Assembly (NCBI RefSeq): GCF_013391105.1
Contig: NZ_CP058335.1
Coordinates: 1,302,001 to 1,366,000 of the forward strand
Length of the DNA: 64,000 nt
Source: Natronomonas salina
Lineage (GTDB): Archaea; Halobacteriota; Halobacteria; Halobacteriales; Haloarculaceae
Direction: 5' to 3'
Shown: positions 1 through 64,000 of the stretch, piece by piece
Numbering within the stretch: the first letter of the stretch is position 1
Layout of the letters: every line of letters starts with the position of its first letter
The notes under the pieces: model-generated
Databases searched by the model: none
Told to the model about the DNA's origin: nothing
The model's input: only the letters and a program-made list of their open reading frames with translations
Translations under genes and position numbers: made by a program

Positions 1-2734
1 TCGCGTCGCGGGCCTCCAGCACCGGTACGGGTCGACCGACGCCAACGACCTGCTCACGCGACTGCTCAGCCGCGAGCTGACGACCGACCCCGAGCGGCTC
101 CGCCACAAGATACCGTTCACCCCGAACAACAGCCCGGCGATCGTCGCCGGGCCCGACGCCCTCGGCGCGCTCTGTATCACGGGCGGGGCGGCCCTCTCCA
201 GTGCGGCGCGACGCGCCCTCGCGACGACGCCCGAGGAGAAGACCGGCCTCCCGCTGCCGCCACGCGAAATCTTGAACCGCTATCTCGACACCGAGGGCAT
301 GCCCGTCGGCCATCCCCGAACGGCCGACCGCGAGCCGCTCGAGGCCACCGTCGCCATCCCGCCCGGCGAGCAGTCGAACCACACGGCGATCCTGGGCCGC
401 TCCGGCGCGGGGAAGTCGGTGCTCGCCCAGGGGATGAGCCTCGGGAACGACGACGCGACCGAGGGCGCGACCATCATCCTCGACTCGAAGGGTGACGGCG
501 GCCCCGAGACCTACAAGCGCATGCACTACGCCAAACACGGCGACCTCGAGCACATCTATCACTTCGACTGCGAGGAGCTCCTGCCGGCGCTGCCCGTCCT
601 CTCGATCGAGCCGCAGCTCGAGGCCGGCATCGACCGGACGCAGGCCGTCGAGACCGTCGCCGACCACTACCAGGAACTCATCGCCGGCTACATGGGCCAG
701 GACAACTTCGAGGACGCGTCGATGGCCGTCGACGCCCTCGAGGACATCGTGAAGGCGATGTTCGACCCCATCCACGGCGCCGACGCCGTCTCCCATATCG
801 ATATCGTGCACGCGGCCGGCCGGATGCATCGCACCGGCGAGCCGCCGACCGTCTCCGACCCGCTCCTCCAGGAGAGCCTCGAGGCGAAGACCGCGAACGA
901 CCGCGAGATGTTCGACACCATCATGGGTGCCGTCACCCGCCGCCTCGGAAAGGTCACGAACGACAGCCGCCTCACACCGCTGTTCACGCATACCGGGATC
1001 CACAGCCACAACAACACCGACACCGACGATGATGATGCCGATGCCGCCCCCAGCTTCGACTTCCTGGACGTCCTCGACGAGCCGTGTACCGTCATCATCG
1101 ACACCAGCGGCTACCACGACGACCCCCGGAAGCTCCTGACGATCACGCTCATCTCGGAGCTGTGGCGGGCGCTGAAGCGCCGCCAGGCGCTCGCCGACCC
1201 GGGCGTGGCCCTCCCGCAGGTCAACCTGTTCGTCGAGGAGGCCGCCGACGTCGCCAGCTTCGACGTCCTCACGGACCTGCTCTCGAAGGGCCGCAGCTTC
1301 GGCGTCGGCGTCACCCCCATCCTCCAGTTCCCCGAGCAGGTCCGCGAGGAGAGCCTCCGCGCCTACCTCGAGCTCCACAAGGACATCGGCACGCACATCA
1401 CCGGGCCTCTCAACGACGCCGACGACCTCGCGAGCGTCTACAAGACCAGCGACCGCGACGCCGAGGAGATGGCCACCCGCATCGCGAGTCTCGACCGCGG
1501 CGAGTGGCTCGTCCGCCTCGACGCCCCCTACATGGAGGGCCGGCCCCGACCCCTCGTCTGTGAATCCCGGGCGCTCCCGCCCGGCCACCCCGAGGGCGAC
1601 GCCCCCCTCTCCGACCGCGAGGAGACGGACTACGAGGCCCGGAACACGCTCATGGAGACGCGGATGTACCGCGAGTACGGCCTCGCCGTCAGCGAGTACG
1701 CGCCCTCGGCCGCCGAGGACCCCGACGCGGGCGAATCCATCGACATCGACATCGAGGCGTTCGAACACGCCTTCGACACCACCATCCCGCACACCGAGCG
1801 GCTCCCTGACTGTGTCACCTACCGGCCGGAGCCGCCGTATCCGCTGTTCTGTACGAACTGCGAGACGCGACACGCGCCCAACACCCGCGGCATGGAGAAC
1901 GCGATTACGTGCTGTCACGACCTCGCGTCGGTCGACCGCGAGGACATCCCCATCACGAACCTCGATCTCCGCTTGACCGCCGCCGAGCGCCGCGCCAGCG
2001 ACTACAGCGACGCCCAGCTGCGCTTCCTCTGTGCCGTCTACATGGCCCACCAGCGCCGCTTCGACGCCGACCTCGAGTACGACCCCGTCCACGACTCGAT
2101 GCTCCGTCTCCAGGAGTACGTCGGCGTCGACAGCGACGCCGTCGACGCGCTCCGCGAGGACGGCCTCCTCAAACGCGACTGCACCCATCCCCATCGGCTC
2201 TACACGGTGACGCCCGAGGGCCGCGCCGAACTCCAGGTCGGCCACCGCGAGGGCGTCGCCCACGGCGACGGCAAGGGCGACCTCAGCGAGTCCAGCCTCC
2301 ACGTCGCCATGATCGAGGCCGGCTGCCGCTGTCTCCGCCTGTGGTTCGTCGAGCCCGACGACGCACCCGGCGCCAGGATCAAGCGCTACTACGAGGTCGA
2401 CGACGGCCGCCTCGACGCCGTCGTCGTCGACAGCGACGGCGACGTCGTCGTGACGCTGGAAGCCGAACTCTCCAATCACGACACGCGGCGGGCCGTCCCC
2501 GCCGACTTCGACAAGATGGCCGCCTGCGACCCCGACCACGCCATCTGGGTGGTCAAGAACCGCGCCGGCGCCCACGACGTCCTCCAGGCGCTCAACGACC
2601 CCGCCGAGGGCGACACCCGCGTCGAGAAGACCTACAGCGAGAACATGCGCCCCATCGACTTCTCGATCGACACCGCCGGAATGACTGACGTCTACACCTT
2701 CCAGAACCTCCGCGACGAACTCGACGCACCATAG
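1..2734 (+). CDS. VirB4/HerA-like ATP-binding protein, 5' end outside window
   Basis: The reading frame is open from the first bases of the window, so the TTG at 272 is probably an internal codon and the true start lies upstream. A Walker A motif (GRSGAGKS, near bases 395-418) and a Walker B-like LFVEEAAD segment (near 1228-1251) are seen, the pattern of HerA/VirB4/TraG-type pumping ATPases. The C-terminal third has a Cys pair (CTNC near 1851) followed by CCH, then a winged-helix-like stretch and a C-terminal domain. The family powers DNA or protein translocation at membranes or acts in conjugation-like transfer in haloarchaeal plasmids and integrated elements. That role is inferred here, because no other conjugation gene is in view. 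It is the left-most gene and is followed by about 1 kb of decayed DNA, which would fit the edge of an integrated element. Confidence 0.8.
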   Translation, partial: RVAGLQHRYGSTDANDLLTRLLSRELTTDPERLRHKIPFTPNNSPAIVAGPDALGALCITGGAALSSAARRALATTPEEKTGLPLPPREILNRYLDTEGMPVGHPRTADREPLEATVAIPPGEQSNHTAILGRSGAGKSVLAQGMSLGNDDATEGATIILDSKGDGGPETYKRMHYAKHGDLEHIYHFDCEELLPALPVLSIEPQLEAGIDRTQAVETVADHYQELIAGYMGQDNFEDASMAVDALEDIVKAMFDPIHGADAVSHIDIVHAAGRMHRTGEPPTVSDPLLQESLEAKTANDREMFDTIMGAVTRRLGKVTNDSRLTPLFTHTGIHSHNNTDTDDDDADAAPSFDFLDVLDEPCTVIIDTSGYHDDPRKLLTITLISELWRALKRRQALADPGVALPQVNLFVEEAADVASFDVLTDLLSKGRSFGVGVTPILQFPEQVREESLRAYLELHKDIGTHITGPLNDADDLASVYKTSDRDAEEMATRIASLDRGEWLVRLDAPYMEGRPRPLVCESRALPPGHPEGDAPLSDREETDYEARNTLMETRMYREYGLAVSEYAPSAAEDPDAGESIDIDIEAFEHAFDTTIPHTERLPDCVTYRPEPPYPLFCTNCETRHAPNTRGMENAITCCHDLASVDREDIPITNLDLRLTAAERRASDYSDAQLRFLCAVYMAHQRRFDADLEYDPVHDSMLRLQEYVGVDSDAVDALREDGLLKRDCTHPHRLYTVTPEGRAELQVGHREGVAHGDGKGDLSESSLHVAMIEAGCRCLRLWFVEPDDAPGARIKRYYEVDDGRLDAVVVDSDGDVVVTLEAELSNHDTRRAVPADFDKMAACDPDHAIWVVKNRAGAHDVLQALNDPAEGDTRVEKTYSENMRPIDFSIDTAGMTDVYTFQNLRDELDAP

Positions 2735-3728
2735 TCACACAACTGATATATCGATCGGAGATGGAGCTTCGAGCCTGTCGGTATTCTGCCCCTGCTCGAA
2801 CTACAGCGATAATTCCCCCGGAAGAACGGCTGTACTGCGGAATGTGCGGTTCGAGGGGAGCGTGCCGTAGATGCGCGTTCAGACGGGGATCGACGGCCGA
2901 GACTCGAACGGGCGGCTGAAGGCGTCTACGGGGCAGTTAGAATACACCCATGTGACACCCACCAGTATCGTTATGTAAATCGGCCACGCCCCCGAACCCC
3001 CATAGGGCGAGTCGGTGTAGTTGTCTCGAAACCGGCTGTAGTGCCATTCATACCTGACTTCAGAGAGGTTTCCGAGAACTGCAGCAACGACCGAATCCCC
3101 ATCATACGGCTTCGAGACGGCCGATACCGCCAGGTATCGGGATCCATCCTCGCGTCGACCTCGCCTCGATTTGACGAGCCAAAACCGCCCGACGGCGAGT
3201 CGGTGTAGTACATGCAGGCCCCGTGTTCGGCGCCCCCGAAGACGACCCAGTCCCCCACCGCCAGACCGGCTCACGCGGGCCCGATCCCTAAACGTCCGTC
3301 AAGACGGCTGCAGCCCTCGATTCCCCCGCTCCTCGCCCATCGCCCGCCACCACCGCCACCAGCCAGCGACCCCCCGGATCCACCCTGCACCCCGGCTATG
3401 CGACCCCCAACTACAGCGTTCTCCACGGGATATTCTTGCGGGAGAGCGGCTCTCTGTAGATCGAGGGGGCCCTGATTTCGCCCTGTTCGGGCAGAAAGCG
3501 GAACGATGGCCCGAGACGGCCGTTTACGACCACCAATTCAGCCATTTCAGGCTCGCTATCGCCGATATAACTCCCTGTAGTTGTCGCTGAGAGCGGTCTG
3601 CTGGCCGACCGACTGAAACGCTCGGGTTGGCTGATATGTCCGGGAAGAGCGTGACGTGATCACGGGGAAGGAATGACGACATCCGACCGCACTCGACTCG
3701 CCGGGAAGGTTGGACGGTCGCGTCCGGA
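2735..3728. other. About 1 kb with no intact gene
   Basis: Several open frames overlap here on both strands, but none has a convincing start or the codon bias of the neighbours. Degenerate copies of a short motif, CTGTAGT or its complement, recur near 2799, 3012, 3198, 3409, 3455 and 3574. A probable frameshifted gene on the minus strand (2879-3258) is listed separately. Confidence 0.5.
2879..3258 (-). pseudogene. Possible frameshifted small membrane protein gene
   Basis: Two minus-strand frames look protein-like in succession. The first (start GTG at 3258) gives GDWVVFGGAEHGACMYYTDSP..., then near 3123-3135 the protein-like sequence passes to another frame (LAVSAVSKPYDGD...). That second frame carries a hydrophobic segment (AWPIYITILVGVTWVY) near its end. 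A TDSP-[S/Y]-GG motif occurs once in each half, as though the protein held two copies of a repeat. A single frameshift would join them into about 125 residues. No family is recognised. It could also be chance open frame in decayed DNA. Confidence 0.3.
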
Positions 3729-4703
3729 TCAGGCCGTGTAGGCGTCGACCCAGACGAAGTTCTCGAGCGTGATGGCGTAGGCGTCGGCTCTGCCGACGTA
3801 GCGGGTCGTGTAGCTCGTCGGGTAGTACCCGGCCTCGGGGAACGCGCTCGGGAGCGGGACGGGCGTCGTGACTTCGCCGGCGGTGCTGGCGGCGACGTCG
3901 CGCATGAACGCCTCGGTGATCATCGGCTCAGTGAACGTGAGCTGGCCGGTCCCGTCACCCGCGTAGGTCGGGAGGTCGATCATCTCGCCGTCGTGGCCCA
4001 GCGGGAGCTCGACGCTGCCGTCCGGGTCCGTGGGGTCGATGCTGAAGTCGTAGGCCCCGTAGATGTAGGTGTGCGTGAACGGGACGGCCGGGTCCCACTC
4101 CGGGGAGCGCTCGTCGTAGAGGTGTTCGCCCATCGCCTTCACGATGAAGCGTGGGTCCTCGTAGACGAAGTGGTCGGGCCAGTACGGGGCGGGGAGGTCG
4201 TATGTCGCGACGCCCATGAACGGGAGCGGACCGCCGGTGACGATCGCATCGACGGCGGCTTCGTCCACGAAGTAGTAGTGGAAGTCGAAGTGCGGGGTCG
4301 TCCACACGCCGGCAGGGGGATGGCCGGCGGGGTTCCAGTCGATCCCGGCGAACGTGTAGGCGAGGCCGTCGACGGCCGGGAAGTCGAGATGGAGGTGCTG
4401 GCCGTCGGGCTGGCTCGTGAGATGCTCGAAGGCGTCGCTGGACAGCCAGATACCCAGATGCGTGGGTTTGCCGCCGCGGTTGGTCGTGGTGAATGTCCAG
4501 ACGTCGTCCGCGCCGCCGGTCAGGGACGTGGCCTCGCCGCGTTCGTACTTCGAGTTCGGGGTGTCGAAGGGCTGCTGGCCGTCGGATGCAGCGCCGCCGA
4601 CGGTCCCAACGAGGGCACTCCCCGCGACCGCCGTCCCGAGACCTTGCAACACGGTACGACGACCGAGGGTGGAGACACGACTACCAGCAACTTGTTTCGA
4701 CAT
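3729..4703 (-). CDS. Tat-exported protein, TTHB210/DUF5602-like
   Basis: A 324-residue protein with an N-terminal twin-arginine signal (GRRTVLQGLGTAVAGSALVG), so it is predicted to be exported folded by the Tat pathway. No lipobox cysteine follows. The mature part has an HFDFHYYF motif with clustered His and Asp, resembling the TTHB210-like (DUF5602) family of uncharacterised extracellular proteins; that link is from memory of the motif. The start is placed at the second Met, ATG at 4703, because a TATA-like box (minus-strand GTATAAGC, 4733-4740) lies about 33 bases upstream, too close to the first Met at 4718. Codon use matches core genes. The function is unknown; the aromatic and His-rich motif would suit metal or small-ligand binding. 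Confidence 0.8.
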   Translation of the reverse strand: MSKQVAGSRVSTLGRRTVLQGLGTAVAGSALVGTVGGAASDGQQPFDTPNSKYERGEATSLTGGADDVWTFTTTNRGGKPTHLGIWLSSDAFEHLTSQPDGQHLHLDFPAVDGLAYTFAGIDWNPAGHPPAGVWTTPHFDFHYYFVDEAAVDAIVTGGPLPFMGVATYDLPAPYWPDHFVYEDPRFIVKAMGEHLYDERSPEWDPAVPFTHTYIYGAYDFSIDPTDPDGSVELPLGHDGEMIDLPTYAGDGTGQLTFTEPMITEAFMRDVAASTAGEVTTPVPLPSAFPEAGYYPTSYTTRYVGRADAYAITLENFVWVDAYTA

Positions 4704-4732
4704 GATACATGGGAACAAATGACGTGCACAAG

Positions 4733-4740
4733 CTTATACT
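4733..4740 (-). promoter_or_regulatory. TATA-like box of the Tat protein gene
   Basis: Minus-strand AGTATAAG is centred about 33 bases before the ATG at 4703, implying a very short leader. It decides between the two candidate starts. Confidence 0.45.
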
Positions 4741-4836
4741 CGTAGTGATACGTGATAGCAGGGGCAATCGGACCGGGCACTCGGTCGACACGAGTGGACG
4801 CCACGCAGTGGGCGGCAGCGATATGTCCACGGCGAC

Positions 4837-6210
4837 CTACGTCGTGAGTTCGAGAACATCAGCGGGTGTGAAAAGCCAGAGGTCTTCGCGGGTCTCGGCC
4901 CGCCCTCGCAAAGCCTCTGTGAACCCGGCTTTCGAGAACAGGGCGTAAGCGATGGACCGGTCGTCGCCTCGCCAGCGTACTTCGGGTTCGATCGATTCGA
5001 GGGCTGTGAGCAGCGAGTCATCGACCGGGTCGGCCGTCCATTTGCACGCACCGAGCAGCAGGGTTTCGGTCTCCTCGTCGACCCCCGCGACGTCGACCTC
5101 GTGTTCGTCGTACCACCAGCGGCCGACGCGCGAACACGCTACTGGGAACGATGGCGACCGCACGGCCTGGCGGCAGACGTCCCTGAACGTCCAGCTCGCG
5201 TGCGTCGGGAATGTCTCCATGACCGTCCGGCGGATCGCACCACTGTCGCCCTGCTCGAGCGTCGCCCGATTCGGCATGGCATAGCGAAACCAAAACCGGA
5301 GGTACTGGTCGGTCAGTCGATACATGCCACGGCCGTCGGGATCGGTAACCGGTGTTTCACGTTCGACGAGCGCCAGTCGGGTGAGGTTCTGGAGATAGCG
5401 AGAGAGGCTACTCGATTCCTTCCCGATCTCGTCGGCGATCTCGGTGACGCGGGTCGCTCCGCTCGCGATCGCCTCGAGAATGGACATGTACGTCGTCGGA
5501 TTGCGAAGCTCCTGTCGGAGCAGGAACTCCGGTTCCTCGTAGAGAAACGCGCCCTTCGAGAGGACGGTCCGTTCGACGTTCTCAGCAAGCGACCTATCAG
5601 GGTCGAACTGTTCGAGGTACGCCGGGATGCCGCCGAGGACGCTGTAGATACGGACGAGGTCGGTCGGAGTCGTCTCCGGGAAGAATCCCGCGGCTTCGCC
5701 GAGCGTGAGCGGTTCCAGTCGCCACTGGCCCGTCTGGCGCCCGTATAGTGGGCTCTCATAGCTCAACACGCCCTCTTCCATCATCGATATCGACGACCCG
5801 AGGAGGACCAGTGAGATGTCGGTATCAGCAATCACCTCGTCGATGATTCGCTGGAAGACCGATGGGATAGTGTCGTCTCCGTCGACGAGAGACGAGAATT
5901 CGTCGAGCGCGACGACGAACGGGCCGTCGACCCGACGGACCAGGTATTCGAAGACGTCTTCGAACTCGTCGACGGCCGGCGGGACGTCGTCGAGGGCCTC
6001 GGCACAGCGCTCCGCGAACGCCCCGGCATTGTGGGCGGTGCTTCGCTGGTCACACAGGTAATAGACTGACGACGCCTCGATATCATCAAGGACCTCCGTG
6101 ACGAGCGTCGTCTTCCCGACCCGCCGTCGCCCATAGATCACGAGCATCTGCTGGTCCGGCGTGGTCAGCCGTGAGGCGAGCCACTCACGTTCACGCTCCC
6201 GATCGATCAT
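4837..6210 (-). CDS. DUF234-type archaeal AAA ATPase
   Basis: A 457-residue protein of the archaeal ATPase/DUF234 family (MNS clade of STAND/AAA ATPases, common and mobile in archaea). Walker A is YGRRRVGKTT (residues 26-35) and the Walker B region is VVALDEFSS (about 99-107). A winged-helix stretch (TRVTEIADEIGKESSSLSRYL) follows, then the DUF234 C-terminal region, which normally carries a PD-(D/E)XK nuclease-like site. Here that site reads EVD (371-373) followed by GACKW (387-391), where the usual form is ECK, so the acidic residue is alanine. The cellular role of this family is not established; defence or mobile-element functions have been suggested. It is a single gene, convergent with nothing close by. 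Confidence 0.85.
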   Translation of the reverse strand: MIDREREREWLASRLTTPDQQMLVIYGRRRVGKTTLVTEVLDDIEASSVYYLCDQRSTAHNAGAFAERCAEALDDVPPAVDEFEDVFEYLVRRVDGPFVVALDEFSSLVDGDDTIPSVFQRIIDEVIADTDISLVLLGSSISMMEEGVLSYESPLYGRQTGQWRLEPLTLGEAAGFFPETTPTDLVRIYSVLGGIPAYLEQFDPDRSLAENVERTVLSKGAFLYEEPEFLLRQELRNPTTYMSILEAIASGATRVTEIADEIGKESSSLSRYLQNLTRLALVERETPVTDPDGRGMYRLTDQYLRFWFRYAMPNRATLEQGDSGAIRRTVMETFPTHASWTFRDVCRQAVRSPSFPVACSRVGRWWYDEHEVDVAGVDEETETLLLGACKWTADPVDDSLLTALESIEPEVRWRGDDRSIAYALFSKAGFTEALRGRAETREDLWLFTPADVLELTT

Positions 6211-6218
6211 TATGCGCT

Positions 6219-6232
6219 AGATAATATTATCT
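6219..6232. promoter_or_regulatory. 14-base AT-rich palindrome before the DUF234 ATPase gene
   Basis: AGATAATATTATCT is a perfect palindrome 9 to 22 bases upstream of the ATG at 6210. It could be an operator overlapping the transcription start. Confidence 0.4.
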
Positions 6233-6349
6233 CGAACATAATCAAAAAATCGGGTTCTGGGTCGTGTCGTAGCACAAGTGAACTATCCTACCCTACTCGC
6301 TCACAGCTGACGCCGTTCGCTCCATGAGGGTCGGGCTTGCTTCTGCTCG

Positions 6350-7861
6350 CTACGTATGCTTCGCGGCATCAACCGCTTCAGGGCCCGATGGCTTGCTGGT
6401 CCGCTCGACACCGCCGAAGACGAGGAACCCGAAGACGAGGATGGCGAGGACGGTACTGCTGCTCCAGTTGAAGAGCGTGTAGGCCTCGAACAGCTGGTGG
6501 GCAGTATAGCCGACAGCGAGAGCGAGCATGGCGACACTGGCATCCGAGTCCGAATCGCCAGCCCACGCCTCCAACAGCCCGGCCAGCAGACTCGTCGCGA
6601 CCAGTCCAACATAGGCGATCCCGCCGAGCAATCCAGCCCGGATTGTGACCGTGAGATACGAGTTGTGCGGGCTGAATTCCGCCCCGCCCTGATACGGCGC
6701 GATGTACGACCCCGGATCGACGAACCCCGCGCCGAGCACCGATCGCTGATCGAGGATCGCCGCGATGGATGGATACCACCGATCAGCACGCGTCGGCGTG
6801 CCCTCCGGCAACGGCAGAAGACCACTCTGGACGGCGACGATACCACCGAGGAGATAGAGGAACCCACCGACGACAGCGATGGGCACGGCGCGACGACCGA
6901 GCGCGACGTACAGGAAGTAGATGCCGAGCGCCATCGGCGTGATCACCCACAGCGCCCGCCCGTAGGAGACGGCGAGCCCGACGCCGTTGATACCGACCAG
7001 CAGGATCGGGAGCCCCAGACTCCAGACTGCGCGTCCTCGCAGGTAGGTCTGATACACGTCGCCGATGGCGGCGATGAACCCAGCGAACACCACCGTGGCG
7101 AAGGCGTTCCGGTTGACGAACAGCGACCGGGTGGCCTGGACCTCCTGGCCGATCACAGGGATGGTGTAGGCGCCGTGGAACCGGAACGGGAAGCCGAGTA
7201 ACGTGTACTCGCCGACGACGTACATCGGCAGCGTCAACACCACCAGGCCCGCGACGAACCGGGAGATCGCCCACAGGAACTGCCCGCGAGAGAGATACTG
7301 CGGGAGGACCACGAGCCCGACGGCCATGATCGTCCCGTACCAGAACGGCTGGCGTGCCTGCCCACTCGTCGCCGCGATTCCAAGGCCGTGATAGAAGAAG
7401 ATGCCCACCACCGTCGCCACACCGCTGATCACGACCCACTGCAGGACGGAGTACCGCCGCGGATCGCCAGCCAACACACAGAACGCGATCAAGACCACGA
7501 ACACGATCAGAGAGGCCGCCGCTCGACCGACGACAAGTCCGTACCCGGGCGTCCAGCTCTGATAGAGGACGCCGAACAGCACGACGAGCAACAGGAGATG
7601 CAACCCGACGCGGTACGGCACCAGGTCGGAGTCGATTGCCGCCCACTCCAGCTGGAGGTACTGCCAGCCGATTGCGGCGCCGGCCAGCAGCAAGACCGCA
7701 GTGGTGACGTGCCGTGGCGCCACCCACTCCGGGCCGCCAGCAGCCACACCGAGAACCGATATCCCCAGGACGGCCAGCAGGCCGAGCCCGCCGAGTCGCC
7801 AACCGACCGCTTGGAAGAGATGCTCCCCGACACCAGTGCGCTGCCCCGTTCGACCCATCAC
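6350..7861 (-). CDS. O-antigen ligase/Wzy-like polytopic membrane protein
   Basis: A 503-residue integral membrane protein with about a dozen hydrophobic segments. It has the family's signature pieces: an NRNAFA segment after a long loop, and PHNSYLTV in the large periplasm-facing loop of O-antigen ligase/polymerase (Wzy_C) proteins. By homology it would act on lipid-linked glycans at the cell surface, for example polymerising or transferring saccharides, but no glycosyltransferases are adjacent. aglF lies 7 kb away. The long ORFs opposite and in other frames are Arg-rich shadows. The first two codons are both Met, so the start could be 7861 or 7858. Confidence 0.8.
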   Translation of the reverse strand: MMGRTGQRTGVGEHLFQAVGWRLGGLGLLAVLGISVLGVAAGGPEWVAPRHVTTAVLLLAGAAIGWQYLQLEWAAIDSDLVPYRVGLHLLLLVVLFGVLYQSWTPGYGLVVGRAAASLIVFVVLIAFCVLAGDPRRYSVLQWVVISGVATVVGIFFYHGLGIAATSGQARQPFWYGTIMAVGLVVLPQYLSRGQFLWAISRFVAGLVVLTLPMYVVGEYTLLGFPFRFHGAYTIPVIGQEVQATRSLFVNRNAFATVVFAGFIAAIGDVYQTYLRGRAVWSLGLPILLVGINGVGLAVSYGRALWVITPMALGIYFLYVALGRRAVPIAVVGGFLYLLGGIVAVQSGLLPLPEGTPTRADRWYPSIAAILDQRSVLGAGFVDPGSYIAPYQGGAEFSPHNSYLTVTIRAGLLGGIAYVGLVATSLLAGLLEAWAGDSDSDASVAMLALAVGYTAHQLFEAYTLFNWSSSTVLAILVFGFLVFGGVERTSKPSGPEAVDAAKHT

Positions 7862-8196
7862 TTCAGGATTCCACCTACAGCCACCTTAGTATGGAGCCTG
7901 TTCTGGGGGCAATCTCTCACGGATGCTGGCCGAGAATACTCCCGCTATCGAGCGTGGCTTTGATACTCGAGTGGCGCCGTCAGGGGAGCACCCCCCTGGA
8001 ATTCGTCTCGTACAGTATGTGAAATCGGGGATGTACTTGGCGTCGTCACTGCATTCGGTACGTAACAAACACCGCAGTGTGGGCGATCCCGCATCGACCA
8101 GCGCTCTCGAAACTGGACGTTCGGAGTTCGAACGGAGAGCGGGATATTTCGTCCTCAAAGCCGCCTCGCGAAAAATGTGGAATCGAGTGGGTGACG
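7862..8196. other. Intergenic stretch, no gene seen
   Basis: About 335 bases between two minus-strand genes. The open frames here are short, not acidic, and do not follow the local codon bias. I see no clear repeat or RNA gene. Confidence 0.5.
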
Positions 8197-8625
8197 TTAT
8201 CGACGCTGGAAATGTACGCGACAGTTGTCTCCGCAGGACTTCACGTGCTTGACAGTGTAATACGCGCCGGTCTCGAACTGCTTCATGTTCTTCCGCCTGT
8301 AGAGCCGCGTGTTGTACGTCGAACCTGACTTACCCTTGAATGTGACTTGATAGCAGACGTACGTCTTCTCCTGACTATTCGGGCTGCAGCCCGCCGGAAA
8401 CCCCGCGTATCCCGTCTGTTTGTTTACTTCGAATTTCGTATACTTCTTGCAGTTCTTGCAGTGCGTTCCGCTGGCGAGCGCCCAGCCCGCTTGTGCAGAA
8501 TTGTTCTTCTTCTTGCCGGCGCTGACGGTCCCGCTGGCGGCAGTCACGCCACCGATTGCGATCGCGCCGTTCTTCAGCACTGTCCGGCGATTCATCGTAC
8601 TTCCCTTGGGTTGGTGCCCTGACAT
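8197..8625 (-). CDS. Small basic cysteine-rich Tat-exported protein
   Basis: A 142-residue protein with a twin-arginine signal (MNRRTVLKNGAIAIGGVTAASGTVSAG). The mature part is about 105 residues and, unusually for a haloarchaeon, rich in Lys and Arg. It has six cysteines arranged CKNC, GC, VC and CGDNC, so it could be disulphide-bonded or bind zinc. No family is recognised. The start at 8625 is preferred over the Met 10 codons in, because its context (GATTCAACAATGTCA) matches that of the DUF1102-like gene at 21843 and a GAGG lies just upstream. Secreted, small, basic and Cys-rich is also the profile of antimicrobial proteins such as halocins. That is a suggestion only; no immunity gene is seen. 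Confidence 0.7.
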   Translation of the reverse strand: MSGHQPKGSTMNRRTVLKNGAIAIGGVTAASGTVSAGKKKNNSAQAGWALASGTHCKNCKKYTKFEVNKQTGYAGFPAGCSPNSQEKTYVCYQVTFKGKSGSTYNTRLYRRKNMKQFETGAYYTVKHVKSCGDNCRVHFQRR

Positions 8626-9052
8626 TGTTGAATCCCTCGTGGCGGAGCCGAATCACCCGCTTGCGACTGGCTGCCGCACTGACACGAACAACGGAATCGC
8701 CCTTCGTTATGGATGAGATGACGAGAAGACGGCGATCTTACCGCTGTAAGCGCCCAGGGAGAAAAAGCATGCCACTCTACTTACTTTATCTAATCCTTGC
8801 GCTAAGTGAACGTTGGGTGGGCCAACCGGTAAGCGACCCAGCGTAGTTGGGGAACGTCCTTATCACGAACCTCCTAGCGGTCTCGGAGTGGATTCAGTCC
8901 GGCGAGGAAAGGATACACATCTGGGAGCCCGAGGGTGAATCGAGGCAGCTGATAGGTGCTCGTGAGGGGTGACCTCACCACCAGGGGATGTATCTCTCTG
9001 TCCAGATCACCACTCGCTAAGAGCTGCATTACCCGATTTGACTCTTCCCTAG
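8626..9052. other. Intergenic stretch, no gene seen
   Basis: About 430 bases without a supported gene. A small inverted repeat (GTGAGG...CCTCAC, 8962-8978) is present. The Arg-rich open frame that crosses it on the plus strand looks non-coding. Confidence 0.45.
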
Positions 9053-9352
9053 AGGGCAAGGCGTTGGGCTTGCACGTCCCTACGCCACCTGCAGAGAACC
9101 CATTACAACGGCTGGGAACGGCCGAGGTTCGGAGACGCCACCGGCTACTATATCTCGCTTGCACGCCAATACAGGAACGACGAAGACGCTCGAGTCGCCG
9201 CCGTAGAAGCCGCCTCGACGGGTTTCGCCCGCTCCACCACGCCTATCCACTCGACGCCCAGATCGATTCCGAACAGACGACAGTTCCTCACGCTCGTCGG
9301 CGCGGCCACGCTGGCGACAGTGGCCGGCTGTACGGGCGACGCTGCACCTTGA
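9053..9352 (+). pseudogene. Remnant with Tat/lipobox signal, cut by the IS right end
   Basis: A 99-codon open frame with haloarchaeal codon bias runs from just after the TAG at 9050 to the TGA at 9350-9352, but contains no ATG, GTG or TTG. It encodes ...ARQYRNDEDARVAAVEAA... and ends with NRRQFLTLVGAA...VAGCTGD, a textbook Tat signal with a lipobox (AGC) as in haloarchaeal lipoproteins. The frame then runs straight into the right end of the IS1341-type element at about 9348. I read it as the start of a lipoprotein gene (9272 onward), possibly fused to another remnant, that lost its body when the element or an associated rearrangement arrived. Confidence 0.45.
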
Positions 9353-9500
9353 CATCCTCCCACCCCTGAAGGGGTGGGATTCCTCCGATGGGGATGGTGG
9401 CTATGCCGTTCCCCCGGTGGCAAGTTTCCCCTCGGGGGTACTCTGGTTTGTGCGCTCCTCGTTGGGATTTGGCCACCGTATGGGTGGGGCGTCTGTGGTC
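9348..9500 (-). ncRNA. Putative omega RNA (reRNA/sotRNA) of the tnpB element
   Basis: In IS200/IS605 elements the 3' end of tnpB and the right end encode the guide RNA of TnpB. In Halobacterium salinarum sense overlapping transcripts from IS1341-type tnpB genes have been reported. Here the right-end hairpin and terminal GGATGTCAAG fit the scaffold's end, and the guide would be read from the flank, beginning GTGCAGCGTCGCCCGTACAG. The 5' limit given is a guess. Confidence 0.4.
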
Positions 9501-10708
9501 GAACGCCACTCGTGATTGTCCCACTGGAGGCGCACGGGCCGTGCCATCGACCTGACTACGTCCTCGCCAGCCTGCTGTTCGAGGAACGTCCGCGACGCTC
9601 CCAGATCAGCGTGGCCCTCAAAGCCACACGGACACCGAAAAACGTCGCCGCGCCGCTCCGTCTGATTTCGCTCACCACACGCCGGACATTCCATCGTCGT
9701 GTAGGCTTCCGATGTAACCTCGGTGGTGATGCCGTACTCTTCGGCGGTGGTGGCGAGCCGATCGATGAACGCACGATACGCCCAAAACAGGTGGGTTTTC
9801 TCGTTGACCTCCGCCGACCAGTGCGCTGACAGCACCTCTCTGAGATCGCCCACATACACCGTCGCTATGCCCTCGTCGTACAGCCGCTCGATGAGATCAC
9901 GGACGAGCGCGTCCTGTGCGTGGTCACGACGACGAGTTCGCGTGCGGTAGAGGCGTCTAATCCGACGACTGCTATAGCGGTCCTCAGGAAGTTTCGACTG
10001 GAGCCGCGCGATCTCCTCGGTCGTCTCCCGGAACCGCGCAAAGAGATCACGGCCCTCGTAGCAATATTGCTGGCCAGTAGTGGTTGTACAGGCGACGAGG
10101 GTGTTCGCACCGACGTCCAGGGCAGCCGATTCCTCGGCTCGTGGTGAATCCCGTCGTGAATCGTCTACTGTGACGGGTTGAAAGGTCCTGAACGTGTCGT
10201 CGACCTCGTCGTAGGACAACTCCAACCGGCCCTGCTCGCCGTCCCACTTCGGATTACCAGCGACTTCGAGGCGCTGTCGCTCGTGATAGCCAAGCCCGTA
10301 CTCGGCTTTGAGGTCTTGGCCGACCGGAATCTCGAGCCGTGATCGCTCGCCGATTTCGAGCGTGTACAGGTCGTTGCGAATATATGTTCGCAACTCTCGG
10401 CCCTCCTCCTCGTTCCCCCAGTAGCCAGGCGGGGCGGTGTCCTCGCCGTTCTCGCGGGCGGCGAAGAACGACCGCCACGCCTCGCTGTTCTTCCGGATGA
10501 CCTGCTGGGCAGTCGCGGAGCCGAGCACGCCGACGTACTGTTTTCGATAATCGGCGGTGTCCCACACAGATTCGCCGGCGAAGAAGTTTTGGCGGCGTTC
10601 GTAGTTCAGTGCGTTCCAGAGGCTGGCGGAGGCGTCCAACAACTCACGGAGTAATCGCTCGTTTGCCTTGGAGCGCGGGCGCACCGCGAACGTGTTGGTT
10701 CGCCTCAC
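9401..10708 (-). CDS. tnpB: RNA-guided endonuclease TnpB family protein
   Basis: A 435-residue TnpB. It has the N-terminal RTNTFAVRP helix-turn-helix region, RuvC-I Asp198 (ALDVGAN), RuvC-III Asp368 ([10 protein letters not shown]) and a zinc ribbon with Cys341, Cys344, Cys359 and Cys361. At the RuvC-II position, where most TnpBs have Glu in an xxEDL segment, the protein has VYVGDL (Gly287). A nearby VNEKTH Glu303 may serve instead. The start is GTG at 10708, because a TATA box (TATTTAAATA, 10732-10741) lies 28 bases upstream; the Met at 10768 would be upstream of that promoter. TnpB proteins use the element's omega RNA to cut DNA and help keep the element in place. The protein appears full length. 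Confidence 0.85.
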
Positions 10709-10731
10709 GTGACAGGTTGGTCCCGTTTTCG

Positions 10732-10741
10732 TATTTAAATA
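10732..10741 (-). promoter_or_regulatory. TATA box of tnpB
   Basis: TATTTAAATA, itself palindromic, is centred 28 bases before the GTG at 10708. It supports a leaderless transcript starting at that codon. Confidence 0.55.
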
Positions 10742-10864
10742 TCGGCTGGCAGGACGATGGTCCACCACTACGATATCTCAGCAGGCGTGCAGGTCAAACA
10801 TCCAATCGGTATCGAACCGGCAGCGTGGTCCCGGGGTTGTCCGCTCGAACCCACCCCTAAAGGA

Positions 10865-11194
10865 ATGGGCTTCCGCTCGCAAAATGTCACCGATCCGGAG
10901 ACAGGAGAGAACTGGGTGACGGGCTCCGGGTCTGCAGACCGTCTCGGCTGGACGTTCACGTATCAGGGCGAGCCCATCGAGGTGTACGACGCGACGCCCT
11001 ACGAGGACGCGACGGCCGCCGTCTGGCGCTTCCTCCTCCCGGTCGCAGACCCCGAGGGCGTCCGGCCGATAACGGTCCAGTTCACCGACGACAGATCGGC
11101 GGCGACGTGTTTCGAAGGACTCACCGCAATCGCCCAGGCCGTGATCGAGTCGCTAACGCCGAACCCGGAGTGGGAACAACCAACCGCGTCCTGA
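10865..11194 (+). CDS. Small haloarchaeal protein whose 5' end lies in the IS left end
   Basis: From about 10884 the frame has good haloarchaeal codon bias (TDPETGENWV..., GWTFTYQGEPIEVYDATPYEDATAAVWRFLLPVADPEG..., ATCFEGLTAIAQAVIESL). The only nearby in-frame ATG, at 10865, lies inside the IS left-end palindrome. Either the element supplied a new start codon to an old gene, or the gene lost its N-terminus when the IS inserted. It is on the same strand as the lipoprotein remnant on the other side of the IS, but I cannot show that the two pieces belong together. No family is recognised. Confidence 0.5.
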   Translation: MGFRSQNVTDPETGENWVTGSGSADRLGWTFTYQGEPIEVYDATPYEDATAAVWRFLLPVADPEGVRPITVQFTDDRSAATCFEGLTAIAQAVIESLTPNPEWEQPTAS

Positions 11195-11344
11195 TCGGAA
11201 TCGATTGCCAGCCGACCCCTTCAGAGCGACAAAACGGCAAGGCGCCCATGACTGATTCAGTGAGGGACGAGTCAATCAGGACCTTGTGGGCGGCGTGTAT
11301 CCACTCTCAAAGCGTATCTATCGGACGGATTCCACCACCAGCAG

Positions 11345-12103
11345 TCACTCGGCGAGCTTGCCGCCGATCCATCCGCCCGCGGCGCCGAGACCGACGGTGA
11401 ACGCCAGCGAGACGAGCGCGCCGACGATGACGACGCCTGCGACCATCGCGGCGAAGCCACTGTTCGCGATCGCCGGGAGGCCCGACGCGAGCCCGGCGGC
11501 AGCGAACACCCCGATGACGAGGAACGGCGCGCTCACCACGAGCCCGGAGGCTGCACCCACGCTGATCGTTCGCTCGGAGTCGCCTCGTTCGAGGTAGCCG
11601 GCGACGACGCCACCGAGGACCGGCGAGAGCGGGACGAACGACGTGACGGTGCTGACCACCGCCCCGAGGAGCGCGTGCGCCGGATAGTCGCTGGTCGCCT
11701 CGCCCGCAGCGGCCCGGGCATGGACGCGGCGTCGGTGGACGACGTAGGCGATGCCGACCGCGATCATGGCCAGGCCGGTCACCAGGAGACCAGCGGCGAG
11801 CCACGGCAGCAGCGCCAGCGTGAGGTCGACGAACTCCGGTTCGGTCATCCCCTCGACGGTGAAATCCTCCGAGGCGACCACCGTTTCGACGTTCGCGCGG
11901 TCGACGGCGGTGTACAGGAGGACACCAGGGAGAGCGAGGACGAAGCCCCCGAGGACGACGAGGCCGCCGAGGAGCCAATCGAGGACGCTCGGGACGTCCG
12001 GCACGTCGGGATTGGTCGACTCGTCGCTATCGATGCCTGTCGGCGGCTCCGACTGGAGAGGCTGGACGGCGGTCGTCGAATCGTCGTCGGTGGGCGGAGC
12101 CAT
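11345..12103 (-). CDS. DUF5518 domain membrane protein
   Basis: A 252-residue protein with an acidic cytoplasmic tail of about 37 residues, two hydrophobic segments (about 39-66 and 95-121), and a C-terminal DUF5518-like domain. That domain includes the typical ALLGAVVSTVTSF-PLSPVLGGVVAGYLERGD motif, then Gly/Ala-rich membrane helices ending GGWIGGKLAE. DUF5518 is a haloarchaeal membrane family without assigned function. The gene is monocistronic, with the IS-damaged region on one side and a gene-poor stretch on the other. Confidence 0.8.
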   Translation of the reverse strand: MAPPTDDDSTTAVQPLQSEPPTGIDSDESTNPDVPDVPSVLDWLLGGLVVLGGFVLALPGVLLYTAVDRANVETVVASEDFTVEGMTEPEFVDLTLALLPWLAAGLLVTGLAMIAVGIAYVVHRRRVHARAAAGEATSDYPAHALLGAVVSTVTSFVPLSPVLGGVVAGYLERGDSERTISVGAASGLVVSAPFLVIGVFAAAGLASGLPAIANSGFAAMVAGVVIVGALVSLAFTVGLGAAGGWIGGKLAE

Positions 12104-12700
12104 CTTAGACAGCTATCTGCCGCCATTTCCTTGTAATTGCGGGTCGTCGACGTGTGGCTGGCTTCACGAGCGGTGGACGGGTGGGATGACGCCAGCAGGG
12201 AATCCGGTACTGCGTCGGAGACCCCCTTGAGTTATGCTGAATCCGCCTGGGTGGCTCCCCAGCAGCCTGCGAGCGGTTCCGGTCGAGCACCTAACTTGTT
12301 GGGAAGCGTGTTCAATACCTTGTGGATTGTTACCCTGTGTGATGCACCACTATCCGATCGAACAGCCTGGCTGTTACTACGAGCGCCCGGAGGACTGCTG
12401 TACAGTCTGTTATGCCAGGCTCCTGATCGCACGGCTTCGATCCTAACATGACAGTCCCGGTGCCAGCGACCGGCGTCACCGGAGCGGAGAGGGGAGAAGC
12501 GGGAGCCATCGTACCACGAAGGTGGGACGGCGACCCTTCGCTACAGGCGATCAGGCCGGATATCGGAGTGGGTACCTGCGTGGCTACCGCCTCGAGGACG
12601 AGTTCGAGCCGCCTGCCCGGCGCTGTCTAGAGCGGTGCGATATCGCTCCCGTCCTGGTGCAAACTTATTTACCAAATTGTTACCAATAGTATGCCAACCG
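12104..12700. other. Gene-poor stretch
   Basis: About 600 bases with no clear gene. One possible micro-ORF (12342-12446) is listed separately. The TATA-like CTTATTTA at 12664-12671 probably serves the 49-residue protein that follows. Confidence 0.4.
12342..12446 (+). CDS. Possible cysteine-rich micro-ORF
   Basis: A 34-residue frame, MHHYPIEQPG... with CYYERPEDCCTVCYARL, has four cysteines in a short span. An AT-rich box (AATA, 12314-12317) lies about 26 bases upstream, as for a leaderless gene. There is no homologue I recognise, and chance is a real alternative. Confidence 0.2.
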   Translation: MHHYPIEQPGCYYERPEDCCTVCYARLLIARLRS

Positions 12701-12850
12701 ATGGCAACCGAGACAGCGGTCGACGGGAGCGAGGCAGTGCCGGGCGAGGAAGAGGAGAACGAAGACTGGACGGACAACGACGAGCGTGCGGCCAGAGCCG
12801 TCGAGCAGCGGTGTGGCATCACGCTGAACCCCGACGAGACCGACGACTAA
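12701..12850 (+). CDS. Acidic 49-residue protein
   Basis: MATETAVDGSEAVPG is followed by a run of Glu/Asp and the tail AARAVEQRCGITLNPDETDD. The extreme acidity is typical of real haloarchaeal reading frames, and the overlapping frame that starts at 12691 is Arg-rich. A TATA-like CTTATTTA (12664-12671) lies about 33 bases upstream. It ends about 15 bases before the IS-derived miniature element. The function is unknown; the shape (acidic head, short tail with one Cys) recalls the 39-residue peptide at 45747. Confidence 0.5.
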   Translation: MATETAVDGSEAVPGEEEENEDWTDNDERAARAVEQRCGITLNPDETDD

Positions 12851-12863
12851 GCCTCGACCGACC

Positions 12864-12993
12864 TCCTTACCCCTGAAGGGGTGGGCATCTACAGGCGGGA
12901 CAAGGCGAGTGCCTGGGGGCTTGACCCTGAGGCGATTTTATGGAATTTACAAGGGTAAGCTACCCCGCTCTTCAGGGCGGGGAGGATGTCAAG
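12864..12993 (+). mobile_element. Miniature IS200/IS605-derived element (MITE/PATE-like)
   Basis: About 130 bases carrying both kinds of end structure of the IS1341-type element and no gene. The left hairpin is ACCCCT-GA-AGGGGT (12869-12882). The right hairpin is 12963-12970 with 12975-12982 (one G-T pair, loop TTCA), followed by GGAGGATGTCAAG finishing at 12993, the same last 13 bases as the full element's right end. Such palindrome-associated elements are known in haloarchaea (Haloquadratum). The interior would match the 3' part of an omega RNA scaffold. It lies in the opposite orientation to the full IS 2.1 kb away. Confidence 0.6.
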
Positions 12994-13207
12994 TCACTGG
13001 CAAGCATCCCTCCTGCTGGGGATGAGGGATCGGACAGAGGTGGGGATGCCCCTGACCCGCTGTACCGACCGTCATGGCTCACCTAGAATACGTCGCTACG
13101 GACCCCGAACACTGATTCTGTTCGGAGGGGAACAAGCGGTTTTTCAGTCCCAGAGAATGCCTAGCACCATCTATATCGTTCGAGACGGAAGCACTCGCCA
13201 CCCACTT

Positions 13208-13351
13208 ATGACCATCGTCTGTACCAATTGCGGCGACGAGAACGCCGAAGTTTTCGAATTGGAAGTCTGGACCGATGAACCGAGGGAAGCTTACCTCTGT
13301 CGGCCCTGTCGAGACGAACTCAAGGCGGCATTCCAGGTCGATGCGTGCTAG
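13208..13351 (+). CDS. 47-residue zinc micro-protein
   Basis: MTIVCTNCGDENAEVFELEV... ending CRPCRDELKAAFQVDAC has two CxxC knuckles (CTNC and CRPC) about 25 residues apart, the arrangement of haloarchaeal zinc-finger micro-proteins. The longer upstream frame is not acidic and starts in the miniature IS, so the ATG at 13208 is chosen. A TATA-like CTATATCG (13171-13178) is about 34 bases upstream. The function is unknown; related small zinc proteins in Haloferax and Halobacterium affect motility, biofilm or opsin expression. Confidence 0.6.
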   Translation: MTIVCTNCGDENAEVFELEVWTDEPREAYLCRPCRDELKAAFQVDAC

Positions 13352-13467
13352 GCCTAGAGGTTCCGCTGCGTGCGACCCCGATCGAGATTTGAACGGTGGG
13401 AAGCCGATCATGGTCACGCCAAGATATCCCGCAAAAATCTAAGTGCTCCTATCGAAACGCATAGCCT

Positions 13468-13731
13468 ATGGGTAGGGAAGGTGGGACACAGAGTGGAACT
13501 CGTAGCGACGACAGAAGTGCAACGCTGCCTCGACTAACGGATCGTGTACTGTCCGAGGGCTGTCACCTCCTCGAAGCGAGAACTCTGGGCAGGCATCGAG
13601 AGCGGTCATCGAATCGGGGCTCGACCACGAGTGACGCAGTGGCCCAGTTTTCGGAGCTGCCATCCTCCCTGATGACAAGCGACCGGAGCACAGCGCAGGC
13701 GGTCGACCAGCCCTCTGCTCCTCAACGATGA
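13468..13731 (+). CDS. Possible ORF overlapping the TFB-like gene start
   Basis: An 87-codon frame whose TGA overlaps the following ATG (ATGA at 13728). The product is Ser/Arg/Thr-rich and not acidic, codon bias is weak and no homology is apparent. The rest of 13352-13727 shows nothing else. The overlap may be accidental. Confidence 0.2.
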   Translation: MGREGGTQSGTRSDDRSATLPRLTDRVLSEGCHLLEARTLGRHRERSSNRGSTTSDAVAQFSELPSSLMTSDRSTAQAVDQPSAPQR

Positions 13732-14321
13732 CTGCCACCGACGACTTCCAACAGCAAGTCCACGCGGAGATCGAGACACACGTTGCTCGGCTCCATCTCT
13801 CGACGGAGGACGCGGCGCTGGCCAAGTCGCTCTACGACCAGTATCTCACGCCGGCGAACGCGTTCTCGCGGCCAGCTGGCGTCTTCGCGCTGGGCGCGAT
13901 CTACGCGGTCATCCGGGTGCACGGATACGGGCTCACGATCAGGGATCTCAATACCGAGTACGACAAGGACCACATCATCCGGGCCTTCCAGGGGCTCGTC
14001 GACGACCTGGCTGTCGACGCCCCACCGCAGGATCCCGCGGTCTTCATCGATCGCATCGCCAGAGATATTCCGGGCGTCGACGAGACCATCGGCGAGGTGG
14101 CAAAACGGATCGTCAGGGAGTGTCCACAGGCGACGGTCGGGAAGCGCTCGGCGGCAGTCGCCGCTGGCGCGTTCTATCTGGCCGCCAAGCTCGAGGACAA
14201 AACGATCACGCAGCGTCGCATCGCGCAAGCAGTCGACGTCTCGAAGCCCACCATCACGAAACGCTACCAGGATCTCGAAGCGAAGCTGCCAGCAGCGTTC
14301 GAGCTGCCCCCCGCCGAGTAA
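13728..14321 (+). CDS. TFIIB-like protein with cyclin repeats only
   Basis: A 197-residue protein made of two TFIIB-type cyclin folds: repeat 1 at about 10-95 (SRPAGVFALGAIYAVIRVHG) and repeat 2 at about 105-190 (VAKRIVRECPQATVGKRSAAVAAGAFYLAAKLEDKTITQRRIAQAVDVSKPTITKRY). Haloarchaeal TFBs are about 320 residues, with an N-terminal zinc ribbon and B-reader/linker that contact RNA polymerase. Both are missing here, and no upstream frame supplies them. It should still bind TBP and BRE DNA. Whether it competes with full TFBs, acts as a repressor or is recruited differently cannot be told from sequence. It sits 0.7 kb after the miniature IS and converges on a HalOD1 gene 15 bases away. Confidence 0.75.
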   Translation: MTATDDFQQQVHAEIETHVARLHLSTEDAALAKSLYDQYLTPANAFSRPAGVFALGAIYAVIRVHGYGLTIRDLNTEYDKDHIIRAFQGLVDDLAVDAPPQDPAVFIDRIARDIPGVDETIGEVAKRIVRECPQATVGKRSAAVAAGAFYLAAKLEDKTITQRRIAQAVDVSKPTITKRYQDLEAKLPAAFELPPAE

Positions 14322-14336
14322 GCGTCCAAGTACAGG

Positions 14337-14591
14337 TTATAAGTCGCCCGCGTGTCGGTCGATCGAGACCTCACCGCCGTCTATCCGGACGTCGTACCCA
14401 TCGTGGGTGAACTCGATCGTGACATGCGCGCTGGCTCTGGCGTCGGCGAACATCGTATCGATAGCGTCCGGATCGATGCTCTCGAACAACGGTGTGATAT
14501 CGACCTCGCTGGCGCCTTCGGCGGCGGCTATCTTCTCGACGATACTCGCAGTGACTGACTCGGTTTGACCCACCATCATCTGTGACATCAC
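14337..14591 (-). CDS. HalOD1 output-domain protein
   Basis: An 84-residue stand-alone HalOD1 domain with the family features: IVEKIAAAEGASEVDITPLFESIDPDAIDTMF, then two beta strands VTIEFTHDGYDVRIDGGEVSI. HalOD1 (haloarchaeal output domain 1) occurs alone or fused to receivers and sensors in haloarchaeal signal transduction; its molecular action is unknown. Two further HalOD1 genes are in this window (27811 and 34710). MSQMM at the start offers a second Met three codons later. Confidence 0.8.
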   Translation of the reverse strand: MMSQMMVGQTESVTASIVEKIAAAEGASEVDITPLFESIDPDAIDTMFADARASAHVTIEFTHDGYDVRIDGGEVSIDRHAGDL

Positions 14592-14975
14592 TCATCGATG
14601 GGTACTATACAGCCATAAGAACCCTCGAAATTTCCCCGCTATTTAGAAATAATGTCCTTGCACGGTTAGCTTGAAGGATGGAAAGTCGGTGCTACAGCCG
14701 CGACGGCGAAGTGCTGAACCTAGCGCTTCAGAAGCTACTCTCGATCCGTGGGGAACTCGGCTTTCCCGGAGTGACAGCCCTCATCTCCATAGTTTTGCTG
14801 GGCTTACCACCTTTCACCCGGGATGGTTTGCATCCGCCAGAATCGCTGGGACCCGCGTCAGAACAGCCACCTGCAAAATGACGTGAAATGGCTCGGTAAG
14901 ACCTCCGATACACCTAGAGACCATCGGTATAAACCGTGAGCGCCGATTCGTCGGTGGGCTAGCGAGAGGTTTAGT
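14592..14975. other. Intergenic stretch, no gene seen
   Basis: About 384 bases between two minus-strand genes. The short frames on both strands lack acidic composition, and no repeat or RNA gene is seen. Confidence 0.5.
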
Positions 14976-15722
14976 TCAATCGTCGGCCGTCGCAGTCGAG
15001 CCCTCGTCAGCGCTCTCTTGCAAGCGCTTCTCGGCTTCGTCGCGGTCCTCGGGGTAGCCGACGTCAACACGCCATCCATCCAGGCCGATCGCGTCGATCG
15101 TCCGCCCCGACTGGATCAGCAGGTCCACGGCGTCGGAGAGCTCGTACTCGCCACGATCGGAAGGCTGCGTGAGGTGGCAGGCGTGGAAGATCGCCGGACT
15201 GAACGTGTAGAAGCCGGTCATCACGAGGTTCGTCGGCGGGTCCTCGGGCTTCTCGACGACCTCCGTGATCTCGCCGTAGTCGTTCGTATCACAGACCCCG
15301 TACCGGGAGGCCTCCTCGTAGGGCACCTCCTCGACGAGGAAGGCGGCGTCGGTGCGGCTCTCCTGTTGGCGCCGCACGACGTCCTGGAGGTTCGCCTGGA
15401 AGATGTTGTCCCCGAGGATGAGCATGAAGTCGTCGTCGACGTGTTCCTCGACGGTCAACAGCGCGTGGGCCAGGCCCTGCTGTTCGCGCTGGTGGGTGTA
15501 CGTGATGGGGACGCCCTCGTACTCGTCGCCGTAGTAGTCGATGATCTTCTCTTTCATGTAGCCAACGACGACGATGAGCTCGTCGGCGCCGAGCTCGAGC
15601 AACTGGTCGAAACAGTGGGTGAGGATCGGCTCACCGTTGACCTCGACGAGCGCTTTCGGCTTGTCGTCGGTCAACGGGCGGAGCCTGGTTCCCTTCCCCG
15701 CCGCGAGTGCTACCGCTTGCAT
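14976..15722 (-). CDS. aglF: Sugar nucleotidyltransferase, AglF-like
   Basis: A 248-residue nucleotidyltransferase (GT-A-like fold). The nucleotide-binding signature AVALAAGKGTRLRPLTDDKPKALVEV is at residues 3-28, followed by HQREQQGLAHALLTVE, LILGDNIF and EKPEDPP. The whole sequence closely follows Haloferax AglF, which makes UDP-glucose from glucose-1-phosphate and UTP and feeds N-glycosylation of the S-layer glycoprotein. The start is ATG at 15722 (MQAVALAAG), since the upstream extension is not conserved in kind. No other agl genes are adjacent, so the pathway link is inferred; glucose-1-phosphate thymidylyltransferase is the alternative. Confidence 0.85.
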   Translation of the reverse strand: MQAVALAAGKGTRLRPLTDDKPKALVEVNGEPILTHCFDQLLELGADELIVVVGYMKEKIIDYYGDEYEGVPITYTHQREQQGLAHALLTVEEHVDDDFMLILGDNIFQANLQDVVRRQQESRTDAAFLVEEVPYEEASRYGVCDTNDYGEITEVVEKPEDPPTNLVMTGFYTFSPAIFHACHLTQPSDRGEYELSDAVDLLIQSGRTIDAIGLDGWRVDVGYPEDRDEAEKRLQESADEGSTATADD

Positions 15723-15881
15723 ATCAGCATCGTCTCGGCCAGAGCACAATAACGCTTCTCGTGTTTCCAGCGGTCCAGTCAGCGACAACAGGGGCTCGTA
15801 TCGAGTTTACCACTTGCTCATCGGGCGGTCACGATCTGAGTCTGTTCGAAGGGATTTACCCCCCATCGCCAACAGAGAGGT

Positions 15882-16679
15882 ATGCTGACGCTTCCATTGA
15901 CTTCTGCCGTCCTCGCCGCGTTCGACCCGACGATGCTCCTCCTCATCGTCGTGGTCGCCTTCCTCGCCGGGGTGGGCATCACGGCGATCGGCCCGGGCGG
16001 CATCTTCATCACGATAGCCCTGTCGATGACGCCGCTCTCACCCGCACTGATCGCCGGGACAGGGAGTGCGACGAACGTCGTCGCCGGGACGATCGGCAGC
16101 GGGATGTACGCCCAGTCGGGCGAACTCCGCAGCGGTTCGGGCAAGCGCCTCACGGTCGTGTTGAGCCTCTGCAGTGTCGCCGGCGCGCTCGCCGGGCAAT
16201 GGCTGAACGGCCACGTCTCGAAGCCGGAGTTCATGGCCGTCCTCGGCGGTGTCCTCCTCGTCACGGGCCTGCTGACCTGGTATCGCGTCCGGTACGATTC
16301 TGGCGTCCTCGACATCTCGCTGGACACCACCCGCGGCCTCGCAATCGTCGCGATCCTGGGGGTGTTCGTCGGTATCCCGGGCGGGTTGCTCGGCGTCGGT
16401 GGCCCGGTTCTCGCGGTCCCGCTGCTCGTTGCCGTCGGCGTCCCGCTGCTCTCGGGGGTGGCAGCGGCGCAGGTCCAATCGGTGTTTATCGCTGCACCCG
16501 CAGCCATCGCGTATCTGCTCGAAGGCGCCATCTCGCTGCCGCTGGTCGCGCTGTTCGTCATCCCCGAGATCGCTGGCCTCTACGTCGGCTGGAAGATCGC
16601 CCACCAGATCGATGCCGGCCGATTGAAACTCGTCCTCGCCGGGACGCTGATTCTCCTCACTCCGTACTTCTTCCTGTAA
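15882..16679 (+). CDS. TauE/SafE family permease
   Basis: A 265-residue polytopic membrane protein with the two-fold repeated motif of the sulfite exporter TauE/SafE family (COG0730). Repeat 1 has FLAGVGITAIGPGGIFITIAL and repeat 2 has GVFVGIPGGLLGVGGPVLAVPLL. About eight membrane helices are seen. The family exports sulfite, sulfoacetate or related organosulfur anions; the substrate cannot be assigned here. It is transcribed divergently from aglF with 159 bases between. Confidence 0.85.
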   Translation: MLTLPLTSAVLAAFDPTMLLLIVVVAFLAGVGITAIGPGGIFITIALSMTPLSPALIAGTGSATNVVAGTIGSGMYAQSGELRSGSGKRLTVVLSLCSVAGALAGQWLNGHVSKPEFMAVLGGVLLVTGLLTWYRVRYDSGVLDISLDTTRGLAIVAILGVFVGIPGGLLGVGGPVLAVPLLVAVGVPLLSGVAAAQVQSVFIAAPAAIAYLLEGAISLPLVALFVIPEIAGLYVGWKIAHQIDAGRLKLVLAGTLILLTPYFFL

Positions 16680-16869
16680 ACGGCGACAGCGCAACATCCA
16701 CACATCTGAAGACCCGTACCGCGCCAGGAGAAGATGTGTTGGACTGAATTATCCCTCCCTCTAATTCGCATAGAACATTGTCTAGTGGCTACTGAATAGA
16801 TGCCCAGGAAGGGCCACCAAGCAGCGCTACTCCGATTGGATAACAGCTCCGTCTGCGACGATGAGGCCG

Positions 16870-17031
16870 TTAGTTTGCATCAGCCTCGGGCGATCGTTTG
16901 AGGGTTGTGATGGTCACGGCGAACGTGGCGCCACAGTCACACGCCACCATTTCTTCACTCCAGTCGAATTCTACGGTTCGACCGCAGTCACACGGCATCT
17001 CCACGGCCCCGTTCATTGCAGTAGTTCCCAT
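16870..17031 (-). CDS. 53-residue zinc micro-protein
   Basis: Two CDCG knuckles (MPCDCGRTVEFDW and MVACDCGATFAVTI) form a probable four-Cys zinc site. The start ATG at 17031 is chosen because a TATA-like box (minus CTTTTAACAC, 17051-17060) lies about 25 bases upstream; the longer frame from 17067 would begin before that box. The gene lies alone in an AT-richer stretch. No specific function is known. Confidence 0.5.
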   Translation of the reverse strand: MGTTAMNGAVEMPCDCGRTVEFDWSEEMVACDCGATFAVTITTLKRSPEADAN

Positions 17032-17256
17032 CAGATTGCTATTGCACCCGGTGTTAAAAGAAGCCATTCGACGATATTCTGTTCCTGATAATCATATATG
17101 TAATAATGTCCCTCAGCGTATCCACCGATACCAATCGAGCAAGTAACAAGAGATCCAGTCAGCTAATGATTCAAACCTCGTCCACTCGCGTCGTCCACAC
17201 ATTTTCGCCTCCTGTACTCGAAGCGAGGTTTATCTGGCCACCACCAAACCTTGGAC

Positions 17257-17370
17257 TGTAGTCGCCGTTAGAGTCGAATACATCGACACGGTCTGGGAGT
17301 CACGGCGACTACATCACTCCCTCTATCTTCGGCAATCGATCCCCCAAGTCAGAGCTGACGCCGACTACAA
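17257..17370. repeat. 12-base inverted repeat with a third near-copy
   Basis: TGTAGTCGCCGT (17257-17268) is the exact complement of ACGGCGACTACA (17302-17313). ACGCCGACTACA (17359-17370) differs by one base. Spacing is 33 and 45 bases. Confidence 0.6.
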
Positions 17371-17778
17371 TACACAGTGTGAACCCCAAACACAGATCAA
17401 GAAAATCCTCGATAAAGCGCTCGGTGACCTTCAGATACCGTGTTCAGGCTGGAAGTTGCAGCACTATCCGACGGCCACCGCTATTCGATCCTCCCGGCCC
17501 CGAGGCATCCCCAGAACTGTCCTCTGAGGCGGCAAAGTCACGAAACCCGATGTGCCAACCTCACGATGACATATCGGTTCTCGCTGATGGCGTGGTCGCT
17601 CATCCTCGTCTGAGGCGTCGTCTTAGTCGGCAAGAACCCCCCATCGTGGTCACGAGACACGAATAGCCGAATGGCAACCCCAACTGGCCAGCGAGAGAGA
17701 CCGACCGAGAAAGACCGTCTTCCTCGAGAGATCCAGTTTGAATCGGCGGTCGATTCTCTCTGTGAAAAGGCTGAGGGG

Positions 17779-17787
17779 CTTATATTC
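17779..17787 (+). promoter_or_regulatory. TATA-like box of the PAS kinase gene
   Basis: CTTATATTC is centred about 29 bases before the ATG at 17812, fitting a leaderless transcript. Confidence 0.5.
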
Positions 17788-17811
17788 CGGTGAGGCTGAT
17801 ACTCCCACGAG

Positions 17812-18870
17812 ATGGGTGGAACACAAGTGGTTCGAAAGGGGGAGCCAATCCGGGAGGACGAAGCGTTCCTGAACGCGCTGGTCGAGAACACATCGGAGGG
17901 GCTGTTGACGATCGATACGGACAGCGAGATCATCTTCGCGAATCCGGCCCTCGAGGAGATCCTCGGATACGAACCCGAAGAGTTGATCGGCAGCCCGAAG
18001 ATGAAGATCATTCCGGAGCGACTGCGTCCGGTCCATCAAGCCGGCCTGAAGCAGTACCTGGAGTCCGGGGAGAAGCACATCGACTGGACGGGCGTCGAGC
18101 TACCCGCGCTCCACAAGGACGGCGACGAGGTACCGGTTGCGGTGAGCCTGAAGGAACACGAGTACAACGGCGAACGGCTGTTCACGGGGATCATCACGGA
18201 CATCACCGAGCGGAAACGTCAGGAGGAGAAGCTCCGCAGACAGAAACACGAGCTCGAGGAGTTCGCGGACGTATTGGCCCACGATCTCCGGAACCCGCTG
18301 ACCGTCGCGGAGGGGTACATCGATCTGGCCCGCGAGAACAACGACTGGGACGATCTCGACAACGTCGAGGACGCACTCGGTCGGATGCGGCAGATCATCG
18401 ACGATACGCTCTCCCGGGCACGGAATGGGGAGGTAAACGGGTCATCTAAGGTGATGCCGTTCAGCGACGTGATGCGGATGGCGTGGGATTCGGTCCCGAC
18501 ACCCGACGCGACGCTGGTCCTGCCGGAGCCGGCCTGGAAGATTCGCGCCCACGAGAGCTGTCTGTGTCAGCTCGTCGAGAACCTCATCCGGAACGCCGTC
18601 GAGCACGCGGGCACCGACGTGACCGTCGAGATCGACGTCCTCGAGTCGGCAGATGGCTTCTACGTGCAAGACGACGGCCCGGGATACCCCGAGGACGTGA
18701 AGATCCAGATGGAGGCGCCCAGTGGACTCAGCCGGCAATACGGCGACGGCTATGGACTACAGATTGTCCGTCAGGTTGCCGACGAACACGGGTGGGAGAT
18801 GCACCTGCGTGACGCCCCGGATGGCGGCGCTCGCATCGAGTTCACCGGCGTGAAAGTCTACCGCCGGTAG
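17812..18870 (+). CDS. PAS-domain sensor histidine kinase
   Basis: A 352-residue soluble kinase. There is one PAS domain at about 17-135 (ENTSEGLLTIDTDSEIIFANPALEEILGYEPEELIG, ending in the ITDITERK motif). The HisKA H-box is VLAHDLRNPLT with His157, and the HATPase domain has QLVENLIRNAVEHAG (N box), DDGPGYPED (G1) and GDGYGLQIVRQVADEHGW (G2). No membrane segment is seen, so it would sense an intracellular signal. No response regulator is adjacent, so its partner is unknown; HalOD1 or stand-alone receivers elsewhere are possible. Confidence 0.85.
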   Translation: MGGTQVVRKGEPIREDEAFLNALVENTSEGLLTIDTDSEIIFANPALEEILGYEPEELIGSPKMKIIPERLRPVHQAGLKQYLESGEKHIDWTGVELPALHKDGDEVPVAVSLKEHEYNGERLFTGIITDITERKRQEEKLRRQKHELEEFADVLAHDLRNPLTVAEGYIDLARENNDWDDLDNVEDALGRMRQIIDDTLSRARNGEVNGSSKVMPFSDVMRMAWDSVPTPDATLVLPEPAWKIRAHESCLCQLVENLIRNAVEHAGTDVTVEIDVLESADGFYVQDDGPGYPEDVKIQMEAPSGLSRQYGDGYGLQIVRQVADEHGWEMHLRDAPDGGARIEFTGVKVYRR

Positions 18871-18920
18871 CACCACTATCGTTTCTCGGCGGCTCGGGTG
18901 AGAGTCGGGTTCTCCGTTTC

Positions 18921-18940
18921 GTCTCGTCTCGTCTCGTCTC
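18921..18940. repeat. Pentanucleotide tandem repeat (GTCTC)4
   Basis: Four perfect GTCTC units, preceded by TTTC, lie in the gap between convergent genes. It would be a simple slippage tract. Confidence 0.7.
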
Positions 18941-19042
18941 ACGTTCACCGTTCAGAGTAGCGCTGCAAGAGAAGATCCGGATGAAACAGCTCTTGTGATC
19001 CGGAGCCACTTGAATGCGAATCGGCGCAGCCTCGCACTCGAG

Positions 19043-21034
19043 CTACGGCGTCGTGGCGGTCGTCCAGAGTTGCGTCTGGTCGACGGCGCCCACCTGTTCT
19101 CGGTCGTCGATGGCTCGCACCTCGACGTGATAGCTCCCTCCGTCGGAGAGCTCGAAGCCACCGTAGACCGGGATGTACTCGGGACTCGCGGTGTAGGACC
19201 CGGTCGCATCCAGTTCGATCGTCCGGGTGACGATCGACGCTCCTTCGGCATCGGTGACCGAGAGTTCGACGGCGCGGAGCAGCCCGCTCGGCGCGGTCAC
19301 CTCCAGCGCGCCGATCTCGACGCGGTCCTCGGCGGGGTTCCAGCGCGGGTTCTCGAACCTGGTGATCCGCGGCGAGTCAGCGCCGAACCGATCGACGACC
19401 GACGTGACTAACGACCGACTCCCCTGTCCCAGCCGCAGTACCATCTCCGACCGAGCGACGACCACGACGAGTGCGACTGCAGTGAGAGCCAGCAGCACGT
19501 ACAGCCAGGCGGGTAGGGAGAGTGGAAGCTCCGTGATGCCCGAAGTGCTCGGCCCTGTAGCGCCGATGGTCGTCTCGGTCGTCGCCGTGGCCCCGTAGTC
19601 GTCTTCGACCGTCACACCGACGGTCTCGCCCGTCTCGAAGGCGCCAGTAACCGTCTCGCCGGTCGCCGTCGAGCCATCGGGGAGCGTCCACGTCACGGTC
19701 GCGTTGCCGTACTCGTTCGTGACGTTCGCCCGCAGCATCGTCAGATCGCCATCCGTCTCGTTCCGCGATTGGTCGATGGCTACGGACGGCGGGTCGTTGA
19801 CGAGGATCTCCTGGGTGGCGTCGTCGGAGCGCCCGAACGCATCCGTGACGGTCAGCGTGACGTTCCTGGTACCGGCCTCCACGAACGACGTCCGGATGTT
19901 GTCGTCCACGACCGTGTGACCGTCAGGGAGCGTCCACTCGTAGGTTACGTCGCTCTCCGCTAACACGGTGAAGACGCTGAAGCCCTGCGTGCGAGCCTCC
20001 AGTAGCACAGTGTCGTCGGTCTCCTCGATGACCCGCGTCGGCAGTAACTGCCAGCCCTCGGCCGTATGTCGACCGATCCGAGTGTCGACGGAATTCGTCG
20101 CCGGGAACGCGTCCCGATCGACGCGGATGCGGACCAGTGCGGGGCTCTCACGGAGTTCCCGCGGTGGCGTTATCTCGACAATCGTCGCAGGTCGGTGCTG
20201 TGTGGTAATGCTATCGGCCGTCGAGACGTAGGATTGGGTCCCTGTCAAACGGATGGGCTCGTGTTGCTGGGCGACGAACTCGGTTCCGTGGACCTCGAGG
20301 CCATCGTCCTCTACGGTCGCGTCGAGGCGTCCCGGATCTATCGTGGCGCGAGGGGTCGTGGCTGGGCCGTCCTCGGGCAGCGAGCCGAGTTCTCGAACGG
20401 TCGTATTTGCGTAGTCTCCCTCGCCTTCGAAGACGACCTCAACACCAGCGGTCCGGTTCTGTACCTCTGAGTCACCTGGAGCCGGCGCGGGCGTCGGAGT
20501 ACCGCCGTCATCAGTACTCTCTCCGTTACCGGCTTCCCAATCAGGGGTATCCTCTTCCTCACCAGACCCGCCGCTGGAGGAGTCTTCGTCGGCACTTCGT
20601 ACGCCGATGGATACCGTGCCCGAATCAGGCGCCTCGCCGTACGTATGGATCGAGAACCCGACCGAGAGGGTCTCACCCGGCTGGAGCTCGCGCCAGTCGC
20701 CTTGTTCCAGGTCGGCTTTGGGATCGTCGCTCTCGTAGGCGGTGACGCTCCCACCGACGTCTGCCTCAACCCACACCTCGATCGGCTCGTCTGCGGTCGA
20801 GGTGATCTCGAAGACGTTGTGCGCCCGAGTCACGGCATCCTTGTTCAGCCGATCGAAGTCGACTCTAAGCTCGCCGTCCTCGACAGTGGCGTACTTGCCA
20901 TTGGGGCCATCGTGTGGAGCGAGTTCGACGGCAGAGTCAATCTGGTCACTCCCGCTCGTCGTCATCGCCACCGTCGGCACTGCCAGCGTGGCAGCGACGA
21001 TGAGGATTATTACGGCGAAGAGTCGGGGGCGCAT
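19043..21034 (-). CDS. Exported PKD/PGF-pre-PGF membrane-anchored protein
   Basis: A 663-residue protein. It has a Sec signal (MRPRLFAVIILIVAATLAVPTVAM), an N-terminal domain like DUF1102/TasA-type proteins (ELRVDFDRLNKDAVTRAHNVFEITSTADEPIEVWVEAD), an acidic Ser/Gly/Pro linker (about 150-195), a PGF-pre-PGF-like domain (GWQLLPTRVIEETDDTV... FSVFTVLAE) and two PKD-like beta domains. A membrane helix (LPAWLYVLLALTAVALVVVV) precedes a C-terminal beta-rich domain. It is likely a cell-surface or envelope-anchored adhesin/assembly protein. Its N-terminal relation to the small DUF1102-like protein next door suggests the two act in the same structure. It faces the kinase gene tail to tail. Confidence 0.75.
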   Translation of the reverse strand: MRPRLFAVIILIVAATLAVPTVAMTTSGSDQIDSAVELAPHDGPNGKYATVEDGELRVDFDRLNKDAVTRAHNVFEITSTADEPIEVWVEADVGGSVTAYESDDPKADLEQGDWRELQPGETLSVGFSIHTYGEAPDSGTVSIGVRSADEDSSSGGSGEEEDTPDWEAGNGESTDDGGTPTPAPAPGDSEVQNRTAGVEVVFEGEGDYANTTVRELGSLPEDGPATTPRATIDPGRLDATVEDDGLEVHGTEFVAQQHEPIRLTGTQSYVSTADSITTQHRPATIVEITPPRELRESPALVRIRVDRDAFPATNSVDTRIGRHTAEGWQLLPTRVIEETDDTVLLEARTQGFSVFTVLAESDVTYEWTLPDGHTVVDDNIRTSFVEAGTRNVTLTVTDAFGRSDDATQEILVNDPPSVAIDQSRNETDGDLTMLRANVTNEYGNATVTWTLPDGSTATGETVTGAFETGETVGVTVEDDYGATATTETTIGATGPSTSGITELPLSLPAWLYVLLALTAVALVVVVARSEMVLRLGQGSRSLVTSVVDRFGADSPRITRFENPRWNPAEDRVEIGALEVTAPSGLLRAVELSVTDAEGASIVTRTIELDATGSYTASPEYIPVYGGFELSDGGSYHVEVRAIDDREQVGAVDQTQLWTTATTP

Positions 21035-21339
21035 CGTTGTCAGCTACAAAGGTATAGATTGGCTTTGTATTAGGTTGGCAGAAAGAGTGAACGGTACGCT
21101 TGAGATATCCATTCGAGAGCTGGTAGGCCAGCAAGCTCTGCTTGAAAGCCGACTTTATCGGCCGGCAGCCCGAGAATTCACGAATGATAGAAGAAGCCGG
21201 AATCTGCCAACCCCCTATAAAAACCAACATGACTACTATTCCTCTGATTCTAGTTTAGACGTCACTTTCCCAACCCTTGCGGCTGTCCTAATATCTGTCC
21301 AACCAGCCGTAGTGAAGTAGAAAATATTGCTCTCAGAAT
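21035..21339. other. AT-rich intergenic stretch
   Basis: About 305 bases. A TATA-like CTATAAAA on the plus strand (near 21214) precedes only a nine-codon frame. AT-rich boxes on the minus strand near 21046-21070 probably belong to the gene starting at 21034. No gene is seen. Confidence 0.4.
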
Positions 21340-21843
21340 TCAGTTAGCTCTGAAGGTGACTGTCTGGGTTTGATCGATCGTGGTCCCGCCGCTCGTATCG
21401 ATTTCAATCGATACAGATATTGTACCGCCATGGGCCAGTGTTTGTGAAGAGCCAACAAGGCTAGTGCCACTACTATCTTGGAAGTCAATCACTGTACCGT
21501 CGACATCGCCGTTGCTCAGCACCTGAATATCGTGTTCTGCGCCTGTCGAATCGTTGTTCGTTATCTCGAATACCCCGTCGAATGTCGAGAGAGCATTGTC
21601 GTTCAGATTGCTAAGTTGGATGAATAGCGTATTCGCTCCGTTCGGACTATCATTGTTTGACTCCGTTGAAGCATATTGACTCGTGGGACTCAGAGTCAGT
21701 TCGGCGGAACTGTCATCCGAGAACTGGACCTCCATTGTTCGGTCCGCTTCCACCTGACTGAACGCACCCGAACCCAGCACAGCTCCGCCACCGGCTGCAG
21801 TCGCTCCCAACCCAATCAAGACGTTTCGTCTGTTCATTGACAT
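21340..21843 (-). CDS. DUF1102-like secreted protein with RR signal
   Basis: About 167 residues from the ATG at 21843 (the upstream extension is Arg/Trp-rich and unlikely to be translated). The signal NRRNVLIGLGATAAGGGAVLGSGAFSQVEADR is typical of haloarchaeal DUF1102 and SipW-dependent proteins, in which the AFS-VEADR junction follows the cleavage site. The mature part is Ser/Thr/Asn-rich beta sandwich-like, with an ISVSIEIDTSG strand near the C-terminus. A ribosome-binding site (AGGTGAT) and a TATA box (minus GGTATAC, about 21870-21876) support the start. It is divergent from the DUF7344 regulator and is a candidate fibre or matrix subunit. Confidence 0.75.
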   Translation of the reverse strand: MSMNRRNVLIGLGATAAGGGAVLGSGAFSQVEADRTMEVQFSDDSSAELTLSPTSQYASTESNNDSPNGANTLFIQLSNLNDNALSTFDGVFEITNNDSTGAEHDIQVLSNGDVDGTVIDFQDSSGTSLVGSSQTLAHGGTISVSIEIDTSGGTTIDQTQTVTFRAN

Positions 21844-21911
21844 TGTTGAATCACCTGGTACGCAGTTTGCGTATACCCTCCATCTCCAGCCCATCTCCTT
21901 TGTCTTGACCC

Positions 21912-21949
21912 GCTTGAACCGCTGAAAGCCCGGCTTGAAGCCGCTGAAA
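21912..21949. repeat. Direct repeats in the divergent promoter region
   Basis: GCTTGAACCGCTGAAA (21912-21927) and GCTTGAAGCCGCTGAAA (21933-21949) differ by one inserted base. They lie about 40-75 bases upstream of the TATA box of the DUF1102-like gene and upstream of the divergent DUF7344 gene. They are plausible regulator sites. Confidence 0.5.
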
Positions 21950-22044
21950 CCGTTTATCCACCAAATGGCTTTGGAGTGACTCACCTTTCGATACGATGTA
22001 AACTCGTTCGTCGTTCGTCGTCAATTTGGAGGCAATTGGGGATT

Positions 22045-22617
22045 ATGGCGACTTCTGAAGAGACGACGACCGGAGGGGTGGCATTGCCGAACGAGCAGGA
22101 GGTCCCCCAACAGGGGGAGATCTTCGACCTCCTGAGCAACCATCGACGGCGCTACGCGATTCACTACTGTAAGCGAGAGGAGTGTCCCGTTCAACTGGGC
22201 GACCTCGCCGAACAGGTGGCCGCCTGGGAGTTAGAGAAGGATATCGCCGAAATCGACTCCGCGGAGCGCAAGCGTGTCTACACGTCCCTTCAACAGACCC
22301 ACCTTCCGACACTCGAGGATGCGGGGATGATCACCTTCGAACGTGGCGAGGTGGAGCTGACCGACCGTGTGGAGGAACTCGACGTTTACCTCGACGTCGT
22401 ACCCGGTGACTCCGTACCGTGGGGCGTCTACTACCTCGGACTGTCGGGATTCAGTACCCTCGTCCTCACAGGCCTGTGGGCAGGAATCGTCCCCACGGAA
22501 CCCGTGTCGACGCTCGCCTGGGCGACGATGCTGGTCAGTCTATTCGCCGTATCTGCAGCCGTCCACGTCTACCAGAATCGGAAGTACCGGCTCGGAGAGA
22601 TGGAGACACCCACCTGA
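22045..22617 (+). CDS. DUF7344 winged-helix regulator with two membrane helices
   Basis: A 190-residue protein. The N-terminal DUF7344 winged helix (about 20-115) has EIFDLLSNHRRRYAIHYCK, LGDLAEQVAAWE, ERKRVYTSLQQTHLPTLEDAGMITF and the wing strand VELTD. Two hydrophobic helices (about 128-148 and 152-172) follow with a short cytoplasmic tail. The start ATG at 22045 follows GGAGG (22030). Membrane-tethered DUF7344 proteins are common haloarchaeal transcription regulators without assigned ligands. Its place between divergent secreted-protein genes suggests it controls this cluster. Confidence 0.8.
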   Translation: MATSEETTTGGVALPNEQEVPQQGEIFDLLSNHRRRYAIHYCKREECPVQLGDLAEQVAAWELEKDIAEIDSAERKRVYTSLQQTHLPTLEDAGMITFERGEVELTDRVEELDVYLDVVPGDSVPWGVYYLGLSGFSTLVLTGLWAGIVPTEPVSTLAWATMLVSLFAVSAAVHVYQNRKYRLGEMETPT

Positions 22618-22705
22618 GAGACAGAAACGATGAGACGACCACCGGCCAGCGAGCAGCAATCGGCTGTCGTTGCGGCAGAACAAGATTTCCGGAGGCGGTG
22701 ATACC

Positions 22706-23536
22706 GTGACACCCCAGATGGACAATCGAGGCTCACTGGCAGGACTGACCCGCAGACGCGTCCTTTCAGGAGTCGGGACTCTGCTGGTCGGTGCCGGTGT
22801 ATCCTCTGCGGTCGACACGGTAGCGTTCAGCGCTACCAATGCCTCACGGTCGACGAACGTGAGCGTCGCCGACGATCCCGACGCAATCGTCGGGCTCATG
22901 GTCGCAGACTCCGTCAAGCGGAACAACCAGAACTTCCTCGTCGATATCGAGAACGGGACCGGCTCCCCGGTCGACTTCACCGTCTCGCTCAACGACTGCA
23001 GCCAGGGGACATTGGACGGCCCGAACGGGTCCGGTTGCACGGTCAGTTTCTCACTCTCGCCTGGAGTCTCGACGACCGTCGATATCGAGGCCAGCGTCAA
23101 GGATACGACGATCCCCTTCACCATCACCGGTAGCTCTACCGAATTCGGGTTCGAGGCGACGAGGGAGACCACCGCAGTGTCGGGGAACACCGCCGGCGCG
23201 ATACAGATGAAGAAGCTCGACGGTTTCAATGCGGACATCGGGAACGACGGCTGGACGATCAAGAACGTCGATATTCGCGACAACGACGGGGACGACGACC
23301 TCGATCGCATCGAGTTCGAAATCACGGACAGCTCCGGGACAGTCAGAGCGACCCGGGTCGACGGCTGTGGCTGCAACGGCGGAAGCAAATACGCCCCGAG
23401 CGGTAATCCTTCAGTGCAAATCGTCCCTGACGACTCGAGTTACTCCGTGACTGGCGGCGAAACGTACAAGCTCACGATCATCGCTTACGACGCGGACGGG
23501 AACTCGGCGTTCGCGACGAGGGAGGTCACCACGTAG
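22706..23536 (+). CDS. Secreted TasA/SipW-substrate-like protein
   Basis: A 276-residue protein from the GTG at 22706, chosen because GGAGGCGGTGAT (22691-22702) is a strong ribosome-binding site just upstream. The signal is TRRRVLSGVGTLLVGAGVSSAVDTVAFSATNASRS. The mature part begins STNVSVADDPDAIVGLMVADS, the pattern of haloarchaeal SipW-type secreted proteins, then continues with beta-rich sequence holding a CGC pair (GCGCNGGS) and an Asp-rich stretch (DNDGDDDLDR) that may bind calcium. It follows the DUF7344 gene on the same strand by 88 bases and converges on the signal peptidase gene, its likely processor. Confidence 0.7.
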   Translation: MTPQMDNRGSLAGLTRRRVLSGVGTLLVGAGVSSAVDTVAFSATNASRSTNVSVADDPDAIVGLMVADSVKRNNQNFLVDIENGTGSPVDFTVSLNDCSQGTLDGPNGSGCTVSFSLSPGVSTTVDIEASVKDTTIPFTITGSSTEFGFEATRETTAVSGNTAGAIQMKKLDGFNADIGNDGWTIKNVDIRDNDGDDDLDRIEFEITDSSGTVRATRVDGCGCNGGSKYAPSGNPSVQIVPDDSSYSVTGGETYKLTIIAYDADGNSAFATREVTT

Positions 23537-23554
23537 TCAGCTGCCCCGTCAAGG

Positions 23555-24676
23555 CTACCTGAACCGTCGCTCAAGCCGCACCTTCAGCGGAACGTCGGGA
23601 CCGGGCCGAATCCGTAGATAGCCCGTTCCGAACACCGCGACCGCCAATGTGACGACGAGTGCAGCGACGACGAGGTTCAGCGCGAGCAGCGCCAACCATG
23701 GGTGCACGGAGTGCAACGCCAGCAGGACACTCTGCGGGAGAATCAACAGATAGCGCGATTCACGCACGCGATGAGTGGACGTCCCCGCGGTCTCGGGCGC
23801 CTCGATCTGGACGGTCACCTTGGTGCTGTCGCTGTAGCCGAGGACGGTCCGGTCCGGCTCCACCGTCACGCCGTCATCGAGTGGGTCGGTCACCACCAGC
23901 GTCGGGACGACTCCAGTATAGTGCGTCTCGTAGGTCGCCGTCGCTGTCTCACCGGGGGCGACGACCTGCGGTTCGTCCGAGGGGTCCTCCGTGGCTAGCA
24001 CCTCGATATCGTAGGTGCCGGCGGGGACGACCATCGCGGCCGTCGCCCCCATCGCCACAATGGACGCCGCCAACAACACGATCAGCCAGACGGCGACGAC
24101 GTTCTCGCGGCTACGTGACCGAGAGGTATCACGTCGACCACGCTCGCCGGTGGCGCCGGCGAGCACGAACAGGGCCATCCCGAGGAAGACGAGGATCGTG
24201 CCAGCTCGCTCCTCGCCCAGTGCGCCGAACGGTGCGGCGGCGATATCGCGCACGGTCGTCGCGGCCGTCCCGAGATGCGGGATGGCGACTACCTCGCCGT
24301 TGGCCTGCAGTGCGTGGGCGACGATGGTGTCCTCGGCGACCGGTGGCTCACCTCCGTCCTGGTCGGTGAACGGGTTGGTATCGCCCTTGGTCACGTACCC
24401 GTCGTCGTCCACGTCGACTACGCGATGCGTCGTGAGGCCACCCCCCTGGACGGTCTCGGCCTCGAAGACAACGACGTCGCCTGGCTCCGGGCTCCCCGCC
24501 AGGACCGACGGCACCGCGACGAAGCCGTCACCGGGTTCGAGTGCGGACTCCATGCTCCCGGTCGTCACGTAGCCGAACAGCAGCGGCTGGCCAAGGAACT
24601 GCCCGATAACCAGCAGCGCGACCGCGAGGACGACCGCAACCGTGAGCACCCCGGAGAGCGTCGAGCGAGCAGCCAT
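23555..24676 (-). CDS. Archaeal signal peptidase I (SipW-like)
   Basis: A 373-residue protein. An N-terminal membrane helix is followed by the catalytic Ser41 (TTGSMESALEPGD), His84 in TTHRVVDVD in place of the bacterial Lys, and Asp99 in the YVTKGDTN box, the Ser-His-Asp arrangement of archaeal and ER-type enzymes. It then has extra helices (about 165-185 and 200-230), a beta domain and a C-terminal helix pair that are absent from the housekeeping enzyme. Dedicated peptidases of this form sit beside DUF5305 and TasA-like genes and process SipW-type signals. The start ATG 24676 is preferred to an upstream Met in a basic stretch. It lies 117 bases after the DUF5305 gene on the same strand. Confidence 0.85.
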   Translation of the reverse strand: MAARSTLSGVLTVAVVLAVALLVIGQFLGQPLLFGYVTTGSMESALEPGDGFVAVPSVLAGSPEPGDVVVFEAETVQGGGLTTHRVVDVDDDGYVTKGDTNPFTDQDGGEPPVAEDTIVAHALQANGEVVAIPHLGTAATTVRDIAAAPFGALGEERAGTILVFLGMALFVLAGATGERGRRDTSRSRSRENVVAVWLIVLLAASIVAMGATAAMVVPAGTYDIEVLATEDPSDEPQVVAPGETATATYETHYTGVVPTLVVTDPLDDGVTVEPDRTVLGYSDSTKVTVQIEAPETAGTSTHRVRESRYLLILPQSVLLALHSVHPWLALLALNLVVAALVVTLAVAVFGTGYLRIRPGPDVPLKVRLERRFR

Positions 24677-24793
24677 CGACTTAGCCCTCCGAGGAACCGT
24701 CAGCCAACACGGCTGGAGACGCTTCGACAATCGAATGGAGTGGGAACGGCTGGAGCCGCCTCACCGGCCCATCGGCCCAGTTCGCGCCCACCA

Positions 24794-25819
24794 TCAGATC
24801 TCGAGCCATTCTCCGAACTCGTCGGCGCCTTCGGTATAGTAGTAGACGTCGTCGCCGTCGACGACGCCGTACGTTTCGTAGGTCGTGTCATAGATGACGC
24901 GCTTGTTGGAGTCGATCGCGATGTCGACGAGGTCCTCGAGGGAGTCGATCGTGATGTACTGTTTCTCCGCCTTCGTCGGGATCTCCCCCCGCGAGATCCA
25001 TTCCTCGTATCGGCTACGGGTCAACTCCATCTCGATGCTCTCGAGGTCGAACTCGCGGCGCTGGAGCGCGGCGACGCCGATCGCCAGCAGGAGGAAGCCA
25101 CCACCGAACCCGCCGAACAACAGCGTTCGGCCGAGATTGGGTGACTCGGTCACCTCTCGTGTCACTTCGTCGGTATGCGACTGATTCGCCGTCAGGTCGC
25201 CATCCACCCAGTAGGCCCGGTCGGTGAGGGCGATCGGCGAGACGGCGGCCAGTTCGTCGTCGGCCGACTCCGTCGTATACTCGACCTGGAGGTGTAGTTC
25301 CGTCCGGAACGAGCCGATGCCGCCGATCGCCGAGCGAGTCTCGGCGACATTCCGTCGAACCGCCTGCATGTCGATGGTGGTGTTCATCGTCGCCTCGCCA
25401 TCGGTGACGGTGTCGCTACTGGTCGCGAGGACGCGCTGGCGCTCCCAGAACGGCGCGCCACCGCGTTCGGCGACGTGTCGGAGGACGAGCCGCTGGTCGA
25501 CGGCCACTTCGCGGTCGTCCGGAACCGACGCTGTCACGCCGACTGTCAGGTCGGGGGTTGCGTTGTAGAAGTACGCCGGCCGGTCCCGGAGTGTCGTCCC
25601 CTGCTCGTAGAGCGTGGAGTTCCCCGTTACGACCGCGCTGGTCGCCAGCCCGGTCCCGAACTGCTGTTCATCGACGGGTTCGGTGACCTCGTAGGTGGCT
25701 GGGGAGGCGTAGACCGACCAGGCGCCACCAACCGCGAGGACGCCGATCACGGCGAACCCGACGGCGATGAGGACGCCGTACTGTGCGACGACCCATTTGG
25801 CACGGACGCCGAGCGTCAC
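24794..25819 (-). CDS. DUF5305 membrane protein
   Basis: A 341-residue protein with an N-terminal membrane helix (about 12-38), a beta-rich external domain (about 40-225), a second helix (GRTLLFGGFGGGFLLLAIGVAAL, about 229-251) and a cytoplasmic tail. The tail contains ISRGEIP and a strand-rich motif (ITIDSLEDLVDIAIDSNKRVIYD). This matches DUF5305, regularly found beside archaeal SipW-type signal peptidases. It probably shares a transcript with the peptidase downstream, and an assembly or quality-control role is inferred from that association. Confidence 0.8.
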   Translation of the reverse strand: MTLGVRAKWVVAQYGVLIAVGFAVIGVLAVGGAWSVYASPATYEVTEPVDEQQFGTGLATSAVVTGNSTLYEQGTTLRDRPAYFYNATPDLTVGVTASVPDDREVAVDQRLVLRHVAERGGAPFWERQRVLATSSDTVTDGEATMNTTIDMQAVRRNVAETRSAIGGIGSFRTELHLQVEYTTESADDELAAVSPIALTDRAYWVDGDLTANQSHTDEVTREVTESPNLGRTLLFGGFGGGFLLLAIGVAALQRREFDLESIEMELTRSRYEEWISRGEIPTKAEKQYITIDSLEDLVDIAIDSNKRVIYDTTYETYGVVDGDDVYYYTEGADEFGEWLEI

Positions 25820-25910
25820 GGCTGATCCGTTCGGTCGAGCGGCGGGATCGACATCTGTACCGGCCGTGCCTCGATGAGCGTGGTAACGTTAGTGAGCATG
25901 GATTGGCTGT

Positions 25911-26576
25911 TCAGGCGGTCACGGTCACGTTGCCTTCGGCATCGTACTCGACGATCACGTCGAACAGTGGTCGGAGTGTCGCGACGGTCTGTTGCTCGTG
26001 AGCGATCGAATCCATGTGATAGTGGGCCGTCGCGTGCAGGCGGTTCTGCAGCAGGTGGACGAACCGGAAGGCCCGTTTCGGGGTGACGTACTGCAGGAGT
26101 GCGGTCAGCGAGTGAAAACACACCAGCGGGTCGTTCCCGTCGCCCCATTCGTCGACGGCGCGACTGATGGTCATTCCGAGTCGGGTCAGATCCGAGGGGT
26201 CGGCGACCTCGACGGAGATCGTCGTCGAACCGTCCGGGGTCGCCGCAGTCGTCTCGGAGGGGTATCGGTCGGCGCCACTGACGACGCAGATGTGTTCCGG
26301 TGAGTCGTCGATGGAGTCCCGAATGAGCGCGATCCGTTCGTCAGCCGTCTTCGTGAACGACACGAAGAGCATGTTCCGGTCGGCGACCGGCCACGTATCG
26401 ATGAGGGCTGCACAGACGTGGTCATCAAGCGAGCCCTGCATCGGCCCCAACACGAGGACGTCAGAGGCCTCGCCGAGGGCGGTGATATCACCGGAGTCGA
26501 AGAATGATCGCGTCGCGGATTCCACTCTGGTCCCCCCGAGTGACCCGCCAGCCCCACTGTTCATATTTTCTGGCAT
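25911..26576 (-). CDS. DUF7504-like RecA-fold protein
   Basis: A 221-residue protein resembling the haloarchaeal DUF7504 family, predicted to have a RecA/KaiC-like core. Strand-turn VLVLGPMQGSLDDHV stands where a Walker A would be but lacks GK. Further pieces are NMLFVSFTKTADERI, ICVVSGADR, PLVCFHSLTALLQYV and the C-terminal RPLFDVIVEYD. ATP binding is therefore doubtful. It could be co-transcribed with the DUF5305 gene (91-base gap). A divergent paralogue lies at 26936. Such proteins often neighbour HalOD1 and DUF7344 genes; the role is unknown, with signalling inferred. Confidence 0.65.
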   Translation of the reverse strand: MPENMNSGAGGSLGGTRVESATRSFFDSGDITALGEASDVLVLGPMQGSLDDHVCAALIDTWPVADRNMLFVSFTKTADERIALIRDSIDDSPEHICVVSGADRYPSETTAATPDGSTTISVEVADPSDLTRLGMTISRAVDEWGDGNDPLVCFHSLTALLQYVTPKRAFRFVHLLQNRLHATAHYHMDSIAHEQQTVATLRPLFDVIVEYDAEGNVTVTA

Positions 26577-26935
26577 TTAGCGATCGTCCCGACCCCAGAG
26601 ACGCAATAACGGCGGTTTCACCGTCAGTTGAGAGTTCTGAAACCGTGTTAGGAGTAATTGGATAAAAAGACACCGCCCATTTCAAGCCAACAAATCGGAG
26701 TGCGATTCATGCTGACATCCGGGATGGCGTTTCACGCCAAACCGTCTCTATCCCGGAGGAGTCGCATCCGCCCACCATTTTCCCTCGGGTGTCTCCGACC
26801 ACAATCGCCGTGCGTCGGTCGCCGCTCGTTTCGGGAGGTGAGGGGAGTCGCCCCTTTTTGCGCTACGGCTCTGTATGCCAGGAAGTAGTTGTGCGTCGAC
26901 AGTGCGGCGCCGGGACTCAACAGCTATCCAGTATC
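26577..26935. other. Divergent intergenic region with nested inverted repeat
   Basis: About 360 bases between two divergent DUF7504-like genes. An outer pair CCGGGAT/ATCCCGG (26719-26725 with 26750-26756) encloses TGGCGT-TTC-ACGCCA (26725-26739). The longer plus-strand frame upstream of 26936 is Arg/Ser-rich and not taken as coding. Confidence 0.45.
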
Positions 26936-27565
26936 ATGCCTCCATCACAGTCAAGCGACGATTCACCGATCGGGAACTACCTGTATGTCTCACCAACGCT
27001 GCCTGCGACGGACGACTCGTGTTTCGATCGCTTCGAGGCGGTGCGCCCGGCCGAGACACACCTCGTCGTGATCACCCGATCGATCGAGGAGACGCTGGCG
27101 AACTGGCGACGTGTTCACGACGACCCGCCCGCGAACGTCAGCATCGTGAGCGTCGCGGAGGAGACGCGGTCGACGGCAGGCCAAGAGCCCGCGACGGGCA
27201 GCCCGCGAGCCGAGATGGTCTGGCCGGTGTCGCATCCCGGAGACTTGACCGGCATCGAGATCGCCATCACGGAGATACTAACACAGCGGCCGGCAGGCGG
27301 CCAGTTGGTCGTCTGCTTCCAGGCCCTCGATGCCGTGGTACAGTACGCGGCGGTGAAACCCACCTATCGCTTCCTGCACAAACTGACCACGCGGCTCAAG
27401 ACGGCCGACGCGATCGCACACTATCACGTCGCCGACTTCCAACTGGACGGCGATAGTGTCACCAGGATCAGACCGCTATTCGACGGCGTTATCGAGATCG
27501 ACGATGACCTGGCCGTCCAGCAGCCACCCTCGCGCTCCGAAGAGACCACCCCAGTCGATAAATGA
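26936..27565 (+). CDS. DUF7504-like RecA-fold protein, paralogue
   Basis: A 209-residue relative of the divergent gene at 26576. It has the same order of elements: NYLYVSPTLPATDDSCFDRF, HLVVITRSIEETLANWRRV, VSIVSVAEETRS, GGQLVVCFQALDAVVQYAAVKPTYRFLHKLTTRL, and the end motif RPLFDGVIEID. It too lacks GKT/GKS. The pair probably arose by an inverted duplication and shares the regulatory region between them. The start ATG 26936 begins the acidic part; upstream sequence in the frame is not haloarchaeal in composition. Confidence 0.65.
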   Translation: MPPSQSSDDSPIGNYLYVSPTLPATDDSCFDRFEAVRPAETHLVVITRSIEETLANWRRVHDDPPANVSIVSVAEETRSTAGQEPATGSPRAEMVWPVSHPGDLTGIEIAITEILTQRPAGGQLVVCFQALDAVVQYAAVKPTYRFLHKLTTRLKTADAIAHYHVADFQLDGDSVTRIRPLFDGVIEIDDDLAVQQPPSRSEETTPVDK

Positions 27566-27708
27566 GCGACCATCAGCAGGATAGCACAGCAGGAAACCGA
27601 CGAGAGCGCCCACCCGAACGGACGATGGTCGGGCACATCGTCGCCAGACCGGAGACGGAGATATCGATCAGGCCCCATCAGGAGGCCCCATTACCTATTC
27701 CCATCTGA
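27562..27708 (+). CDS. Possible 48-residue ORF overlapping the DUF7504 stop
   Basis: It starts in an ATGA overlap with the preceding stop (MSDHQQDSTAGNRRERPP...). The composition is neutral to basic and nothing is recognised. It may be chance. Confidence 0.2.
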   Translation: MSDHQQDSTAGNRRERPPERTMVGHIVARPETEISIRPHQEAPLPIPI

Positions 27709-27810
27709 TTTCACTGAAAAGTTATCGAGACCTCCTAGAAATATTTAGGCGCTTTTAGATTCGTTCCGTTCCACGAAATTTATGCCCCGTCGGCCGAGTC
27801 ATGTGAAGGT

Positions 27811-28089
27811 ATGGCGAGGGACGGCGAAGAGATCGGAGGGCATGTCGAATCACTCACGGCCGAGATCGTCGAGCACGTGGCTCTGCTGGAGGACAAAGAC
27901 CCACTCGAGCTACAGCCGCCTCTGCAGTCGGTCATCGACCTCGATGCGGTCGAAGCCATCATGGCGCCTTCAGACAACTGTCCCCGGGATGGCGCCGTCA
28001 GTCTCGCGTTCGAATACCGCGACTATCAGGTGATGGTCGAACGCGACGACGACGTCACAGTCCGGGTCAACCAGTCCCGGCCAAGGTGA
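27811..28089 (+). CDS. HalOD1 output-domain protein
   Basis: A 92-residue stand-alone HalOD1 domain. The helix is EIVEHVALLEDKDPLELQPPLQSVIDLDAVEAIM, then strands VSLAFEYRDYQVMVERDDDVTVRVN. Its insert around PSDNCPRD is slightly longer than in the other two HalOD1 proteins of the window. It lies downstream of the DUF7504-like gene on the same strand with 245 bases between. It is probably a signalling output module of unknown target. Confidence 0.8.
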   Translation: MARDGEEIGGHVESLTAEIVEHVALLEDKDPLELQPPLQSVIDLDAVEAIMAPSDNCPRDGAVSLAFEYRDYQVMVERDDDVTVRVNQSRPR

Positions 28090-28213
28090 CCCACGAACAG
28101 ACACCTCAGTCGGCGCACCTCCAGAAACACCTTACACGCCCGACAAGTAATCGTGAACTCGATTACAATAAGTGGGTCGTAACTAACCCGCTTCGAGACC
28201 GTTCACGCGTGAG

Positions 28214-28366
28214 ATGCAGCGACAGATCCCCTCCCAGTGTCCCGAGTGCTCGGGCATCTCGGTCGAGGTTGCCTCCGTGCCGCCCTCCCAGCACGACCGA
28301 GGAGCCGACTGGATGACCCGCGCGACGTGTACGGAATGCGGCGAGTACGTCACCTGGTTCGAATAG
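28214..28366 (+). CDS. 50-residue zinc-ribbon protein
   Basis: MQRQIPSQCPECSGIS... and TCTECGEYVTWFE give two CxxC knuckles (CPEC and CTEC) about 30 residues apart, a classic zinc ribbon. The end, ECG-x-x-VTW, is common in haloarchaeal rubredoxin-like micro-proteins. It is short enough to be missed by gene callers. It lies between the HalOD1 gene and the PHP-domain gene, and its function is unknown. Confidence 0.6.
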   Translation: MQRQIPSQCPECSGISVEVASVPPSQHDRGADWMTRATCTECGEYVTWFE

Positions 28367-28487
28367 CCCACGACAGCGACCACTGGCCGAGCACACCCGA
28401 CAGCGAGCGTGCGTGACGGTGGCTCAAATATACCCCGAGTGTACGGCACAACGGCTATTCCCGATCCACGTCGACCGCGAGTATCCA

Positions 28488-29726
28488 ATGGCCAGAGAGT
28501 CCGCCCTCTCGCGTCGCAGCGTCCTCCGTCGAGGCGCCGCTGGCCTCGCGGCAGCGTTCGCCATCGGCTCGGCGAGTGCAGACACGCACGACGCATCACG
28601 AGCAGCCCCGTACGACGACACAGCCGAGAGCCTCCGAATCGGCGACCTCCACTCCCACACCGCCTACTCGGATGGCGCACCCGACACCCGTCCGGCCGAC
28701 TCGTACGCCACTGGCCGGGATGGTGGCCTCGACTTCAAGGCCGTCACGGACCACTCCGAGTGGCTGGCCGCGCCGGTCCACGGTGACACGAACTGTCTGG
28801 ACCCTACCACCGACCGACGTCTGACCGACTGCGTCATCTCGCCGACCGACGACCCCGACGGCCTCCGGAAGTGGGCGGCGACCAAAGAACAGGCAGCCGC
28901 AGCCACGACGGACGACTACCTCGCTTTGCCCGGCTTCGAGTGGTCCTCGCCGTACCAGGGCCACGTCGTCGTCCACGGGACCGACAACTACGCGACAGCC
29001 ATCGAGACCGGCGGCGCGACGATGCACGGCTTCTGGGAGTGGTTCACCCACGACCCCGCCCTCGGGGGCGGCGCCGACGGCATCGCCTTCTTTGCCCATC
29101 CCGGTCGCGAACCCGAGACCTTCGAGGACTTCCGATACGTCCCCGAGACGGCCGACCGCGTCGTCGGCTGCGAGGTGTTCAACCGCGACGACGACTACTT
29201 CGAGACGGGACTGGCACGCGCCCTGGACGCCGGCTGGCGGGTCGGCGCCGTCGGCAGCACCGACAACCACGCTGCGGAACTCTACCGCCCAGACCGACCG
29301 AAGACGGTCCTCGTGACGCCCGCAGGTGACGCGTGGTCGCGCGAGACCCTCAGACGGACCCTCGAGGCGCGGCGCTTCTACGCTACATACAACGAGACGC
29401 TGCAGCTCCGTCTCCAGGCCGACGGCGCGGAGATGGGCGAGTCGGTCACCGCCCCGGCCGGCGATACCATCCAGGTCGATGTGGACGCCGTCGATCCCGT
29501 GAGTGACGCGGCCATCGAGGCGATCGTCCTCTACTCCAACGGAGCCACCGAGGTCGCTCGGACGACGCTCGACAGCCCGACCAGTTCGACGTCGCTCACA
29601 TACGAGGCGACCGTCCCTCCGGAGGGAACGCGCTGGTACGTCGCGAAGGTCGTCGGGCCGGACGGTCGCGAGGGACCCACACGCGGGAGCGCGTACAGTT
29701 CACCGATCTGGCTCGACGGAAGGTAA
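28488..29726 (+). CDS. Tat-exported CehA/McbA-type PHP metallohydrolase
   Basis: A 412-residue protein with a Tat signal (SRRSVLRRGAAGLAAAFAIGSASA). The PHP metal-binding motifs are in order: GDLHSHTAYSDG, AVTDHSEW, FFAHPGR and GSTDNHA. This fits the CehA/McbA family, whose members include a carbaryl hydrolase and phosphoesterases. The C-terminal quarter is a beta-sandwich-like region (VDVDAVDPVSDAAIEAIVLYSNG...). It is predicted to act outside the membrane on a phosphate or carbamate ester of unknown nature. The ATG at 28488 starts the signal; the upstream extension is not signal-like. Confidence 0.8.
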   Translation: MARESALSRRSVLRRGAAGLAAAFAIGSASADTHDASRAAPYDDTAESLRIGDLHSHTAYSDGAPDTRPADSYATGRDGGLDFKAVTDHSEWLAAPVHGDTNCLDPTTDRRLTDCVISPTDDPDGLRKWAATKEQAAAATTDDYLALPGFEWSSPYQGHVVVHGTDNYATAIETGGATMHGFWEWFTHDPALGGGADGIAFFAHPGREPETFEDFRYVPETADRVVGCEVFNRDDDYFETGLARALDAGWRVGAVGSTDNHAAELYRPDRPKTVLVTPAGDAWSRETLRRTLEARRFYATYNETLQLRLQADGAEMGESVTAPAGDTIQVDVDAVDPVSDAAIEAIVLYSNGATEVARTTLDSPTSSTSLTYEATVPPEGTRWYVAKVVGPDGREGPTRGSAYSSPIWLDGR

Positions 29727-29793
29727 CTCGTCTCGCCTGGCTGAATCACTGTCCGACGAACGCTCTTACACCGAAATCGCCTCTTTGCTACCG

Positions 29794-29949
29794 TCAGTCC
29801 TCGAAATACTCCTGCAGGTGGGCCTCATAGCAGCTCCGGCAGACGTAGCCGTCGACCACGCCGGCATCGCTCTTGGTGTGGATCGTCACGTGGACGGTGT
29901 CGCTGTACGGCACCGTCGCCTCGCAGATCCCGCAGGGTTCGGTCGACAT
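29794..29949 (-). CDS. 51-residue zinc micro-protein
   Basis: MSTEPCGICEATVPYSDTVHVTIHTKSDAG... ending CRSCYEAHLQEYFED, with CGIC and CRSC knuckles. The start is ATG 29949, with an AT-rich box (minus ACACTATGTATGT, 29979-29991) about 30 bases or more upstream; the same box recurs before the HalOD1 gene at 34.7 kb. The family resembles haloarchaeal zinc-finger micro-proteins of unknown specific role. Confidence 0.6.
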   Translation of the reverse strand: MSTEPCGICEATVPYSDTVHVTIHTKSDAGVVDGYVCRSCYEAHLQEYFED

Positions 29950-30065
29950 GCCCCTGAGTCCCCGGAGAGTAGCACTCGACATACATAGTGTTAGCGCCCC
30001 ACATGGCGCGACTCAACTCGTTACTCGACGAACTGACTTATACCGCCGAACGACCCCCAGATGGT

Positions 30066-30317
30066 ATGGACGGCGACGACGAGTTCGTGTTCGACCCCTG
30101 GTACGAGTACCTCTCGACGGCTGAACTGGTACTCCTCGCGGGTGTAGGCGTCGTGGCGCTCGCCACCCTCTGGACGGGCGTGACCGACCCGACGACCAGC
30201 CTCGGCATCTCGGCGGGACTGACGCTGCTCTGTGCCGGCTTCGTCGCGTTCTTCGTTCGCTGGTCGGTCTCCGAGGAGCGGACCGCGGCGCTCCCGGCGT
30301 TCGACGAAGACTGCTGA
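30066..30317 (+). CDS. Small two-helix membrane protein
   Basis: An 83-residue protein with an acidic N-terminus (MDGDDEFVFDPWYEYLS), two membrane helices (AELVLLAGVGVVALATLW and LGISAGLTLLCAGFVAFFV) and a short tail. The ATG at 30066 is chosen because a TATA box (CTTATACC, 30037-30044) lies 26 bases upstream. No family is recognised. It is convergent with the DUF7344 gene that follows. Confidence 0.6.
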   Translation: MDGDDEFVFDPWYEYLSTAELVLLAGVGVVALATLWTGVTDPTTSLGISAGLTLLCAGFVAFFVRWSVSEERTAALPAFDEDC

Positions 30318-30346
30318 AAACACCCACGCCGCAACCGCTTCAGCGA

Positions 30347-30682
30347 TCAGTTCTCGACGTCGAAGTACTTCCGAAGCGGGGCGGTCCGTACCGACGTCAC
30401 GGTCGTCGACTCGGCGTCGTAGTCCAGGAGGTCGGCGTCGGCCAGTTTCGGCAGGTGGACGTGATGGAGCGCCGTCGCGATCTCCCGCTCCGAATCCTCC
30501 GGCGTTCCATCGTGGATGCCCTCGGCGACGGCTGCCGCGAGGTCGGCGATCTGTATCGGCCCGTCCCGACCGAACAGCGCCTCGACGGCCAGCCGACGGT
30601 ACTCGTCGGCCAGCACGTCGAGTGCGATATCTGTTGACGGTTCGTCGATGGCGGAGGATCGGGGATAAACTTGGATGTGCAT
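30347..30682 (-). CDS. DUF7344 winged-helix regulator, soluble
   Basis: A 111-residue winged-helix protein with the DUF7344 pattern: ALDVLADEYRRLAVEALFGRDGPIQIADLAAAVAEG, SEREIATALHHVHLPKLADADLLDYD, then the strand TVTSV. It has no membrane helices, unlike the paralogue at 22045. Starting at ATG 30682 (MHIQVYPRSS) removes a Cys/Arg-rich upstream stretch. It is a likely DNA-binding regulator with unknown targets, and it is divergent from trmB-like 30862. Confidence 0.7.
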   Translation of the reverse strand: MHIQVYPRSSAIDEPSTDIALDVLADEYRRLAVEALFGRDGPIQIADLAAAVAEGIHDGTPEDSEREIATALHHVHLPKLADADLLDYDAESTTVTSVRTAPLRKYFDVEN

Positions 30683-30861
30683 GGGATGTCTCGAAGATCG
30701 ACAGCCGGCGGAGCACCGGGGCTGCCGAATCGTTCGTACACCATCCAGTCGCCACGCGTGTATAAGCAACCCGACACTACTGGCGGGGCGACAGTCCCGA
30801 TGTTCCTCGGGGAGTAACAAGTAGTCAGAACCCATTACCGTCGGAACACCCTACCCCCGCT

Positions 30862-31659
30862 ATGGCAGAGCCGCAGGAGGCCGTCGACGCGTTGATGCAG
30901 TTCGGGTTGACCGAGTACGAGGCGCGCTGTTTCGTCGCGTTGACGCAGCTACCCCACGGGACGGCCAAGGAGATCGGGCAGGTCGCCGACATCCCCCGCT
31001 CCCGCGTCTACGAGACGATGGACCGCCTCTACGATAAGGGCCTCGTCGCGCTCCACAACGCCGAGCCCAAAGAGTACCAGGCCATCTCCATCGACAGGGC
31101 GCTCGATAAGCTCCGCGCAGAGTACGATTCGTACTTCGAGACGGCCGAGGAGGCCCTCCGCGATCTCGAGCCCACCTACAAGAAGGCCGAGCAGGGCGTC
31201 TGGGCGATCAACACCCACGACCAGGTCACCAGTCGAGTCGTCGACCTCCTCGAGGACGCCGACGGGGAGATCGTCCTGGTCGTCCTCGATGAAGATCTCC
31301 TGGACGAGACCACCCTCGACGCCCTCCAGGCGGCCGACGAGCGCGGCGTCAGTCTCTACGTGGGCACCGACTCCGAGACGGTTCACGACCCGCTGGGGGA
31401 CGTCGGCCTCGCGGACGCGGTCTTCACGACGGACCTCGTGGAGTGGTTCACGGCGATGGAGGGGTCGCCGCGGATCGGCCGCCTCCTCATGGTCGACCGG
31501 GGCCCCATCCTGGCGAGCGCACTCCACGAGGAGGAGCTTCCGGGCGTCCCCAACGAGACGGCCGCGTGGACCGACGGCGTCGACCACGGGTTCGCGACCT
31601 TCGCCGAACGCGTGCTGACCTACGAACTCCAGCGCGAGGTCGACGTCGAACTGCAGTAA
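30862..31659 (+). CDS. TrmB family transcriptional regulator
   Basis: A 265-residue TrmB-type protein. The N-terminal winged helix (about 1-80) has LMQFGLTEYEARCFVALTQLPHGTAKEIGQVADIPRSRVYETMDRLYDKGLV. A coiled helix (about 85-115) precedes a C-terminal phospholipase D-like effector domain (VLVVLDEDLLDETTLDAL, VSLYVGTDSE). Family members control sugar metabolism and other genes in archaea. The effector cannot be read from this sequence, and there is no adjacent transporter or sugar gene to suggest a target. Confidence 0.85.
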   Translation: MAEPQEAVDALMQFGLTEYEARCFVALTQLPHGTAKEIGQVADIPRSRVYETMDRLYDKGLVALHNAEPKEYQAISIDRALDKLRAEYDSYFETAEEALRDLEPTYKKAEQGVWAINTHDQVTSRVVDLLEDADGEIVLVVLDEDLLDETTLDALQAADERGVSLYVGTDSETVHDPLGDVGLADAVFTTDLVEWFTAMEGSPRIGRLLMVDRGPILASALHEEELPGVPNETAAWTDGVDHGFATFAERVLTYELQREVDVELQ

Positions 31660-31746
31660 CGGTCACCCACGACTGCTGACTCACAGTACGGTACCGATGG
31701 CTCTCCGTGGTGGGTCGACGCCGCCCGAAAAATGGCTCGCGGACCG

Positions 31747-33087
31747 TTATTCGACGAGCTGGATCGTGTTGCCGTTCGAGGTGATGTGGATGTCGTCGCC
31801 GACGTTGTACCCCTGGTTCTTCGCGAGGTCGACGTACCCCGAGAAGCCCTTCATGTTCTGGTGGGCCGGGATGATGTTCTCGGGCTGGAGGGCCTGCAGC
31901 ATCTCGTAGTGGCCCTCCTGACAGAGGTGGCCGGAGACGTGGATGTCGTCGTAGATGCGGGCGCCCTGCATGCGGAGGAGGGTCTCGGCCTGGTAGCGCT
32001 GGCCCTCGTTGGTCGGCTCCGGGATGACCCGCGCACTGAAGATGACCTTGTCGCCCTCGTCCAGTTCGTACGGCGTCTCGCCGCGTCCCATCCGGGTGAG
32101 CATCGCGCGCGGCTCGCCCTGGTGGCCCGTGACGACGGGCAGGTACTTCTCTTTGCCCTCGTTCATGATGCGCTCGAAGGTCTTGTCGACGGAGTTGCGG
32201 TGGCCGTACATCCCGAGGTCGTCGGGGTAGTCGACGGCGCCCATCCGCTCGGCGGTGCCGCTGTACTGCTCCATCGAGCGCCCGAGCAGCACCGGCTTCC
32301 GGCCGATGTCCTTCGCGAATTCGACGAGCGAGGAGACCCGAGCGATGTGACTGGAGAAGGTGGTGGCTACGATGCCGCCGTCGTAGTCCTCCAGGGAGTA
32401 CATCACGTCCTTGAGGTGCTCCCTTGCGACGGACTCGGAGGGCGTCCGGCCCTTCTTGTTGGCGTTCGTGCAGTCCTCGATGTAACAGAGGACGCCCTCG
32501 TTGCCGATCTCGCGGAAGCGCTCCATGTCGATGGGGTCGCCCAGGACGGGCGTGTGGTCCATCCGCTTGTCGAGGCCGTACACAACGGCGCCCTCCGGGG
32601 TGTGGAGGACGGGGTTGATGGCGTCGATGATGGAGTGGGTGACGTTGACGAACTCCAGTTCGCAGTCGTCGCCGATCGGCATCGTGCCGCCGGGGTCCAT
32701 CTTCACCAGGTCGTTCTGGACGTCGAACTTGTTCTCGTCGTTGATCTCCTCGCGGACGAGTTCGATGGTGAACGGCGAGGCGACGATGGGGGCGTCGTAG
32801 CGGTGGGCGAGCTTCGAGATGGCGCCGATGTGGTCGAGGTGGCCGTGCGTCGGCACGATCGCCTGCACGTCGCCCTTGAGGTCCGACATGACGCGGTCGT
32901 CGGGGATCGCGCCCATGTCGATGAGGTCCAGGCTGTGCATCCGTTCCGTGCGTACGTCGTCGTGGATGAGGACCTTCGACAGGTTCAGCCCCATGTCGAA
33001 GATGACGATGTCTTCGCCCGCCCGGACGGCAGTCATCTGCCGGCCGACCTCCTCGTAGCCGCCGATTGTTGCGATTTCGATTTCCAT
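31747..33087 (-). CDS. rnj: Ribonuclease J
   Basis: A 446-residue metallo-beta-lactamase/beta-CASP nuclease. The metal motif is [12 protein letters not shown], followed by [29 protein letters not shown] (beta-CASP region), [11 protein letters not shown] and [32 protein letters not shown]. Archaeal RNase J is a 5'-to-3' exoribonuclease acting in mRNA decay. A TATA box (33245-33254) lies about 160 bases before the ATG, which predicts a leader of roughly 135 bases, unusual among the mostly leaderless genes here. The long Arg-rich frames opposite and in other frames are shadows. Confidence 0.9.
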
Positions 33088-33244
33088 AGTTGAGTCCGAT
33101 CAGAGCGGCCCGAATCCCGATACAACACGGGAAGACGGGGAAGAGCGGCGAGAATAGAAGGCCGTCACTGTCGCGGACCGCCTCGTACGCCGGCTCTCCC
33201 AAGGGACAGCACGTGTTTCGGTTATGCGACCATTGATTGCGGAG

Positions 33245-33254
33245 CCTTAAATAG
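33245..33254 (-). promoter_or_regulatory. TATA-like box upstream of RNase J
   Basis: Minus-strand CTATTTAAGG is the best promoter candidate before rnj. It implies a 5' leader of about 135 bases. Confidence 0.4.
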
Positions 33255-33347
33255 CCGCGGGATGCCACCCGCGCTGGGTCGGTCCCAAAATCCCACGGAG
33301 AGGGTCGGGCCGACTCCCACGACCCACTCCTCTGCCCGGCCGTTCCG

Positions 33348-33785
33348 CTACTCCTCGTCTTCGGCGTCGTCCGCTTCCGCGTCTTCGGCGTCTTCGTCCT
33401 CCGGCGAGCCGTAGGTGCCGATCGGCTCGTCGAGGTCGATGGTCACCAGCTCGAGGCCGTCGTCGGTCTCGCTGACCTCCGGCTCGAACTGCGTCGTGAT
33501 ATCGGGGACGAGGTCGTACCGGTTCAGGAACGCACTGGGCGTGACCGAGCCGGTATCGTTCGTCCTGCTGATCGTGTAGGCGCCGTCCGCGTCGGTGTCG
33601 TCGACGCGCTCGAGGCCAACCTGGTTGTCATCCTCGTCGTAGTACAGCACCGCGGCCTCGGCGTCCTCGAAGTACTCGGACATCGCGGCGCCGTTGATGC
33701 CGATGCTCCCGGACTTCCGCAGGGAGATCATCGGCCCGGAGCTACTCCGCCCGCGACCGCCGCCGTCGAACTTTTCGAAACCCAT
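33348..33785 (-). CDS. Conserved haloarchaeal-type acidic protein
   Basis: A 145-residue protein. The N-terminus is Gly/Arg/Ser-rich (GFEKFDGGGRGRSSSGPMISLRKSGSIGINGAAMSEYFEDAEAAVLYYDEDDNQVGLERV), and the latter part of that resembles AbrB/SpoVT-like swapped-hairpin strands (SLRKSGSIGIN...). The C-terminus is a long Glu/Asp/Ala tail. I do not recognise a named family. It lies between the RNase J gene and the zinc-ribbon gene on the same strand. Confidence 0.65.
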   Translation of the reverse strand: MGFEKFDGGGRGRSSSGPMISLRKSGSIGINGAAMSEYFEDAEAAVLYYDEDDNQVGLERVDDTDADGAYTISRTNDTGSVTPSAFLNRYDLVPDITTQFEPEVSETDDGLELVTIDLDEPIGTYGSPEDEDAEDAEADDAEDEE

Positions 33786-34006
33786 TGTGTACCTCGGTCT
33801 TGCAACCGATGTTCAGGAATACTCTCGAATACATTGTAATTCTTTTTCCTCGCGACTACAGGCGCTATGGCGAACGTGGACGAACTATTCACGTTCTGTG
33901 AGTCAGTTTGGAACGTAGTACAGCAATATCTGGAGAAGCGGTACTACACACGTGACGCTGAAAACGAAAGAATCGAGGGAGACGACGGAAGTTCGGTTCC
34001 CAGCCG

Positions 34007-34246
34007 CTACCCGGACCGCTCGTCGAGCCAGGTCGACTGGCAGTCCTCGGTACAGAAGGGGTAGAGCTGGAGCGAGCCGTCCTCGTCCCGGTCGGACGTG
34101 ACGGGATACCACTCGTTGGTCTCGATGGGGTCCCCGCACTGCTCGCAGTACGTCTCTGACGCGTCGGCCCCGTCGGTCGCCCCGGAGTCGGCGGCGTCGC
34201 TCTCGCTCGCCGAGGGGCGCTCCCCCTCGTCGGGGTCGTCACTCAT
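34007..34246 (-). CDS. DUF7576-like zinc-ribbon protein
   Basis: A 79-residue protein with an acidic tail of about 33 residues, then CEQCGDPIETNEWYPVTSDRDEDGSLQLYPFCTEDCQSTWLDE. The pattern CxxCG ... WYP ... FC-x3-C ... W is that of haloarchaeal DUF7576-type zinc ribbons, often found next to histidine kinases and HalOD1 genes as here. ATG 34246 is chosen because the upstream frame is Ala/Gly/Arg-rich. It is the last gene of the minus-strand signalling block. Confidence 0.7.
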   Translation of the reverse strand: MSDDPDEGERPSASESDAADSGATDGADASETYCEQCGDPIETNEWYPVTSDRDEDGSLQLYPFCTEDCQSTWLDERSG

Positions 34247-34368
34247 GCACAGCCCGCCGAGTCGGACCGCGCCGACTCGTTCCTGGGAGTCCGTGCCGGC
34301 TGCACTCGAACTGGAGGCGCGTCCGGCCACGTGGGCCCGGCCCGTCGCGCCTGCGTCGCGACATTCGT

Positions 34369-34710
34369 TCACTCGTGGGAGGCGACCCGTTCCACGCGGT
34401 CGCCGGCTCCCGTCGTCGGCGTGACGACGACCTCGCCGCTGCCGCGGACGAGGACCTCGCAGTCGGCCATCTCGAAACTGAGCTTCGCGATCGACGACCC
34501 GGCACCGGCGTGGCCGAAGAGACTGTCCAGCGCGTCGGGGTCGATGCTGTCGTACAGCGGATCGAGGTCGAGGGGGTCGACGCCCTTCGCGTCCGCGACC
34601 GCGGTGACGACCGTCTCGCTGACGGATTCGTCGCTGGAGGTTGGTTGTGCAGCGTCGCCGAGTGCTCGCGTCATCGTGTCCATATCACTACTCACACCCT
34701 CCGGGGGCAT
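34369..34710 (-). CDS. HalOD1 output-domain protein
   Basis: About 113 residues with a central HalOD1 domain: SVSETVVTAVADAKGVDPLDLDPLYDSIDPDALDSLF, then IAKLSFEMADCEVLVRGSGEVVV. The ATG at 34710 follows GAAGGTG at ribosome-binding distance; ATG 34683 is the alternative. It lies 60 bases downstream of the receiver-GAF-HTH_10 gene on the same strand, so kinase, regulator and HalOD1 protein probably form one pathway. Confidence 0.75.
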   Translation of the reverse strand: MPPEGVSSDMDTMTRALGDAAQPTSSDESVSETVVTAVADAKGVDPLDLDPLYDSIDPDALDSLFGHAGAGSSIAKLSFEMADCEVLVRGSGEVVVTPTTGAGDRVERVASHE

Positions 34711-34755
34711 AGGCCCACCTTCAATACCCGTAGCATCCCGGGGAGAACACACACT

Positions 34756-34768
34756 ACATACGTAGTGT
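34756..34768 (-). promoter_or_regulatory. AT-rich box shared with the zinc micro-protein gene at 29949
   Basis: Minus-strand ACACTACGTATGT matches ACACTATGTATGT (29979-29991) at 12 of 13 bases. Here it is part of a 7-base-arm inverted repeat (ACACTAC...GTAGTGT, 34751-34768). Confidence 0.3.
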
Positions 34769-34770
34769 CC

Positions 34771-36912
34771 TCACGCAGACGGGGGGAGGTCGCCGCCGAA
34801 AACCATCTCGCAGAGCTTGCGTTCTGCGGCCCGGAGGTGCGCGTTCAGCGTCGGCTGCGTGATGCCGAGGGTCTCCGCGACCTCCTCGCCGGTCCGTTCG
34901 CGCGGCCACTCGAAGTAGCCGCTCAGGTACGCCGTCTGGAGCGCCTCGAGCTGGCGGTCGGTGAGCTGCTCAGTGAACGCCGCCCGCGGCAGCTGGGTGT
35001 CCTCCTCGGAGCGCTCGCGGTCCCGCCGCGCCAGCAGCTCCGTCTCGGAGTACGTCGCCTCGAGGCGGTCGACGAACGTCCGGACGTCCGTGGTGTCGGG
35101 GAGCTCGACGATCGCGCGCACGCTGTCGTCCCGGACGTCCAGGTCCTGGACGACCGCGCCGCACTGGACGATCATCAGCGGGATCGTCGTCCCGGAGATC
35201 GACGCCTCGAATCGGTTGGTCTCCGCCCCGTCGTCCTCCCCGATCAACTCGAAGCTGCGGATGCTCGGCACGTCCGCGGCGACGGCGCGGACGTCGTCCG
35301 CGGGGCAGCCGCGAGCGGTGAAGAACACCCGCGTCGTCCCATCGGACTGCGGGACGGTGCCGCCGTACTCGATCTCGCAGTCGGCCGCCCGGCCCAGCCG
35401 GCCGAGCAGGTCCTCGGAGTCGCGGATCTCTAGGTCGAGTTCGACGACCGTGTCGGTCAACAACGCCTGTCGCGTCTCGACGGCGTTCATCGCGTTCGCG
35501 ATCGTCTCGCCGAGCTCCTCGAAGACGTCGGCCAGCCGGTCGTCGAACGTCCCCGGCTCCGCGGCGAACACCGTCAGCACGCCGTAGGAGATGTCGTTGT
35601 ACTGCAGCGGCACGCTGATGGCCGACTGGAGGTCCCGTGCCAGCGCCGCCTTTCGCCACGGCGCGCCGCGCAGATCCGCGGCGACGTTCGGCGCCAGCGT
35701 CACCTCGCCGGTCGTCAGCGTCGACATCGACGGCGCCGGCGTCTCGGCGTCCACCGACAGCGAGACCGCCTCCAGGTAGCCGCCGTCCCTGCCGCCGCGC
35801 GTCCGCGGCTGGACCTCGTCGCGGTCGCCGTCGGCCGGCTCGCCGATCCACGCGAAGGCGAAGCGGTCTTCCTGGGTGAGGAGGTCGCAGACGGCCTGCT
35901 CGATGGCCTCCCGCGTCGTTGCCTGTACGAGCGCCTGGTCGATCTCGCGGATGAGCTCGTTCGTCCGGTTCAGCGACTCCAGCTGCCGGTTGCGGGCGGC
36001 CAGCTCCCGCTCGTGCTCGTGAATCGCGGCCTCGCGTTCGACCCGGTCGAGCGTCGCCTCGACGGTCGCCGCGAGGTGGTCGGCCAGCCGGTTGGTCCGC
36101 TGATCGAAGTGGCCCACCTCCTCGGAGACGATCGCCAGGACCCCGTGTTCGCCCAGGGGAATCCAGATGCCGCTCCGCAGCGGCGTCTCCTCGCGGTAGA
36201 CGTGCTCGGACTCGCGGACGTCGTCGTGGGTGATCGTCTCCTCGCGGATGAACGCCTGCCAGGCGATCGACGTGTTGCCGGGGCCGAGCGTCGGCATCTC
36301 GCCGAAGACGCCCTCGAGGTAGTCGGTGAACGCCGCGGGTTCGAGGACGTTCGTGGAGTCGTCGAACAGGTAGACGACCACGCCGGAGAGCCCGAGCACC
36401 TCGACGGCGGTGTCGACGGCGAGGCGACCGACCTCCCCCTCCGACTCGGCGCCGATCAGCTCCCGGCTCGCGTTGTGGAGGGCCACCTGCGTCCGCTCGA
36501 ACTGCTTGCGGTCGATGGCGTGCTGGATCGACCGCCGCAGCAGCGGCGGCGTGAGCTCGTCCTTCAGGAGGTACTCCTGGGCGCCCTGCTGGACCGCCTG
36601 CCCGCCGACCGTCTCGTCGTCGAGGCCCGTCAGCACCACGATGGGCACCTCCTGGGAGTGCTCGCGGACGGTCTCGAGGGTCTCGAGGCCCGTGCTCTCC
36701 GGCAGCCCGAGGTCGAGCAACACCACGTCGATCCCGTTCTCGTCGATCCGCTCGAGGCCGTCGGTCAGGTTGGCGACGCGGTCGACCTGCGGGAGGCCCG
36801 CTCCGTCGCCCCCGGCCGACCGTTCGGCCCCCTCGACGAGCAGCTCCTCGACCAGCCGCGCGTCCCCCGGGTTGTCCTCGATCAGGAGGACGTCGATCCC
36901 CATCGCCGACAC
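34771..36912 (-). CDS. Receiver-GAF-GAF-HTH_10 (Bat-like) regulator
   Basis: A 713-residue protein. The receiver domain (about 5-130) has VLLIEDNPGDARL, phospho-acceptor Asp in VVLLDLGLPES, VLTGLD and LLKDE. Two GAF domains follow (about 145-290 and 325-480). The C-terminal bacterio-opsin activator-type region has an HTH_10 (FTEQLTDRQLEALQTAYLSGYFEWPRERTGEEVAETLGITQPTLNAHLRAAERKL). This is the Bat-family architecture of haloarchaeal regulators, with a receiver in place of the PAS domain. It follows the 1327-residue kinase by 108 bases on the same strand and is its probable phospho-partner. MSAM at the start leaves 36912 or 36903 as the start. Confidence 0.85.
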   Translation of the reverse strand: MSAMGIDVLLIEDNPGDARLVEELLVEGAERSAGGDGAGLPQVDRVANLTDGLERIDENGIDVVLLDLGLPESTGLETLETVREHSQEVPIVVLTGLDDETVGGQAVQQGAQEYLLKDELTPPLLRRSIQHAIDRKQFERTQVALHNASRELIGAESEGEVGRLAVDTAVEVLGLSGVVVYLFDDSTNVLEPAAFTDYLEGVFGEMPTLGPGNTSIAWQAFIREETITHDDVRESEHVYREETPLRSGIWIPLGEHGVLAIVSEEVGHFDQRTNRLADHLAATVEATLDRVEREAAIHEHERELAARNRQLESLNRTNELIREIDQALVQATTREAIEQAVCDLLTQEDRFAFAWIGEPADGDRDEVQPRTRGGRDGGYLEAVSLSVDAETPAPSMSTLTTGEVTLAPNVAADLRGAPWRKAALARDLQSAISVPLQYNDISYGVLTVFAAEPGTFDDRLADVFEELGETIANAMNAVETRQALLTDTVVELDLEIRDSEDLLGRLGRAADCEIEYGGTVPQSDGTTRVFFTARGCPADDVRAVAADVPSIRSFELIGEDDGAETNRFEASISGTTIPLMIVQCGAVVQDLDVRDDSVRAIVELPDTTDVRTFVDRLEATYSETELLARRDRERSEEDTQLPRAAFTEQLTDRQLEALQTAYLSGYFEWPRERTGEEVAETLGITQPTLNAHLRAAERKLCEMVFGGDLPPSA

Positions 36913-37020
36913 TACCGGTCACCTCCCCGCGCGACCCGGTCGGACGAACGCAGATGTCGCTCCCCGGCCCGCGTCGAGGCGAGAGACGGTGCCGGAGCGG
37001 TTACCTCGGCGACCGTCGCG

Positions 37021-40000
37021 TCAGGCATCCGCATCACCGTCCGACGCCGGCAGCGTGAAGTAGAACGTCGACCCCTCGCCGGGCGTCGATTCCACCCAGA
37101 TGTCGCCGCCGTGACGCTCGACGATGCGTTCACAGAGCGCCAGGCCGATCCCCGTCCCGGCGTACTGCTCGCGGGAGTGGAGCCGCTGGAACACCTCGAA
37201 GACCATCTCGGTGTTCTCCGGGTCGATGCCGATGCCCTCGTCGCTGACCGAGACGACCCACCGCTTGCCCGTCCGGTCCGCGCCGACGTGGACCTGCGGC
37301 CGCTCCTCGCCGCTGTACTCGATGGCGTTGTCCAGCAGGTTCTGGAAGACCTGCCGGAGTTGCCCACGGTCGCCCTGGACGGTGGGGAGTGACTCGATAG
37401 TTATCTCGGCGCCGGTCTCCTGGATCTGCAACTGCAGGTCCGCGAGGACGTCGTCGACGACGTCCTCGAGGTCGACGGGCTCGAAGGGGTCCCCGCGGGT
37501 CTCGATGCGGGAGTACGCCAGCAGCGCCTCGATCATCTCGCGCATCCGCTCGGCGCCGTCGACCGCGAAGTCGATGAACTCCTCGGCCTCCTCGTCCAGC
37601 TCGTCGACGTAGCGGCTCTCGATGAGCTTGAGGTAACTCGAGACCATCCGCAACGGTTCCTGGAGGTCGTGGGAGGCCGCGTACGCGAACTGCTCGAGGC
37701 GCTCGTTGGACTCCTCGAGCTTCTCGACGGTGTCCTCCAGTTCCGTCTGGTACTGGTGGCGCTCGATGGCCTCCGCGAGGATGTTCGCGACGCTCTGGAC
37801 GAAGTTGACGTCCTCATCGGTGAACTCGCGGCGCCCCGTGTCGTGGGTCCCGAGGATCCCCCAGGGGTCGTCGATCGAGCCGATGATCGTGCTGATGCCG
37901 CTGGCCACGTCGTGGGAGGTCAACAGCTCCGGCCCGCTGAACCGCGACTCCGTCGCGAGGTCCTCGACCACTACTGGCCCGTCGGAACGCAACGTGTAGC
38001 CCGCCTGCGAGTCGTCCTCGTCGGCGCCGACGGTCGCGTTCCCGGCGATGCCCTCGTCCCAGCCGACGCCCTGCCGCAACAGCAGCTCGCGACTGGCGGG
38101 GTCGAGGTCCAGCACCTTGCAGTAGTCGGTGTCGAGGACCTCCGAGACGCGCCGGGCCGCCTCGGCCATGAGCTGGTCGAGGTCGTCGGCCACCAGCGCG
38201 AACTGTCCGAGTTCGGCAACGGCCTGCTGCTGGTGAGCGCGGGCCTGCAGCTCCCGCTCGTACTCGCGGCGCTCCGTGACGTCCTGGACGACGAGCATCC
38301 CCGCGAAGATCTCGTCGGCCGCGTTCCTGACCGGCAGGGTGTTGGCGTAGAGGTCCCGACCGTGGAACTCGATCTCGAACGAGCTGGACTCGCCGTCGAA
38401 GACCGCCTCGAAGTAGGGTTCCACCTGCTCGACTATCTCGTCGGGGTAGATCTCGTAGACGCTGTTGCCGACGCGGTCGGCCGCCTCCACCCCGACCGTC
38501 TCCAGGAGCTGGCCGCCCGTGACCGTGTACTCCATGTCCGCGTCGAACATCGCCACCGCGCCGTCCGGGAAGTTCTCGACGAGTGTCCGGTAGCGCCGCT
38601 CGCTCTCGGCGAGGCGGCGCTCCCGCTCCCGCCGCTCGCTGATGTCGCGGACGACGCCCACGCGGTGCCAGTCGCCGTCGTCCTCCGGCAGCAGCGCGAA
38701 AGTCGCCTCGGAGAGGAACGTCTCGCCGCTGGACGTCCGCAGTTCGGCCTCCATGGCCGCCTCCTCGATTTGGTCCTCCTCCAGGGCAGTCTGTAGCTCG
38801 TTGGCCTCCTCGAGGGCGTCGTTGTCGACGACCGTCGAGACGTGCATCCCGACGAGTTCGTCCCGCGGGTAACCGAGCATCTCCGCGTACGCCGCGTTGA
38901 CCATCGTGAAGTAGCCGTCCTCGTCGACCACGTAGACGCCGTCGTTGACAGCCTCGACGATGGTCTCGTAGCGCTCGAGGCGCTTCTCGCGTTCGACCTG
39001 CTCGGTGACGTCCTGTGTGAAGCTCAGCCCCGCGAAGGTCTCGTCGTCGCCGTCCTGCAGCGGCGTCGTCCACACCCGCCAGTAGCGCCCGTCGAGTCGG
39101 GTCGTCGTGCTGGTGGTCTCGCCGTCCTCGATGGCGGCCCGGAACAGCGGCTCGATGTCCGCGACGGTCTCATCGGGGAAGACCTCGGGCATCCGCTTGC
39201 CCTCGATCGCCGCCGAGGGCGGCATCGTCTCGCCGAGCGCCGTCCCCTCGGCCAGCGTGTACCGCAGGTCCTCGTCGAAGATGCCGACGGCGCCGTTCGG
39301 GAAGTGCTCTGCCAGCGTCCGATAGCGCCGCTCGCTCTCCGCGAGCTTCCGCTCGTACTCCTTGCGCTCGGTGATGTCCTGGGCCATCGTCAGCCCCGAG
39401 AAGACGTCGCCCGCCTCGTCGGCGATCGGCTCCGCGTAGATGACCCAGTCGCGGCCGACGTAGGAGACCTCGACGGACCCCGACTCGCCCGCCAGGACGC
39501 CCTCGAGCAGCGGCTCCAGGTCGTCCGCGACGTCGTCGCCCCACGCCTCCCGCACCGTCTTCCCCTCGACGTCCTCGCTGGACACCGGCAGGTAGTCGAA
39601 GGCCTGGCCGGTCGCCAGCGTGTAGCGCAGGTCCTCGTTGAACAGCGTGACGAGGCCGTTCGGGAAGCGCTCGGCCAGCGTCCGGTAGCGCTGTTCGCTC
39701 TCGGCGAGTCGCCGCTCGTACGCGCGACGCTCCGTGACGTCGCGATCGGAGACGATGATCGAGACGACGTTGCCCTCGTCGTCCGTCACCGGCCGGAAGA
39801 CGCCGTTCAGTGTGTACCGGCCCCCGTCCGGCTGTTCGAGGTCGGCCTCGAAGTCGACGTACTCGCCTTCGGCGGCTCGTTCGGTCCACTCTCTGACGTC
39901 GGCCTGCACCGACTCGTCGTGGCTCCACCACGGCGTCTCCCAGAAAGCCTCGCCCACCACGGCGTCCAGGTCGGCGTCGACGTACTCCATGGCGGTCTGG

Positions 40001-41004
40001 TTGATGTCGAGGACGGTCCCGTCCGGTTCCAGCAGCCCCACCAGGATGTTCGGGTCCTCGAAGATCGCCTCGAAGCGCCGCTCCGTCCGCTCGAGCTCCT
40101 GCTCCCGCGCCTTCCGGTCGGTGATGTCCCGGAAGTACACCGACAGCCCCGACTCGGAGGGGTAGGCCCGCACCTCGAACCACGTGTCCAGCGGCTCGGG
40201 GTAGTACTCCTCGAAGGAGACGGTCTCCTGGTCGTACATCGCCCGCTCGTACTTCGGCTTGAACGCCCGGTCGGCGCCCTCCGGGAACGCCTCCCAGATG
40301 TGCTCGCCGACGAGCGACCGGCCCTCGGGGTTGATCAGCTCGTCCGCCCGGTCGTTGAGGTAGGTGAACCGCCAGTCCTCGTCGAGCCCGAAGAACGCGT
40401 CCGAGATGCGGCCGTAGATCTCCTCGAGTTCCGTCGCCACGGGCCCGTCCCCGGACGGTCCCGCGGCGGCGGTGGACGACTCGCCGGCAGCGGCCGATGT
40501 CACGACGTCGCCGACGCGCTCCAGGAAGTCGCCGTCCACCTCGCTGAACGCCCCCGGCTCGGTCGCGAACGCGGCCAGCACTCCCCACGGGTCGGCCGCG
40601 GGGCCGATCCTGACGGCGACCGCTGCGACGACGTCGTCTTCCGCCAGTAGCGTCGAAAGGCCGTCTGCGTCGCGCTCGTCGGTCGCGAGGTCGTCGACGA
40701 CCACTGCGCCGTCGCGACCGAGGACGTCGCCCAGCAGCGAGTCAGTCTCGACGTCGACCGTCTGCCCGTCCGTCCCCTGCGCCCACCCGTTCCCGGCGCG
40801 GAGGGCGACCGTCTCACCGCCCGATATCGACTCGAACACCCCGCAGTATCCGCACCCTAGAGTCTCGTTGACGGCGGCTACCGCGTCGTCGAGCGCGCGG
40901 TCGAGGTCGCCGGTCTCGAGCGCCCGGCGTGCGAGGTCGGTGACGACCTCCTGTCGGTGGAGTCGACTCTCGAGGTCGAGATCGGTCGGTGAAGACGACT
41001 CCAT
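37021..41004 (-). CDS. Giant multi-PAS/GAF histidine kinase
   Basis: A 1327-residue soluble kinase. It has an N-terminal GAF (about 10-170), six PAS-type modules (roughly 185-925, many ending in DxTERxxxE) and a second GAF (about 930-1085). The HisKA H-box is AYAASHDLQEPLRM with His1112, and the HATPase has FQNLLDNAIEYSG, DEGIGID and GTGIGLALC. Three PAS modules are near-repeats (ESERRYRTLAE-FPNGxVxxFxxDLRYT). No membrane helices are seen, so it would be a cytoplasmic multi-signal sensor. It heads a block with the receiver/HTH_10 regulator and HalOD1 protein. The PAS module beginning ELERTERRFEAIFEDPN and the kinase core are shared almost unchanged with the kinase at 45505. Confidence 0.9.
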   Translation of the reverse strand: MESSSPTDLDLESRLHRQEVVTDLARRALETGDLDRALDDAVAAVNETLGCGYCGVFESISGGETVALRAGNGWAQGTDGQTVDVETDSLLGDVLGRDGAVVVDDLATDERDADGLSTLLAEDDVVAAVAVRIGPAADPWGVLAAFATEPGAFSEVDGDFLERVGDVVTSAAAGESSTAAAGPSGDGPVATELEEIYGRISDAFFGLDEDWRFTYLNDRADELINPEGRSLVGEHIWEAFPEGADRAFKPKYERAMYDQETVSFEEYYPEPLDTWFEVRAYPSESGLSVYFRDITDRKAREQELERTERRFEAIFEDPNILVGLLEPDGTVLDINQTAMEYVDADLDAVVGEAFWETPWWSHDESVQADVREWTERAAEGEYVDFEADLEQPDGGRYTLNGVFRPVTDDEGNVVSIIVSDRDVTERRAYERRLAESEQRYRTLAERFPNGLVTLFNEDLRYTLATGQAFDYLPVSSEDVEGKTVREAWGDDVADDLEPLLEGVLAGESGSVEVSYVGRDWVIYAEPIADEAGDVFSGLTMAQDITERKEYERKLAESERRYRTLAEHFPNGAVGIFDEDLRYTLAEGTALGETMPPSAAIEGKRMPEVFPDETVADIEPLFRAAIEDGETTSTTTRLDGRYWRVWTTPLQDGDDETFAGLSFTQDVTEQVEREKRLERYETIVEAVNDGVYVVDEDGYFTMVNAAYAEMLGYPRDELVGMHVSTVVDNDALEEANELQTALEEDQIEEAAMEAELRTSSGETFLSEATFALLPEDDGDWHRVGVVRDISERRERERRLAESERRYRTLVENFPDGAVAMFDADMEYTVTGGQLLETVGVEAADRVGNSVYEIYPDEIVEQVEPYFEAVFDGESSSFEIEFHGRDLYANTLPVRNAADEIFAGMLVVQDVTERREYERELQARAHQQQAVAELGQFALVADDLDQLMAEAARRVSEVLDTDYCKVLDLDPASRELLLRQGVGWDEGIAGNATVGADEDDSQAGYTLRSDGPVVVEDLATESRFSGPELLTSHDVASGISTIIGSIDDPWGILGTHDTGRREFTDEDVNFVQSVANILAEAIERHQYQTELEDTVEKLEESNERLEQFAYAASHDLQEPLRMVSSYLKLIESRYVDELDEEAEEFIDFAVDGAERMREMIEALLAYSRIETRGDPFEPVDLEDVVDDVLADLQLQIQETGAEITIESLPTVQGDRGQLRQVFQNLLDNAIEYSGEERPQVHVGADRTGKRWVVSVSDEGIGIDPENTEMVFEVFQRLHSREQYAGTGIGLALCERIVERHGGDIWVESTPGEGSTFYFTLPASDGDADA

Positions 41005-41139
41005 ACTGTCCTACAGGTTACCAGTAGTCCAGGCGATAAAACACCTCGGCTTGCAGCGACTCGTCGTAGCGGCGGCTGGGTCGCCATCGCCGGACCGAAA
41101 GGCCACATTTACGCCGCTCGCGCGAGCAGCCGGACCAGG

Positions 41140-41658
41140 ATGAACGACGTCCCCCGCGGCGCCGCGATCGCGCTGTGCCTCCTCGCCCTCTCGGGGCTCT
41201 TCGTCCTCGGCGGCGCCGCCTGGCCCGCCTCGCCCCACGTCGAGCCGTCCGAGGCCGAACTCGACCGGGACTACGCCGCCCACGTCGGGGAGACCACGTC
41301 CATCGGCGGCTCGGTCGTCGAGACCGACCCCGTCGTCATCAGGGTCAGCTACGACACCGGCGTCTACGAGGAGGCGAGCTTCCGGCTCGAACTCGTCGGC
41401 GACCTGGAGGCCGCGGTCGGCGACGACGTCTACGTCTCCGGCGAACTCCGGCCGGACCGCTCGATGGCCGTCGACGGCGACCGGGCGCTGGTCCGCCAGC
41501 CCTGGGAGCTCGGGTACATGTACGCCATCTCGTTCGTCGGCGTCCTCCTGGTCGGCGCCCGCTTCCTCAACGGGTGGCGGGTCCAGCCTCGCCGACTCCG
41601 GGTCGTCCCGCGCGAACGGTCGCTCCTCCAGCGGTGGCGAGGTGAGGCCGATGCCTGA
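41140..41658 (+). CDS. Membrane protein with external OB-like domain
   Basis: A 172-residue protein with an N-terminal hydrophobic segment (AAIALCLLALSGLFVLGGAAW), a beta-rich external domain (about 30-120; IGGSVVETDPVVIRV, VYVSGELRPDR), a C-terminal helix (ELGYMYAISFVGVLLVGARFL) and a basic tail. No named family is certain. Its stop overlaps the start of the next gene (ATGCCTGA), so the two are translationally coupled. Transcription is divergent from the giant kinase. Confidence 0.65.
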   Translation: MNDVPRGAAIALCLLALSGLFVLGGAAWPASPHVEPSEAELDRDYAAHVGETTSIGGSVVETDPVVIRVSYDTGVYEEASFRLELVGDLEAAVGDDVYVSGELRPDRSMAVDGDRALVRQPWELGYMYAISFVGVLLVGARFLNGWRVQPRRLRVVPRERSLLQRWRGEADA

Positions 41659-42166
41659 CCTGCTGACCCACGCGCTCGTCGGGTTCGTCGTCGGGACGGC
41701 GCTCTCCTGGCGGGACGACCGCGTCACGGGCCCGTTCGTCACGCTGGTGATGGTCGGCGCGCTCTCGCCGGACCTCAACCGCATCGAGCTCCTCGTCCCG
41801 GACCCGACCGTCGAGACGCTGGTCGGCATCCCGTGGACGTGGGTGCCGCTGCATCGCCTCGGCGGCACCGTCCTCGTCGTCACCGTCGCCGCGCTCCTCG
41901 TCGACCGGCGACACCGCCGGCTCGCCGTCGGGCTCCTCGCGGCCGGCGCCACCTCCCACTACGCGCTCGACTTCCTGCTGTACAAGCCGTCCGGGCTCAC
42001 GAGCCCGCTGCTGTGGCCGTTCACGGTCCACCGGTTCGCCGTCGAGGGGATCTACGTCTCCAGCGACCGGTGGCCGGCCGTCGTCGCCGGGGTCGCCGCC
42101 ATCTGCGTGTGGCTGATCGATCGACGATTGACCCTCAAGTCGAGGACTGCAAACCGAGATGGCTAG
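41651..42166 (+). CDS. Metal-dependent hydrolase-like membrane protein (YdjM/DUF457)
   Basis: A 171-residue membrane protein of the DUF457/YdjM group. It has the N-terminal MPDLLTHALVGFVVG, the LSPDLNRI motif and downstream ATSHYALDFLLY with His and Asp in helices. The family is annotated as membrane-bound metal-dependent hydrolases; activity is unproven. It starts at ATG 41651, overlapping the previous gene by eight bases, and is probably co-transcribed with it. Confidence 0.75.
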   Translation: MPDLLTHALVGFVVGTALSWRDDRVTGPFVTLVMVGALSPDLNRIELLVPDPTVETLVGIPWTWVPLHRLGGTVLVVTVAALLVDRRHRRLAVGLLAAGATSHYALDFLLYKPSGLTSPLLWPFTVHRFAVEGIYVSSDRWPAVVAGVAAICVWLIDRRLTLKSRTANRDG

Positions 42167-42214
42167 CAATTCTAACCTCGCTTCGGCCGAAAGGATATAA
42201 ACGATAACTCACCA

Positions 42215-42499
42215 ATGCAAGGTATGACCATCACTCGTGACGAGGACGTCATCGGGGGCGAGCCACGGTTAGCGAGGACTCGTATCGGTGTTCGCCACGT
42301 CGCCACACGGGTGATCGACAGTGGGCAGTCGCCTGCGTACGTCGCAGACCAGCTCGATATCTCGCTGTCCAGCGTCTACGAAGCCCTCTCGTACTACTAC
42401 GACAACGTCGACGAGATGCGGAGCTTCGAGCGTGAAAACGAGGACGCGTTCGAGCGAGTTCGAGAGTCGTCGCTGAAACCGAAAGAGACCGTCCAGTGA
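42215..42499 (+). CDS. DUF433 antitoxin-like protein
   Basis: A 94-residue protein with the DUF433 pattern (ITRDEDVIGGEPRLARTRIGVRHVATRVIDSGQSPAYVADQLDISLSSVYEALSYYYDNVDEM), a helix-turn-helix-like domain found as partner of DUF5615 proteins. The C-terminal tail is Glu/Lys-rich. Its TGA overlaps the GTG start of the next gene (GTGA at 42496). It is predicted to neutralise the PIN-like partner and regulate the pair. MQGM leaves ATG 42215 or 42224. Confidence 0.75.
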   Translation: MQGMTITRDEDVIGGEPRLARTRIGVRHVATRVIDSGQSPAYVADQLDISLSSVYEALSYYYDNVDEMRSFERENEDAFERVRESSLKPKETVQ

Positions 42500-42864
42500 C
42501 AGGCGTCCGAATCCTACTCGACGAACACGTCGGACGGATCTTCGAGCGGCTGTTACGGGAACGGGGATACGAAGTCGACCAGGCCAAAGACCAGTTCGGC
42601 GAACACACGAACGACAGGGCGCTCCTGAAGTGGTGCGTCGATCGTTCCGTCGTCATCCTCACGAACAACGCGAAGGATTTCCAACCGCTGCACCAGGAGT
42701 ATGACCACGCTGGGATGCTACTGTACTACGACCAGGAACTCCCCGACAGGGACCCCGAAGGGCTCGCCAGAACGGTCGACGAAGTCTTCAACCAGTACGG
42801 CCAGGACGGCGTCGAGAACGAACTAGTCGATCTCGACGAGTGGTACGACTGGTTGCAGAGGTGA
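42496..42864 (+). CDS. DUF5615 PIN-like toxin candidate
   Basis: A 122-residue protein of the DUF5615 PIN-like family. It begins VRILLDEHVGRIFERLLRERGYEVDQAKD, has HTNDRALLKWCVDRSVVILTNNAKDFQ and then HAGMLLYY. The acidic residues expected of a PIN nuclease are visible (Asp in LLDEH, Asp in HTNDRALL, Asp in NNAKDF). It starts with GTG overlapping the DUF433 stop, a tight two-gene unit typical of toxin-antitoxin pairs. RNase activity is inferred from the family only. Confidence 0.75.
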   Translation: MTGVRILLDEHVGRIFERLLRERGYEVDQAKDQFGEHTNDRALLKWCVDRSVVILTNNAKDFQPLHQEYDHAGMLLYYDQELPDRDPEGLARTVDEVFNQYGQDGVENELVDLDEWYDWLQR

Positions 42865-42877
42865 CGCTTGCGCCAAT

Positions 42878-45505
42878 TTACTCGGCAGGTTCATCGGCCG
42901 CCGGCAGCGTGAAGTAGAACGTCGACCCCTCGCCGGATTCGGACTCCACCCAGATCTCGCCGCCGTGGCGCTCGACGATCCGGCGACACAGCGCCAGGCC
43001 GATGCCGGTCCCGTCGTGTTCGTCGCGGGAGTGGAGCCGCTGGAACACCTCGAAGACGCGGTCGGCGTCGCTGGGATCGATGCCGATGCCCTCGTCCTCG
43101 ACGGCGAGGAGCCACTGGTCGCCCATGCGTTCGGCGGCGACGTGGACCTGCGGTAGTTCGTCGCCGCTGTACTCGATGGCGTTGTCGAGGAGGTTCTGGA
43201 ACACCTGCCGGAGCTGGCTGGCGTCGCCGGCTACCGTCGGGAGGTCGTCGGACGTGATCTCGGCGTCGGTCTCGTCGATGGGGAGCTGGAGGTCCGCCAG
43301 CACGTCCTCGAGGACCGCGTTCAGGTCGACGGGCTCGAAGGGGTCGCCGCGGGTCTCGACGCGAGAGTACTCGAGGAGCGCGTCGATCATCTCGCGCATC
43401 CGCTCGGCGCCGTCGACCGCGAAGTCGATGAACTCCTCGGCTTCCTCGTCCAGCTCGTCGGTGTACCGTCGCTCGATGAGCTGGAGGTAGCTCGTGATCA
43501 TCCGTAGCGGCTCCTGGAGGTCGTGGGAGGCCGCGTACGCGAACTGCTCGAGACGCTCGTTGGACTCCTCGAGCTTCCGCTCGTACTCCTTGCGCTCGGA
43601 GATGTCGCGGATGACGCCGGCGGTCCCGCGGAAGGTCCCCTCCTCGTCGTAGAGGGCGTCGAAGCGGATCTCCGCGTCGAAGGTACCGCCGTCGGCGGTC
43701 TGGATCTCCTCCTCGAGGACGGCGACGTCGATCTCGCCGGCCTTCAGCTGCTCGCGGAGCTCCAGGCCGCGCTGGTGGCCCCCGTCGGTGCTGATGACGC
43801 CGGCGTCGGACCCGAGCAGCTCCTCGCGACTGCAGCCGGTCATCTCGACGAGCGTCTCGTTGACCAGCGTGAAGCGGTGGTCCTCGTCGAGGACGTACGC
43901 GCCGTCGGGGATCGTCTCGACGATGGTCTCGTACTGCTCGAGCTCCTGCTGGCGGTGCTGGCGCTCGGTGATGTCGCGGGCGATGGCGATGACGTACGGC
44001 TGGTCGAGCTCGACGTAGGAGACGTTGACCTCCACCGGGAACGTCGACCCGTCCTTCCGCTGGTGGGTCCCGCGGATCGTCACCGACCCTTCCGCCCGGA
44101 TGTCCTCGACGTGGGACTCCCAGTTGTCGACGTCCGGGAACCGCATCTCGATGTCCGTGACGTCCATCTCGAGCAGCTCCTCGCGACCGTACCCGAGTCG
44201 CTCGCAGGCCGTGTCGTTGGCGTCGCGCAACCGCCCTGTCTCCGGGTCGACGACCAGCAGGACGTCGTTGGAGTAGTCGAGCAGCGTCCGGAACAGCTCG
44301 AGTTCCCGCTCGCGCTCCTTGCGCTCGGTGACGTCGCGATCGGAGACGATGATCGAGACGACGTTGCCCTCGTCGTCCGTCACCGGCCGGAAGACGCCCT
44401 CGAGCGCGTAGGACCCGCCGTTCGGCCGCTCCAGGTCGGCCTGGAAGCCGACGTACTCGCCTTCGGCGGCCCGCTCGGTCCACTCCCTGACGTCGGCCTG
44501 CACCGACTCGTCGTGGCTCCACCACGGCGTCTCCCAGAAGGGCTGCCCGCGGACTGCCTGGAGGTCGGTCCCGATGTACTCCATGGCCGTCTGGTTGATG
44601 TCGAGGACCGTCCCGTCCGGTTCCAGCAGCCCCACCAGGATGTTCGGGTCCTCGAAGATCGCCTCGAAGCGCCGCTCCGTCCGCTCGAGCTCCCACTCGT
44701 GTTCCTTGCGCTCGGTGACGTCGCGGACGATACCGGTGAAGTACGTCTCGCCCTCGTGTTCGACCTCGCTGAAGGAGACGGCCAGCGTGATCTCCCGGCC
44801 GTCGGCGCGGACACCCGGCAACTCGACGTAGTCCCAGTCGATGTTCCGCTCGCCGGTCGCCAGGTACTCCTCGACGCCCTCGCGGTGCCGCTCGGTCAGT
44901 TCGTCCGGCATCAGCATCGTCAGCGACTCGCCGATCACCGCCTCCGGTTCGTAGCCGAAGACGTCCTCGACGGCCGGGTTCACCGACGTGACGACGCTGT
45001 CCTCGTCGATGGTGATGATGACGTCGTTGGCGGCCTCGGTGAGCACCCGGTACTGCTCGAGCCACGTCCCACGGTCCCCGGCGGCCGCGGGAGCGATCGG
45101 CCCCAGGTCCTCGCGCTCCCGCAGCAACCCCACGACGGCGTCGCTCCCGTCGCCGGCCATCGGGTCGAGGAGTTCGATCTCGCAGGGCAGGGATCGACCG
45201 TCGGCGGCTCGCACGGTGGCGTCGAAAACGGCCTCGTCGTCGAGTTCGTCTCGACGCCGGTTCTCGATTCGGTCGACCGTCTCGTCGTCGAGGACGGTCG
45301 AGACGTGCGAGCCCACGAGCGTCTCGCGGTCGTGACCCGTCGTCGCCAGCAGCGCGTCGTTGACCGCTCGGAAGCGCCCCTCGGCGTCGAGCTGGTAGAC
45401 CCCTTCGTCGACCGCCTCGGCGAGCGTCCGGAAGCTCCGGAGCGCCTGCTCGGCGCCCGCGCTGTCCAGGAACCCCCCTTCGGACGTCGCGGACCCGTCG
45501 GGCAT
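42878..45505 (-). CDS. Multi-PAS histidine kinase
   Basis: An 875-residue soluble kinase from ATG 45505, which has a TATA-like box (45530-45538) about 29 bases upstream and GGAGG nearer the start. Five PAS-type modules (about 15-640) are followed by HisKA His661 (AYAASHDLQEPLRM) and HATPase motifs FQNLLDNAIEYSG, DEGIGID and GTGIGLALC. The module at ELERTERRFEAIFEDPN and the kinase core nearly repeat those of the gene at 41004, including at DNA level. No receiver gene is adjacent, so it may share the neighbouring regulator at 36912. Confidence 0.88.
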   Translation of the reverse strand: MPDGSATSEGGFLDSAGAEQALRSFRTLAEAVDEGVYQLDAEGRFRAVNDALLATTGHDRETLVGSHVSTVLDDETVDRIENRRRDELDDEAVFDATVRAADGRSLPCEIELLDPMAGDGSDAVVGLLREREDLGPIAPAAAGDRGTWLEQYRVLTEAANDVIITIDEDSVVTSVNPAVEDVFGYEPEAVIGESLTMLMPDELTERHREGVEEYLATGERNIDWDYVELPGVRADGREITLAVSFSEVEHEGETYFTGIVRDVTERKEHEWELERTERRFEAIFEDPNILVGLLEPDGTVLDINQTAMEYIGTDLQAVRGQPFWETPWWSHDESVQADVREWTERAAEGEYVGFQADLERPNGGSYALEGVFRPVTDDEGNVVSIIVSDRDVTERKERERELELFRTLLDYSNDVLLVVDPETGRLRDANDTACERLGYGREELLEMDVTDIEMRFPDVDNWESHVEDIRAEGSVTIRGTHQRKDGSTFPVEVNVSYVELDQPYVIAIARDITERQHRQQELEQYETIVETIPDGAYVLDEDHRFTLVNETLVEMTGCSREELLGSDAGVISTDGGHQRGLELREQLKAGEIDVAVLEEEIQTADGGTFDAEIRFDALYDEEGTFRGTAGVIRDISERKEYERKLEESNERLEQFAYAASHDLQEPLRMITSYLQLIERRYTDELDEEAEEFIDFAVDGAERMREMIDALLEYSRVETRGDPFEPVDLNAVLEDVLADLQLPIDETDAEITSDDLPTVAGDASQLRQVFQNLLDNAIEYSGDELPQVHVAAERMGDQWLLAVEDEGIGIDPSDADRVFEVFQRLHSRDEHDGTGIGLALCRRIVERHGGEIWVESESGEGSTFYFTLPAADEPAE

Positions 45506-45529
45506 TGCGACATACAATATCCTCCCACC

Positions 45530-45538
45530 GGTTAAATC
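45530..45538 (-). promoter_or_regulatory. TATA-like box of the multi-PAS kinase gene
   Basis: Minus-strand GATTTAACC is centred 29 bases before ATG 45505. It supports that start over the upstream one at 45676. Confidence 0.45.
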
Positions 45539-45746
45539 ACTCGGCGGTCTGTCAGGTGGCGCCTCGAACGGAAGCGCGGGCGAGGGGGTCGGCCCCCGAC
45601 CGCGTGCCTGCCCCGGCCCATCCACCCCATCGCTACCCAGCCGCCCCGTCGACACTCCGCGCCGCACAACTATCAACTAACTACCCACTTCACGAACTGA
45701 GTCGAGTTACATATTAATGGCAAGCGCTCGTGAAGACATAGCAAGG

Positions 45747-45866
45747 ATGACCACAGATGGACTGGCCGAGGAGTCGGCCCCGAACGAAGAGGAGGACGAA
45801 GACGACGAACCCCCGTACAGCAAGCTCGACCCGGAGACGGCCGCGAAGTGCGGCCTCTGGCAGTAA
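45747..45866 (+). CDS. 39-residue acidic peptide ending CGLWQ
   Basis: MTTDGLAEESAPN is followed by nine Glu/Asp in eleven residues and the tail PPYSKLDPETAAKCGLWQ. AAGG precedes the ATG at ribosome-binding distance, and an AT-rich box (ACATATTAAT, about 45710-45719) lies about 30 bases upstream. It is too short for most gene callers. The composed tail with a single Cys and Trp looks selected rather than random. No function is known. Confidence 0.5.
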   Translation: MTTDGLAEESAPNEEEDEDDEPPYSKLDPETAAKCGLWQ

Positions 45867-45881
45867 GTTCGACGACTCCTT

Positions 45882-46121
45882 CTAGCGCTGGTCGACCTTC
45901 GCGCTCCAGTAGAGGAACACGACGCCGTTCACCGCGAGCAATCCGAACAGGCCGGTGACGGCGGCCCCCACCGAGACGGACGCGCCGGTCGTGTACGCCG
46001 CCGAGAGCAGCAGCACGCCGACGAGGAACAGCACGCCGAAGACCAGGGACATCAGACTGCCGACCTCGAAGAGGAAGTGCGAGGTCCTCCGGAGGTCGAC
46101 CTCCTGTGGGAACTGCGACAT
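45882..46121 (-). CDS. Small two-helix membrane protein
   Basis: A 79-residue protein. The cytoplasmic start MSQFPQEVDLRRTSHFLFEVGS is followed by two membrane helices (SLVFGVLFLVGVLLLSAAY and GAAVTGLFGLLAVNGVVFLYW). No family is recognised. It sits just downstream of the DUF1616 gene on the same strand (78-base gap) and may be co-transcribed. Confidence 0.6.
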   Translation of the reverse strand: MSQFPQEVDLRRTSHFLFEVGSLMSLVFGVLFLVGVLLLSAAYTTGASVSVGAAVTGLFGLLAVNGVVFLYWSAKVDQR

Positions 46122-46199
46122 GCCCGTCAGAACGGGTCAATCCCAGTTTAACTCGCGTCCTGTATCGAGCGTCGAAACGCGGCGCGGTCCTGCTGCCGC

Positions 46200-47267
46200 C
46201 TACGGCGCGACGTCGACCCAGAGGTGGAGGTCGCGGTAGGCGTTCGCCCGTGTGGGCGCCGCCGGGACGTCGCCGTCGTAGAGGAGGAACGTCAGCCGGA
46301 GGTCCTCGCCGGTCAGTTCGCCGCCGACGGTGAGGCGGCGCTCCTGGAGCCACGTCTCGTTGTGGGCGACGCTCGCCGAGAAGCGATCGACCTCGACGCG
46401 GTCGGTCACGCGCGACTGGTTGCCCTCCCCCTCGACGCGCTGGAGCTGGACGACGACGGTGTAGTCGACCGACTCGTACTCGTTGTTCTCGATGCCGACG
46501 TACAGCGACTCCGGCTCGCCGGCGGTGAACGACTCCGGGTAGCCGTCCGCGACCAGTTCGCCCTCGTCGTCCTCGGTCAGGAGGTAGAACTCCGAGAACT
46601 GCTCGCCCTGCGGCGGGACCGCGATGGCGTAGACGACGCTGGAGGCCGCCAGCAGGACGGCCAGGGCGAGCGCGACGTTCAGCGCCGCGTCGAGCCGCGT
46701 CGGCGGGTCGAACACCTCCCGTCTGGCCGCCGCGAGCCACGCGCGGTAGGGGACGCGGAACCGGTCCTCGGCCGGGAGCTGCCGGCGGCGCCAGGCCGCG
46801 ACCACCGTCGCGATCACCGAGAAACCGCCGAGCGTGACGACGATGGGGACCAGCCGGATACCGAACGGCGTGAAGTTCAGCGCCAGGCCGAGCAGCGGGA
46901 CGATAGCGATGCTGAGCCCGAACGAGAGCGCGACGCGCTCGACGCCGTCGATGCCGCGGTCGACGTTCGGGACGGGTCCAGCGCCCGATCCGGGCCCGGA
47001 CTCGCCCTCCGGGTCGGCGTCGACGTCGGTCGGCTCCTCGCCCGTCGGCGGGTCGCCGGCCTCGGGGAACAGCATCGCGACGAAGGCGTAGCCGGGGACG
47101 AACAGCACGAACGCCAGACCGACGACGACCCGGACCGGCGAGTCGCCGACGACCGGCAGGAAGACGACCGCGACGGTCGCGGCCACGAGCGCGAGCACGG
47201 CTACCAGGTCCGCCGGTAGCTCGCGCACCTGCCGGGGTAACAGCAGCCGGAGCCCCTCTCCGTTCAT
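46200..47267 (-). CDS. DUF1616 membrane protein
   Basis: A 355-residue DUF1616 protein. Membrane helices at about 19-40 and 45-66 have the family's RVVVGLAFVLFVPGYAFVAMLFP motif. An acidic linker and two further helices (VERVALSFGLSIAIVPLLGLAL and IVVTLGGFSVIATVVAAW) follow, then a fifth helix and an external beta domain (FYLLTEDDEGELVADGYPESFTAGEPESLYVGIENNEYESVDYTVVVQLQ). DUF1616 proteins in archaea often accompany surface polysaccharide or S-layer genes; the role is unassigned. The rhomboid gene lies 82 bases upstream on the same strand. Confidence 0.8.
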   Translation of the reverse strand: MNGEGLRLLLPRQVRELPADLVAVLALVAATVAVVFLPVVGDSPVRVVVGLAFVLFVPGYAFVAMLFPEAGDPPTGEEPTDVDADPEGESGPGSGAGPVPNVDRGIDGVERVALSFGLSIAIVPLLGLALNFTPFGIRLVPIVVTLGGFSVIATVVAAWRRRQLPAEDRFRVPYRAWLAAARREVFDPPTRLDAALNVALALAVLLAASSVVYAIAVPPQGEQFSEFYLLTEDDEGELVADGYPESFTAGEPESLYVGIENNEYESVDYTVVVQLQRVEGEGNQSRVTDRVEVDRFSASVAHNETWLQERRLTVGGELTGEDLRLTFLLYDGDVPAAPTRANAYRDLHLWVDVAP

Positions 47268-47349
47268 GCGTCGAGGAACGGCGGACCGCCGGAAAAATCA
47301 GTCGGTCGACGAGACACGGTCGGCGGGTCGCCGCCCGGCGGGACGTCCG

Positions 47350-48216
47350 TCACGCCGGCGAGGCGGTCGACCCGGAGGGCAGTCGGACGGTGACGTGCGC
47401 GGTCGCGTAGGTGGCGATGAATCCGAGCGCGTAGCCGAGCAGGTGGACGTAGAGGTTCACGATGCTGCCGTCGGCGACCGGGTCCATCGGGAACGCCACC
47501 ATCGGCAGCCCCGCGAAGAGGACGAACGCGGCGGCGGCGAGTTCGAAGTAGCCCCCCGCCTGCACCGCCGCGCGGACGTCCGGGCGGGTCCGCTCGTGGA
47601 GGTCGGCCACCGAGAGGAAGAAGAGCAACGCGGCCAGCGTCGCCGCCGCGGCGACGCCGACCGTGGCCAGCGACCGGACACTGAGCACCGCGACCAGCGC
47701 CAGGCCGGCGAAGAACAGCCCGCCGGCGAGGTCGAGTTCGCCGTCGACCTCGAAGTGCGCGCGGAGGAAGCCGGCCAGCGCGATCGGCAGGAAGCCGACG
47801 AACGCCATGTTCACCCCGGAGAAGCCGACAGTCGAACCGGGGCGGCTGATCGCGAGGTTCAGGACCGACAGCGCCGCGGGGAAGGCCACGACGAACGTCG
47901 TGAAGGCGACGAGGAAGCGGCGCCGGCGGCCGCTGAGCGCCGACAGCAGGTAGACCAGCGGGACGACGAGCGCGTAACTGACGACGTTCCCGAGCAGGTG
48001 GTCGGCGCCCAGGTGGACGTAGTTCGCGGTGAAGGCGGTCCACAGCGTCGGGTCCGTGTACGAGAAGGCGAGGGAGCGACGCGTCTCCTCGGGGAGGAGG
48101 AAGACGCCCCCAAGGACCGCCGGGACCGCGACGATTGCCAGCAGGTCCACCGGACGCACCGCCGAGCGGAGCACCCCGGTGAACGAGCCGCGGAAGCCGT
48201 CGTCGCTACTCTGCAC
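47350..48216 (-). CDS. Rhomboid family intramembrane serine protease
   Basis: A 288-residue polytopic membrane protein. The rhomboid features are HLGADHLLGNVVSY (HxxxHxxxN type, helix 2), catalytic Ser133 in GFSG (helix 4) and catalytic His258 in LYVHLLGYALGF (helix 6). Rhomboids cleave membrane-anchored proteins inside the bilayer; a haloarchaeal rhomboid has been linked to glycoprotein maturation. It reads divergently from the methylmalonyl-CoA mutase gene. Confidence 0.8.
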   Translation of the reverse strand: MQSSDDGFRGSFTGVLRSAVRPVDLLAIVAVPAVLGGVFLLPEETRRSLAFSYTDPTLWTAFTANYVHLGADHLLGNVVSYALVVPLVYLLSALSGRRRRFLVAFTTFVVAFPAALSVLNLAISRPGSTVGFSGVNMAFVGFLPIALAGFLRAHFEVDGELDLAGGLFFAGLALVAVLSVRSLATVGVAAAATLAALLFFLSVADLHERTRPDVRAAVQAGGYFELAAAAFVLFAGLPMVAFPMDPVADGSIVNLYVHLLGYALGFIATYATAHVTVRLPSGSTASPA

Positions 48217-48402
48217 GCCCGTTCCTTCTGTCGCCGGTGATAAATCCCGGCGGGCGAACTCACGGCCCGTTTCAGCAGCTGTAATCGACGGAAGGAGTGC
48301 GCCTCCGCTCCCCGTGGAGGTGGACTGCGACCGAGAAATGGGAGTCGCCGCTCTTTGTCGGGCCCGTCAATCCTTAAGCCCTGGCCGCCCTCCCTTTCGA
48401 CA

Positions 48403-50079
<1,677 letters not shown>

Positions 50080-50103
50080 CCAGGCGAGTAGAAGCGCCCC
50101 GGG

Positions 50104-51099
50104 TCAGGGTTTCGGCGCGGCGTTCTGCAGCGCCGTCTCGGCGATGTTGCCGCCGTAGTCGGCGCTGCGCGACAGCGAGTCGACGACCAGCCCGAGGAGT
50201 TGCGCCTGCTGGGGGTCGAGCTCGCGGATGCGCTCGTCGACCTGCCGGGCGAGCTCGTCGATCTCGGCGATGCGCTGGCGGGCGTCGTGGGCCAGCCGCG
50301 TCGCGCGGTCGGAGTCCTCCTCGAGCAGCGCGTCCATCGCCATCTCGACGATCTCGGTGGCCTCCTCGTGGAGGTCTTCGATGGCTGCGGCGGCCTCCTC
50401 GGGCGGCGCGCCGAGCGTCTCGGCGTGGGTCGCGATCTTGGCGGCGTGGTCGCCGATGCGCTCGAGCTGGCGGGCGCTGGAGTGGATGTCGAAGCAGGTC
50501 TCTCTGTCGAGCCCGACCGTCGCCGCGACGGAGGGGTCCCGGAGGACCGAGCGGAACACCCGCGAGACCATCGACCACAGCCGGTCGACGTCGTCGTCGC
50601 GCTGGACGACGTCGGTCGCGAGGTCGTCGTCGTCCTCCAGCAGTGCCGTCACCGCGTCGGCGAGCATCGTCGTCGAGACGAGCCGCATCCGCGTGATGGC
50701 GTTGTGCATCGACAGCTCCGAAGAGTCAAGGAGGTCCTGCAGTCGGACCCGCTCGGAGGTCTCGCCGATGACCTCCAGGCCGACGAGCCCCTGGGTCGCC
50801 TCGCGGATGGTGCGTCGCTGGGCCGCGCTGACCCGGGCGGTCTCCAGCGTGATGATGTCGAAGCCGCTGACGTACATCGTCACGACCGCGCGCATCAGTT
50901 CGTCGCCCTCCAGGCCGGTGATGTCCAGCGTCCCCTCGACCTTCTCCTCGTCCTGCTGTGGCGTCAACAGCAGCGAGTCCTCCTCGGGATAGAACTCGAC
51001 GACGCTGCCCCCGCTGACGTCGTTGCCGGTCGCCCACTCCTTCGGCAGGGAAACGGTATACGTAGAGCCGCCCGTCACCTGGACCTTTCGCGTCTCCAT
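50104..51099 (-). CDS. AbrB-PhoU phosphate-type regulator
   Basis: A 331-residue protein. The N-terminal SpoVT/AbrB-like swapped hairpin (METRKVQVTGGSTYTVSLPKEWATGNDVSGGSVVEFYPEEDSLLLTP, about 1-48) is followed by two PhoU helical repeats (about 90-320) with the DRETCFDIHSSARQLERIGDHAAKIATHA motif. The architecture suggests a DNA-binding PhoU-type regulator. It is divergent from the pstB-phoU genes and has a TATA box (51121-51130) 27 bases before ATG 51099. Control of phosphate genes is inferred from position. Confidence 0.85.
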   Translation of the reverse strand: METRKVQVTGGSTYTVSLPKEWATGNDVSGGSVVEFYPEEDSLLLTPQQDEEKVEGTLDITGLEGDELMRAVVTMYVSGFDIITLETARVSAAQRRTIREATQGLVGLEVIGETSERVRLQDLLDSSELSMHNAITRMRLVSTTMLADAVTALLEDDDDLATDVVQRDDDVDRLWSMVSRVFRSVLRDPSVAATVGLDRETCFDIHSSARQLERIGDHAAKIATHAETLGAPPEEAAAAIEDLHEEATEIVEMAMDALLEEDSDRATRLAHDARQRIAEIDELARQVDERIRELDPQQAQLLGLVVDSLSRSADYGGNIAETALQNAAPKP

Positions 51100-51120
51100 A
51101 CCCCACCATACGGAGACCCC

Positions 51121-51130
51121 GATATAAATT
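51121..51130 (-). promoter_or_regulatory. TATA box of the AbrB-PhoU gene
   Basis: Minus-strand AATTTATATC is centred about 27 bases before ATG 51099, so the transcript is leaderless. Confidence 0.5.
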
Positions 51131-51260
51131 ACTACCGAAGTATATAGTCGGCTCGGGCACCCGACCGAGACGTTCTCGTCCACCGCTACCCGCGAAAACG
51201 CCCTCTCGCCGAATTGCGCTAATGCTTCCCAAACATATCTCTATATATCTATCATAGTGG

Positions 51261-51270
51261 GGTATTTAGG
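51261..51270 (+). promoter_or_regulatory. TATA box of the pstB transcript
   Basis: GGTATTTAGG is centred about 28 bases before the upstream ORF's ATG at 51294. An AT-rich TCTATATATCTATC tract (about 51238-51252) lies just upstream and may hold a phosphate-control element. Confidence 0.45.
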
Positions 51271-51293
51271 ACTCCCGACGGAGTGATATCGTA

Positions 51294-51368
51294 ATGACGC
51301 GAGGGCTGCGCGACGTCGAGCAGACACTGACCCGACCCCCGAAGCCGCCGGCGGCCCACCAACAATGA
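51294..51368 (+). CDS. 24-residue upstream ORF overlapping pstB
   Basis: [20 protein letters not shown]... ends at a TGA that overlaps the pstB ATG (ATGA, 51365-51368). GGAGTGAT precedes its ATG at ribosome-binding distance, and a TATA box lies 28 bases upstream. It could be a leader peptide coupling translation to pstB, or a relic of the pstA end. Its basic composition is a caution. Confidence 0.35.
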
Positions 51369-52219
51369 GCTCCGAGAACACCACCGACCCGGTCACCGAC
51401 GCCGACACCGAATCGTTCGCCGACTCCCCGACCGCGGGGCTGGAGGACACCGACAGCCGCGGGACGGGGCGCACCATCGTCGAGGCCCGCGACGTCAGCG
51501 TCTGGTACAACCAGACGCAGGCGCTGAAGGACATCACGATGGAGATCCCCGAACAGCAGGTGACCGCGCTCATCGGTCCCTCCGGCTGCGGGAAGTCGAC
51601 GTTCCTCCGGTGTATCAACCGGATGAACGACCTCATCGACGCCGCTCGCGTCGAGGGCGAACTACTCTTTCGCGGGAAGAACGTCTACGACGAGGACGTC
51701 GACCCCGTCGCCCTCCGCCGGAAGATCGGGATGGTCTTCCAGAAACCCAACCCCTTCCCGAAGTCCATCTACGACAACGTCGCCTACGGCCTCAAGGTCC
51801 AGGGCTACGACGGGGACATGGACGAGCGCGTCGAGACCGCGCTGAAGAACGCCGCGCTGTGGGACGAGGTGAAAGACCAGCTCGACGAGTCCGGCCTCGA
51901 CCTCTCGGGCGGTCAGCAACAGCGGCTCTGCATCGCCCGCGCCATCGCCGCCGACCCCGAGGTCATCCTGATGGACGAGCCCGCCTCCGCGCTGGACCCC
52001 GTCGCCACCTCCAAGATCGAGGACCTGATCGACGACCTCGCCGAGGAGTACACCGTCGTCATCGTCACCCACAACATGCAGCAGGCGGCCCGCATCTCCG
52101 ACAAGACCGCCGTCTTCCTCACCGGCGGCGAACTCGTCGAGTTCGACGACACCGAGACCGTCTTCGAGAACCCCGACAGCGACCGCGTCGAGGACTACAT
52201 CACCGGCAAGTTCGGCTGA
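51365..52219 (+). CDS. pstB: Phosphate ABC transporter ATP-binding protein PstB
   Basis: A 284-residue ABC ATPase. An acidic N-terminal extension (about 1-37) precedes Walker [10 protein letters not shown], the Q-loop [20 protein letters not shown] typical of PstB, signature [16 protein letters not shown], Walker [14 protein letters not shown] and switch [13 protein letters not shown]. It would energise phosphate import with PstC and PstA at the membrane. pstS, pstC and pstA, which normally precede it, are absent from this window. phoU follows by 76 bases. Confidence 0.92.
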
Positions 52220-52295
52220 TCCGTCCGCCGTTATCGTGCACCGTGCGTCAGACATCCCCCAGAAGAATCATACGAGAATCCGACGTACATCGACC

Positions 52296-52976
52296 ATGGC
52301 ACGAAAAGGGTTCCAGGAGCAACTTCAGGAACTCCGCGAGGACGTCCTCTACATGAGCGAGGTCGTCCTCGAGCGGATCCGCATGGGGTTGCGCGCCCTG
52401 GAGACGAAGGACGAGTCGCTCGCCCAGGAGGTCATCGAGGGCGACCACGAGATCAACGAACTGTACCTGGAACTGGAGCAGGACTGCATCGACCTGTTCG
52501 CCCTCCAGCAGCCCGTCGCCGGCGACCTCCGCTTTATCGCCGCGTCGTTCAAGATCATCACCGACCTCGAGCGGGTCGCCGACCTCGCGACCAACCTCGG
52601 CGACTACACGCTGCAGGCCGAACGCGACCTCTACCCCGACGTCGACGTCCAGGGCATCGGCGACGCCGTCGTCGAGATGGTCGACGACGCGATGGAGGCC
52701 TACGCCGACGAGGACAGCGCCGCCTGCTTCGCCATCGACGACCGCGACGACGAGGTCGACGCCATGTGCGAGCGCGCCTCCAGCACCGTCGTCCGCGAAC
52801 TCATCGAGACCGAGATCGACGCCGACTCCTCCGACCAGGAGATCGAGAGCCTCATGACCGAAGTCTCCCGACTCCTCCTCACCATCCGCGACCTCGAGCG
52901 CGTCGGCGACCACGCCGTCAACATCGCCGCCCGTACGCTCTACATGACCGAGAACAGCGACGAACTCATCTACTGA
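52296..52976 (+). CDS. phoU: Phosphate signalling protein PhoU
   Basis: A 226-residue protein with the two three-helix PhoU repeats, including INELYLELEQDCIDLFALQQPVAGDLRFIAASFKIITDLERVADLATNLGDY and LTIRDLERVGDHAVNIAARTLYM. PhoU restrains Pst transport and phosphate signalling. It follows pstB on the same strand. ATG 52296 begins the conserved part; upstream sequence in the frame is not conserved in type. Confidence 0.9.
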   Translation: MARKGFQEQLQELREDVLYMSEVVLERIRMGLRALETKDESLAQEVIEGDHEINELYLELEQDCIDLFALQQPVAGDLRFIAASFKIITDLERVADLATNLGDYTLQAERDLYPDVDVQGIGDAVVEMVDDAMEAYADEDSAACFAIDDRDDEVDAMCERASSTVVRELIETEIDADSSDQEIESLMTEVSRLLLTIRDLERVGDHAVNIAARTLYMTENSDELIY

Positions 52977-53003
52977 CTACACGCCCGAGTTCCGTGACGG
53001 TCC

Positions 53004-53753
53004 TCACCCCATCACCGGATCCTGGAGCATGATCGCCATCTGCTGTTCGGCGACGTAGTCGTCGTCGATCTTGAAGTGGGCCTGGCGGATGGCTTCGGTC
53101 ACCCAGCGATGTCGCTCGAGGAACCGGACGCCGTCCTGGTTCGTCGCCGGCAGACTCTGGTAGACCTTCTCGTAGCCGTTCTCCTCGGCCCACTCGAGGC
53201 CGTGCTCCATCAGTCGGCTGCCGATACCGTGACCGCGATACTCCTCCAGGACGCCCATCGTCAACTCGGCGGTGTGGCTCAGCTTCGCGAAGTTGGGCGA
53301 GTGGAGGTGGACCCAGCCGACGACCTCGTCGTCGACCATGGTGACGAAGAACATCCGCGACTCGCGGTCGTTGTACCGGAAGACCACCTCCTCCTGGTCG
53401 AGGAGGTCCACGACCGTCTCGGCGGTCAGGTACGCGTCCTCCTCGGCGACCTCGCGCATGACCCGGACGATCCCCTTGAGGTCCGACTGCTCGGCCGGCC
53501 GGATGGTCACCTCCAGGCCGTCGGTCTCGTAGGTCGTCTCCTCGCCGTAGTCGATCTTGATCTGGAGGGCGCCGTCCCGCTCTTCGAGGTAGTCGCCCTC
53601 CAGGAGCGCCCCGATCTCCTGGTCGAGGCGCTCGGCATCCATCGAGAACTCGGATTCGAGTTCCTCGCGATCGACGCGGCCGTTGCGCTCCACGTACTCG
53701 TACAGTCGCCGATCCCCCTCGGTTTCGAACTCCAGTCCCTCCTGGGCCTGCAT
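53004..53753 (-). CDS. GNAT acetyltransferase with N-terminal winged helix
   Basis: A 249-residue protein. The N-terminal helical part (RRLYEYVERNGRVDREELESEFSMDAERLDQEIGALLEGDYLEER) resembles a winged helix. The GNAT domain (about 85-245) has LTMGVLEEYRGHGIGSRLMEHGLEWAEENGYEKVYQSLPATNQDGVRFLERHRW, including the acetyl-CoA-binding RGHGIGS loop. The ATG at 53753 is chosen from a TATA-like AAGATATTGT (53776-53785) 27 bases upstream. It lies just upstream of the CDC48 gene's 3' end in the same direction. The substrate is unknown. Confidence 0.85.
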   Translation of the reverse strand: MQAQEGLEFETEGDRRLYEYVERNGRVDREELESEFSMDAERLDQEIGALLEGDYLEERDGALQIKIDYGEETTYETDGLEVTIRPAEQSDLKGIVRVMREVAEEDAYLTAETVVDLLDQEEVVFRYNDRESRMFFVTMVDDEVVGWVHLHSPNFAKLSHTAELTMGVLEEYRGHGIGSRLMEHGLEWAEENGYEKVYQSLPATNQDGVRFLERHRWVTEAIRQAHFKIDDDYVAEQQMAIMLQDPVMG

Positions 53754-53871
53754 AGCACTGGGTACCTCTCGGGCCAAGATATTGTGCATTGTTACCGAGT
53801 GGCAATCAAGGGCGCTGCGATGACCAGTCGGGGATCCTCGAAAGCTCGCGGAGAACGTGGAGGGGGTGGCG

Positions 53872-56094
53872 TTACTGGAACCCGATCCGGCCGCCGCTCT
53901 GGCGTCGGCCGTCGGGGCTGCCGCCGCGGAACTGGTCTTCCACCTGGTCGTAGTACTCGCGGATGTCGTCGGTGATGGTCGGCCGCACCGACTCGAGGGC
54001 CTGCCGGAAGTGCCGCATCTCCACCTCGTCGGCGTCGTCGTCCTCGCGGAGCGCCTCGATGGCGGCCTCGCGGGCGATGGACTCGAGGTCGGAGCCGACG
54101 TAGCCGTCGGTGATTTCGGCGAGCTCCTTGAGGCTGACGTCCGGCGCCAGCGGCGTGTCGTCGGTGTGGATCTGGAGGATCTGCTGGCGACCGCCGACGT
54201 CCGGTTCGCCGATCATGACCAGCCGGTCGAACCGGCCGCTACGGATGAGCGCCGGGTCGATCATGTCCGGGCGGTTCGTCGCGGCGATGACCATGACGTT
54301 GTCCATCTCCTCGAGGCCGTCGAGCTCCGTGAGGAGCTGGTTGACGACGCGCTCGGAGACGTTCGAGCCGGTCTCGCCGCCGCGGCCCGGCGCCAGCGAG
54401 TCGAGCTCGTCGAAGAAGATGACCGTCGGCGAGACCTGTCGGGCCTTCCGGAAGGTCTGGCGGATGGCCTTCTCCGACTCGCCGACCCACTTCGAGAGCA
54501 GCTGCGGGCCGCGCACCGAGATGAAGTTGGCGTTCGTCTCGTTGGCGACGGCCTTCGCCATCAGGGTCTTCCCGGTGCCGGGCGGGCCGTACAACAGCAC
54601 GCCCGCCGGCGGCTCGATACCCATCCGGTCGAACTTCTCGGGTTTGTTGAGCGGCCACTCGACGGACTCCTGGACCTGGCCCTTCGCGTCGTCGAGGCCG
54701 CCGACGTCGTCCCACGACACCTTCGGCAGCTCTACGAGGACCTCCCGCATCGCCGAGGGGTCGACCTCGTTGAGCGCGCCGCGGAAGTCGTCGCGCTTGA
54801 TGATCATCCGGTCGATGAGGCTCGGCGGGATGTCCTCCTCGTCGAGGTCGATCTCGGGGAGGTACCGTCGCAGCGCCTTCATCGCGGCCTCCTTGGTGAG
54901 GCTCTCGATGTCGGCGCCGACGAAGCCGTGGGTCTCGTCGGCCATCCCGTCCAGGGAGACGTCGTCGGCCAGCGGCATCCCGCGGGTGTGGATCTGCAGG
55001 ATCTCCTTGCGGCCGGTCTCGTCGGGGACGCCGATCTCGATCTCGCGGTCGAAGCGGCCCGGGCGGCGGAGCGCCGGGTCGACGCTGTCGACGCGGTTCG
55101 TCGCGGCGATGACGATGACCTGGCCGCGGGACTCGAGGCCGTCCATCATCGTCAGCAGCTGGGCGACGACGCGGCGTTCGACCTCGCCGGTGACGTCCTC
55201 GCGCTTCGGCGCGATGGAGTCCAACTCGTCGATGAAGATGATCGACGGCGACTCCTCGCTGGCGTCCTCGAATATCTCCCGGAGTTGCTGTTCGGACTCG
55301 CCGTAGTACTTCGAGATGATCTCGGGGCCGGCGATGGAGAAGAAGCTCGCCGACGTCTCGTTGGCGACGGCCTTCGCCAGCAGCGTCTTCCCGGTGCCGG
55401 GCGGGCCGTGGAGCAGCACCCCCTGGGGCGGCTCGATGCCGAGCTTCTTGAAGATCTGGGGGTGCTTCATCGGCAGCTCGACCATCTCGCGGACGCGCTG
55501 GATCTCGTTCTGCAGGCCGCCGATGTCCTCGTAGGTGATGCCGCCGCCGGTCTTCTCGAAGCCCGAGATGGGCTCCTCGCGGAGTTCGACCTCGGTGTCC
55601 TCGGTGATGAGACAGACGCCCTCGGGGTCGGTCTCGACGGCGATCAGCGGGATCGCCTGGCCCGGCGACCGCATGAAGGGGTGGTTCGTCGAGCTCATCA
55701 CGGGGACGATGTCGCGCTCGACGACCGGCCGCTTGAGGATCTGCCGCTTGACCATGCCGGCGGCGTCGGAGCCGAACTGCACGGAGGCCTCCTCGGGCGG
55801 CGCCAGCACGAGCTTGTCGGCCTTCGTCGCCTCTGCCTTCCGGATGGTCACGCGCTCGCCGATGCCGACGTCGGCGTTCTGCCGGGTGAACCCGTCGATG
55901 CGGACCGTGTCGGTGTTCCAGTCCTGCCGGTCCGCCCGCCACACCTTCGCCGCCGTCGTGTCCGCGCCCTCGATCTCGATGATGTCGCCCGGCGACAGCT
56001 TCAGGTGCAGCAGCGTGTCCGGGTCGAGGCGAGCGATGCCCCGTCCCGAGTCGTTGGGGTAGGCCTTCGCCACCTCCAGTTGGACCTCGTTCAT
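53872..56094 (-). CDS. cdc48: CDC48/VAT-type AAA ATPase
   Basis: A 740-residue AAA unfoldase. An N-domain (about 1-185; [21 protein letters not shown]) is followed by D1 with Walker [18 protein letters not shown], Walker [17 protein letters not shown] and [18 protein letters not shown], and D2 with [32 protein letters not shown] and [15 protein letters not shown]. The C-terminus is Gly/Arg-rich. It unfolds protein substrates for the proteasome and remodels complexes. It is full length compared with archaeal homologues. The 1576-residue frame on the opposite strand is an antisense shadow. Confidence 0.95.
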
Positions 56095-56208
56095 GTGATA
56101 CCCGAACTCCGGGACGCCGGGAGATATGCTTTTTGCCGCACCTGGTTGGATATCGTTACCGCAAAAATGGGTCTCGCGGCGCGACGGGCGCGCCGACGGG
56201 CGGCCGTG

Positions 56209-57249
56209 CTACGGCTTCACGAGCACCTTGATGGCCTCGCGCTCGTCCATCGCGCGGTAGCCCTCCGGGACCCCGTCGAGGTCGACGGTCTCCGTGAAGA
56301 TCGGCGAGGGGTCGAGGGTCCCCTGCAGGACGTCGGCCATCAGCTCCTCGGCGTACGCCCGGACCGGCGCGACCCCGCCGCGCAGCGCGATGTTGTCGCC
56401 GAACATCCCGTAGAGGTCCAGCCCCTCCTCGTCGACGCCGTGCGGGACGCCGACGTAGCCGATGGTGCCGCCGGGCCGGCAGACCTCGATGGCGGTGTCC
56501 ATCGACGACGCCGCGCCGACGCACTCCACGACGTGGTTGGCGCCGCCGTAGGTCAGCTCCCTGGCGCGCTCGACGGCGGCCTCCCCGCGCTCGCTCACGG
56601 TCTCGGTGGCGCCGAACGCCTCGGCCAGCGCCAGCCGGTCCTCGTGGTGGCCCATCGCGACGATGCGCTCGGCGCCGAGCCGCCGAGCCGCGAGGACGCC
56701 GCAGAGCCCGACGGCGCCGTCGCCGACGACGACGCAGGTGTCGCCCTCGCCGACGCCGGCGCTGACCGCCGCGTGGTGGCCGGTCCCCATCACGTCGGTC
56801 AGCGGCAGCAGCGAGCGGAGCGTCTCCTCGTCGTCGGCGTGGCGGTCCGGCACCCGGACGAGCGTCCCGTCGGCGTGCGGCGACCGGACGTACTCGCCCT
56901 GGGCGCCCCCGTTGGCGCCGTTCCAGGAGTCGCCGTTCACACAGGAGGTGTGCAGCCCCTTCCGGCAGAACTCGCAGGTCCCGCAGCTGATCACGAACGG
57001 GGCGAGGACGCGGTCGCCCGGCTCGACCGACCGCACGTCGTCGCCGACCGCCTCGACGATCCCCATCGGCTCGTGTCCGACCCGAGAGCCCTCCTCGCGG
57101 TCGCTCAGCCCCCGGTAGAACCACAGGTCGGACCCGCAGATCGCGGTGTGGGTCACGCGGACGATAGCGTCGGTCGGCGCCTCGATCTCCGGCTTCGGTA
57201 CGTCGTCGACCTCGATCTCGCCCGGGCCCCGGTAGATGGCAGCCTGCAT
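56209..57249 (-). CDS. Zinc-dependent medium-chain dehydrogenase
   Basis: A 346-residue MDR protein. The catalytic zinc ligands are visible in TAICGSDLWFY (Cys) and VGHEPMGIV (His, Glu). The structural zinc lobe is CGTCEFCRKGLHTSC. The Rossmann motif VVVGDGAVGLCGVLAARRLGA would bind NAD(P). It is an alcohol or polyol dehydrogenase; the DLWFYRG and NGANGG segments occur in haloarchaeal zinc dehydrogenases of unknown substrate. It is divergent from larC with 73 bases between. Confidence 0.88.
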   Translation of the reverse strand: MQAAIYRGPGEIEVDDVPKPEIEAPTDAIVRVTHTAICGSDLWFYRGLSDREEGSRVGHEPMGIVEAVGDDVRSVEPGDRVLAPFVISCGTCEFCRKGLHTSCVNGDSWNGANGGAQGEYVRSPHADGTLVRVPDRHADDEETLRSLLPLTDVMGTGHHAAVSAGVGEGDTCVVVGDGAVGLCGVLAARRLGAERIVAMGHHEDRLALAEAFGATETVSERGEAAVERARELTYGGANHVVECVGAASSMDTAIEVCRPGGTIGYVGVPHGVDEEGLDLYGMFGDNIALRGGVAPVRAYAEELMADVLQGTLDPSPIFTETVDLDGVPEGYRAMDEREAIKVLVKP

Positions 57250-57322
57250 ACCGTCCGGTGGGCCCGCCGCCGGTTAAGCGTACACCCAACCCTTTTTCGC
57301 GGCGCGACCCGGACCCGGCTGT

Positions 57323-58627
57323 ATGCAGACGCTCGCCTTCGACGGCCGGACGGGCGCCAGCGGAGACATGCTCCTCGGGGCGCTCCTCGCGGCCGGCGCC
57401 GATCCCGACGCCCTCGGACCCGTCGAGGACGCCCTCGACGTCGAGTACCGGGTCGGCGAGACGACGAAGAACGGCATCCGGGCGACGTCGGTCGACGTCC
57501 TCGTCGGCGGCGACGAGGGGGGCCACGACCACGGCGACCAGGACGAGCGCGCACACGACCATCACCACGTCGACGACGAACACGATCACGACGAACACGA
57601 CGCCCACCAGCACGACCACGAACACGCCGAGGGTCACGGACCGCACCGGACCTACGCGGAGTGCCGCGAACTCGTCGAGTCGATGGCCCTCCCCGAGGCC
57701 GTCGAGGCCGACGCGAAGGCCGTCTTCCACATCCTGGGCGAAGCGGAGTCGCGCGTCCACGGCACCGACCTCGAGGAGACGCACTTCCACGAGGTCGGCG
57801 CCGACGACGCCATCGCCGACATCGTCGGCGCCGCACTGCTGGTCGACGACCTCGACGTCGAGCGCGTGGTGACCACCCCCGTCGCGACGGGCGGCGGCGA
57901 GGTGTCGATGAGCCACGGCGTCTACCCCGTTCCGACGCCCGCGGTCACGTACGTCGCCGAGGGAGCGTCGTGGGACCTCGTCGGCGGCCCGGTCGAGACC
58001 GAACTCCTGACGCCGACCGGCGCGGCGGTGCTCGCCCACTTCGCCGAGGGGGTCGATTCCCTCCCGGCGATGCGCGTCGAGGCGTCGGGGTACGGCGCCG
58101 GCCGCAAGTCCTTCGAGGAGCACCCGAACGTCCTCCGGGCGACCGTTGGCGACGCTCGAGGCGGCCTGCGGCGCGACGGCATCCGGGTCCTGGAGACGAA
58201 CCTCGACGACGCCAGCCCGGAGGTCCTGGGCGGTCTCCAGGACCGACTGAAGGACGCCGGCGCCCGCGACGTCACCGTGGTCCCGACGACGATGAAGAAG
58301 GCCCGGCCCGGCCACCTCGTGAAGGTCGTGGTGAAGCCCGGCGACGTCCAGGCGGTCGCGCGGCGACTGGCCGAGGAGACGGGGACGCTGGGCATCCGGG
58401 AGACCGCGGCCGGCCACCGCTGGATCGCCGACCGGTCGTTCGAGACGGTCGAACTCGACGTCGACGGCGAGTCCTTCGAGGTGACGGTGAAGGTCGCGGC
58501 CGACGACGCCGGCGAGGTCTACGACGTGAGCGCCGAGTACGACGACGCCGCCCAGGTCGCCAGCCTGACCGACGTGCCGATCCGTGAGGTCCTCCGGCGG
58601 GCCGAGGCAGTCTACCGGAGCGAGTGA
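57323..58627 (+). CDS. larC: Nickel pincer cofactor biosynthesis protein LarC
   Basis: A 434-residue LarC (DUF111). The N-terminal FDGRTGASGDMLLGALLAAGAD motif, a His/Asp/Glu-rich insert (about 68-112, with many His in HDHxxH runs) that could hold nickel, HFHEVGADDAIADIVGA, TTPVATGGGEVSMSHG, TPTGAAVLA and the C-terminal LETNLDDASPEVLGGLQDRLKDAGARDVTVVPTTMKKARPGH are seen. LarC inserts nickel into the pincer nucleotide of lactate racemase and relatives. larB and larE are not in this window. His-rich inserts are usual in the family. Confidence 0.9.
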   Translation: MQTLAFDGRTGASGDMLLGALLAAGADPDALGPVEDALDVEYRVGETTKNGIRATSVDVLVGGDEGGHDHGDQDERAHDHHHVDDEHDHDEHDAHQHDHEHAEGHGPHRTYAECRELVESMALPEAVEADAKAVFHILGEAESRVHGTDLEETHFHEVGADDAIADIVGAALLVDDLDVERVVTTPVATGGGEVSMSHGVYPVPTPAVTYVAEGASWDLVGGPVETELLTPTGAAVLAHFAEGVDSLPAMRVEASGYGAGRKSFEEHPNVLRATVGDARGGLRRDGIRVLETNLDDASPEVLGGLQDRLKDAGARDVTVVPTTMKKARPGHLVKVVVKPGDVQAVARRLAEETGTLGIRETAAGHRWIADRSFETVELDVDGESFEVTVKVAADDAGEVYDVSAEYDDAAQVASLTDVPIREVLRRAEAVYRSE

Positions 58628-58781
58628 GCGGCACCCGACACCGGGACTTCCCCACGGTTCTGCCGAGGGTGGGTGCATCGCGAGTCGTATCCAGCGTTCG
58701 CGACGTCCGACGAGAGCGTGCGGTCGGGAGCACCGGGCCCGAAAAGTGGGGGTTAAGTGGGCGAGCGCCCAACGGGGGCGT

Positions 58782-59891
58782 ATGCACTACCGAACGCTGG
58801 GCGCCTCGGACGTCGAGGTCTCGGAGATCGGCTTCGGCGCCTGGGTCGTCGGCACGGACTGGTGGGGCGACCGGACCGCCGAGCAGGCCAGGGAGATGCT
58901 GCAGTACGCGGTCGAGCAGGGGATCACCTACTTCGACACCGGCGACGTCTACGGCCACGGCGACTCCGAGGAGCTCGTCGGCGAGGCCCTCGCCGACTAC
59001 CGCGACGAGGTGACGGTCGCGACGAAGATCGGCTACGACTTCTACGACAACCCGCAGGCGGGCCACGGCGAACTGCCGAAGGAGATGAACCGCGACTACC
59101 TCGAGGCGGCCTTCGAGAAGTCCCTCGACCGCCTCGACATGGAGACTGTCGACGTCCTCCAGCTGCACAACGCCAACGTCGACGAGGTTGACGCGGACGT
59201 CCTGGAGTTCCTCGACGAGCTGCGCGAGGAGGGCCGCGTCGACGCCGTCGGCTGGGCGCTCGGCCCCTCCATCGGCTGGCTCGCCGAGGGCGACAAGGCC
59301 ATCGTCGAGGAGTTCGACGCGGTCCAGCTCGTCTGGAACGTCCTCGAGCAGGAGGTCGGCGACCACTTCCTCGAGACGCTCGAAGAGACCGGCTCGGAGA
59401 CGAGCCTCATCCCGCGGGTGCCGCACTCCTCCGGCCTGCTGAACGAGCAGGTGACGCCGGAGACGGAGCTCGGCGAGGGCGACCACCGCGCGTACCGCCC
59501 CGACGAGTGGTACGAGACGGGCTGGGAGAAGATCGAGGCGCTGCGGTTCCTGGAGCGCGCGGAGCCACGCTCCGCGGAAGGCTCGAGCGGCGAGGAGCCG
59601 CGAGAGCGCGACGGGGAGCGGTCGATGGCCCAGGCGAGCCTCCAGTGGCTGCTGTACCACGACGCCGTCGCCACCGTGACACCGACGTTCCGCACCCGCG
59701 AGGACATCGACGAGTGGGCCGCCGCCAGCGACGTGCCCGCGCTGACCGACGAGGAGTACGAGCGCGTGCAGGCGCTGTACGCCGACGACTTCGGCATCGA
59801 GGGCGACGACGGGATGGACGCGCTGCGCTCGTCCGTCGAGGGCGAGGACATCCAGTCGGCGGGGCTGGACAAGGAGTGCGCCGGTAGCTGA
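58782..59891 (+). CDS. Aldo/keto reductase with repeat-like insertion
   Basis: A 369-residue AKR (TIM barrel, NADPH-type). FDTGDVYGHGDSEELVGEAL carries the catalytic Asp and Tyr, VATKIGYD the Lys, and VLQLHN the His. A TPTFRTREDIDEW segment near the end contacts the cofactor. Between LRFLER and SMAQASLQWLL sits an odd low-complexity piece (AEPRSAEGSSGEEPRERDGER) whose DNA holds an 8-base-arm inverted repeat (59558-59576). The substrate is unknown. ATG 58782 starts the conserved MHYRTLGASDVEVSE. Confidence 0.88.
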   Translation: MHYRTLGASDVEVSEIGFGAWVVGTDWWGDRTAEQAREMLQYAVEQGITYFDTGDVYGHGDSEELVGEALADYRDEVTVATKIGYDFYDNPQAGHGELPKEMNRDYLEAAFEKSLDRLDMETVDVLQLHNANVDEVDADVLEFLDELREEGRVDAVGWALGPSIGWLAEGDKAIVEEFDAVQLVWNVLEQEVGDHFLETLEETGSETSLIPRVPHSSGLLNEQVTPETELGEGDHRAYRPDEWYETGWEKIEALRFLERAEPRSAEGSSGEEPRERDGERSMAQASLQWLLYHDAVATVTPTFRTREDIDEWAAASDVPALTDEEYERVQALYADDFGIEGDDGMDALRSSVEGEDIQSAGLDKECAGS

Positions 59892-59993
59892 ACGGCGTCG
59901 CTACCGCTCCGAGACCGTAGCAGCAGACTGCTTCTCCGGCCGCGTATCGAGAGAATCGGGAGAACCGTCGATCGATAGTCGGGGCCGGGGCCG

Positions 59994-61232
59994 TCAGTCG
60001 CGCGGCGCGACGGCGGCGGCGCCGACCACGAAGACGATCAGCGCGACGACGACGCCGAGACCGGAGCCGTCTGCGGCCGCCGCCTGCTGGGCGCCCTGGT
60101 TCCCGGCGTTACTGTTCGACTGTTGCTGCTGGTCGGCCGCGCCGCCGGTGTTCTCGTCACCGCCGGCGTCGCCGCCGTCGCCACCGCTGTTCTGTCCGTC
60201 GCCGCCGTCACCGCCGTCGTTTCCGTCGGAGCCGCCGGCGTCGGCGCCGCCACCGTCGTTCGAGCCCGAGCCGCCGTCGTCGGACGAGCCGTCGCCGCCG
60301 TCGCCGGCGCCGTCCGGGCTATCGGTTGTCCCGTCCGAGCCGGTCCCCGAGCCGTCCCCGCCCGTGGTACCGGTTCCGCCGGACGAACCGTCGTCGCTGC
60401 CGGTCCCGTCGTCGGTCCCGTTCCCGACGCCCGAACTGCCGTCGTCGCTGCCGCCCTCGTTCGGGCGCTCGCGGTCGGTGTGCGACGGGAGCGCGGGGAT
60501 CTCGGTGAACGTCGGGAGTCCGCGCAGGCGGGTGTTGCACTCCTGGCCGAAGCAGTCGTTCTCGACGCCGACGCGGCTGCCGAAGACGAAGACGTCGGTC
60601 TCGAAGTATGTCGTCCCGTCGCTCCAGTACTGGAGGCCCGGATCGACGCCGTAGTCCTTCTCGCCGTCGTTCAGCCTCGCGTTGGGGTCGATCGTCCCGT
60701 TCTCGGTGAGTTCGAGGTCGGCTTCGGCGACGCCGCTGGGACCCTCACTGGTGTTGTCGAGCGTCCCGTTGACGATGAAGAGCACCTCGCCGTTCTCGCC
60801 GGGCTGGACGTCGCCGCCCGCGTCGGGAGCGAGGTTGTCCTCGTCGTCCTGTATCGGGTCGTACGGCGGATCGTTCGGATCCAGGACGTCGCACTGGTTC
60901 GGCGTCGCTCCGACGACGATGCCGGCGACCGCCGAGGGCGTGATGACGGTCCAGGGGACGCCCGGCGGCTGGGCACTCTCCGGGAGGTCGTCAACCCAGA
61001 CGATCTGGTCGTACGGCATCTCCTCGTGGGCCATCCCCAGGAGGTCGGTGCAGATCTCCTGTGGGAACGGCCCGCTCTCGTTGGCTTGCGTGCTCGGTCC
61101 GACGTCGGTCGTCTGCTGGTCGATATCCGATCCGTCGTCCGGCGCGGCCACGCTCGCGATGGGCGCGATCGAGAGGCCGACGACGGTCAGCGCGACGAAC
61201 AGAACTGCCACCGTTCGCTTCGAATCGTACAT
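59994..61232 (-). CDS. Exported Gly/Asp/Ser-rich anchored protein
   Basis: A 412-residue protein. The signal peptide MYDSKRTVAVLFVALTVVGLSIAPIASVA is followed by a globular part (about 35-260) with four cysteines (ICTDLL, QCDVL, ENDCFGQECN). A very long Gly/Asp/Ser/Asn-rich linker (about 268-380) precedes a C-terminal membrane helix (GLGVVVALIVFVVGAAAVAP). It is probably displayed on the cell surface. The repetitive linker may be length-variable between strains. No family name is certain. The ATG at 61232 is chosen as the start of the signal. Confidence 0.75.
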   Translation of the reverse strand: MYDSKRTVAVLFVALTVVGLSIAPIASVAAPDDGSDIDQQTTDVGPSTQANESGPFPQEICTDLLGMAHEEMPYDQIVWVDDLPESAQPPGVPWTVITPSAVAGIVVGATPNQCDVLDPNDPPYDPIQDDEDNLAPDAGGDVQPGENGEVLFIVNGTLDNTSEGPSGVAEADLELTENGTIDPNARLNDGEKDYGVDPGLQYWSDGTTYFETDVFVFGSRVGVENDCFGQECNTRLRGLPTFTEIPALPSHTDRERPNEGGSDDGSSGVGNGTDDGTGSDDGSSGGTGTTGGDGSGTGSDGTTDSPDGAGDGGDGSSDDGGSGSNDGGGADAGGSDGNDGGDGGDGQNSGGDGGDAGGDENTGGAADQQQQSNSNAGNQGAQQAAAADGSGLGVVVALIVFVVGAAAVAPRD

Positions 61233-61463
61233 TTGCTTCCAATCAAACCGCAAACAGGACAATAGTATTCTGCCCCTTAGATAGTGAATAAATTGGGTTA
61301 AATTGGTGTTAAGCTAGTATTCATTACCATGTGAGTACCCGGCTACGCCGTCAGAGGGTCGTTCGCCGGGTATAGACGGGTTCTCGCGGAACCTGTTTGG
61401 GAGTTGATGGGATGGCGCGGCGGGTTCCGTAACGCGGTTATACCTCGGTCGCAGAGCCCGTGT

Positions 61464-61943
61464 ATGGGCGTCATCCGCGTCGTCTGGGGGGCCGCGACCG
61501 CGCCGACGGAGCTGGCGTCGTACGACGCCGCACTCGCCGAGGCCAACGTCCACAATTACAACCTCGTGCGGGTGTCGTCGGTCGTCCCCGCCGACGCGTC
61601 GATCGAGGTCGTCGGCGAGGCCCCCGACCTCGGCCCCGCCGGCGAGCGGCTCACGGTCGTCGAGGGGCGGGCCACCGTCGCTCCGGGCGACGCCGACCGC
61701 GCCGCTGCCGCCCTCGGCTGGTCCCGCGAGCCGGACGGCCCCGGCATCTTCTACGAGTCGTCTGGCGGCGACCCGGAGGCCGTCCGGCGGCAGGTCGAGG
61801 ACGGCCTCGCGGCCGGACGCCGGCTCCGCGAGTGGGACTTCGGCGACCACGGGACGCGGGTCGTTTCGGCGGACGCCGACCCGGACGGCTACACGACGGC
61901 GGTCGTCCTCGCGGTGTACGGCGAGAGCACGCCGCTGCTGTAG
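61464..61943 (+). CDS. pdaD: Pyruvoyl-dependent arginine decarboxylase
   Basis: A 159-residue protein. NYNLVRVSSVVPADASI holds the Ser38-Ser39 self-cleavage site that generates the pyruvoyl group. VVWGAATAPTELASYDAALAEANVHNYN before it and the later GDPEAVRRQVEDGL segment fit archaeal PvlArgDC. It makes agmatine from arginine, needed in archaea for polyamines and for agmatidine in tRNA-Ile. ATG 61464 precedes the conserved strand. Confidence 0.85.
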   Translation: MGVIRVVWGAATAPTELASYDAALAEANVHNYNLVRVSSVVPADASIEVVGEAPDLGPAGERLTVVEGRATVAPGDADRAAAALGWSREPDGPGIFYESSGGDPEAVRRQVEDGLAAGRRLREWDFGDHGTRVVSADADPDGYTTAVVLAVYGESTPLL

Positions 61944-62015
61944 GTCGCGCCCGCTCGAACAGCTTCGGGAGCCGACGGGTTTTTAGCGCAGTACCGAGTA
62001 TGCCACGAAAGCTCA

Positions 62016-62348
62016 ATGCACGGAAACACGCCCCACGATGGCCCGGTAGAAACCGAGTTCGCCCCCGAGGACCGGCGTGCCCTGCGCCGCGACCTCGTCG
62101 ACGTCGCCACGTCGACGCGCGACCTCCTCTCCGACGACTTCGTGGTCGGCGGCGAGATCTCCGACGACGACGGCGCCCTCCACGCCACCGTCGCCGTCCA
62201 GCCGCCAGCCGGCTCCGTCGTCTCCGCCGGCTTCGACCCCGCTGGCGACGAGGCCGACGACGTCGAGTCGCTGGCCCGCGACCTCGCGGCCGGCGCCGTC
62301 CTCGAGGCGAAACACGCCGCCCAGGACGTCAGCCGCGCCGCCCGATAA
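62016..62348 (+). CDS. DUF5811 family protein
   Basis: A 110-residue haloarchaeal protein. The MHGNTPH start, RRALRRDLVDVATSTRDLLSDDFVVGGEIS, VAVQPPAGSVVSAGFDP and ARDLAAGAVLEAKHA match DUF5811, a small conserved haloarchaeal family without known function. It precedes the next gene by 78 bases on the same strand. Confidence 0.85.
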   Translation: MHGNTPHDGPVETEFAPEDRRALRRDLVDVATSTRDLLSDDFVVGGEISDDDGALHATVAVQPPAGSVVSAGFDPAGDEADDVESLARDLAAGAVLEAKHAAQDVSRAAR

Positions 62349-62426
62349 CCGGCCCCTTTTCGAACACCCCCGCACTTCGCCGCGCGGCGTCGCGCTTATG
62401 CGGTCACGCCCGAAACTGCCCCGGTA

Positions 62427-63152
62427 GTGATCGTCGTCGCGACCGAGGACTTCGAGCTGTACCACGGCGTCGTCGAGGAGCTCCGCGAGCGCGGCGTCCG
62501 GTTCACCACCGTCGAGCCCGGCGACGAACTCCCGGACGACGCCCGCGTCGCCGTCGTGGGCCCGGAGGACGAACACCCCGACCTCGAGACGGTCCGCGGC
62601 GATCCGGAGAACCCCCGCCGCGTCGTCGACGAGGCCGTCGCGATCCTCCGCGGCGACGGCGGCCGAACGATCGTCGGCATCGACCCCGGCGACCGGCCCG
62701 GCGTCGCGGTCCTCTCGGGTGACACCGTCGTCGCCGCGTTCCAGGTGCCCGCCGACGAGGCCGCCGGCGTCGTCGCCGGCGAGATCGAGGACGCCGCGGA
62801 CCCGCTGGTCCGCATCGGCGACGGCGCTCGCCTGCAGGGCGCGAAGATCGTCGAGGCCATCGAGGACGTCCCCATCGAACTGGTCGACGAGACCGGGACG
62901 TCGCCGTACCTCGGCACCGGCGCCCGCGGGATGGGCGACGTCCTCGCCGCCGTCAACATCGCCCGCCTGGAGGGCGAGGAGATCGAGAAGCGCGACGTCG
63001 AGCCGACCGCCGGGGAGATCCAGCTCATCAAGAACCGCTCGCGGGAGCGCAGCGACGACGACCGGACCATCGACGAGGAGCTGGCCCGGCGGGTCGCCGT
63101 GGGGGAACTGTCGATGGACGAGGCCCTGGAGCGACACCGGGGCGGCCGGTAG
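62427..63152 (+). CDS. RNase H-fold-like conserved protein
   Basis: A 241-residue protein starting with GTG. The N-terminal half (MIVVATEDFELYHGVVEELRERGVRFTTVEPGDELPDDARVAVVGPEDE) is alpha/beta. The second half has TIVGIDPGDRPGVAVLSGD, the first strand motif of RuvC/RNase H-like folds, then GDGARLQGAKIVEAI and a C-terminal helical tail. A nucleic-acid role is possible but the remaining catalytic acids are not certain. It is co-directional with its neighbours. Confidence 0.65.
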   Translation: MIVVATEDFELYHGVVEELRERGVRFTTVEPGDELPDDARVAVVGPEDEHPDLETVRGDPENPRRVVDEAVAILRGDGGRTIVGIDPGDRPGVAVLSGDTVVAAFQVPADEAAGVVAGEIEDAADPLVRIGDGARLQGAKIVEAIEDVPIELVDETGTSPYLGTGARGMGDVLAAVNIARLEGEEIEKRDVEPTAGEIQLIKNRSRERSDDDRTIDEELARRVAVGELSMDEALERHRGGR

Positions 63153-63233
63153 GAACCGACCGCTTCCAGGTCCCGCGGCCGGCGACGCCGGAACAGCAAT
63201 CCCTAACAACGCTGCACCCGTGGTCGGACGGTA

Positions 63234-64000
63234 ATGACAAAGCGTCACGTCTCGCTGCCGGCGGGGGCGGAGGAGGGCCTCGAGGCCTTCCTGGCGGACG
63301 TCGACCGGCGGCTGTCGAGCGACGAGGACACCTGCGCGGTCGTCGAGGACGTCCTCGTCGACCTCCACGGCGACCGCGAGGCCTACGAGCGGTGGCAGTC
63401 CGGCGAGTCGGTCTCGCCCGCCGAGCGCGTCCGCCTGCAGGGGTACGACCCCTGCAACGCGACCCTCGAGAGCGAGTACTACGCCGAGAAGGACGAAGAG
63501 CGGTTCAAGGAGTCCAAGCACCTCCAGTGGCTCTGGCGGCAGTTCGACGCGACGCCGATGGCCGACAACGTCGAGTTCGCGCTCCGTTTCCGCCAGATGC
63601 TCGCCAAGCACCTCTTCGACGAGTGCGGCGACGACTGTCGGTTCTTCAAGGGCATCTCGGTGACCTACGGCCACAACATCTCCGTCGGCGACAACGTCGT
63701 CATCCACGACGACGTCCACCTCGACGACCGCGGGAAGCTCACCATCGGCGACCGCGTCTCCATCTCCGACGGCGTCCACGTCTACAGCCACGACCACGAC
63801 CTCCTCGACCAGACTGAGGTGGAGAACTTCCACACCATCGTCGAGGACGACGTCCGCCTGACCTACGACGCGATGGTCCGCGCCGGCTGCAAGGTCGGCG
63901 AGAACGCCGTCGTCGGCGCCCGCGGCGTCGTCCAGTCCGACGTCCCCGCCCACCACGTCGCCGTCGGCCAGCCGGCCAAGAGCGTCCGGATCAAGCCCGG
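63234..64000 (+). CDS. Hexapeptide-repeat acyltransferase, 3' end outside window
   Basis: The frame opens with ATG 63234 (MTKRHVSLPAGAEEGLEAFL) and runs off the window end after about 255 codons. An N-terminal helical region (ESEYYAEKDEERFKESKHLQWLWRQFDATPM) precedes left-handed beta-helix turns: ISVGDNVVIHDDV, LTIGDRVSISDGVHVYSHDHD, VGENAVVGARGVVQSDVPAHHVAVGQPAKSV. The HVYSHDHD segment carries the likely catalytic His. It resembles maltose/galactoside O-acetyltransferase-like LbH enzymes; the acceptor is unknown. Confidence 0.85.
   Translation, partial: MTKRHVSLPAGAEEGLEAFLADVDRRLSSDEDTCAVVEDVLVDLHGDREAYERWQSGESVSPAERVRLQGYDPCNATLESEYYAEKDEERFKESKHLQWLWRQFDATPMADNVEFALRFRQMLAKHLFDECGDDCRFFKGISVTYGHNISVGDNVVIHDDVHLDDRGKLTIGDRVSISDGVHVYSHDHDLLDQTEVENFHTIVEDDVRLTYDAMVRAGCKVGENAVVGARGVVQSDVPAHHVAVGQPAKSVRIKP

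Follow-up and report, generated by a model that had tools for sequence, protein, structure and literature searches.

What is encoded at positions 19043–26576 of the Natronomonas salina DNA analysed here, a stretch of 64,000 nucleotides that we call the window? A first-pass annotation had proposed a single haloarchaeal surface-fibre system with its own peptidase, subunits, anchor and regulator, and all of its genes were found where it had placed them. On the minus strand, one run encodes a DUF7504 protein (25911–26576), a DUF5305 membrane protein (24794–25819) and a 373-aa signal peptidase (23555–24676). The plus strand encodes a DUF7344 protein (22045–22617) and protein D (22706–23536), and the minus strand again encodes the pilin B (21340–21843) and a PKD protein (19043–21034). 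Taken together, the evidence below makes this quite probably a fimbrial locus of the Tat-fimbria type. Loci of this kind are already known as haloarchaeal Tat-fimbriae, and the composition found here is a variant; our contribution is the link to a pilin of known structure, a predicted polarity, a candidate exchangeable tip and a putative promoter element.

The signal peptidase is a predicted archaeal/ER-type signal peptidase I with a long C-terminal membrane extension. It is as large as the first-pass annotation had indicated, and the Ser41, His84 and Asp99 residues recognised there are invariant in 20 homologues. The protein scores 49.6 bits against TIGR02228 (E 3.9e-13; cut-off 51.85) and 35.1 bits against the SipW model NF046067 (E 1e-8; below the curated cut-off of 190), and its profile matches SEC11A/C in the PDB. 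The adjoining DUF5305 protein, likewise reported on first pass, is recognised at E 1.5e-45. To examine these genes more widely we gathered loci via the signal peptidase alone, which gave 80 named loci, nearly all haloarchaeal, and took those longer than 17 kb as full loci (n = 60). DUF5305 and fimbrial-family genes, neither of which was used in the search, each occur in 59 of the 60 full loci. DUF7344 occurs in 56, the three occur together in 56, and DUF7504 is present in 11. The linkage proposed for other haloarchaea is thus kept in 56–59 of 60 loci. Among four close relatives (L087–L090) the same gene set is present with D replaced by a larger protein, and in L088–L090 the gene order of the window is also kept.

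The 3.75-Mb genome itself contains exactly two genes for the long peptidase and two for DUF5305, adjacent both times, so their linkage is not a matter of chance. Signal peptidases commonly process many substrates, and this enzyme might be a second such peptidase of general use whose gene happens to adjoin surface genes. We think this very improbable, given that fimbrial-family genes are missing nearby in only one of the 60 full loci of the long form and that both copies in the genome lie in fimbrial-type clusters, the second being L007. We therefore treat the peptidase as probably dedicated to the fimbrial genes. DUF5305, its near-obligate neighbour, has a suggested role in assembly. The DUF7504 gene, upstream in the same run, is taken as accessory.

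The DUF7344 protein (E 6e-29) is a putative regulator of winged-helix type with C-terminal hydrophobic segments, judged by eye, and its gene sits between the divergent genes for B and D. The domain, the hydrophobic C terminus and the placement agree with the membrane-tethered regulator described on first pass; the regulatory role is suggested by position. Because DUF7344 occurs about 40 times in the genome, it is the least specific part of the locus.

Protein B is the component most directly tied to a known fibre. It aligns with the TafE model over its full length (1–175 of 176; E 2.5e-31), scoring 108.8 bits against an NCBI curated cut-off of 155. A family profile built from 54 B homologues matches PDB entry 9p0a, a solved pilus subunit named 'Pilin', at E 1.9e-44. 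The matched stretch of 9p0a agrees at every residue (100% identity) with a protein from a Natrinema gari locus (L135), where its gene lies beside genes for DUF7344, an anchor, the peptidase and DUF5305, as in the window. The structure of a fibre subunit from an equivalent position has therefore already been solved. Across the first 107 aa, B and 9p0a are 46.7% identical, and the C-terminal half diverges. By homology and equivalent neighbourhood, both read from sequence, B belongs with the 9p0a-type family of haloarchaeal pilins. B is modelled as a beta-sandwich (pLDDT 77); among its PDB matches the Pyrobaculum bundling pilus 7ueg ranks first (probability 0.96, E 0.024, TM 0.37, 14% identity), ahead of FimG and FimA. 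This modelled likeness accords with what the first-pass annotation had anticipated, and by itself is not strong.

The same annotation had also pointed to TasA and camelysin. Membership in the bacterial family is rejected: PF12389 (Peptidase_M73, camelysin/TasA) has no match in the genome, and a Bacillus subtilis control was found. TasA is absent among the 50 fold matches listed for the B model. A viral fold library gave no significant match. A literature search for DUF1102 found no papers. Likeness to the TasA/TapA/SipW system lies in an archaeal/ER-type peptidase encoded with the fibre protein, in the A-F junction, and in a beta-sandwich fibre with an N-terminal donor strand (PMC9674648, PMC10269814), which for the window proteins is predicted. 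Unlike TasA, the window proteins carry Tat signals, and whereas TapA is proposed to give a donor strand, the window anchor has none.

Haloarchaeal Tat-fimbriae were reportedly described by Galeva et al. in 2025 (iScience 28:111793). They appear under the name 'tafi' as a 2025 report cited in PMC12687288. Compared through NCBIfam names and PMC12687288, the window resembles Tat-fimbriae in the Tat signals of its subunits and in its TafE homologue. Two loci above the NCBI TafA/TafE cut-offs (L047 and L048) carry TafE, TafA, TafC, DUF7344, an anchor-type gene and the same long peptidase, and DUF5305 is seen in L048 as well. The window differs in four respects: it lacks TafA, with only a 40-residue signal region matching that family; its candidate tip is an Ig/Fn3 tandem rather than a LamG-bearing TafC, with no full TafC present; its anchor is enlarged by PGF-pre-PGF and PKD domains; and its TafE score lies below the cut-off. 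Scores below the curated TafE, TafA and TafC cut-offs, weak fold scores and the missing TafA gene would also suit a set of secreted proteins for a cell-surface matrix or S-layer, served by their own peptidase and never polymerised into a fibre. We regard such a matrix as improbable, since the solved pilin belongs to an equivalent locus, itself without a TafA-length match, and since a conserved N terminus resembling a donor strand is missing only in the anchor. The proposal of one surface-fibre system is supported by the TafE homology, by 9p0a and by the linkage, and was largely right; the kind of system is not new.

The N termini of the subunits suggest how such a fibre might be joined. B (Tat signal MSMNRRNVLIGLG, junction GAFSQVEADR) and D (junction AFSATNASR) both have twin-arginine signals and the common junction A-F-S-x3-A-x-R. 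Across 54 pilins R5, G26, A27, F28 and R35 are invariant, and R6 is kept in 90% or more. In a set chosen by a looser form of the pattern, into which the fixed spacing was not built, the Tat-type members of the loci share F0, A+5 (95%) and R+7 (95%; 101 sequences, mean hydropathy 1.5). Sec-type members follow a looser pattern, with A+5 in 76% and R+7 in 73% (33 sequences, hydropathy 2.7). In TasA, which SipW cleaves, P2' is a Phe (PMC10269814), and the residues F29, I32 and F39 serve in the donor strand (PMC9674648). F0 and V+3 correspond to TasA F29 and I32, which suggests the same use of a donor strand.

The PKD protein has a Sec-type signal, an N-terminal domain (20480–20970) homologous to B (hhalign 98.8%, E 7.5e-17), in line with the resemblance to the small DUF1102-like protein noticed in the first-pass annotation, PGF-pre-PGF (7e-6, just below the cut-off) and PKD (4e-12) domains, a transmembrane segment judged by eye and a C-terminal domain. 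The donor motif F-x4-A-x-R is missing. Among related proteins the motif occurs in 1 of 51 that are closer to the anchor domain and in 144 of 183 that are closer to B, a separation that is partly built in for the anchors, as the sorting profiles include the signal region. A search of solved structures with the anchor domain gave no match. With its acceptor-type domain and membrane segment, and lacking a donor strand, the PKD protein would sit at the base of the fibre as its membrane anchor.

Protein D is likely to lie at the opposite end. Its profile reaches 9p0a at 2.2e-10, along the first 120 positions only, and its structure model shows tandem Ig/Fn3-like domains (pLDDT 71, pTM 0.47) with matches that include RbmA and NCAM. 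It scores 25.9 bits against TafC (cut-off 410), and no LamG module was found in it. The first-pass annotation had paired D with B as two small SipW-substrate-like proteins. Both do carry the RR signal followed by F-x4-A-x-R, but the likeness of D to B ends after the signal and first strand; the remainder of D is modelled as the Ig/Fn3 tandem. At the position of D other loci encode LamG, FG-GAP (just below the cut-off) or bactofilin modules, and a Halobellus locus (L133) has a fimbrial-family protein with a beta-helix. Such a protein, fixed in its signal and start but variable at its end, may well be a tip protein, which D, as modelled, probably is. The roles might instead be reversed, with D as the main shaft subunit and B as an adaptor: NCBI names the family of B 'TafE fimbrial adapter', and D too has a Tat signal and the junction. 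This arrangement seems improbable to us, because the pilin in 9p0a is of the B type, because the gene at the D position varies greatly among relatives in length and C-terminal domain, unlike that of a shaft protein, and because a matrix scan shows no separate promoter element for D. We thus keep B as the candidate shaft and D as the candidate tip.

The promoter element emerged upstream of B-like genes, where TACAAAG is enriched 48-fold and forms TTC-N9-AATACAAAG; the spacing between TTC and AATACAAAG is 9 in 59 of 74 cases. The window has two sites on the minus strand, an exact copy at 21063–21083, 28 nt before the anchor ATG, and a copy with one mismatch (TTCAAGCGGGTCAAGACAAAG) at 21898–21918, 54 nt before the pilin start. 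No site with at most one mismatch appears in shuffled sequences. The exact copy before the anchor is the sole one in the 3.75-Mb genome. With at most one mismatch the genome has four sites, and the two outside the window lie inside reading frames (transposase-like and Fic-like by eye); a wider regulon was rejected on this ground, and both are taken as chance. We also trained a matrix on 47 sites from genes of this kind, none of them in the window. At 17 bits or more it gives 93 matches across 2.3 Mb, of which 92 precede fimbrial-family genes; in the window it finds two sites, one upstream of B (24.8 bits) and one upstream of the PKD anchor (18.3 bits). Sixty related genomes contain 18 exact copies, against 2 for a reversed control. 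Eleven of the 18, the window site included, precede a pilin- or anchor-type gene, a further one lies ahead of a protein with a fimbrial-type signal (L185), and for the others we could assign no such gene downstream. The element was not found in 16 of the 60 full loci, nor in the second cluster of the genome.

The distance from the element to the start codon is 24–35 nt before anchor genes and mostly 49–91 nt before pilins. The shorter range matches the position of an archaeal TATA box for a leaderless transcript. The likeliest reading of TTC-N9-AATACAAAG on this basis is an atypical core promoter common to pilin and anchor. Two features could also point to a transcription factor site or a feature of a leader RNA. 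One is a direct repeat of TTCAAG, 21 bp apart, just upstream of or overlapping the element; in the window it occurs at 21913–21939 on the minus strand (TTCAAGCCGGGCTTTCAGCGGTTCAAG), with its second copy overlapping the promoter element, and is a possible activator site. The other is the conservation of leaders among RR genes. We consider this reading unlikely, if less so than the other alternatives above, since the spacing before anchor genes is that expected of a TATA position on a leaderless mRNA. The core promoter is accordingly the reading we carry forward. Among the papers searched, none joins the sequence of the element with haloarchaeal TATA boxes. Scans for sigma-70-type promoters and terminators gave no excess over chance, with a model not suited to archaea. 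An inverted repeat before B (TACGCA-N3-TGCGTA) was set aside as not conserved in sister loci. DUF7344 was also considered as the reader of the element, but the loci do not support this: in L094 the element is present and no DUF7344 was found close by, and in several Halorubrum loci DUF7344 is present and the element is not.

We propose the following mechanism, in which donor-strand exchange, polarity and the role of DUF7344 are inferred. B and D would be exported folded via the Tat pathway, and the long signal peptidase encoded nearby would cut them at the A-F-S-x3-A-x-R junction. This would release an N-terminal strand, with its Phe and hydrophobic residues at +3, +9 and +11, which would then complete the beta-sandwich of the following subunit, as happens in TasA fibres. 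The PKD protein at the base would accept a strand and donate none, B would form the shaft as both donor and acceptor, and D would cap the tip, contributing a donor strand and Ig/Fn3 modules. DUF5305 may help the peptidase or assembly, and DUF7344 may regulate the locus. Across haloarchaeal fimbrial loci, the joint reading of a dedicated core promoter, donor-strand fibres of fixed polarity and one peptidase that frees both Tat and Sec donor strands is held tentatively, at somewhat less than an even chance. In that joint reading TTC-N9-AATACAAAG stands at the TATA position and almost nowhere else in the genome, the anchor is acceptor-only, and the exchangeable tip is donor-only.

The locus-wide evidence connects Tat-fimbriae with DUF5305, an anchor and one particular peptidase, so that a DUF family and a peptidase subfamily acquire a definite setting. 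The polarity of the fibre is predicted from sequence alone. The promoter signature offers a means of finding such loci and testing their regulation, and a core promoter specific to one surface organelle would, if true, be of interest for archaeal transcription.

The element TTC-N9-AATACAAAG is present at two sites on the minus strand of the window, 21063-21083 and 21898-21918, located before the anchor gene and the pilin gene, respectively. Across haloarchaeal genomes it is mostly restricted to fimbrial loci, and it is most likely an atypical core promoter element. Upstream of pilin genes (loci L095, L118, L124 and L125), Natrialbaceae have GTTCAAG-N6-CTTGAAC inverted repeats that lie 40-60 bp above the element. 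In relatives of the window, TTCAAG is directly repeated with a spacing of 21 bp before the pilin genes. Such TTCAAG-type repeats before pilin genes are a possible operator.

Two divergent genes for DUF7504 proteins, 25911-26576 (-) and 26936-27565 (+), adjoin the fimbrial locus, and the position of one next to DUF5305 is conserved in close relatives. Another DUF7344-type protein, without the membrane part, is encoded at 30347-30835 (-). A second, smaller cluster in the Natronomonas salina genome (L007 8310-11847, equivalent to C1:3306309-3309846) contains the long peptidase, DUF5305 and two fimbrial-family proteins, and lacks both the AATACAAAG promoter element and DUF7344.

One related genome, G044, has 13 matches to the TafE family, the majority inside a 30-kb stretch (C1:2530060-2559868), which is an unusual expansion. 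In some loci at least three pilin-type genes stand in tandem (L133 5994-9219; L111 4265-8666), suggesting alternative or multi-subunit fimbriae.
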